Below the pieces are notes generated by a model. It made no database searches, was not told where the DNA came from, and saw only the letters and a list, made by a program, of their open reading frames with translations. From Opitutus sp. (GTDB taxonomy: Bacteria; Verrucomicrobiota; Verrucomicrobiia; Opitutales; Opitutaceae), in contig JANYAM010000280.1 of NCBI GenBank assembly GCA_025361365.1, positions 1 through 35,165 on the forward strand: 35,165 nucleotides of DNA. Reading direction: 5' to 3'. A program made the translations under genes and the position numbers. Of the stretch, positions 1 to 35,165 are shown piece after piece. Numbering within the stretch: position 1 is the stretch's first letter; every line of letters starts with the position of its first letter.

Positions 1-546
1 AGTCTGGGCGTCGTTGAAACCAAGCGCCTCTAGATAAAAGAACCATAGGTTCCGATCGCTCAGGCGGACGTAGAAATCATCCTTGGTCAGGCCAAAGTCG
101 GCGAGGCACTGGATGAGCAGGGCGATAAGCTCGATCTCGGCTTCCGGGCCGGCTTCGCCGAAGATATCGGCGTTGAACTGGTGGAAGGCCCGCAACCGGC
201 CCTTCTGGGCGCGTTCGTAGCGGTAAAACTCGGCGATGCTGAACCACTTGATCGGCCGCTTCAGGGCGCCGGCCTTCTCGCCGACCATCCGGCAGACCGT
301 CGGGGTCATTTCCGGCCGCAACGAGACCTCGCGGCCGCCTTTGTCCGTGAAATTGAAGAGCTGGGCCTCGATCTCGTCGCCCGACTTGGTCTTGTAGAGC
401 TCCAGCGGCTCAAGGATCGGGGCGTCGTATTCCTGGAAGCCAAAACCGACGGCCGCCTGCCGCCAGGTGCGGAAGATGTGCTGACGGCGGGAAAAATCCT
501 CGGGATAGAAATCCCGGAAGCCCGGAAGCGACTGGAAGCCGGCCAT
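1..546 (-). CDS. hisS: Histidyl-tRNA synthetase, N-terminal part (3' end outside window)
   Basis: Class II aminoacyl-tRNA synthetase that charges tRNA-His in the cytoplasm. Reading leftward from the ATG at 546 gives 182 codons with no stop, starting MAGFQSLPGFRDFYPEDF, the usual HisRS opening (P-G-F-R-D-F-P). Family blocks follow: SLRPEMTPTVCRMV near residue 80, then WFSIAEFYRYERAQKGRLRA with the motif 2 arginines (FYRYERAQKGR). The C-terminal half and the anticodon-binding domain lie beyond base 1. The start lies 24 bp after the stop of the HU-like gene on the same strand, so the two are probably co-transcribed. The product is secure from the motifs; only completeness of the gene is unknown. 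Confidence 0.95.
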   Translation of the reverse strand, partial: MAGFQSLPGFRDFYPEDFSRRQHIFRTWRQAAVGFGFQEYDAPILEPLELYKTKSGDEIEAQLFNFTDKGGREVSLRPEMTPTVCRMVGEKAGALKRPIKWFSIAEFYRYERAQKGRLRAFHQFNADIFGEAGPEAEIELIALLIQCLADFGLTKDDFYVRLSDRNLWFFYLEALGFNDAQT

Positions 547-570
547 GCCTCGCTGCGACTAGGCGCGCGC

Positions 571-909
571 TCAGGCCGAGGCCGGGGGCGGCGGGTTGCT
601 GCGCAATTTCTCGAGGCTGAGCTGTTTGATCTTCTGCTTGAGAATCTTGCCCGACTTGAACTTCACCACGGCACGCTCCGGGATCACGACCTCGGTCTCG
701 GGCTTGTTCGGGTTGCGGCCCACGCGGGCCTTGCGGACCTGCACCTCGAGGACGCCGAAGTTGCGGAGCTCGACGTTGCGGCCGGCTGCAAGTGCATCCA
801 TGACAATATCGAGCGTCATTTGCACCGTGTCCTGGATTTGCTTCTGCGGGAAGCCGGTCTTCTCGTAGATTTCGAGCACGATCTCACGTTTGGTCAGGTT
901 GGTCGACAT
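571..909 (-). CDS. HU/IHF-family DNA-binding protein
   Basis: Small nucleoid-associated protein of 112 residues that dimerises and bends DNA. The core is intact: an N-terminal helical region beginning MSTNLTKREIVLEIYEK, then VELRNFGVLEVQVRKAR and GRNPNKPETEVVIPERAV, which match the HU/IHF beta-arm signature (GRNP...IP...V.FK.GK). FKSGKILK follows near residue 85. It ends in a proline-rich extension (SNPPPPASA) absent from the classical 90-residue HU. It is the first gene of a probable unit with hisS and is divergent from ubiE/menG across about 107 bp. HU and the IHF subunits cannot be told apart here. Confidence 0.93.
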   Translation of the reverse strand: MSTNLTKREIVLEIYEKTGFPQKQIQDTVQMTLDIVMDALAAGRNVELRNFGVLEVQVRKARVGRNPNKPETEVVIPERAVVKFKSGKILKQKIKQLSLEKLRSNPPPPASA

Positions 910-956
910 GGCTGGGCGGGGGTGAAATTTTTTTGGTGCTAAGTCTTACGCCGCAA

Positions 957-984
957 ATAATTCACTACCCTGTGCTTGCGTCAA
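957..984 (-). promoter_or_regulatory. Candidate sigma-70 promoter for the HU-like gene
   Basis: On the minus strand TTGACG (984-979) is followed after 16 bp by AATTAT (962-957). The first hexamer matches five of six positions of the -35 consensus and the second four of six of the -10. Transcription would begin about 40 bases before the GTG-free ATG start at 909. Judged by eye only. Confidence 0.4.
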
Positions 985-1016
985 CCGCAAAGCCGCACAA
1001 AGCCTAGGGCTTAACC

Positions 1017-1712
1017 ATGCCCGACCCGAAGGCCGTAAACACCATGTTTGCCCGTATTGCGGGCCGTTATGACCTCGCCAACCACCTCCTGAGCGGGGGG
1101 GTGGATTATTTATGGCGCCAGTGCCTCGTCCGGGCTGTCCACGACGCCCATCCGGGAGCCGTGCTCGACCTGGCCACCGGGAGTGGCGATGTGGCCTTTG
1201 CCCTGGCGGACGGCCTGCCGGCCGGCACCCGCATCACGGGAATGGATTTCTGCGAACCGATGCTTGAAGAAGCCGTAAAAAAGCGCGCCGGCAGCCCCCG
1301 GTGGATTGCGATCGAGTTCCGGCAAGGCGACGGCCTGGCCCTGCCCGTCCCCGATCGGTCATTCGACGCCGTCACGATTTCCTTCGGCCTGCGCAACATG
1401 GCCGACCGCCACCAAGCGTTGACGGAGATGCACCGTGTGTTGCGGCCCGGCGGCCGGCTCTTCGTGTTGGAATTCTCCCAGCCCTACTTTTGGTTCCGGC
1501 CGTTCTACTACGCCTACCTGAAGCTCGTGCTGCCCGCCATCGCCGCGGTGGTGACGGGCGACCGCTCGGCTTACGAATACCTCTGTGGCTCGATTGAGCT
1601 GTTTCCCGACCGGGCCGGCATCGCGGAGGAGATCCGCCGCGCCGGTTTCAGCTCGGTCCGCGCGACCCCGATGACGTTCGGCATCGTCGCACTGCACGAG
1701 GCCAGGGCCTGA
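1017..1712 (+). CDS. ubiE: Demethylmenaquinone / ubiquinone C-methyltransferase
   Basis: SAM-dependent methyltransferase of the UbiE/MenG family, 231 residues, acting late in quinone synthesis at the membrane. The N-terminal family signature RIAGRYDLANHLLSGG, with D-x-x-WR after it, is present near residues 13-34. Motif I is VLDLATGSGDVA, and the family's C-terminal signature is RVLRPGGRLFVLEFS near residue 140. Gram-negative verrucomicrobia generally use menaquinone, so the MenG reaction (demethylmenaquinone to menaquinone) is more likely than the ubiquinone one; that is inference. It converges with the VIT-type transporter gene, with only two bases between the stops. Confidence 0.92.
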   Translation: MPDPKAVNTMFARIAGRYDLANHLLSGGVDYLWRQCLVRAVHDAHPGAVLDLATGSGDVAFALADGLPAGTRITGMDFCEPMLEEAVKKRAGSPRWIAIEFRQGDGLALPVPDRSFDAVTISFGLRNMADRHQALTEMHRVLRPGGRLFVLEFSQPYFWFRPFYYAYLKLVLPAIAAVVTGDRSAYEYLCGSIELFPDRAGIAEEIRRAGFSSVRATPMTFGIVALHEARA

Positions 1713-1714
1713 GA

Positions 1715-2410
1715 CTAACTGATCCAGCGCGCGATCAGGAAAGCCGCGGTTGCCGCCAAGCCGCCAATCAGGGTCGTTTGCAACACGCCACGCAGCACCG
1801 GAACCCCGGTGAACCGCGCCTTGATGCCGCCGAAGATAGCCAGGGCTACCAACGTCACGATCACGGAGAGCTGCAGCGCCCGGTGGGCATCGGTCAGCAG
1901 CATGTAGGCGCTCAGGGGAACCACGCCGCCGACAATGTAGGCCGAGGCGATGGTCAGCGCGCTCTTCCACGCCCGCCCCGGCTCGGGCGCCTCCAGCCCA
2001 AGCTCAAAGCGCATCATGAACGCGACCCAGTCCCTGGGTCGGCGGCGGAGTGATTCCACCACGGTCGCGCTCTCGGTGTCAGTGAGGCCATAGGTTTTGA
2101 AAATGTCGGTGACCTCCTGCGCCTCCGCCTCGGGCATGGCCACTATCTCCGCTTCCTCCCGGGCCAGTTCGTGGGCGTAGTGCTCGGCGTCGCCCCGGGC
2201 CGCCAGGTAACCGCCCAAGCCCATGGCAATCGATCCAGCGGCGATTTCCGCCACGCCGGCCGTGACGATCACATGCGTCTGCGAGATCGCCCCGGTCAGT
2301 CCCACGGCCAGGGCGAACGGCACCGTGAGGCCATCCGACATGCCGATGACAATGTCTCGCACCAATTCTCCCGCCGTGAAGTGCTTTTCGATATGCGGGG
2401 GCGGTGACAT
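1715..2410 (-). CDS. VIT1/CCC1-family metal transporter
   Basis: Membrane protein of 231 residues with the VIT/CCC1 layout. TM1 carries GMSDGLTVPFALAVGL, and TM2 IAAGSIAMGLGGYLAARG. An acidic cytoplasmic metal-binding helical domain follows (AREEAEIVAMPEAEAQEVTD, about residues 84-103), then three hydrophobic segments near the C-terminus. Family members export Fe(II) or Mn(II) from the cytoplasm. It lies 18 bp downstream of the A-type Fe-S carrier gene on the same strand, which favours an iron role (inference). The metal cannot be assigned from sequence. Confidence 0.88.
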   Translation of the reverse strand: MSPPPHIEKHFTAGELVRDIVIGMSDGLTVPFALAVGLTGAISQTHVIVTAGVAEIAAGSIAMGLGGYLAARGDAEHYAHELAREEAEIVAMPEAEAQEVTDIFKTYGLTDTESATVVESLRRRPRDWVAFMMRFELGLEAPEPGRAWKSALTIASAYIVGGVVPLSAYMLLTDAHRALQLSVIVTLVALAIFGGIKARFTGVPVLRGVLQTTLIGGLAATAAFLIARWIS

Positions 2411-2428
2411 GCGCGGCGAGGCCGCGGC

Positions 2429-2746
2429 CTAGTTAAACGATTTCCCGCAGCCGCAGGTGCTCTGGGCGTTCGGGTTCTTGATCTCGAAGCCCTTGCCACG
2501 GAGGCCGTCGTCAAAGTCAACGCTGCAACCGTTGAGGTAAGCCAGGCTCGCCGGATCGACCAGCACCTGCACGCCCTCGCTCTCGAACACGTTGTCGTCC
2601 GCCTTGGGCAAGTCGAAGGACATGCCGTATTCGAAACCCGAGCAGCCCCCGGTTTCGACGAAGACGCGTAACTGCTTCGCCGCATCAGCCTGCGCGGTGC
2701 GCATGGTCTGCACCTGGCGGGCGGCGCGGCTGGAAAGAGTGATCAT
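2429..2746 (-). CDS. A-type iron-sulfur cluster carrier (ErpA/IscA/HesB family)
   Basis: A 105-residue Fe-S carrier that hands clusters to apoproteins. The three conserved cysteines are visible: one in GGCSGFEYGM (about residue 35) and two in STCGCGKSF near the C-terminus, giving the family C...CxC pattern. It starts MITLSSRAARQV and has full family length. No isc or suf genes are near, so it resembles the stand-alone ErpA situation, but ErpA and IscA are not separable by sequence alone. It is the promoter-proximal member of a two-gene unit with the VIT-type transporter. Its upstream region (2747-2880) is shared with the divergent kinase gene. Confidence 0.92.
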   Translation of the reverse strand: MITLSSRAARQVQTMRTAQADAAKQLRVFVETGGCSGFEYGMSFDLPKADDNVFESEGVQVLVDPASLAYLNGCSVDFDDGLRGKGFEIKNPNAQSTCGCGKSFN

Positions 2747-2880
2747 GCGCGCAACCTAGGCGCGCCACCCCGGCTGTCAACCGGCACCTCCCGCCGGCCG
2801 GCGCCAGGCCATAGCAGGAAGTGTGCAAATTTCGCGCATGAGTTCTTGCCACGCAGGAAACCGGACGTTTTTGTGAGGTC

Positions 2881-3891
2881 GTGCCCGCGACCGCCCTTAA
2901 GCACATCTTCAACGAACTCCAATACGAGCTGACCAACAAGCTCGCCGAGGGCGGCATGGGCTTGGTTTACGAGGCCGTGCAGAAGGGCACGGGCAACTTC
3001 CGCAAGACCGTCGCCATCAAGCTCATTCGCGAGGAGTATTCCAGCATCCCGGAGTTCCAGAAGAATTTCATCGGCGAGGCCAAGCTCGTGGCCGACCTCA
3101 TTCACACCAATATCGTCCAGACCTACCACCTCGGCCAGATCGGCGGGCAGTATTTCATGACGATGGAATTTGTCCGCGGCGTGAACCTCGAGCAGTTCAT
3201 CGACCGCCACCTCGAGTTGGGCAAGCAGGTGCCGATCGACATGGCCGTCTTCATCGCCTCGCGCGTCTGCCGCGGCCTCAGCTACGCCCACACCAAGCGC
3301 GATGCCGATAACCGCCTCCTCGGCATCGTCCACCGCGACGTCAACCCGAAGAACGTCATGCTCGCCATCGAGGGCGACGTGAAGCTCACGGACTTCGGCA
3401 TCGCGAAGGCCCTCGACCTGATGTATAATGAGGAGGGCAAGGTGATCCCGGGCAAGGACGAGTATCTCTCCCCCGAGGGCGCCAGCTACGCCGTCACCGA
3501 CGGCCGCTCCGATCTCTTCCCGCTCGGCATCGTCCTGACCGAAATCCTGCTCGGCAAAAACCTCTTCCGGGGCGCCACGCGCGTCGAGTCGCGCCGCAAC
3601 ATCCTCTCGCTGCCCATCCCGGACTTCACCACGCTCCGCGCCGACATCGACCCCAAGCTCAACGCCATCCTCCACCGGGCGCTGGAGCGCGACCGCGAGA
3701 AGCGCTACCAGTCCGCCTTCGAGATGCTCACCGACCTCGAGATGTATCTCTACAGCGACCGCTACGGCCCGACCAACGAGAAGCTGGCCGTCTACCTCGC
3801 CGAAGTTTTCCCGCCCGCCAAACCCGGCTCAACCCCCGCCGTCCCGACCTCCGCCCTACCCCGCGTGTCCACGCTCGAAAGCCAGAGGTAA
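2881..3891 (+). CDS. Soluble Hanks-type Ser/Thr protein kinase
   Basis: A 336-residue protein starting at GTG. Visible kinase elements are the glycine loop [12 protein letters not shown] (residues 21-32), the VAIK lysine (K47), the helix-C glutamate in GEAKLVADL (E66), the catalytic loop HRDVNPKN (151-158), DFG (171-173) and YLSPEG (195-200), plus an Asp-Leu-Phe helix F motif (RSDLFPLG). The usual catalytic-loop lysine (HRDLKPxN) is replaced by Asn with Lys one position later, a variant seen in bacterial kinases, so activity is still plausible. No transmembrane segment or sensor domain is present; the C-terminus is a short Pro/Ser/Thr tail. The stop is 12 bp before rpoN, so the two are almost surely co-transcribed. 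The substrate is unknown. Confidence 0.92.
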
Positions 3892-3903
3892 CCCCTTGCG
3901 CGC

Positions 3904-5361
3904 ATGAGCGGCCCCGGACTCAACCAGAGCTTCCACCAGAGGCAGACGCAGCAGCTTGTGCTGGCGCCCCAGATGCGGCAGTCGCTGAAGATCCTGCAGG
4001 TGGCGGCCCTCGACCTGCGCGCCACCGTCCAGGAAGAGCTGCAGTCCAACCCCACCCTCGAGGAGCTGCCGATGGACGATGTCAGCCTCGAGAAAAACGC
4101 AGCGAGCGACGACGATAAGAATACTCCCGAGCACGACCAACGCGAGGAGATGGACTTCTCGAAGGACTTCCAAGTCCTCGAAAAGATCGGCCAGGACTGG
4201 AAGGACCACATGTCCGATACCGGCGGGGTGCGTCAGACCACGAGCGAAGAGGACGAGCGCCGCCAGCACTTCTTCGACTCGCTGACCACCACGACCTCGC
4301 TCCAGGAGCACCTCATGGGCCAGGCCGAGCAGTCCGACTCCTCGGCCCCGGTGCTCACGGCCCTGCGCTTCCTCGTCGGCAGCCTCGATGACCGCGGCTA
4401 CCTCACCTCGACGCTTTCCGACCTCGCCCTGCTGGCCAACCTACCGCTGTCCACGATGCAGGAGGCCGCCAAGTTGCTGAAGACCTTCGAGCCGGCCGGC
4501 ATCGGTGCCGAGAGTCTCGCCGACTGCCTGCTCATCCAACTCGCCCAGAAGGGTCGCGAGAAATCCGTGGCGGCCCGCATCATCCGCGATCACTTCGATC
4601 TCCTGGTCCGCCGCCGCATCCCCGATCTCGCCCGCAAGACCGGCCTCGCCCCCGACGTCATCCAGGAGGCCATCGAGGAGATCGGCACCCTCGACCCCGC
4701 GCCCGGCCGACGGTTCGCCGACGACGCCAACCGCGTGGTCGTGCCTGATGTCACCGTCGAGAAGGACGGCGAAGAGTGGAAGATCATCCTCAACCAGGAT
4801 TACATCCCGCGGCTGCGGCTCAGCAACACCTACAAGGAGCTCATCGCCAAGGGCAAGCTGAGCAAGCAGGAGGGCGACTACCTCCGCGAGAAGCTGCGCT
4901 CGGGCAAGTTCATCATCAACGCCATCGAGCAGCGCCAGCGCACGATCGAGCGCATCACCCGCGAGATCATCAAGCACCAGGGCGAGTTCTTCGCCGAGGG
5001 CGTCTCGAAGCTGAAACCGCTCACGATGACACAGATCGCGGACATCATCGGCGTGCACGAGACCACGGTCAGCCGCGCCCTCGCCAACAAATACATCAAG
5101 ACCCCGCACGGCGTCTTCGAGATGAAGTTCTTCTTCACCTCCGGCTACCAGTCGGACGCCGGCGAGGCGGTGGCCAACACGAGCGTGAAGGAAATGATCG
5201 CCGACATCATCGCCGGCGAAGATCCCGGCAAGCCGCTCAGCGACCAGGAAATCGTCGGCTTGCTGGAGGCCAAGGGACTCAAGATCGCCCGGCGCACTGT
5301 CGCGAAATACCGCGAGGAACTCGGCTTGCTGCCGAGCAACCTGCGCCGGCGCTACGATTGA
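3904..5361 (+). CDS. rpoN: RNA polymerase sigma-54 factor
   Basis: Alternative sigma factor of 485 residues that directs RNA polymerase to -24/-12 promoters and needs an AAA+ activator. Region I is the Gln/Leu-rich start (LVLAPQMRQSLKILQ, residues 18-32). An acidic region II follows (about 50-110), then the core-binding region, then the helix-turn-helix near MTQIADIIGVHETTVSRAL. The RpoN box ARRTVAKYRE is at residues 462-471, close to the C-terminus. All parts are intact and length is normal. It follows the kinase gene by 12 bp and ends in a strong hairpin terminator. No enhancer-binding activator lies in the window. Confidence 0.97.
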   Translation: MSGPGLNQSFHQRQTQQLVLAPQMRQSLKILQVAALDLRATVQEELQSNPTLEELPMDDVSLEKNAASDDDKNTPEHDQREEMDFSKDFQVLEKIGQDWKDHMSDTGGVRQTTSEEDERRQHFFDSLTTTTSLQEHLMGQAEQSDSSAPVLTALRFLVGSLDDRGYLTSTLSDLALLANLPLSTMQEAAKLLKTFEPAGIGAESLADCLLIQLAQKGREKSVAARIIRDHFDLLVRRRIPDLARKTGLAPDVIQEAIEEIGTLDPAPGRRFADDANRVVVPDVTVEKDGEEWKIILNQDYIPRLRLSNTYKELIAKGKLSKQEGDYLREKLRSGKFIINAIEQRQRTIERITREIIKHQGEFFAEGVSKLKPLTMTQIADIIGVHETTVSRALANKYIKTPHGVFEMKFFFTSGYQSDAGEAVANTSVKEMIADIIAGEDPGKPLSDQEIVGLLEAKGLKIARRTVAKYREELGLLPSNLRRRYD

Positions 5362-5376
5362 GGTTGCGACTGCCGG

Positions 5377-5404
5377 GGTGGAACCCGGCCTCCGGACGGG
5401 TTTT
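5377..5404 (+). terminator. Rho-independent terminator of rpoN (shared hairpin family)
   Basis: The stem AACCCG (5382-5387) pairs with CGGGTT (5397-5402), enclosing GCCTCCGGA, and runs into TTTT. It begins 15 bp after the rpoN stop. The unit starts GGTGGAAC, as does the mirror copy at 5421-5449, and it resembles the hairpin at 9109-9140. Confidence 0.75.
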
Positions 5405-5420
5405 CACGATGCGCGAATGG

Positions 5421-5449
5421 AAAAACGCGTCCAGAGGCCGCGTTCCACC
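5421..5449 (-). terminator. Rho-independent terminator of the receiver gene (mirror copy)
   Basis: On the minus strand AACGCG pairs with CGCGTT around the loop GCCTCTGGA, followed by TTTTT, 14 bp after the stop of the receiver gene. Compared with the hairpin at 5377-5404 the stem has a C-to-G change with a matching G-to-C change on the other side, so pairing is preserved. Both units begin GGTGGAAC and face each other. Confidence 0.72.
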
Positions 5450-5463
5450 TTCACCACGCGAAA

Positions 5464-5898
5464 TCAGGCCGATCGCGCCGCGGCCGTCTGGTCGTGGAGC
5501 TTGGCGGCTTCCAGCACCGTCTTGACCAGCTCCGGCAGCGAGACGGGCTTGAGCAGGTAGCGGTAGAGCGCGGCCTCGTTCACGCTGCGCAACAGCATTT
5601 CGGGCTTCATGTAGCCGGTGACGAGCACGCGTTGCATGTCGGGATACTCCTCCCGGGCATCAACGAGAAAGCTCAAGCCGTTGCCGCCCGGCATCAGGTG
5701 GTCGCACACGACGACCTTGAAGGGCTTCTTGTGGAGAATGTAGCCGGCCTCCCGGGTGCTGGTGGCCAGCACGCACTCGAAGTGTGGGGAAAGTGCCTCG
5801 GCGAACAGCTCGATCAGCGGCTTTTCATCGTCGATCAGCAGCACCGCACCCAGCTTCGGCTTGGTCACGGTCGGTTCGGTGGTTGGGGCGGTCGACAC
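5464..5898 (-). CDS. Single-domain response regulator (receiver)
   Basis: A 144-residue CheY-like receiver with a start at GTG. After a Thr/Pro-rich leader of about 15 residues come LLIDDEKPL (acidic pocket), VVVCDHLMPGGNGLSF (phospho-acceptor Asp about residue 65), LVTGYM (conserved Thr) and LLKPVS (conserved Lys with cis-Pro). No output domain follows, so it acts by protein-protein contact or in a phosphorelay. No histidine kinase is near. It converges with rpoN across a pair of terminators; a link to sigma-54 control is only a positional guess. Confidence 0.93.
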   Translation of the reverse strand: MSTAPTTEPTVTKPKLGAVLLIDDEKPLIELFAEALSPHFECVLATSTREAGYILHKKPFKVVVCDHLMPGGNGLSFLVDAREEYPDMQRVLVTGYMKPEMLLRSVNEAALYRYLLKPVSLPELVKTVLEAAKLHDQTAAARSA

Positions 5899-6016
5899 GT
5901 CAAAAACAGTGCTTCACTGTCCCTGCTTGGCAAACCCAAATCGCCGCTCGCTTGCAGGTGGGCCGGTTTTGGTTTGCGTGCCCCCGCAGTGACGTATTTT
6001 TTTGACAGGCACTGGC

Positions 6017-7042
6017 ATGGACAATCCCGATCTGCACGCCGCCGCCCGCGCTGGCACCCTCACCGCGTCACCCACCGCCCTCACAGCGGTGGCCTTGACC
6101 AAGGGCAACGCCTCGGGCAACACCCCCCTGCACATCGCCGCCAAATACGGCCACCTCGACCAGGTCCCCGCCGACCTGCTGACCGGGGAAAACCTCCTGC
6201 GCAAGAACGACGCCGGCTACACCGCGCTCCACCTCGCCGCCCGCCACGGGCACCTACAGCAGGTCCCCGCCGCCCTGCTCACTCGCGAAAACCTCCTTAT
6301 CCGTTCTAACAGCGGCTACACTCCGCTCCACCAGGCCGCCGCCGGTGCCGCGCTGGACCAGTTGCCGGCCGGCCTGCTTACCACCGACCTGGTCCTGACC
6401 AAGACCGACACGGGCAACACGCTGCTGCACGAGGCCGCCGAGCATGGGACGCTCGACCGCTTCCCCGCCCCCTTTCTCACGCGAGAGACGCTGACCAATC
6501 CCAACATCAGCGGCGAGACCGTGTTGCACGTCGCCGTCTTTAACGGCCACCTCGACCAGGTCCCGCGCGCCCTGCTGACGGCGGAGAACCTTCTGACCAA
6601 GACCTCGAATCACGACACCTGCCTGCACGCCGCGGCCATAGCGGGCCATCTCGACCAGATCCCCGCCGAGGTCCTCACCCACGACCATCTCGTGCTCCCC
6701 AGCAAATCCGGCCACACGCCGATCCACGCCGCCGCCGAGGCCGGTTACATCCAGCAGATCCCGCGCGACCGCTTGACCGTCGACCTGCTCATCAGCCGCA
6801 ACGACTTTGGCGACACGCCCCTGCACGCCGCCGCCGTGGAGGGCCACCTCAAGGATATTCCCCGCGAGTTCCTCAACCGCGCGACCCTGCTCATCCGCAA
6901 TTACAACGGCGGCACGCCCCTGGGCGCCGCCATCCGCTACGGCCACGCCGACCAGCTGCCGCCGGAGTTCATTCCCAAGCCGCCGAGCGCCTTCCAGAAG
7001 TTCCTCTACCAGCTCGGCGTCTCCCGCCCGCCTTTCGGCTAG
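6017..7042 (+). CDS. Ankyrin-type repeat protein with nine unusual units
   Basis: A 341-residue protein made almost wholly of nine 33-residue repeats after a leader of about 40 residues. Each unit opens with the ankyrin core (GNTPLHIAAKYGHL, GYTALHLAARHGHL, GDTPLHAAAVEGHL). The second half is not the usual VxxLLxxGAdvN but a fixed D/Q-x-x-P-x-x-LLT-x-(E/D)-x-L-L pattern (for example DQVPADLLTGENLL). No signal peptide or membrane segment is seen, so a cytoplasmic binding scaffold is likely. ATG 6017 is preferred to an upstream TTG at 6002 because it directly precedes MDNPDLHAAA. It lies 84 bp before enolase. The partner is unknown. Confidence 0.88.
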   Translation: MDNPDLHAAARAGTLTASPTALTAVALTKGNASGNTPLHIAAKYGHLDQVPADLLTGENLLRKNDAGYTALHLAARHGHLQQVPAALLTRENLLIRSNSGYTPLHQAAAGAALDQLPAGLLTTDLVLTKTDTGNTLLHEAAEHGTLDRFPAPFLTRETLTNPNISGETVLHVAVFNGHLDQVPRALLTAENLLTKTSNHDTCLHAAAIAGHLDQIPAEVLTHDHLVLPSKSGHTPIHAAAEAGYIQQIPRDRLTVDLLISRNDFGDTPLHAAAVEGHLKDIPREFLNRATLLIRNYNGGTPLGAAIRYGHADQLPPEFIPKPPSAFQKFLYQLGVSRPPFG

Positions 7043-8404
<1,362 letters not shown>

Positions 8405-8488
8405 GGCTTGCCCGCGGCACGTCGCCTGCTATCGACTACAGGCTACGAAGCCGACCTAACACCAAGCTTCGCCAACACACACACCGGG

Positions 8489-8517
8489 AAAGGCCGGACC
8501 GCAAGGTCCGGCCTTTT
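8489..8517 (+). terminator. Strong Rho-independent terminator of eno
   Basis: A perfect 12-bp stem: AAAGGCCGGACC (8489-8500) pairs with its complement (8505-8516) around a GCAA tetraloop, followed by T residues. It starts 85 bp after the enolase stop. Confidence 0.9.
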
Positions 8518-8589
8518 CTATTGGCGAAACCTCTGCCCGTGGCAAATGTCTGCACTGGTCCGACCTTCCACTCAAATCCGCCTCCCCCC

Positions 8590-9099
8590 GTGAACCAACT
8601 CCCCTTGCCCCGCCGCCTGCTTGTCCTTATCGCCGCCAGCACGGCCGTGCTGCTTCCCGCCGCCGAGCCGGCCAAGCCCGCGGAAGCGCCCAAACCGGCC
8701 GAGCCCGCCAAGTCGGATGCCCTCACTCCCGCGGACCAGGAGGTGCTCAAGCTGCCCAAGGTCGAAGTGACCTCCGCTCGCGTCAAAGCCATCGATGCCG
8801 AGCTGAAGAAAATCGACAAGCAGATCGCCCGCGAGAAAAAGAACATCAAGGGGACCGACTTGGACAAGTCGCTCAACAGCGACAAGCTCTCCAAGTCCGC
8901 CGCGGTCTTCGGCGGCAACTCCGCCTCGCACATGGAGGCCGTCGCCGCCACCCGCGTCGCGCTGCTCGAGAATGAGCGCTCGATGCTCGAGCGGCTCAAG
9001 TTCCCTCGGACCGAGGAAGACCGCGCCCTGATCGAGAAGGAACTCGTGAACATCCGCGAGACGCGCCGGAACCTGGACGACGCCGCGAAGCAGCGGTGA
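8590..9099 (+). CDS. Small exported protein of unknown function
   Basis: I do not recognise this protein. From GTG 8590 it is 169 residues. It begins with a signal peptide (MNQLPLPRRLLVLIAASTAV then LLPAAEP), followed by a Pro/Ala/Lys-rich stretch and LPKVEVTSARVKAIDAEL. A long charged helix comes next, likely coiled coil (KKIDKQIAREKKNIKG and later LLENERSMLERLKFPRTEED). It is probably periplasmic or cell-surface associated. A longer frame from TTG 8521 exists, but it would put 23 residues before the signal peptide, so GTG 8590 is preferred. It lies between two terminators (8489-8517 and 9109-9140), so it is probably monocistronic. Confidence 0.7.
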   Translation: MNQLPLPRRLLVLIAASTAVLLPAAEPAKPAEAPKPAEPAKSDALTPADQEVLKLPKVEVTSARVKAIDAELKKIDKQIAREKKNIKGTDLDKSLNSDKLSKSAAVFGGNSASHMEAVAATRVALLENERSMLERLKFPRTEEDRALIEKELVNIRETRRNLDDAAKQR

Positions 9100-9108
9100 G
9101 TCAGCGAG

Positions 9109-9140
9109 GTGAAACCCGGCCTCTGGCCGGGTTTTGTTTT
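9109..9140 (+). terminator. Rho-independent terminator (third member of shared hairpin family)
   Basis: AAACCCGGCC (9112-9121) pairs over ten bases with GGCCGGGTTT (9125-9134) around a TCT loop, followed by TTTT, G, TTTT. It lies 9 bp after the stop of the exported-protein gene. Its core differs from the rpoN hairpin at only two positions. A REP doublet follows immediately. Confidence 0.85.
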
Positions 9141-9190
9141 GGAGGGCTCAGCTCCAGCTGAGCCGCGGCCCAGCTGGAGCTGGGCCCTCC
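9141..9190. repeat. REP doublet (REPIN) with GGAG heads
   Basis: A 50-bp element with two facing REP units. The left unit is GGAG plus a near-perfect palindrome (GGCTCAGCT, then AGCTGAGCC). The right unit, read on the other strand, is GGAG plus GGCCCAGCT and AGCTGGGCC. The GGAG head with palindrome is the form mobilised by RAYT (IS200-like tyrosine) transposases. It sits between the stops of two convergent genes, 3 bp from the rlmI-like stop. Confidence 0.75.
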
Positions 9191-9193
9191 ATT

Positions 9194-10354
9194 TTATTCC
9201 ACTCTGAGAATATATCCGCGGAGATATTCGCTCTCCGGCATGGTCACCAGCACCGGATGGTCCACCGGCTGGTGACAGAACTCCAGCACATGCACGCGCC
9301 GTTTCGCGTCGGACGCGGCGTCAGCGAGAATTTCGCGCAGCTGGGCATCCTGCATGTGGTGCGAGCAGGTGTAGGTCGCCAGCACGCCGCCCGACGTGAG
9401 CGACTTCATCGCCCGCAGGTTGAGCTCCTTGTAGCCGCGCAGCGCACCCTCGAGGGCCGACTTCGACTTCGCGAACGGCGGCGGGTCGAGAATGATCAGG
9501 TCCCACGCCGGCGCAGCGTCGCGCTGCGCCGTGAACCAGTCGAAGACATTGGCCCCGGTGAACTCCGCCTTCAATCCGTTGCGGTCGGCGTTCTTCTTGG
9601 CCTGCCCGACGGCGTCGAACGCGCTGTCGAGCCCGAGCACGCTGGCCGCCCCGGCCTTGGCGCAATGCAATGCGAACGAGCCCTGGTTGCAAAACGCGTC
9701 GAGCACGCGCTTGCCCGCGGCATATTTCGCCACCGCCGCGTGCTGGAGCCGCTGGTCAAGGTAGAATCCCGTCTTCTGCCCGCCCTGCAGGTCGAGCCAG
9801 TAGTCGAGGTCATCAATCTTCACCCAGCGCGGTGCCCACGCCGTGCCCGAGCGCGTGTGCACCTCGGACGGCAGCCCCTCGAGTTTCCGGATGTTGGCGT
9901 CGTTGCGGAAAATAATCTCCTTGGCGCCGGTCAGCTCGGCGAGCAGGTCGCCCAGCGCCGCCGCGCGCTTCTCCATCGCCAAAGTCTGGACCTGCACCAC
10001 CAGCGTGTCGCCGAACTGGTCGGCCACCACGCCGGGCAGGTCGTCGGACTCGGACCAGACCACGCGCTTGAAGTCGCCCAGGCCGGCCCGGCGCGCGAGG
10101 GCCCGCTCCAGCGCCGTGCGCAGGTAGGCCGCATCGAGCGTCACCCGGTCGCGGCTCAGCCGTCGCCAGACGATCTGCGACTTGCTGTTGTAGATGCCCG
10201 TGCCGAGGAAACGCCCGGTGCGGTCCCGGCATTCCACCACCTCGCCATCGTGTTCGGCCGGCAGCAGGGCCTCGCACTCGTTGGCGAACACCCACGGGTG
10301 GCCGCCGAGCACGCGGGAAGTGGCGTTGGGCTTGAGCTTGAGGCTGGCAGACAT
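9194..10354 (-). CDS. rlmI: RlmI-type 23S rRNA (cytosine-C5) methyltransferase
   Basis: Class I SAM-dependent rRNA methyltransferase, 386 residues. It has an N-terminal PUA-like RNA-binding part (residues 1 to about 80, with HPWVFANECEAL), a central linker domain, and a Rossmann domain beginning after GGQKTGFYLDQR. VLDAFCNQGSFALHCAKAGA is motif I, LIILDPPPFAKSK motif IV, and TYTCSHHM holds the catalytic cysteine region typical of the RlmI family. E. coli RlmI makes m5C1962 in 23S rRNA; the exact target base is inferred. Orientation is opposite to the exported-protein gene, with the REP doublet between. Confidence 0.9.
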   Translation of the reverse strand: MSASLKLKPNATSRVLGGHPWVFANECEALLPAEHDGEVVECRDRTGRFLGTGIYNSKSQIVWRRLSRDRVTLDAAYLRTALERALARRAGLGDFKRVVWSESDDLPGVVADQFGDTLVVQVQTLAMEKRAAALGDLLAELTGAKEIIFRNDANIRKLEGLPSEVHTRSGTAWAPRWVKIDDLDYWLDLQGGQKTGFYLDQRLQHAAVAKYAAGKRVLDAFCNQGSFALHCAKAGAASVLGLDSAFDAVGQAKKNADRNGLKAEFTGANVFDWFTAQRDAAPAWDLIILDPPPFAKSKSALEGALRGYKELNLRAMKSLTSGGVLATYTCSHHMQDAQLREILADAASDAKRRVHVLEFCHQPVDHPVLVTMPESEYLRGYILRVE

Positions 10355-10433
10355 CCCCGGACTCTCCCGGGGTTTGCCGGCGCTTAGAAGCTCAAAATGT
10401 CGGCGCGCGGCCGTCTACTCCGTTCCGGCCTGC

Positions 10434-10586
10434 CTAGTCGCGCTCGGCCGGATCGCCATGAAGCTGAATGCGCACGACAACCTGCCGGGGCGCCCTGACC
10501 CGGGCCGCCAAGGCCCAAAGGCTGATGGCGTGAATCGCGCATCCGGTGCAGGCCAACAAAATCCAAGTGCTCATCGAGGAGATCAT
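10434..10586 (-). CDS. Very small membrane protein, unknown
   Basis: A 50-residue frame starting at ATG 10586 (MISSMSTWILLACTGCAIHA onward). It has one hydrophobic segment (about residues 7-27), then a basic stretch (RVRAPRQVVVRI) and the end HGDPAERD. It follows the stop of the 68-residue membrane ORF by 8 bp on the same strand, which is the main support for both being genes. An internal ATG at codon 5 could be the true start. I do not recognise it. Confidence 0.45.
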   Translation of the reverse strand: MISSMSTWILLACTGCAIHAISLWALAARVRAPRQVVVRIQLHGDPAERD

Positions 10587-10594
10587 GACCCAGT

Positions 10595-10801
10595 TCAGGC
10601 GGCCAGTTGCGGTTCATCGGTCTTCCGACGCGCCGGCGTCTGGCGGCGATCCGCGAAAGCATCATAATAAATGTGCTGCTTCGGAGTGCTGGTGCGGCGA
10701 TCAACGTGGGCTTTGTCTTCAGCCGACTGATAGCGCTCCAGCAGCGACAGCATGCCCAGCGTGAGGGCGGAAAAAAGGATGACGATGGCGGCGAGAAGCA
10801 T
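10595..10801 (-). CDS. Small single-span membrane protein, unknown
   Basis: A 68-residue frame starting MLLAAIVILFSALTLGMLSL, one clear membrane segment (residues 1-20), followed by a charged tail rich in Arg, Asp and Thr (RRTSTPKQHIYYDAFADRRQ). It has the look of a small inner-membrane protein or leaderless anchor. It lies in the 640-bp space between rlmI and prfC and precedes a second tiny membrane ORF. No family is recognised. The overlapping plus-strand frames are low-complexity and less convincing. Confidence 0.5.
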   Translation of the reverse strand: MLLAAIVILFSALTLGMLSLLERYQSAEDKAHVDRRTSTPKQHIYYDAFADRRQTPARRKTDEPQLAA

Positions 10802-10992
10802 GGGAGATGGTTGGGTTGTAGGTTAAATCTACCCAAAAAGGCCCCGGCGGCCTATCCGGCCCGGGACGTAACCTGACCTACGGAAAGCCCGTAGTGTAAA
10901 AATATCCTTGGCAGACCCGTGGGAGCGCGGCTGGGGCGAAGCTTCAGAAAAGGCTTTCCCTCCGGGCCGTTGCGGCTTTGCGTGACCCCTTC

Positions 10993-12630
10993 ATGTCCAC
11001 GCCTGCCCAGGAGATCGCCCGCCGCCGCACCTTTGCGATCATCTCGCACCCGGATGCGGGCAAGACGACCCTGACCGAGAAGTTCCTGCTCTACGGCAAC
11101 GCCATCCACCTCGCCGGCGCCGTCAAGGACCGCAAGAACCAGCGCGCCACCGCCTCCGACTGGATGGAACTCGAGAAACAGCGCGGCATTTCCATTTCGT
11201 CCACCGTCCTCCAGTTCGACTACGCCGGCTGCGCCGTCAACCTGCTCGACACCCCCGGCCACAAGGATTTCTCCGAGGACACCTACCGCGTGCTCACCGC
11301 CGTGGACGCGGCCCTCATGGTCATCGACGCCGCCAAGGGCGTGGAGACGCAGACCCGCAAGCTCTTCGAGGTCTGCCGGCGCCGCGGCGTGCCGATCTTC
11401 ACGTTCATGAACAAGTGCGACCGGCCCACGCGCAGCCCGATCGACCTGCTCGACGAACTCGAGAACGTCCTCGGCCTGCAATCGGCGCCCGTCATCTGGC
11501 CGCTGGGCAACGGCCCGACCTTCAAGGGCGTGTTCGACCGCCGCTCCAAGGAAGTCCATCTCTTCGAGCGCGTCCCGGGCGGCAAGTTCCAGGCGCCGGT
11601 CAACGTCACTTCGCTCGAGGACGACGCCGTCCGCAGCAAGCTCGACGACTACACCTTTGAGCAGGTCAAGGACCAGCTCGCGATGCTCGACGGCGCGGGG
11701 CACCCGTTCGACCTCAAGGCCGTGCAGGCCGGCCAGCAGACGCCCGTCTACTTCGGCTCCGCCGTGAACAACTTCGGCATCCAGCTCCTGCTCGACGGTT
11801 TCCTTAAGGACTCCGTGCCGCCCGCGCCGCGCAAATCCGTCAGCATCACCGTGCCGGGCTTTCCCCAGCCGACCACCGCGCGCGTGGTGCCCGTCGACGA
11901 CCCGAAGTTCTCCGGCTTCATCTTCAAAATCCAGGCCAACATGGACGCGAAGCACCGCGACCGTATCGCCTTCTGCCGCGTGTGTTCGGGCAAGTTCGAC
12001 CGCGACATGGTGGTCACCCACCAGCGCACCGGCAAATCCGTCCGCCTCTCCTCCTCCCACAAGCTCTTCGGCCGCGAGCGCGAGACGGTGGACGAGGCCT
12101 GGCCGGGTGACGTCATCGGCCTCGTCGGCCACAGCGAGTTCGGCATCGGCGACACGCTCACGCAGGACCGCAGCATCTGCTACGACGAGATTCCGCGCTT
12201 CCCGTCCGAGGTCTTCACCTACATCGCCAACCCCAACACCGGCGACTCCAAGAAATACCGCGCCGGCCTCGAGCAGCTCCTGCAGGAGGGCGTCGTCCAG
12301 TCCTTCACCGCCAAGAGCGCCCCGTCCGGCGCCACGCTGCTCGCGGCCGTCGGCCCGCTGCAGTTCGAAGTCGTACAGTGGCGCCTCCAGAGCGAATACG
12401 GCGCTGAGTCGCGCCTCACGCCCGCCCCATGGACGATCCTCCGTTGGGTCGAACCGCACCCGCTGCTCAAGGATCCGACACGCCTCGTCGTCGCCACGGG
12501 CGTCAGCTTCGGTGCCGACAAGTTTGAGAACCCCGTCGTCCTCTTCCCGAACGAGTGGACCATGCGCTACTTTCAGGAGAAAAATCCGGAACTAAAATTG
12601 CACGCACTGCCGCTGGAGCAGACGAAGTAA
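10993..12630 (+). CDS. prfC: Peptide chain release factor 3
   Basis: GTPase of 545 residues that recycles RF1/RF2 from the ribosome after termination. G1 is SHPDAGKTTLTEKFLLYG (residues 18-35), the RF3-specific form of the P-loop. The switch region RATASDWMELEKQRGISISS, G3 DTPGHKDFSEDTYR and G4 MNKCDRP are all present, as is the C-terminal block LLAAVGPLQFEVVQWRLQSE. The frame extends upstream to a TTG at 10978, but ATG 10993 gives the normal start MSTPAQEIARRRTFAIISHP. No strong ribosome-binding site is visible. Confidence 0.97.
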   Translation: MSTPAQEIARRRTFAIISHPDAGKTTLTEKFLLYGNAIHLAGAVKDRKNQRATASDWMELEKQRGISISSTVLQFDYAGCAVNLLDTPGHKDFSEDTYRVLTAVDAALMVIDAAKGVETQTRKLFEVCRRRGVPIFTFMNKCDRPTRSPIDLLDELENVLGLQSAPVIWPLGNGPTFKGVFDRRSKEVHLFERVPGGKFQAPVNVTSLEDDAVRSKLDDYTFEQVKDQLAMLDGAGHPFDLKAVQAGQQTPVYFGSAVNNFGIQLLLDGFLKDSVPPAPRKSVSITVPGFPQPTTARVVPVDDPKFSGFIFKIQANMDAKHRDRIAFCRVCSGKFDRDMVVTHQRTGKSVRLSSSHKLFGRERETVDEAWPGDVIGLVGHSEFGIGDTLTQDRSICYDEIPRFPSEVFTYIANPNTGDSKKYRAGLEQLLQEGVVQSFTAKSAPSGATLLAAVGPLQFEVVQWRLQSEYGAESRLTPAPWTILRWVEPHPLLKDPTRLVVATGVSFGADKFENPVVLFPNEWTMRYFQEKNPELKLHALPLEQTK

Positions 12631-12697
12631 TTCTCCCCACGGGATATGTCACATTGCGCGGGTTGACCGCCGTGAATTGTTGGAGCACTAGTCTGGC

Positions 12698-13465
12698 ATG
12701 AAGCTCCGTCTGTTGCTCGCGCTGTTCGGGTTTACCTGCGGTGTGCTGGTGCCGGCGGCGGAGCCCGCCCCGGTCGCCAAACAACCCATCCTCGTCGCCG
12801 TCCACGGCGCGTGGGCCGGTGGTTGGCATTTCAAGAAAATAGCCCCACTCCTCGAGGAGAAGGGCTGGAAGGTTTACCGGCCCTCGCTGAGCGGACTCGG
12901 CGAACACTTCAACACCGCGCGTCCCGACATCGGCCTGCAGACACACATCGACGACATCGTGAACTTGATTCTCTTCGAGGACTTGCACGATGTCATCCTG
13001 CTCGGCCACAGCTATGGCGGTATGGTCATCACCGGCGTGGCCGACCGCATCCCCGAGCGCATTGCGCGGCTCGTCTACCTTGATGCTTCCCTGCCGGTGG
13101 ATGGCGAAAGCCTGCTTTCCCTCCACAAACCCGGCGGCTCGTTCGACCTGGAGAAGATGACCAAGGACGGGTTTGTCGTTCCCAACTGGGTCAAGCCCGG
13201 CAAGCCCTTCCCGATCGACGTGCCTCATCCGCTCAAATCCTTCACCGATCCGATCGTGCTCCAGCACCAGGCAGCGGCGGCGAAAGTCCCCGCGACCTAC
13301 ATCCTTACCGTCGAGAAAGGCGGCAAGCCCGAGGGCGATGACTTCTATGCCGCATCCGAGCGCGCCCGCGCCCGCGGCTGGCCGGTGCTCATCATGGAAG
13401 GCGACCACAACCCGCAGTGGCGCCAGCCCGAAGCCCTCGCCAACCTGCTGCTCGGCATCCATTGA
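12698..13465 (+). CDS. Exported alpha/beta hydrolase
   Basis: A 255-residue hydrolase with an N-terminal signal peptide (MKLRLLLALFGFTCGVLVPA, then AEPAP). The fold signature is HGAWAGGWHFKKIAPLLEEK (oxyanion region). The nucleophile elbow is GHSYGG (Ser about residue 106), and the catalytic His lies in EGDHNPQWRQPEAL near the C-terminus. The overall pattern resembles the plant methylesterase/hydroxynitrile-lyase-like group of small alpha/beta hydrolases. The substrate is unknown. It converges with the lipoprotein gene across 31 bp. Confidence 0.88.
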   Translation: MKLRLLLALFGFTCGVLVPAAEPAPVAKQPILVAVHGAWAGGWHFKKIAPLLEEKGWKVYRPSLSGLGEHFNTARPDIGLQTHIDDIVNLILFEDLHDVILLGHSYGGMVITGVADRIPERIARLVYLDASLPVDGESLLSLHKPGGSFDLEKMTKDGFVVPNWVKPGKPFPIDVPHPLKSFTDPIVLQHQAAAAKVPATYILTVEKGGKPEGDDFYAASERARARGWPVLIMEGDHNPQWRQPEALANLLLGIH

Positions 13466-13496
13466 TGCCCTGCAACCGCGACCAGCGTAGGCGCGG

Positions 13497-14300
13497 TTAC
13501 TTCTCGTTCGTCGGCGTGTCGGACTTGTCCCGGCTGCTCGGCGCCGGGCTGGGCGATTCGTTCCGCGGCGCCGGGTCCGAGCGCACGGGGGCGGGCGGCG
13601 GCGTGTAAGAGTTGCCACTGTCGCCGCGCGGAGAGGAGGAACCGCCCCAGGAGCGGTTGCCATCGTCGTGGCGGTTGCGGTCCGGGTCGCGGGGCCCGCG
13701 ATCAGTATTCCCTGTTCGCGGGGGATTGTTGCTGCCACGCGAATTGTCCGGATCGGTGCGCGGGGTGCCGTCCCACCGGGTGCGCGTGCCCGTCGGATAG
13801 TCGGGCTTGCCATGATCCCGGGGCGGCGGCACCGGGCGGGAGTAGCCACCATAGTTGTAGTCAAAGGGATCGTAGTAACCATACCGGGCAAAGCCGTCGT
13901 AGCCGGTGTAGTAGCCGTAGCGGTAATAGTCGTTGGGAAAATAGTCATCCGGCCCCGGATAGGCCGCGAGGATCGTGTAGGTGCGCGTCGGGAGATTGCC
14001 GATCCGCACGATGGCCCACTGGGCCTCGTCGCCGGCATTCTCGGCGGGGAAGCTGACCTTCACGTAATACAAGCGGTTGCTCGCGAGCCCCTGCTCCTGA
14101 AGGTAGTTGATCACGGCCTCCCTCAGCTCCGCGAGCTGCGCCGGGGTCAGCTCCTTCTGCGTGAAGCTCTCGACCACGGTGAAATCCGGGACAGCCTGGA
14201 CCCGCGTGACGCGGGCGGATTGCGGGGCGGCGCAACCGGCGAGGAATAGGACCGTGGCGACCACAGCCGCAATCGGGGCGAAAAGTGGGAGGTTTTTCAT
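13497..14300 (-). CDS. Lipoprotein with Tyr/Gly-rich and low-complexity tail
   Basis: A 267-residue unrecognised protein. From ATG 14300, preceded by a GGAG ribosome-binding site 9 bases upstream, it has a signal sequence and lipobox (VLFLAGCAAP, Cys about residue 23). A folded part follows, to about residue 115 (helical region TPAQLAELREAVINYLQEQG, then beta-rich VSFPAENAGDEAQWAIVRIG). After that comes a Tyr/Gly/Asp/Phe-rich stretch and a long Pro/Arg/Asp/Ser/Asn-rich tail, probably disordered. It is likely anchored in the outer membrane or periplasm. The frame runs further upstream to 14546, but that would put about 80 residues before the lipobox. Confidence 0.8.
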   Translation of the reverse strand: MKNLPLFAPIAAVVATVLFLAGCAAPQSARVTRVQAVPDFTVVESFTQKELTPAQLAELREAVINYLQEQGLASNRLYYVKVSFPAENAGDEAQWAIVRIGNLPTRTYTILAAYPGPDDYFPNDYYRYGYYTGYDGFARYGYYDPFDYNYGGYSRPVPPPRDHGKPDYPTGTRTRWDGTPRTDPDNSRGSNNPPRTGNTDRGPRDPDRNRHDDGNRSWGGSSSPRGDSGNSYTPPPAPVRSDPAPRNESPSPAPSSRDKSDTPTNEK

Positions 14301-14446
14301 GGGATAATCTCCAAGGATAGGGTGACCTGCTGGCGGGAAGCTAGCCCGCCCGGCGCCGGCTCGCAAGTGGCATCTGGGCCGCCCACCGGACGGACATTCC
14401 GCGACTTTTGCTTTGTCTGTCGGGCGACACCGGCCAAAGTGCCGCC

Positions 14447-15802
14447 ATGCGTTCCTTCCTCCCCTCGCTCTTCCTGGCCGTGGGTCTCGCCACCGCCCTG
14501 TCCGCGGCCCCGCAACCCGGCGCCGTCGAAACCAAGGTCCTGCCACTCCTCGTCGTGAAAGCAGCGCACCTCGTCGACCCCGCCACCGGCCGGGTTCTCG
14601 CCAACCAAGCCGTCGTCATCGAGGGCGACCGCGTCAAGGCGGTCGTCGCTGTGGCCGACCTCGCGAAAATCATCCCCGCCGGCACCAGCGCCCGCGTCGT
14701 TGATCTCGGCGCCGCCACCCTCCTGCCCGGCCTGATCGACTGCCACACCCACGTCACCAGCCAGCCCGAGAATTTCTACGAGGACATCTTCCGCAAGAGT
14801 CCGATTGACGAAGCGGTCACGGCGCACCTCTACGCCCGGCGCACTCTCGAGGCCGGGTTCACGACCATCCGCAACGTCGGCGCCGACAACTACATTGACT
14901 TCGCCCTGCGCAACGCAATCGAGGCCGGCAAGATCCCCGGCCCCCGCATGCTGGCCAGCGGCCCGGCGCTGAGCGCCACCGGCGGCCACGGCGACCTCAA
15001 TGGCATGTCGCCTTACGTGCACTTCGCGGGCAACATCGACGGCATCGCAGACGGCGTGGACGCCGTGCGCAAGAAGGTCCGCGAAAACATCAAATATGGT
15101 GCCGATGTCATCAAAATGCTGGCCACCGCCGGCGTGCTTTCCGAAGAAGAGGCCGTCGGCGCGCCGCAATACACCCAAGCCGAGATGAACGCCATCGTCG
15201 ACGAGGCCCACCTGTGGGGCAAGCGCGTCGCCGCCCACGCGCACGGGACCGAGGGCATCAAGATGGCCATCCGCGCCGGCGTCACCTCAGTCGAACATGC
15301 CAGCTTCATCGACGACGAGGGTATCGCCCTCGCCAAGGAGCACGGCACCTGGCTGGTCATGGACATCTACAACGACGACTACATCATGGCCGAATACGGC
15401 CGCCTCGGCTACCCGGACAAGATCCTCGCCAAGGAGCGCCTCGTCGGCCGCACGCAGCGGGAGAACTTCACCAAGGCGCTCAAGGCCGGCTGCAAGCTCG
15501 CCTTCGGCACCGACGCCGGCGTCTACCCGCACGGCTGGAACGCCAAGCAATTCCACACCATGGTCGTTTGGGGCATGACACCGATGCAGGCGATCCAGTC
15601 CGCCACCACCACCGCCGCCGACCTGCTCGGCTGGCCGGACAAGGTCGGCCAGCTGGCGCCGGGTTTCTATGCCGACCTCATCGCCGTGTCAGGCGACCCG
15701 CTCGCCGATGTCACGGTGCTCGAGCACGTCGGCTTCGTCATGAAAGGCGGACAGATCGTGAAGAACAACCTGACGGCCGAGCCGGCCGAGCGGATGGAGT
15801 GA
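14447..15802 (+). CDS. Exported amidohydrolase (imidazolonepropionase/Xaa-Pro dipeptidase-like)
   Basis: A 451-residue metal-dependent hydrolase of the amidohydrolase superfamily. It starts at ATG 14447 with a signal peptide (MRSFLPSLFLAVGLATALSA). Metal-binding elements are in order: PGLIDCHTHVTS (HxH), VIKMLATAG (bridging lysine position), AAHAHGTEG, SVEHASFIDDEG (His) and FGTDAGVYPHG (Asp). The C-terminal composite beta domain ends GFYADLIAVSGDPLADV. This set of motifs matches the secreted prolidase-like group that hydrolyses N-acylated amino acids or dipeptides; the real substrate is unknown. It converges with the transporter gene with 10 bp between stops. Confidence 0.9.
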   Translation: MRSFLPSLFLAVGLATALSAAPQPGAVETKVLPLLVVKAAHLVDPATGRVLANQAVVIEGDRVKAVVAVADLAKIIPAGTSARVVDLGAATLLPGLIDCHTHVTSQPENFYEDIFRKSPIDEAVTAHLYARRTLEAGFTTIRNVGADNYIDFALRNAIEAGKIPGPRMLASGPALSATGGHGDLNGMSPYVHFAGNIDGIADGVDAVRKKVRENIKYGADVIKMLATAGVLSEEEAVGAPQYTQAEMNAIVDEAHLWGKRVAAHAHGTEGIKMAIRAGVTSVEHASFIDDEGIALAKEHGTWLVMDIYNDDYIMAEYGRLGYPDKILAKERLVGRTQRENFTKALKAGCKLAFGTDAGVYPHGWNAKQFHTMVVWGMTPMQAIQSATTTAADLLGWPDKVGQLAPGFYADLIAVSGDPLADVTVLEHVGFVMKGGQIVKNNLTAEPAERME

Positions 15803-15812
15803 GCCACGCGGC

Positions 15813-16529
15813 TCAGTGTTCCAGCACGATCAACAGCACCCCGAGCAGCGTGAAGAGCGCCCCGAGCAGCCCGGCCTCGTAGCGCTCGAAATTTTTCACC
15901 TCGAACTTCTCCAACCCGACCAGCGTCAACCAGGTGAAGAGCATCATGCCGCCCAGCGTTGCCACCGCGAGGATCAGGCTCAGCACCACGAAACCGCGCC
16001 AGCCGAACTGCACACCGGAGAGATAGACCGGGAGGAAGCCCTCGCAGGGTGACAGCGTCAACATCACGAACAACCCGCTGATGGCGGTCCAGTCGCCCTC
16101 CTTGGTCTCGACCAGCCGGCTGTCCTTCAATTCCTCGTCCCAATGGCTGCGCTCGTGGCCGTGGCCGCAGTGCTCGCTGGGATGGTGGTGCGCGCCGAGG
16201 ACGTGATGGTGCACCACCCCGCCACGCCACTGGCGCCAGAAATAATACAGGCCGATCGCGAGCAGGATGCCGCCCGCGATCCACGGGAAAAGCCGCCCGA
16301 GCTTTTCGTCGAGTTGGAAACCGAACCACGCGATGGCCAGCCCGAGCAGGGTCGTCAACGCCACGTGACCCAGCCCGGCCAGCGCCGCCACGAACAGCGT
16401 CTTGCCCCGGCTCCAGCCCCGCGCCCGCGACACGAGCACAAACGGCAGCCAGTGGGTCGGGATCGCCGCATGGAAGAACGCCACGGTGAAACCCGTGGCG
16501 GCGACAGTGGTGAGCACGGCGGAGTTCAT
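15813..16529 (-). CDS. His-rich polytopic membrane protein, probable metal transporter
   Basis: A 238-residue membrane protein with about six hydrophobic segments. Segment 1 carries AFFHAAIPTHWLPF (H20 and H26). A His-rich cytoplasmic or periplasmic loop follows (residues 107-129: HHH, then HHHPSEH and HGHERSH), and then LTLSPCEGFLPVYL. This layout resembles the UreH/NicO/HupE-type nickel-cobalt transporter superfamily and TauE-like exporters. A metal substrate is inferred from the His-rich loop. It lies upstream of and divergent from the haem genes, 169 bp from hemF, but nothing directly links them. Confidence 0.72.
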   Translation of the reverse strand: MNSAVLTTVAATGFTVAFFHAAIPTHWLPFVLVSRARGWSRGKTLFVAALAGLGHVALTTLLGLAIAWFGFQLDEKLGRLFPWIAGGILLAIGLYYFWRQWRGGVVHHHVLGAHHHPSEHCGHGHERSHWDEELKDSRLVETKEGDWTAISGLFVMLTLSPCEGFLPVYLSGVQFGWRGFVVLSLILAVATLGGMMLFTWLTLVGLEKFEVKNFERYEAGLLGALFTLLGVLLIVLEH

Positions 16530-16698
16530 GGGCGGCGGGTGGGCGAGAAAAGACGGGGCCCCGGACCCTGTCGACCCCGAACCATAGCAAAGCCGTCAAG
16601 GGTGCGGACAAGGGACGCGCAGTTTTTGGCAGGAGCTGGTTGAGCTTTTTCGTGTATTTCTGCGCGGCTTTCTGACTACCTAACACCCTCTTTCCACC

Positions 16699-17613
16699 AT
16701 GCCACCCGACCTCAACGCCGTCAGCACCTACCTGGTCGCCCTGCAGGAGGATATCTGCTGTGCGCTGGAGCGCGGGGATGGCGGCGGAAAGTTCCAGGAG
16801 GACCGCTGGTCCCGCCCCGAGGGTGGCGGCGGCCGGTCTCGCGTGCTGGCCGACGGCGTGGTGTTCGAGAAAGCCGGGGTCGGCTTTTCCCATGTGTCCG
16901 GCCGCTCGCTGCCGCCTTCCGCCACTGCCACGCGCCCCGAGCTGGCCGGCCAGCCCTTCAGCGCGCTGGGCGTGTCGCTGGTCATCCATCCGCGCAACCC
17001 CTATGTCCCGACGAGCCACGCCAACGTCCGCTTCTTCACCGCCGGCGAGGGCGACCGGGCGGTCTGGTGGTTCGGCGGCGGGTTCGACCTGACGCCCTAC
17101 TACGGCTTCGAGGAGGATGCCGCGCACTGGCACCGCACCGCCCGCGCCGCGTGCGACCCGCATGGCCGCGAGCTTTATCCGAAGTTCAAAAAGTGGTGCG
17201 ACGACTACTTCTTCCTCAAACACCGCGGTGAGCCGCGCGGCGTCGGCGGCATTTTCTTCGACGACTTCAACGCCCCCGGCTTCGCCGCCGCGTTCGCTTT
17301 CCTGCGCAGTGTGGGCGACGCTTTCGTCCCGGCCTACCTGCCGATCGTGCAAAAGCGCAAGGCGACACCCTTCGGCGAACGCGAGCGCGACTTTCAGCTC
17401 TACCGGCGCGGCCGCTATGTTGAGTTCAACCTTGTCCAGGACCGCGGCACGATCTTCGGCCTGCAGAGCGGCGGCCGCACCGAGTCCATCCTCATGTCCC
17501 TCCCGCCACTCGTCGCGTGGCGCTACGACTGGAAACCCGAACCCGGCTCCCCCGAGGCGCGGCTCTACGATGTCTTCCTGAAGCCCCGCGACTGGGCCAA
17601 CCATTCCGCATGA
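16699..17613 (+). CDS. hemF: Oxygen-dependent coproporphyrinogen III oxidase
   Basis: Cytoplasmic haem enzyme of 304 residues that oxidatively decarboxylates two propionates of coproporphyrinogen III, using O2. The family blocks are present: [49 protein letters not shown] (active-site region), [16 protein letters not shown] and [20 protein letters not shown]. The stop overlaps the hemE start in an ATGA, so translation is coupled. Its presence points to aerobic haem synthesis. Confidence 0.97.
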
Positions 17614-18635
17614 ACTCCCGCGAACGTTTCCTCGCCGCCGCCAGCTGCACTCCCCTCGACCGCCCGCCGGTCTGGATCATGCGCCAAGCCGGACGCTACC
17701 TGCCCGAATATCGCGCCCTCAAGGCCAAGTCCTCCTTCCTTGAGATGGTGAAGACCCCCGAGCTGGCCGCCGAGGTCACGCTGCAGCCGCTGCGGCGCTT
17801 CGCGCTCGATGCCGCGATCATTTTCTCGGACATCCTCGTCATCCCCGAGGCCATGGGCCAGGGCTACAAGTTCCGCGACGAGGGCGGCATCGCGATGGAT
17901 TTCCGCCTGGAGACCAAAGCCCAGCTCGACCGGCTCGACCCGGTGGGCGTGGCCGCGCGGCTCGACTATGTCGGCCAGGCGCTGACAAGAGTGAAGACCG
18001 CCCTGAAGGGCGAGAAGGCCCTGCTAGGCTTTGGCGGCTCGCCGTGGACGCTCGCCACCTACATGCTGGAAGGCGGCAGCGCTGATGACTTCGAGCGCAG
18101 CAAGGCCGTGTTCTACTCCGACCGCCCGTTGTTCACCGCCCTGATGGAGAAACTCACCGCCGCGCTCATCGAGTATTTCCAAATGCAGATCCGCGCCGGG
18201 GCCGACGCCATCCAGATCTTCGACTCGTGGGGCGGCATCGTGGCGGGCCAGGACTACGAGGCCGCCTCGCTGCGCTGGATCCGCGCCATCATCAGTGCGC
18301 TGCCGAAGGGTTTTCCCGTGATCCTCTACGCCAAGGGCACACCCTCGCAGCTGACTGACCAGGCCTTCAGCGGGGCGAGCGTGCTGGGCGTGGACTGGAC
18401 GGTCGACCTCGGGGTCGTCCGCCGGCTCGTGCCGGGCAACATCGCACTGCAGGGCAACCTCGATCCGGTGCTCATGAATACCACCCCGGAAATCGTCCGC
18501 CGCGAAACCGCCCATTTGCTGGAAACCATGCGCGGCACCAACGGTCATATTTTCAACCTCGGCCACGGCATCATGCCGCAGGCGAAGATCGAATGCGTCG
18601 AGGCGCTGGTTGAAACCGTTACGACCTGGAAATGA
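17610..18635 (+). CDS. hemE: Uroporphyrinogen decarboxylase
   Basis: Removes four acetate carboxyls from uroporphyrinogen III to give coproporphyrinogen III, the substrate of HemF. It has 341 residues from the ATG at 17610, which overlaps the hemF stop. The diagnostic N-terminal block [17 protein letters not shown] is at residues 20-36. [44 protein letters not shown] and [10 protein letters not shown] follow. A longer frame beginning at 17517 only reads through hemF. It is followed by a repeat-bearing 125-bp gap before hemY. Confidence 0.97.
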
Positions 18636-18658
18636 TGCCTGAAGGCTAAGGCCGTTGG

Positions 18659-18751
18659 GACAGAATTAACAAAATGAACAAAATCATGCTGAAATCTCCA
18701 AGCATGCCCCCCTCGTCAGGATTTCATTCCGTCAATTCTGTTCATTCTGTC
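18659..18751. repeat. Inverted pair of nonamer (9-bp period) repeats
   Basis: The left arm has ACAGAATTA, ACAAAATGA and ACAAAATCA at 18660, 18669 and 18678, an exact 9-bp period. The right arm (about 18717-18751), read on the other strand, gives ACAGAATGA, ACAGAATTG and ACGGAATGA, again 9 bp apart. The whole 93-bp unit is AT-rich against a GC-rich background and fills the hemE-hemY gap. Confidence 0.7.
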
Positions 18752-18755
18752 TAAA

Positions 18756-18773
18756 CCTCCGTGTCCTCTGTGT
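18756..18773 (+). repeat. Tandem 9-bp duplication overlapping the hemY start
   Basis: CCTCCGTGT (18756-18764) is followed directly by CCTCTGTGT (18765-18773). Each copy supplies an in-frame GTG, so both possible hemY start codons come from repeat units. Confidence 0.55.
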
Positions 18774-20146
18774 TAAAAAATGTCGCAGTTGTCGGCGGCG
18801 GCCTCACCGGCCTGACCGCCGCGTGGCGCCTGCACCGGGCCGGCCATCGCGTCACCGTCTTCGAAAAGGCCCCGCAGGTCGGCGGTGCCATCGTCACCAC
18901 CGAAAAGGACGGCTGGCTCATCGAGGGCGGGCCGAATTCGCTGCAGGAAACTCCCGAGGTCGCTGCCGTGGTCGCCGAGCTCGGCCTGACGGACCAGCGG
19001 ACCTTGGTGAATCCCGACGCCAAGAAACGCTTCATCGTTCGCGACGGCCGCCCGGTCATGGTGCCGCTCTCCCCCGCCGGCCTGCTGACGTCGCCGTTGT
19101 TTTCCCTCGGCGCCCGGCTGCGGGTGTTCATCGAGCTGCTCACCCGGCCGCGCGTGCGCACCACCGATGTCAACCTTGCCGCTTTCGTCGCCTCCCACTT
19201 CGGCCGTGAGATCGTGGACTACGGCCTGAATCCGTTCGTCGCGGGTGTCTATGCCGGCGACCCGGAAAAACTCTCCGCCCGCTACGCCTTTCCCAACATA
19301 TGGCAGCTGGAGCGCACCCATGGTTCGCTGTTGCGCGGCTACCGCGCTCAAGCGGCCGAGCGCCGGGCGCGCGGCGAAGCAACGGGCGTCGTGCCAATCA
19401 TCTCGTTCCAACACGGCCTGCAAGCCCTGCCGCGCGCCCTCGCCGCCGCCCTGCCCGCCGGCACCGTGCAGACCGACGCCACCGTCACCAGCCTGATCCC
19501 GGGCCGGCCGTGGAAGTTGATCTGGACCCGCGCCGACGCGGTGACGACGACCGAATTCGACGCGGTCGTGCTCGCGTTGCCGGCCACGGGGCTCGCGCAG
19601 CTGGTCTTCAGCACGCTCGGCGAACGCATCCTCGCCTCACTCGATCACCAGCCCCACCCGCCGGTCAGTTCGCTCTTTCTCGGTTTCAAGCGCGAGCAAG
19701 TGACGCACCCACTCGACGGCTTCGGCGCGCTCGTGCCGGCCCTTGAGCAGCGCAGTCTCCTCGGTGTGCTGTTCTCGTCGTCGCTCTTCGCCGGCCGCGC
19801 GCCCGACGGCCACGTGGCGCTTACGGTGTTCGCCGGCGGCATGCGCCAGCCCGAGACCGGCCGGCTGGCGACGCCGCAACTGCTGGCCCGCGTGCTGCCC
19901 GACCTGCGCGACCTGCTCGGCGTCACCGGCGACCCGGTGTTCACCCACCACACGTTCTGGCCCAAGGCCATTCCCCAATACAACCTCGGCCACGAGCGCT
20001 TCCTGGAGCCACTCACCCGCTGCGAGGCCAAGCATCCCGGGCTCTTCATCGGCGGCAACGCCCGCGACGGGATTTCACTCCCGGATTGCCTGAAATCCGG
20101 GACAGAACTGGCCCGGAAAACGGGTGAGTTCGTGGCGAAGTTATAG
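18761..20146 (+). CDS. hemY: Protoporphyrinogen oxidase (HemY type)
   Basis: FAD enzyme of 461 residues oxidising protoporphyrinogen IX to protoporphyrin IX. The dinucleotide-binding motif VVGGGLTGLTAAWRLHRAGH, then VFEKAPQVGG, is at the N-terminus. LIEGGPNSLQE, LNPFVAGVYAGDPEKLSARYAF and the C-terminal FAD block LFIGGNARDGISLPDCL are family landmarks. Start choice is GTG 18761 or GTG 18770, three residues apart; no ATG is in frame nearby. It completes a hemF-hemE-hemY set of consecutive steps. HemY and coproporphyrinogen-oxidising HgoX-type relatives are hard to separate, but HemF alongside supports the protoporphyrin route. Confidence 0.92.
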   Translation: MSSVLKNVAVVGGGLTGLTAAWRLHRAGHRVTVFEKAPQVGGAIVTTEKDGWLIEGGPNSLQETPEVAAVVAELGLTDQRTLVNPDAKKRFIVRDGRPVMVPLSPAGLLTSPLFSLGARLRVFIELLTRPRVRTTDVNLAAFVASHFGREIVDYGLNPFVAGVYAGDPEKLSARYAFPNIWQLERTHGSLLRGYRAQAAERRARGEATGVVPIISFQHGLQALPRALAAALPAGTVQTDATVTSLIPGRPWKLIWTRADAVTTTEFDAVVLALPATGLAQLVFSTLGERILASLDHQPHPPVSSLFLGFKREQVTHPLDGFGALVPALEQRSLLGVLFSSSLFAGRAPDGHVALTVFAGGMRQPETGRLATPQLLARVLPDLRDLLGVTGDPVFTHHTFWPKAIPQYNLGHERFLEPLTRCEAKHPGLFIGGNARDGISLPDCLKSGTELARKTGEFVAKL

Positions 20147-20161
20147 GGAGTGCCTTCCTTT

Positions 20162-20221
20162 TGTGGGAGGGGCTTTATGCCCCGACCAGGACGTTTGTCG
20201 GGGCATAAAGCCCCTCCCACA
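20162..20221. repeat. REP doublet (REPIN) with perfect 25-bp arms
   Basis: A 25-bp arm at 20162-20186 is matched perfectly by its reverse complement at 20197-20221, with a 10-bp loop between. Each arm contains GGGAG followed by a short palindrome (GGGGC, TTTAT, GCCCC). It starts 16 bp after the hemY stop. It has no T-run, so it would block 3' exonucleases or pause polymerase rather than be a classical terminator. Confidence 0.8.
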
Positions 20222-20238
20222 GTTGACGGTCTCGCCAC

Positions 20239-20266
20239 TTGACTCCCCCCTTCGGTCAGGTAGCTT
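20239..20266 (+). promoter_or_regulatory. Candidate sigma-70 promoter for ileS
   Basis: TTGACT (20239-20244) is spaced 16 bp from TAGCTT (20261-20266). The -35 matches five of six positions; the -10 is weak. It lies 18-45 bp before the ATG of ileS and directly after the REP doublet. No T-box leader features are seen. Confidence 0.3.
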
Positions 20267-20283
20267 CCCGCCCCTTATTTCCG

Positions 20284-23127
20284 ATGGCGACCGAACTCAA
20301 AGACACCCTCCTGCTGCCCAAGACCGATTTACCCATGCGGGCAGGCTTGGTCCAACGCGAGCCGGGCCGGGTCGCGCATTGGGAGAAGACCGATCTCTAC
20401 AACCAGATCCAGCAGGCCCGCGCCGGCCGCCCCGCCTTCGTGCTGCATGACGGCCCGCCGTTCACCAACGGCGACGTCCACATCGGCACCGCGCTCAACA
20501 AGACGCTCAAGGACATCGTCAACCGCTACAAGTCCATGCGCGGCTTCCGCACGCCCTACGTGCCGGGCTGGGACTGCCACGGCCTGCCGATCGAGCAGAA
20601 GGTCAGCAAGGAGATCAAGGAGCAGAACCTCACGCTCACCACGGCACAGCTGCGCGCCAAGTGCGACGAGTTTTCCGAGAGCTGGATCGGCAAGCAGACC
20701 GCGCAGTTCAAGCGTATCGGCGTCCTCGCGGACTGGAAGAACGAATACAAGACCAAGGCGCCGGCCTTCGAGGCCGACATCCTCCGCACCTTCGCCGCGT
20801 TCGTCGAGCAGGGGCTCGTCTACCGCAGTAAGAAACCCGTCTACTGGTCCATCCCCTTCGAGACCGCCCTCGCCGAGGCGGAGATTGAATACAAGGACCA
20901 CACCTCGATCGCCATCTGGGTGAAGTTTCTCGTGCCGGTGGAAGAGGCGAAGAAGTTCGGCCTGCCCACCGACAAGCCGCTCTACATCGTCATCTGGACG
21001 ACCACCCCGTGGACGATCCCCGCCAATCTCGCGATCGCCCTGCATCCTACGGTGGACTACGTCGTCACTGACACCGGCGCCGACCGCCTCATCGTCGCTT
21101 CTGCCCTGCTCGGCGCCGTCGCCACTGCCGCGAAACTCGAGCCCCAGCCCTCCGTCGTGCTGACCCTCCTCGGCGCCAAGCTCGAAGGCCTTCAGGCCCG
21201 CCATCCCTTCATTGACCGCGCCTCGCCCGTCGTGCTCGCCGATTACGTCACGACCGACAGCGGCACCGGCGCCGTCCATACCGCGCCCGGCCACGGCGCG
21301 GAGGACTATCTCACCGGCCTCAACTACAAGCTCGAGATCTACTGCCCGGTCGGCGACGACGGCAAATACCTCGACGACGGCCGCGTCCCCGCCGACCTCG
21401 TCGGCCTGACCACGCTTGAGACGGTCGAGGATCTCGCCGCCAAGAAGCCCGCGCCCGCCAACCTCGGCGTGTTGAAGAAGCTCGCCGACGCCGGCGCGTT
21501 GCTCGCCAAGGCCAAGTATCCGCACAGCTACCCGCATTGCTGGCGCTCCAAGACGCCGATCATCTTCCGCGCCGTCGACCAGTGGTTCGTGTCGCTCGAC
21601 AAGGCCGGCCACCGCCAGATCGCCCTCAAGGAAATCACCAAGATCGCCGAGCACCAGGGCTGGATCCCGGCCTGGGGTGAGGCCCGCATCCGCGGCGCCG
21701 TCGAATCACGCCCCGACTGGTGCATCAGCCGCCAGCGCTCGTGGGGTGTGCCGATCATTGCCTTCTACGGTCCGGACAAGAAACCCTATCTCGATGCCGG
21801 CGTGGTCCGTGCCGTCGCTGACAAGGTCGCCACCAAGGGCACCAATTTCTGGTATGACGCCAAGCCGGCCGAGATTCTCGCCGGGGTGCAGCTTCCCGCC
21901 GGCTGGCCCGCGGCCGACACGCTCACCTGCGGTCGCGACACACTCGACGTTTGGATCGACTCCGGTTCCACCCAGGCCGCCGTGCTCAAGCGCGGCCAGG
22001 GCGGCACCCAATGGCCGGCCGATCTCTATCTCGAGGGCAGCGACCAGCACCGCGGCTGGTTCCAGTCCTCGCTTTGGTGCAGCGTCATCTCCTGGGGCGC
22101 CGCGCCCTACAAGGCCGTCCTCACCCACGGCTTCATCGTCGACAAGAACCGCCAGAAAATCTCGAAGAGTTCGACCTACCAGAAGCCGCAGACCGCCGAC
22201 GCCTACATCGCGCAGCACGGCGCCGACGTCATCCGCCTCTGGATCGCCTCCCAGGACTTCCGCGACGACATCCCGGTGGACGACGAGATCCTCAAGCACG
22301 TGGGCGAAGCCTACCGTCTTTTCCGCAACACCCTCCGCTTCCAGCTTTCCAACCTGTTCGACTTCGACGCCACGAAACACGCCGTGCCGATCGAGAAGAT
22401 GGACGTACTCGACCGCTGGGCGCTGCACCAGACTGCCGTCCTCATCGAGGAGTGCACGAAGGCCTACGACGCCTACGAGTTCCACCGCGTCTACCAGCTC
22501 TGCAACCAGTTCTGTTCGGTCACGCTGTCGGCCACTTATCACGACATCCTGAAGGACCGGCTCTACACGCTCGGCGCCGCGCACCCGCTCCGCCGCTCGT
22601 CGCAGACCGCGATCCACGCCATCTTCGACGCCCTCGTGAAGATCCTGGCGCCGTTCATCACCTTCACGACCGACGAAGCTTGGAGCTACGCCAAGACCAA
22701 CCAGGAATACTCCGCCGAGTCCATCCACCTGCAGGACTGGCCGGTCGCGCCCGCCGGCTGGCGCAGCAGTGAGGTTGAAGCTGATTTCGCCACCCTGTTC
22801 CAATTGCGCGCCAAGGTCACCGAGGCGCTCGAGCCACTCCGCCAGGCCGGCACCATCGGCAAGTCGCTGGACGCCGTCGTGACGCTGACCGGCGCCACGG
22901 ACGAGGCCGCCTTCCGCGTGCTGGAAAAGCATCAGGGATTTCTACCCGAACTCTTTATTGTCTCGGATGTCAGTCTCGTCGCCGGTCCCGGCGCGGCGCC
23001 CACTGCCCGCCACGCCAAGGAAACTGGCCACACCCGCTGCCCGCGCTGCTGGCGATGGGTGCCGAAAGTTGTTCACAGCCCGCACGGAGAAGTTTGCCCT
23101 CGGTGCGCAGAAGCCCTTAACTCCTAA
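20284..23127 (+). CDS. ileS: Isoleucyl-tRNA synthetase
   Basis: Class I synthetase of 947 residues charging tRNA-Ile, with an editing domain. The HIGH-type motif is in HDGPPFTNGDVHIGTAL (residues 55-71), and the KMSKS equivalent is KISKS in NRQKISKSSTYQKP. CP1 editing blocks include WTTTPWTIPANLAI and TAPGHGAEDY. The C-terminus carries a Cys4 zinc site (RCPRCWRW and VCPRCAEAL), as in the bacterial form sensitive to mupirocin-type inhibitors. ATG 20284 is preferred over TTG 20239 because MATELKDTLLLPKTD is the usual opening. DksA-like and lspA genes follow in the same direction. Confidence 0.98.
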   Translation: MATELKDTLLLPKTDLPMRAGLVQREPGRVAHWEKTDLYNQIQQARAGRPAFVLHDGPPFTNGDVHIGTALNKTLKDIVNRYKSMRGFRTPYVPGWDCHGLPIEQKVSKEIKEQNLTLTTAQLRAKCDEFSESWIGKQTAQFKRIGVLADWKNEYKTKAPAFEADILRTFAAFVEQGLVYRSKKPVYWSIPFETALAEAEIEYKDHTSIAIWVKFLVPVEEAKKFGLPTDKPLYIVIWTTTPWTIPANLAIALHPTVDYVVTDTGADRLIVASALLGAVATAAKLEPQPSVVLTLLGAKLEGLQARHPFIDRASPVVLADYVTTDSGTGAVHTAPGHGAEDYLTGLNYKLEIYCPVGDDGKYLDDGRVPADLVGLTTLETVEDLAAKKPAPANLGVLKKLADAGALLAKAKYPHSYPHCWRSKTPIIFRAVDQWFVSLDKAGHRQIALKEITKIAEHQGWIPAWGEARIRGAVESRPDWCISRQRSWGVPIIAFYGPDKKPYLDAGVVRAVADKVATKGTNFWYDAKPAEILAGVQLPAGWPAADTLTCGRDTLDVWIDSGSTQAAVLKRGQGGTQWPADLYLEGSDQHRGWFQSSLWCSVISWGAAPYKAVLTHGFIVDKNRQKISKSSTYQKPQTADAYIAQHGADVIRLWIASQDFRDDIPVDDEILKHVGEAYRLFRNTLRFQLSNLFDFDATKHAVPIEKMDVLDRWALHQTAVLIEECTKAYDAYEFHRVYQLCNQFCSVTLSATYHDILKDRLYTLGAAHPLRRSSQTAIHAIFDALVKILAPFITFTTDEAWSYAKTNQEYSAESIHLQDWPVAPAGWRSSEVEADFATLFQLRAKVTEALEPLRQAGTIGKSLDAVVTLTGATDEAAFRVLEKHQGFLPELFIVSDVSLVAGPGAAPTARHAKETGHTRCPRCWRWVPKVVHSPHGEVCPRCAEALNS

Positions 23128-23138
23128 CCCGACCCTCT

Positions 23139-24080
23139 ATGGCCACGAAGAAAAAGACTCCCGCGAAGAAGCCCGCCGCCAAGAAAGCCCCCGCCCACAA
23201 GCCGGCGAAGGCTCCGGCCAAGCCAGTGGCGGCCGCCAAATCCGCGGCCAAGCCCGCCGCGAAACCCGCGCCCAAGGCCGCCGCCCCCGCCGGCAAACCC
23301 GCCCCGGCCGCCAAGGGCAAGGCAGTGTCCGCCGCCGATCTCAAGCGCCTGCTCCTCGAGCGCAAGGCCGCGCCCAAGGCCATCGCCTTCAGCCTCGATG
23401 AGGTCCGCGAGATCGCGAAGAAGAACGAGAAGCAGGTCGAAAGCTCCGCCAAGAACGGCAAGAACGGCAAGAACGGCCCCGGCGCCAAGCACACCAATCT
23501 CAACGCCGACCTGGCCAAGCCCCACAAGCCGCACCACGTGAAGACCGCCTCGCTGGCGGACATCCTCGGCTTCAACCCCACCAAGGGCAAGAAGGCCCCG
23601 GCCGCCATGATCGACGAGTCCGAGGTGCCGGAGAAATATCGCCGCTACTACCGCCTGCTCCTCGAGCTGCGCCACCACGTCCTCGTCCAGCTCGGCGAAC
23701 ACACCGAGGAGACGCTGCTGAAGTCCGCCAAGGATGATTCGGGCGACCTTTCCGGCTACGGCCAGCACATGGCCGACGCGGGCACCGACACCTTTGACCG
23801 CGACTTCGCCCTGAGCCTCGTCTCCAACGAGCAGGAGGCCCTCTCCGAGATCGAGGCCGCGATCAAGCGGATCCACGCCGGCACCTACGGCATCTGCGAG
23901 ACGACCCAAAAGCCGATCTCGAAGGAGCGCCTGCTCGCCGTGCCCTTCACCCGCTACTCGACCGAGGCGAAACGCGAGGTCGAACGCCACTCCCACCGCT
24001 CCGTCGAGCGCGGCGGCCTGTTCGGCGACGGCGCCGAGGAGGAAGGCGGCAAGATCTCCGACGGCGGCGACGACGAGTGA
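23139..24080 (+). CDS. DksA/TraR-like protein with histone H1-like N-terminal tail
   Basis: A 313-residue protein in three parts. Residues 1 to about 65 are Lys/Ala/Pro-rich repeats (KKTPAKKPAAKKAP type), like histone H1 tails. Residues 65-160 are a charged linker. The rest resembles DksA: a long helical region (YRRYYRLLLELRHHVLVQLG), then a tip with TDTFDRDFALSLVSNEQ, then a finger-like GTYGICETTQKPISKERLLA. Classical DksA has four zinc cysteines; here only the Cys of GIC remains, so zinc is probably not bound. Acidic residues at the coiled-coil tip are kept, so action in the RNA polymerase secondary channel is possible. It starts 11 bp after ileS. Confidence 0.85.
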   Translation: MATKKKTPAKKPAAKKAPAHKPAKAPAKPVAAAKSAAKPAAKPAPKAAAPAGKPAPAAKGKAVSAADLKRLLLERKAAPKAIAFSLDEVREIAKKNEKQVESSAKNGKNGKNGPGAKHTNLNADLAKPHKPHHVKTASLADILGFNPTKGKKAPAAMIDESEVPEKYRRYYRLLLELRHHVLVQLGEHTEETLLKSAKDDSGDLSGYGQHMADAGTDTFDRDFALSLVSNEQEALSEIEAAIKRIHAGTYGICETTQKPISKERLLAVPFTRYSTEAKREVERHSHRSVERGGLFGDGAEEEGGKISDGGDDE

Positions 24081-24083
24081 TTC

Positions 24084-24203
24084 AATTGCGGATTTGAGAT
24101 TGCGGATTTCGGATTGAACTCAAGCCATACCAATTCCGCGCCAGAATCGGGGCTTGGTGCCCGCGCTGGCCAATCCGCAATCCGCAATCCCCAATCCGCA
24201 ATT
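24084..24203. repeat. Inverted pair of heptamer arrays (word CAATCCG)
   Basis: The right arm (24171-24203) is a run of 7-bp units: CAATCCG at 24171 and 24178, CAATCCC at 24185, CAATCCG at 24192 and CAATTCA at 24199. The left arm (24084-24116) is the reverse complement over 33 bases with three mismatches; its units ATTGCGG, ATTTGAG and ATTTCGG start every 7 bp from 24085. The loop is 54 bp. The left arm contains the only plausible lspA start codon. Confidence 0.88.
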
Positions 24204-24695
24204 CAGCGGATCTTCGCCTACCGGCGCCTGTGGTTGCTAGGCGTCATTGTCTTCGCGCTGGATCAGCTGACGAAATACTGGATCAACGCCCGCCTGCCCT
24301 TTGGCAGCTACGGCCCCGGCGCCAGCATCCAGATCTTTCCGAATTTCTTCTACCTGGTGCACGTCGGCAACACGGGCGCGGCCTGGAGCATGTTCCCGGG
24401 CGCCAGCCTGTGGCTCGCCCTCCTCGCCGCGGGCACGCTGGTGGCGGTCTTCGTCTGGCGCCGGCCGCTCGGCCTCCGCTCGCCTTCCGCCCAGGCCGCC
24501 TTCGGGCTGCTCTGCGGCGGCATCCTGGGCAACCTGGTCGACCGGATCGTGCACCATCACGTGATCGACTTCCTGGACTTCCATTTCGGCACCTACACCT
24601 ACCCGACCTTCAACGTCGCGGACTCCGGCATCTGTGTCGGCGTCTTCTGGTATGTGCTCTGGTCGCTGCGCCAGCCGGCGGCACCGGCTTCTTAA
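24114..24695 (+). CDS. lspA: Prolipoprotein signal peptidase (signal peptidase II)
   Basis: Inner-membrane aspartyl protease that cleaves signal peptides of lipoproteins. The frame from TTG 24114 is 193 residues. The conserved part begins FAYRRLWLLGVIVFALDQLTKYW (written in two parts in the family: YRRLWLLG and DQLTKYW). VGNTGAAWSMFPG, GNLVDRI, VIDFLDF (catalytic Asp) and FNVADSGICVG (second catalytic Asp) are all present, with four membrane segments. The first 33 residues are not family-like and are encoded by the heptamer repeat (SAIRNPQSAIQ). No ATG or GTG lies nearer the conserved part, so the start is either this TTG or a rare codon. Confidence 0.9.
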   Translation: MNSSHTNSAPESGLGARAGQSAIRNPQSAIQRIFAYRRLWLLGVIVFALDQLTKYWINARLPFGSYGPGASIQIFPNFFYLVHVGNTGAAWSMFPGASLWLALLAAGTLVAVFVWRRPLGLRSPSAQAAFGLLCGGILGNLVDRIVHHHVIDFLDFHFGTYTYPTFNVADSGICVGVFWYVLWSLRQPAAPAS

Positions 24696-24697
24696 TT

Positions 24698-24747
24698 GGA
24701 GGGCCCGCGTCTCTCCGGGCCACGGCGCGCAGGGACGCGCGCCCTCC
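24698..24747. repeat. REP doublet (REPIN) between lspA and yicC
   Basis: A 50-bp element. The left unit is GGAG plus GGCCCG...CGGGCC. The right unit on the other strand is GGAG plus GGCGCGC...GCGCGCC. It fills the gap between two convergent genes: 2 bp after the lspA stop and 3 bp before the yicC stop. Its right 24 bases are identical to the right unit at 33072-33095. Confidence 0.8.
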
Positions 24748-24750
24748 ACC

Positions 24751-25620
24751 CTACTCCACGTTCGCCACCTGCTCGCGGATGCGCTCGAGCTCGTTCTTGA
24801 ACTCGATCACGCGCTGCGAGATTGCCAAGTCATTGGCCTTGCTGCCGATGGTGTGGATCTCGCGGCCGATCTCTTGTAAAATAAACTCCGCCTTGCGGCC
24901 AACCTCGCCGTCGCCGCGTAGCAGCTCCGTGAGCGAAGTCAGATGGTGGCGCAGCCGGGTGATTTCCTCAGTGATGTCCGACCGGTCGGCGAACAGCGCC
25001 ACTTCCTTCAGCACGCGCTCGTCGCTCACGTCGAGCGCGAGGCCGGCCGTGCGCAGGCGCTGCAGCAGCTGTTCCTTGTAGACACCGGTGATCTGGGGCG
25101 CCCGGTGGGCGATCGCCTCGACCCCGGCGTGCAGCTTCTCCAACCGGCCGAGGAAATCGATGAGCAGTGCCTCGCCTTCCTTGGCCCGCATGGCCCCCAA
25201 CCCGCGCAGGGCCTGGCCGAGGGTCTTGAGCAACAGTGCCGACGTTTCGTCATCTGCCGGCAGCTTCGTGCCGCTGCGCTGGGCGCTGGCAATCGACCAG
25301 AGCAACTCGCCGGTCACCTCGAAATTGATGTGCTTGGCGCGAGCGAACTTCGTCAGCTGAGCGAGCGTGGCCGTCAGGGCATCCGCGTCCCACTCGGCTG
25401 CCGTCGCACCCTGCCCCGCCACTTCCACGGCAACGTGCACCTTGCCCCGCTGGACTTGCTTGCGCACGGCGTCGCCGACGGCGGGCTCGAAGGGCTGCCA
25501 TTCGTCGGGGAGCGACATCGACAGGTCGAGCCCGCGGCGGTTCACCGAGTTGACCTGCACGGTCAGGGTTTGGGTGCCGAGGGTGGCCGTCGCACGGCCG
25601 TAACCGGTCATACTATTCAT
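24751..25620 (-). CDS. yicC: YicC/YloC-family endoribonuclease
   Basis: A 289-residue protein of the YicC family, members of which are reported to be RNases involved in RNA turnover. The start MNSMTGYGRA and the N-terminal VNSVNRRGLDLSMSLP block are standard. The C-terminal signature is complete: EIGREIHTIGSKANDLAISQ, followed by VIEFKNELERIREQVANVE. ATG 25620 or ATG 25611 could start. A longer frame to 25656 reads only through the heptamer array. The start codon lies 3 bp from that array, so the array forms its leader; no ribosome-binding site is obvious. The four-helix gene is upstream on the same strand. Confidence 0.92.
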   Translation of the reverse strand: MNSMTGYGRATATLGTQTLTVQVNSVNRRGLDLSMSLPDEWQPFEPAVGDAVRKQVQRGKVHVAVEVAGQGATAAEWDADALTATLAQLTKFARAKHINFEVTGELLWSIASAQRSGTKLPADDETSALLLKTLGQALRGLGAMRAKEGEALLIDFLGRLEKLHAGVEAIAHRAPQITGVYKEQLLQRLRTAGLALDVSDERVLKEVALFADRSDITEEITRLRHHLTSLTELLRGDGEVGRKAEFILQEIGREIHTIGSKANDLAISQRVIEFKNELERIREQVANVE

Positions 25621-25623
25621 AGG

Positions 25624-25659
25624 GCAAAGTCCAAACGCCAAAGCGCCAAAGGCCAAACA
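25624..25659 (+). repeat. Heptamer array (word GCCAAAC), between four-helix gene and yicC
   Basis: CCAAA-type cores begin at 25624 (GCAAA), 25631, 25638, 25646 and 25653, so the period is 7 with one extra base. It lies between the four-helix gene stop and the yicC start. Its inverted partner lies at 26038-26072, on the other side of the four-helix gene. Confidence 0.8.
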
Positions 25660-25678
25660 AATCTGCCGGAAATAGTGC

Positions 25679-26032
25679 TCATTCCAGCTTCTTGATGATG
25701 CTCGTAAAAATCAACTTCAGCTCATGCGCTTCCTGACGCAGTCGCTTGCGCTCAAGATCCGTTTCCGGCTCCGAGCCCACGTTGACCAAACGAAGCCAAA
25801 GCTGACATTCCTTTGCCTCTTTGCGGCTGATGCGAAATTTCATGACCCGATCCTTGTGACCGAGAGCCTCATTGGCTTCGATGCAGTTCGCCGGCACTGA
25901 ACCGGAAGCACGCACCAGCTGCTTGACGTCCTCGATGTTCGCCACTGTGCGCGGCAGCAGGCGGACAAACCTTCGGACATTTTCCGCAAACAGCGCGGTC
26001 CTCTCTTCAAGATCAACGGGCTTGTTTTCCAT
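25679..26032 (-). CDS. Four-helix-bundle protein (23S rRNA IVP / Avd-like family)
   Basis: A 117-residue, mostly helical protein. The family pattern is clear: SGSVPANCIEANEALGHKD (S...ANxxEA), then FRISRKEAKECQLWLRLVN (K-E-A-x-E-x-x-x-W-L) and a final amphipathic helix ending FTSIIKKLE. Relatives are encoded in intervening sequences of 23S rRNA genes, and the same fold serves as Avd in diversity-generating retroelements; most stand-alone members have no known role. No rRNA, reverse transcriptase or variable repeat is nearby. Arrays of one heptamer flank it in opposite orientation (25624-25659 and 26038-26072), the upstream one 6 bp from the ATG. This looks like a small cassette, an inference. 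Confidence 0.88.
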   Translation of the reverse strand: MENKPVDLEERTALFAENVRRFVRLLPRTVANIEDVKQLVRASGSVPANCIEANEALGHKDRVMKFRISRKEAKECQLWLRLVNVGSEPETDLERKRLRQEAHELKLIFTSIIKKLE

Positions 26033-26037
26033 GTTTT

Positions 26038-26072
26038 GTTTGGAGTTTGGCCCATTGTGATTTGGTGTTTGA
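26038..26072 (-). repeat. Heptamer array (word GCCAAAC, inverted), between trpB and four-helix gene
   Basis: On the plus strand TTTGG cores begin at 26039, 26046 and 26061, with TTTGA at 26068; the middle unit has decayed and the spacing there is 15 (two units plus one base). Read on the minus strand the word is CCAAACT/GCCAAAC, the same as at 25624 and 27365. It fills the gap between the trpB stop (6 bp away) and the four-helix start (6 bp away). Confidence 0.75.
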
Positions 26073-26077
26073 AGCTG

Positions 26078-27310
<1,233 letters not shown>

Positions 27311-27364
27311 GGGCGGTGATGGAAAGCCAGTGCCGGAGTGAAGGCAAACGGGATTTCTACGTTT

Positions 27365-27399
27365 AAACGCCAAACTCCAAACGCCAAATCACAAACAAA
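27365..27399 (+). repeat. Heptamer array upstream of trpB (word GCCAAAC)
   Basis: Five units at an exact 7-bp step: AAACGCC (27365), AAACTCC (27372), AAACGCC (27379), AAATCAC (27386) and AAACAAA (27393). It lies 55 bp upstream of the trpB start and faces the array at 27430-27464. Confidence 0.88.
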
Positions 27400-27429
27400 T
27401 CTCCAATCTGTGCTGTCTATCTAGCCTGC

Positions 27430-27464
27430 ATTTGGAGCTTGGCCGCTGGCGTTTGGGATTTGCC
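27430..27464 (-). repeat. Heptamer array downstream of the SpoIIE gene (inverted partner)
   Basis: TTTGG-like cores begin at 27431, 27438 (CTTGG), 27445 (GCTGG), 27452 and 27459 (TTTGC), exactly every 7 bp. The reverse-complement word is GCCAAAC. It lies 13 bp after the stop of the phosphatase gene and 30 bp from the facing array at 27365-27399. Confidence 0.82.
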
Positions 27465-27477
27465 GCCGCTCCGGCGG

Positions 27478-28917
27478 TTACGTCCGCTTGATCGTCAGCA
27501 GCGTGTAATCGTCGCGCAGCCCGGCCGAGCCGGCGAATTGCTCCACCGCGTGCAGAATGGTGTCGTTTATCTCCCGCGCTGTGCCGGCGTGGCCGGTCCG
27601 CAGCGCGTCGGCCAGGCGCGCCCCGCCGAACTCCTGCTCCGCGGCATTGGGCGCCTCCGTCAGGCCGTCGGTGTAGAGCACCAGCGTCGAGCCCGGCGCG
27701 AACCCAAGCGTCCGGTCCTCGATGGTGGCATCAAAGAGCTCCGCGTCCACCAACCCGACGGGCATGCCCTCGGAGCCCACATACTCGCTCAGGTAAGCCC
27801 CGGTGGCCGGGTCGCGGCGCGAGAGCAGCGTCAGCTCATGGCCGGCGCGGGCCACGGTCACCTGGCTCCTGCCGGCATCCACCACGGCGTAGGTCATGGT
27901 GATATACATGCCCTCGCGCATGTCCCCGGCCAGCGACCGGTTCAACTCGGCCAGCACGCGAGCCGGCGAGGTGTGCAACGGCGCGATCTGCCGCAGCGTG
28001 GTCCGGCAGATCGCCATCAGCAGCGACGCCGACATGCCCTTGCCCGACACATCAGCCACCGCCACGCCGACCCGGTCGAAGCCGAGCTTGAACACGTCGT
28101 AAAGGTCACCACTGACCTTCTGTGCGGCAAGGTAGCGGGCGTCGATGTCGAGCCCCGGCACCACCGGCATGGTCCGCGGCAGCAGCATCTGCTGGACGTC
28201 GCTGGCCAGCGCGAGGTCGAGGTCGAGGCGCTGCTTCTCCACTTGGAGCGAGAGAAAGTCCGCATTGTGCACCGCCAGGCCGGCCTGCTCGGCCAGCGCC
28301 TCGACGAGCGAGTAGTCGGTCTCGGAAAAGGGCAGGCCGTCGGAGGCGTTGCAGACGCAGAGCACGCCGATGAGCCGCTGGCGCACCGTGATGGGCGCGG
28401 CGATGACCGAACGCACCATCAGCGCCTCGTCCTGGTGCTTCACGATGCGCGGATCGTCCGCCGCCGCGGTGACCAGCTCGCCGCGGCCGGTGGCGGCGAC
28501 CCGGCCGACCACACCCTCGCCTACGGGAAAAGACTCGGACTTCAGCACCTGCTCGATGAATTTGGCGCGCGAACCGAGCTTCATTTTCTGGGTGTCCGGA
28601 ATGGGCCGGTGCGGCGGGAACAGGCCCTCGACCGCCGCGCCGCGCATCATGTCGTCGGTGCCCTTCTCGAAGATGCACGCGCTCAGCGCGCCGGTGCTCA
28701 GGATGGCGGCGTGCACGATCCGCTGGAACAGCTCCTCGCGCGGCAGCCGCTCGCCGACGGCGTCCACCATGGTGTGCATGTAATCCAGCACCATCTGCCG
28801 CTCCTCCATCAGCGCCTGCTTCTCCTCCTCGAGGCGGGCCGCGGCGTGCTGGGCGCGCCAGTAGAGCGCATAGACCAGCAAAGCACCAAGGATACCGCCA
28901 AGGACGAAAGTCACCAT
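27478..28917 (-). CDS. GAF-domain PP2C phosphatase (SpoIIE/RsbU type)
   Basis: A 479-residue regulator. It has an N-terminal membrane segment (residues 3-19), a short coiled coil (ARLEEEKQALMEERQMVLDY), and a GAF domain (about 60-225, with VGEGVVGRVAATGRGELVTA). The SpoIIE-type PP2C domain (about 245-479) has VSGDLYDVF, VAVADVSGKGMSASLLMA, LVLYTDGLTEA and LRDDYTLLTI, which hold the metal-binding acidic residues. Such enzymes dephosphorylate STAS anti-anti-sigma proteins. The STAS gene lies 9 bp upstream, so the pair is probably enzyme and substrate. No anti-sigma kinase is in the window. Confidence 0.94.
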   Translation of the reverse strand: MVTFVLGGILGALLVYALYWRAQHAAARLEEEKQALMEERQMVLDYMHTMVDAVGERLPREELFQRIVHAAILSTGALSACIFEKGTDDMMRGAAVEGLFPPHRPIPDTQKMKLGSRAKFIEQVLKSESFPVGEGVVGRVAATGRGELVTAAADDPRIVKHQDEALMVRSVIAAPITVRQRLIGVLCVCNASDGLPFSETDYSLVEALAEQAGLAVHNADFLSLQVEKQRLDLDLALASDVQQMLLPRTMPVVPGLDIDARYLAAQKVSGDLYDVFKLGFDRVGVAVADVSGKGMSASLLMAICRTTLRQIAPLHTSPARVLAELNRSLAGDMREGMYITMTYAVVDAGRSQVTVARAGHELTLLSRRDPATGAYLSEYVGSEGMPVGLVDAELFDATIEDRTLGFAPGSTLVLYTDGLTEAPNAAEQEFGGARLADALRTGHAGTAREINDTILHAVEQFAGSAGLRDDYTLLTIKRT

Positions 28918-28926
28918 GGCGGCAGG

Positions 28927-29436
28927 TTAGCGTGAATCCACCCGGTTGCGCAAGAAGGCCAGCACGTCCTGGAACTTCGCCGCATTGGCCGCGTCGGCGC
29001 TCACAAGGTTCTCGTGCGCCTCCAGGATCAGGCGGGCGCTCTCGATCTCGGTCTTGGCCCGGGTGTCGAGGCCGGTGGTGCCGCCGTGGAAGTTCATCTG
29101 GAACTCCCCCGCGTCCACCGTGGCCAGCCGGTGCAGCCCGAGGTTGCGGATCAGCTCAAGGTTGCGCTCCGCCACTCGCACGAGGGTCAGCGTGCCCGGC
29201 GGCACCTGCCGGCGGAGCTCCAGCGCCGCCCCGGCCAGCACGCCCAGGAAAGTGCTGTCCATGCTCGTGCAGTCCTTGAAATCCACCACGAAGCTCTTGC
29301 GCCCGTGCTTGAACATCTCGGCGAAGAAATCCCGCAGCCCACCGCTGTTGGCAAACGACGCCCGGCCGTCGATCCGCACCAGCACCGGGTTGGCGTAGGC
29401 ATCGACAAGGAAGGTCGGTTTGGTCGGCTCGGACAT
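28927..29436 (-). CDS. STAS-domain anti-sigma factor antagonist with C-terminal extension
   Basis: A 169-residue protein from ATG 29436. Residues 1 to about 105 form a STAS domain: VLVRIDGRASFANSGGLRDF, then SFVVDFKDCTSMDSTFLGVL with the phosphorylatable serine in the D-S-T-F-L-G turn. The rest is an extension (TRAKTEIESARLILEAHENL) that is helical and not part of typical short SpoIIAA or RsbV proteins. It is followed 9 bp later by the SpoIIE-type phosphatase, its likely partner. acnA lies 57 bp upstream on the same strand. A longer frame to 29493 lacks family features. Confidence 0.9.
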   Translation of the reverse strand: MSEPTKPTFLVDAYANPVLVRIDGRASFANSGGLRDFFAEMFKHGRKSFVVDFKDCTSMDSTFLGVLAGAALELRRQVPPGTLTLVRVAERNLELIRNLGLHRLATVDAGEFQMNFHGGTTGLDTRAKTEIESARLILEAHENLVSADAANAAKFQDVLAFLRNRVDSR

Positions 29437-29493
29437 GGTGTGCAAAAGCAGAAGCGCGACGGTATTCCACCGCCGCGCCCCGGGACAAGTCAA

Positions 29494-32217
<2,724 letters not shown>

Positions 32218-32232
32218 GGGAGGGAAGGCAGA

Positions 32233-32341
32233 GACCTGAGACCTGAAACCTGAGACCTGAATCAGGCCCCAGACTTTCGGATCGCGGTCAGCAATGAATT
32301 GATCGGGATTTTTTCAGGTTTCAGGTTTCAGGTCTCAGGTT
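32233..32341. repeat. Inverted pair of heptamer arrays (word AACCTGA/GACCTGA)
   Basis: The left arm has GACCTGA at 32233 and 32240, AACCTGA at 32247 and GACCTGA at 32254. The right arm has TCAGGTT at 32314 and 32321, TCAGGTC at 32328 and TCAGGTT at 32335. Both are exact 7-bp steps, and the two 28-base arms pair with two purine mismatches. They lie between the peroxiredoxin stop and the acnA start. Confidence 0.9.
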
Positions 32342-32345
32342 TCCT

Positions 32346-32365
32346 TGGCGAAGTTTACTTCGCCA
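32346..32365 (-). other. Perfect hairpin across the peroxiredoxin stop codon
   Basis: TGGCGAAGT (32346-32354) is the exact reverse complement of ACTTCGCCA (32357-32365), with two bases between. The stop codon (32357-32355 on the minus strand) is in the loop. There is no T-run after it, so a simple intrinsic terminator is unlikely; it adjoins the heptamer array. Confidence 0.6.
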
Positions 32366-32828
32366 GCGCGGCCTTCACTTTCACGAAATCCGGCAGGTCC
32401 TTCGGCGTCGGGGTCTGCTCGGCGTATTTGATGACGCCGTCCGCGCCGATAACGAACGCCGCGCGCGCGGACGTGTCGCCCACGCCGGCGAGCATCGGAA
32501 ACACGACGTCGTAAGCCTTGGTGACAGTCTTGTTGAGGTCGCTGACCAGCGTCACCGTGATCTTGTTGGCCTTGGCCCAGGCTTCCTGGGTGAAAGGGCT
32601 GTCGACGCTGATCGCGATCACGTCGGCGCCGAGGTTCGCATAACCGGACAGGCCGTTGGAGATATCGCACATCTCGGCGGTGCAGACGCCGGTGTAGGCC
32701 AGCGGGAAGAAAAGCAGCACGGTCTGCTTCTTGCCGAAATTGTCGCTCAACTTGACGTCCTTGAGGCCGTCGGCGGTTTTGGTCTTGAGGGTGAAATCAG
32801 GGGCTTTGGATCCGACGGCGAGAGGCAT
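32355..32828 (-). CDS. Peroxiredoxin (AhpC/Bcp-like thiol peroxidase)
   Basis: A 157-residue cytoplasmic peroxidase that reduces hydrogen peroxide and organic peroxides. It starts MPLAVGSKAPDFTLKTKTAD. The peroxidatic cysteine is in PLAYTGVCTAEMCDI (about residue 47), with a second cysteine five residues later, the spacing seen in Bcp/AhpE-type enzymes. VIAISVDSPFTQEAWAKANK and AAFVIGADGVIKY complete the thioredoxin-like fold. The frame could extend to 33122, but that region is repeat DNA. A stem-loop (CGACGG, loop CGGG, CCGTCG at 32860-32875) lies in its leader. Confidence 0.94.
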   Translation of the reverse strand: MPLAVGSKAPDFTLKTKTADGLKDVKLSDNFGKKQTVLLFFPLAYTGVCTAEMCDISNGLSGYANLGADVIAISVDSPFTQEAWAKANKITVTLVSDLNKTVTKAYDVVFPMLAGVGDTSARAAFVIGADGVIKYAEQTPTPKDLPDFVKVKAALAK

Positions 32829-32978
32829 AAAAAAACAGGAGTTGAGGGCTGGATTGGTTCGACGGCGGGCCGTCGTTGGGAACCTGACAAGTAGAGCCGC
32901 CGGCGCTTCCCGGGCAACCCATTTCAGGTAGGTATGAAGGCTCTTACTAAATTGGCAGCGGGCCTCATTAGTTCCGCT

Positions 32979-33004
32979 GTAGGGTCGGCGCTTGTCGCCG
33001 GACC
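32979..33004 (+). repeat. Single REP with GTAG head
   Basis: GTAG (32979-32982) is followed by an imperfect palindrome, GGTCGGCG (32983-32990), CTTG, then TCGCCGGACC (32995-33004). GTAG plus palindrome is the other classical RAYT-REP head form. It abuts the REP doublet that begins at 33012. Confidence 0.6.
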
Positions 33005-33011
33005 GCGGCTG

Positions 33012-33095
33012 GGAGGGCCCGCGTCCCTGCGGGCCGTGTCTTGGTCGAAAAAACGCCATGCCGCGGACCACGGCGCGCAGGGACGCGCGCCCTCC
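33012..33095. repeat. REP doublet (REPIN) with expanded centre
   Basis: The outer units match the doublet at 24698-24747: the left unit is GGAG plus GGCCCG...CGGGCC and the right 24 bases (33072-33095) are identical. The centre differs, with 36 bp (33036-33071) instead of 2 bp between the units. That linker can itself partly pair (GGTC with GACC). Confidence 0.8.
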
Positions 33096-33112
33096 ACCAT
33101 CCCTGCTCCGGC

Positions 33113-33140
33113 CACTTGTCACTTGTCACTTGTTCACTTG
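33113..33140 (+). repeat. Heptamer array (word CACTTGT) before tyrS
   Basis: Three perfect copies of CACTTGT start at 33113, 33120 and 33127, and a fourth partial copy (CACTTG) at 33135 after one extra base. It ends 23 bp before the tyrS ATG. No clear inverted partner lies nearby; TGACAAGTAG near 32885 could be a relic. Confidence 0.85.
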
Positions 33141-33156
33141 CCGCCGATAACGGCGG
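33141..33156 (+). other. Hairpin directly before the tyrS start
   Basis: CCGCCG (33141-33146) pairs with CGGCGG (33151-33156) around an ATAA loop, 7 bp before the ATG. No purine-rich ribosome-binding site lies between. It could affect translation initiation; that is inference. Confidence 0.5.
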
Positions 33157-33163
33157 CCACTCC

Positions 33164-34501
33164 ATGAGCGACATCCTCGCAGAACTCGAATGGCGCGGCC
33201 TCTACGCCGACTGCACCGACCGTGCCGCCCTGGCCAAGCGCCTCGCCGAGGGTCCGACCACGCTCTACTGCGGCTTCGATCCCACCGCCGACTCGCTCCA
33301 TGTCGGCAACCTGGTGCCGCTTCTCGCCCTCAAGCGCTTCCAGCAATACGGCCACCTGCCCATCGCGCTCGCCGGCGGCGCCACCGGCATGGTCGGCGAT
33401 CCCTCCGGCAAGTCCGACGAGCGCAACCTGCTCACGCCCGACCAGCTCCAGCACAATCTCGACTGCATCAAGCCCCAGCTCGCGCGCTTCCTCGATTTCA
33501 CCGGCGCGAAGAATCCCGCCCGCCTCGTCAACAACTACGACTGGACCGGCTCGATCAGTTTCCTCGAATTCCTGCGCGACACGGGCAAGCACATCACGGT
33601 GAACTCCATGATCGCGAAGGACTCTGTCCGTTCGCGCATGGAGAATGAAAATCCCAACAGGCAGACTTCGGGCATCAGCTTTACCGAGTTCAGTTATATG
33701 CTGCTGCAGGGTTTCGATTTCTACCATCTGCGTAAAACCTTCAACTGCGAGCTGCAGGTCGGCGCCACTGACCAGTGGGGCAACATCACCGTCGGCACCG
33801 AGCTGACCCGCAAGAAACTCGGCGCCACCGTCTGGGGCCTCGTGTTCCCGCTGCTGACGAAAGCCGACGGCTCGAAATACGGCAAGACCGCCACCGGCAC
33901 CGTCTGGTTGGATCCGAAAAAGACCAGTTCCTATAGTTTCTACCAATTCTTCGTGAATGCGGACGACGCCGACGTCGTCAAGCTGCTCAAGACACTCACC
34001 CTCCTCTCCCAAGAGGAGATCGCTGCGCTGGAGAAGGAACTGAAGGCCAACCCCGGCGCCCGCGCCGCGCAAAAGGCCCTCGCCAAGGAGATGACCGTGC
34101 TCGTCCACGGCGCCGAGGCCCTCGCCGCCGCCCTCAAGGCCAGCGAGATTCTTTTCGGTGGCTCGCTCGACGGCATCACCGAGGAAATCTTCAACGACGT
34201 CGCCGGCGAGGTTCCTACGAAAAAACTCGATCAAAGCCTTGGTGCTGCACTACTCGGGCTGGCACCAGCAAATCAACAAAGCAATTCTCTCGGCGCTGCA
34301 TTGCTCGACCTACTCATTGCCTCAGGCCTTTCGCCATCAAAAGGCCAAGCACGCAAAGATGTCGATGCTGGAGGAATCTATCTGAACAACGTTCGCATTC
34401 CCGACCACAACCGAAGCATCACTTCGGCGGATCTCTTATTCGGGAAATTTCTACTACTGCGAAAGGGGAAGAAATCTTACGCAGTGCTCACACTCCCTTG
34501 A
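33164..34501 (+). CDS. tyrS: Tyrosyl-tRNA synthetase with divergent low-GC 3' end
   Basis: Class I synthetase of 445 residues charging tRNA-Tyr. It has CGFDPTADSLHVGNLVPL (HIGH motif as HVGN), the tyrosine pocket SYMLLQGFDFYHL, DQWGNI, and the KMSKS equivalent KYGKT in DGSKYGKTATGT. The C-terminal S4-like RNA-binding domain is present (SKGQARKDVDAGGIYLNN). ATG 33164 gives the expected MSDILAELEWRGLYAD; the frame upstream to 33041 is repeat DNA. From about 34210 the composition drops: 34081-34140 is 45/60 G+C while 34261-34320 is 31/60. Codons become A/T-ending. A repeated SLGAALL (before and after APANQQSN) adds about 15 residues at the junction with the S4 domain. Confidence 0.95.
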   Translation: MSDILAELEWRGLYADCTDRAALAKRLAEGPTTLYCGFDPTADSLHVGNLVPLLALKRFQQYGHLPIALAGGATGMVGDPSGKSDERNLLTPDQLQHNLDCIKPQLARFLDFTGAKNPARLVNNYDWTGSISFLEFLRDTGKHITVNSMIAKDSVRSRMENENPNRQTSGISFTEFSYMLLQGFDFYHLRKTFNCELQVGATDQWGNITVGTELTRKKLGATVWGLVFPLLTKADGSKYGKTATGTVWLDPKKTSSYSFYQFFVNADDADVVKLLKTLTLLSQEEIAALEKELKANPGARAAQKALAKEMTVLVHGAEALAAALKASEILFGGSLDGITEEIFNDVAGEVPTKKLDQSLGAALLGLAPANQQSNSLGAALLDLLIASGLSPSKGQARKDVDAGGIYLNNVRIPDHNRSITSADLLFGKFLLLRKGKKSYAVLTLP

Positions 34502-35024
34502 GCCCCTGACTTTATGCTCGAGCCTGCAGAATCAGCAGCAAGCACACAGCTGAGCTTCAAATCGGCTGCCATAGTAGCCTTGGCTGTGATTCCTGCTCAG
34601 ATTTTTGCGCGCGTCCTAGGAATCCTGTGGGAGTCAGCTCTCAGTGGTTTTTATCAGGGAGCTAAACACTCGCCGGATTGGAAGTATTTCTTCCTGGTCG
34701 ATTCTGTGGGTAGCGCAGCCACTTCTTTCATCTTTGTTTGGCTTTGCTCAATGGCCCAAAAGCAAATCCGCTGGATTTCTGTATGGGTTCTCTTTGGGTT
34801 CACCGTTCTGTTCGATGCATCTTTAGCTTCAGTCGGCTCCATGAGTGAGCAGGCCGTTTGGGGACATAGCGTTGGATCTTTACTTGCAGCGCTTATTTTC
34901 TTCAGGAAAACGAAATAACAAGATTAGCGATATTCCCATTTGTTGACCGACTACAGCTATTGCCGATCCAGCTAACTAAATTGTTGGCCCATTCGCTACT
35001 TCGCGTTTCCACGATGGTCTGGTC
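34210..35024. other. Lower-GC block spanning the tyrS 3' end and an orphan ORF
   Basis: G+C falls sharply inside tyrS near 34210 and stays low through the membrane ORF and the non-coding stretch 34919-35024. It then returns to high GC in the minus-strand gene at 35025. The edge inside a gene suggests that the 3' end of tyrS and what follows came together from another source. No integrase or direct repeat is visible in the block. Confidence 0.6.
34514..34918 (+). CDS. Small polytopic membrane protein, unknown, low GC
   Basis: I do not recognise it. The 134-residue frame has about four hydrophobic segments: AAIVALAVIPAQIFARVLGI, SAATSFIFVWLCSMA, WISVWVLFGFTVLFDASLAS and VGSLLAALIFF. A soluble loop (GAKHSPDWKY) lies between the first two. 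It ends FFRKTK. It begins 12 bp after the tyrS stop and shares the A/T-ending codons of the tyrS 3' end, unlike all other genes here. This fits joint acquisition. Confidence 0.65.
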   Translation: MLEPAESAASTQLSFKSAAIVALAVIPAQIFARVLGILWESALSGFYQGAKHSPDWKYFFLVDSVGSAATSFIFVWLCSMAQKQIRWISVWVLFGFTVLFDASLASVGSMSEQAVWGHSVGSLLAALIFFRKTK

Positions 35025-35165
35025 CTAGAAATTCTTCGCGGTCTTCGCCCAGAAGGCCTCGTCGATCTGCGGGCAGAACTCCTTCAGCTCGCCTTTCAGC
35101 ACGTCGAGCTTGCCCGCGAGGAAACTGTCCTTCTGCAGCAGCAGCCGCATGGTGAGGTTGTTCGT
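35025..35165 (-). CDS. C-terminal 46 residues of an unrecognised gene
   Basis: On the minus strand an open frame enters from the window edge and ends at TAG (35027-35025). The visible end includes LLLQKDSFLAGKLDVLKG, then FCPQIDEAFWAKTAKNF. Composition and codon use are of the local high-GC type. Too little is visible to name a family. Confidence 0.6.
   Translation of the reverse strand, partial: TNNLTMRLLLQKDSFLAGKLDVLKGELKEFCPQIDEAFWAKTAKNF

Follow-up and report, generated by a model that had tools for sequence, protein, structure and literature searches.

The hairpin at the start of lspA in the window (the whole stretch of 35,165 nt analysed here) looks to belong, by its position, to the stop codon of the gene before it rather than to lspA. 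The reading that we prefer, with a probability of about two in three, is a composite one: a dispersed, stop-adjacent element lies beside an inherited TTG start codon. The hairpin is then one copy of an inverted-pair heptamer element that would serve the 3′ end of a dksA-like gene, and lspA follows so closely that the second arm would land in its leader. Initiation of lspA would take place at the inherited TTG at 24,114, with residues 20–30 of a 31-residue leader being contributed by the right arm.

The element begins 3 nt past the stop codon of the dksA-like gene with a left arm in the GATT orientation (24,084–24,116, plus strand), which has five boxes with the spacers CGA, CGC, TCA and CGC, read from the loop outwards. 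The loop of 54 nt (24,117–24,170, plus strand) encodes residues 2–19 (NSSHTNSAPESGLGARAG), a part of the leader that is poorly conserved among relatives, and the right arm in the AATC orientation (24,171–24,203, plus strand), with the spacers CGC, CGC, CCC and CGC, encodes in frame the eleven residues 20–30 (QSAIRNPQSAI). The two arms, 33 nt each with 54 nt between them, are 91% complementary. The predicted RNA fold of positions 24,075–24,260 reaches –78.1 kcal/mol, compared to –60.5 ± 4.2 in 200 shuffled sequences (z = –4.2; 0 of 200 were as good), and the element by itself has a folding energy of –58.7. A search of the same genome for AATCCGCAATCCGCAAT, with up to two mismatches allowed, returned 25 matches and the reversed control returned none, so the hairpin repeat is not a product of chance. 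The initial annotation, which had placed a hairpin with 33-base arms here and had read its right arm as coding, was correct on both points. A known structured RNA family was rejected as an identity for the hairpin: no Rfam model matched the window element at its gathering score, and the best of them, mir-284 (24.1 bits against a gathering score of 60; minus strand, 24,083–24,202), is most likely a chance hairpin match.

Copies of this element are dispersed in the genus. Of the 21 genus genomes, 18 contain the pattern AATCNNNAATCNNNAATC; each of these has between 1 and 95 matches, and the reversed control scores 0 or 1. Requiring three exact boxes gave 166 arrays at sites from six genomes; this sample holds all listed sites of G008, G011, G014 and G016, all those of the genome of the window (G000) together with contig C192 (inexact arrays only), and, from G018, lspA and 13 of 16 other sites (those on C26, C30 and C32 being left out). 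Five boxes at a 7-nt pitch were present in 126 of the 166 arrays when the outer boxes were allowed one mismatch. Where two arrays formed an inverted pair within 150 nt, the GATT arm came first in 37 of 37 cases, and the loops of these pairs, 5–107 nt long, are unrelated to one another. The element consists of two 32-nt arms, GATT and then AATC, around a loop that varies, with a spacer consensus, from the loop outwards, of mostly GAA-GAG-CAA-GAA, and of CGC in the genome of the window.

Across the phylum, matches were found in 36 of 115 Verrucomicrobiota genomes (for example G153, G060, G022 and G083), with the reversed control exceeding the pattern in G094, G109, G131 and G150. The 24-nt pattern matches as many as 221 times in one genome and is sometimes missing from congeners (g43). 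Across the distant regions examined, which were taken from the genomes with matches, boxes are kept and spacers are nearly random; all six inverted pairs have the one polarity, a count that is not unbiased because seven of the regions were picked for showing an inverted pair. At one site of the window genome (L040, contig C140), a GGTAGGGCGG-type palindrome stands directly before the array, with a tag that resembles the GTAG REPs of O. terrae; the gene that starts there is, going by its sequence, presumably urocanate-hydratase-like.

The placement of the arrays is tied to stop codons in an orientation-dependent manner. For GATT-oriented arrays, 48 of 54 distances to the end of a called gene fell between –3 and +8 nt, with peaks at +3 (17 distances) and –2 (13 distances), compared to 0 of 76 for AATC-oriented arrays; distances were taken within –30 to +300 nt, gene ends followed a crude GC3 rule, and an array that lies close to two genes may enter more than once. 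A test that is free of gene calls gave the same order: open frames of 80 codons or more ended at 48 of 151 GATT readings, at 8 of 151 AATC readings and at 26 of 755 random positions, and, in 20 regions of seven distant phylum genomes, at 9 of 32, 1 of 32 and 3 of 160, respectively. At least one arm was stop-adjacent in 32 of the 37 pairs. The window element, at +3 from the stop, is therefore read as a 3′-end element of the dksA-like gene. A literature search, in which the heptamer itself was not a search term and subscription journals were mostly uncovered, found no description of an AATCNNN element or of this stop-codon rule.

In the –2 class of the six-genome sample, the outer GATT/AATT box itself supplies the stop codon (TGATT or TAATT), as reported for GTAG REPs. 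Arrays that are neither stop-adjacent nor partnered number 79 of 166, and many of them lie inside ORFs. When the 75 arrays called as lying within ORFs are considered alone, the coding strand carries AATC in 67, and a called start is no more than 150 nt away in 31; an AATC arm within a leader is thus nothing out of the ordinary for the genus.

The genes around the hairpin lie close together. The apparent operon opens with a class I tRNA synthetase ORF (20,239–23,127, plus strand; Pfam PF00133, E = 1e-112), which we take to be ileS from this match and from the known ileS–lspA neighbourhood. After a gap of 11 nt follows the dksA-like gene with its DksA/TraR zinc finger (23,139–24,080, plus strand; PF01258, E = 4.6e-8), whose TGA stop at 24,078–24,080 is 33 nt from the TTG of lspA, the gene for signal peptidase II (24,114–24,695, plus strand; 193 residues from TTG; PF01252, E = 2.5e-36, residues 44–185). 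A Pfam search placed a yicC-like gene after lspA on the opposite strand. The dksA-like protein has a long N-terminal tail rich in Lys, Ala and Pro, similar to histone H1. Here dksA and lspA share one frame, with the TGA and eleven codons between them, so that read-through of the TGA would yield a DksA-LspA fusion; in several relatives the gap does not divide evenly by three. Between 23,000 and 25,000 there was no promoter-like site, and there were three terminator-like sites (2.0 expected), none inside the element; a terminator or promoter role for the hairpin was rejected on these grounds.

To what extent does the repeat make the N-terminus of LspA? As initially annotated, the TTG at 24,114–24,116 (plus strand), which forms the last bases of the left arm, is the only in-frame ATG, GTG or TTG from the end of dksA to the LspA core, and so the sole ordinary start of lspA. 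The part of LspA that can be aligned opens with RIFAYRR at residue 32, which gives a leader of 31 residues instead of the 33 first proposed; the Peptidase_A8 match in Pfam begins at residue 44. We compared 106 lspA loci from the genus, the family, the order and named genome records, of which 95 with a readable dksA part were placed in a tree; the counts of lspA leaders exclude G006 and G013, in which lspA had no match, and G017, whose lspA is cut off where its contig ends. The start candidate was defined as the first in-frame start 24–42 codons upstream of the core, and a locus was called repeat-free if no two exact boxes were kept at a 7-nt pitch.

A TTG stands 28–33 codons before the core in nine repeat-free relatives, all of other genera (G027, L115, L120, L124, L126, L127, L131, L136 and L155), and at exactly 33 codons in G027, L115, L124, L126 and L136. 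In all nine the next base is A, as can be seen by comparing TTGAAACCTGAGTCC (L124) and TTGAACTCCGGTCC (G027) with TTGAACTCAAGC of the window. The distance from the dksA stop to the core is 126 nt in the window and 103–137 nt in eight of the nine; the gap of 99 nt in L115 is doubtful, a frame error being probable, and was kept out of this range. The repeat of this genome is therefore not the source of the start codon, and the earlier claim, by which the hairpin provides the start codon together with 33 leading residues, is not supported, the right arm giving residues 20–30 only. Repeat-free relatives with the same N-terminal sequence had been named as what would refute that claim; these relatives agree with the window in start codon and leader length and differ in their N-terminal letters, so that the refutation holds for the former two and not for the sequence. 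From these alignments, the left arm of this genome appears merely to overlap a start that relatives have without any repeat, and the contribution of the repeat to LspA would be only some eleven residues and, probably, a predicted fold over the start.

A deeper origin for the TTG has to be weighed against this, namely that the GATTG of an ancestral hairpin in the family became the TTG start and that the repeat-free relatives lost their arms later; the initial claim would then hold, though for a distant ancestor. Arms occur at the same place before lspA outside the genus (L112, L142, L154, L117 and L180), which leaves room for an older hairpin as the source; in addition, the 103–137 nt between stop and core in repeat-free TTG relatives resemble the 107–159 nt of the seven two-armed loci, against 65–90 nt in many repeat-free relatives that use another start, and the stretch before the TTG of L115 resembles a decayed left arm. 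However, GATTGA surrounds the TTG in only four of the nine repeat-free TTG relatives, with CTTGA or GTTTGA in the other five (L120, L127, L131, L136 and L155), and none of the nine keeps two exact boxes at the 7-nt pitch. We consider this origin unlikely.

Another possibility is that translation begins at a rare or later start, such as an ATT or ATC that the right arm holds in frame, and that the whole hairpin is an untranslated leader. An ATG lies 2–3 codons ahead of the core in G015 and G010 and in some repeat-free relatives (L124, L126, L127 and L136), and a survey of REPs warns that those at annotated N-termini are often extragenic (Di Nocera, 2013; PMC3733652). In six pairs of loci there was no clear excess of third-codon-position substitutions in the lspA leader; translation from the TTG is thus without codon-level support, and third-position conservation was dropped as a test of the start. 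Against a later start, the genome of the window carries ATT, not ATG, at the position in question, the TTG is retained in many relatives, and five of them hold it at exactly 33 codons from the core. A rare or later start appears quite improbable on this evidence, and for annotation we would keep the TTG start of lspA and not take the repeat for a wholly new N-terminus. In G014 and G010 the candidate, a TTG or GTG, sits directly before the right arm instead.

At the lspA locus the arms differ between genomes. The leader of lspA could be read in 18 genus genomes, of which 11 have at least one arm of three or more exact boxes and six have both arms; in seven, the nearest relative G012 included, no arm there reached three exact boxes, and a degenerate left arm in G003 is scored as none by the box rule. 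Boxes of the right arm are 68% identical in pairwise comparison and the spacers 48% (12 loci), with 80% and 51%, respectively, for the left arm (8 arms); the higher identity of boxes is partly built in, since the 12 loci were chosen for carrying arms. The units at lspA differ by genome, with CGC in the window, GAA types in G008, G014 and G018, and GTA/ATA in G011. Upstream of lspA in L169 there seems to be a CTCTNNN array, and the uvrA linker of G018 (L373) seems to hold a CTCAACC-like array; such arrays of a fixed tetramer with a variable triplet suggest more than one class of heptamer. That arms overwrite sequence rather than insert was considered, stop-to-core gaps at lspA and linker lengths in uvrA being similar with and without arms, and was set aside because decay of older arms explains this equally.

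We further analyzed how the arms would act on the lspA start. As had been suggested from the outset, they could fold over the initiation site: the predicted fold covers the start, and the predicted cost of opening the start region in the genome of the window is 25.3 kcal/mol. Opening costs were computed for the loci with a scorable start candidate (55 of 106). The mean was 19.8 in six loci with both arms, compared to 12.7 in twelve TTG loci scored as arm-free (p = 0.004), a set that includes G003 and also L164, whose start is probably non-homologous; over all 41 arm-free loci it was 13.9 (p = 0.02 against loci with both arms). These p-values treat related genomes as independent, and arm-free ATG or GTG loci reach similar costs of up to 26.6.

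In the mechanism that we propose, ileS, dksA and lspA would be carried on one mRNA, in which the arms would pair; the paired arms would bound the dksA message and bury the lspA start, and ribosomes ending at 24,080 would open the outer stem and so aid initiation at 24,114; lspA would then be translated mainly when dksA has just been read to its end. The predicted burial fits translational coupling of this kind and does not prove it. Taken by itself, the coupling step is weaker than the composite reading, and we hold it tentatively, thinking it rather less probable than its absence.

Compensatory change between the arms was rejected as evidence for a selected hairpin. In the 31 elements whose arms each have four boxes or more, 37 of 117 spacer triplets agree between the two arms of one element, compared to 37.3 expected from within-genome reshuffling, and 237 of 351 spacer bases agree, compared to 231 expected (a value reached in 1901 of 10,000 shuffles); the arms share only a consensus, with no element-specific covariation. 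In six pairs from distant families, 19 of 69 spacer bases agree, which is about chance, and the boxes still pair. The mean energy of the arm duplex is –20 kcal/mol in these six distant pairs and –27.5 in the 37 genus pairs, with –43.4 in the window. That the boxes are kept and the pairing of spacers is not points to recognition of the boxes, or to their mere inheritance from one ancestral arm, and away from selection on one particular hairpin.

Such a pattern has to be set beside a neutral explanation, in which the element is a selfish repeat, perhaps spread by RAYT transposases, that survives after stop codons and in flexible linkers and has no role at lspA. We place this somewhat short of an even chance. 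A RAYT-type transposase domain (PF01797) occurs in 16 of 21 genus genomes, and at least three array matches were present in 15 of the 16 RAYT-bearing genomes compared to one of the five RAYT-free ones (Fisher p = 0.004). The arrays inside ORFs mostly have AATC on the coding strand, which is, judging from the translations, the hydrophilic reading, and the uvrA linker holds in-frame AATC arrays of differing units in G000, G008, G009 and G014, four of the 17 readable loci among 30 fetched. This linker is 68–70 residues long with arrays and 63–87 without, and REPs in the uvrA of O. terrae are a published parallel (PMC3733652). Among the uvrA loci (L034, which is C192 of G000, and L347–L376), the linkers of G012 and G018 have what appear to be other repeats, as if the site were a repeat hotspot.

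However, clade and genome size confound this association: the number of arrays correlates about as well with genome size (rho 0.50) as with the number of RAYTs (0.48). No array of at least three boxes was found in 20 regions of 2.1–3.6 kb around RAYT genes, a set that represents every RAYT-bearing genome except G001 (15 of 16) and part of the 85 matches. For RAYT as a possible mover, what was observed is a co-occurrence. In addition, a neutral survivor is not expected at exactly +3 or –2 from a stop.

Beyond the composite reading for this locus, the elements may form a class in Verrucomicrobiota, with GATT boxes at a 7-nt pitch right behind the stop codon and AATC boxes farther along, the boxes being recognised in DNA or RNA and the triplets left free; such a class would mark or shape the 3′ ends of genes and, in tight operons like dksA-lspA, couple the following gene to the preceding one; we regard a class of this breadth as rather unlikely. 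Were it to exist, the preference of the Xanthomonas and Nostoc heptamers for four units need not concern G-quadruplexes.

Tandem 7-nt units that are dispersed through genomes are familiar from the STRR heptamers of cyanobacteria. The TAACTGA heptamers of Beggiatoaceae are direct repeats found just upstream of start codons, with a proposed role in translation and one inverted repeat among 170 sets (MacGregor, 2015; PMC4679880). The element described here resembles them in being a heptamer array that is placed precisely relative to a codon, and differs in its unit and in its arrangement, theirs being direct repeats before starts and ours inverted pairs. REPs occur downstream of genes as inverted dimers whose spacers vary, and some supply stop codons; they also lie inside ORFs, many at N-termini, and in both uvrA genes of Opitutus terrae (Di Nocera, 2013; PMC3733652). 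Two inverted units with a spacer are common to REP/REPIN sequences and to our 37 pairs, with their gaps of 5–107 nt. The REP unit, however, is a single palindrome with a GTAG or CGTC tag, whereas the present arms are non-palindromic heptamer arrays; neither GTAG nor CGTC was found in the arms of the window and neither arm is self-complementary, and, unlike what holds for REPs, the RAYT regions examined here were free of arrays.

A further close parallel is found in the GGGNATC heptamers of Xanthomonas and Nostoc, which are dispersed arrays favouring four units, a number that coincides with the need of a G-quadruplex, and whose function is given as unknown; many of the Xanthomonas arrays form inverted pairs, mostly intergenic and near ORF ends (Rehm, 2015; PMC4692102). 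Both systems consist of tandem 7-nt units with about four favoured, the five boxes seen here in 126 of 166 arrays amounting to four spacers. Judged by the wording of that text, the coding strand carries GGGAATC behind the stop and pairs converge, whereas here GATT follows the stop and pairs run GATT then AATC, apparently the opposite sense. Unlike the GGGNATC units, with a GGG tract in each, the units described here have a fixed AATC and a variable triplet: the window spacers are CGA, CGC, TCA and CCC, those of the genus are mainly GAA, GAG, CAA and AAA with GGG only occasional, and yet, with most units lacking a G-tract, a similar array length is favoured. The fixed polarity, the preferred arm length and the fixed stop-codon placement offer a handle on the role of dispersed heptamer repeats, a question left open by Rehm (2015), and the element provides a largely non-G-rich comparison for the quadruplex idea.
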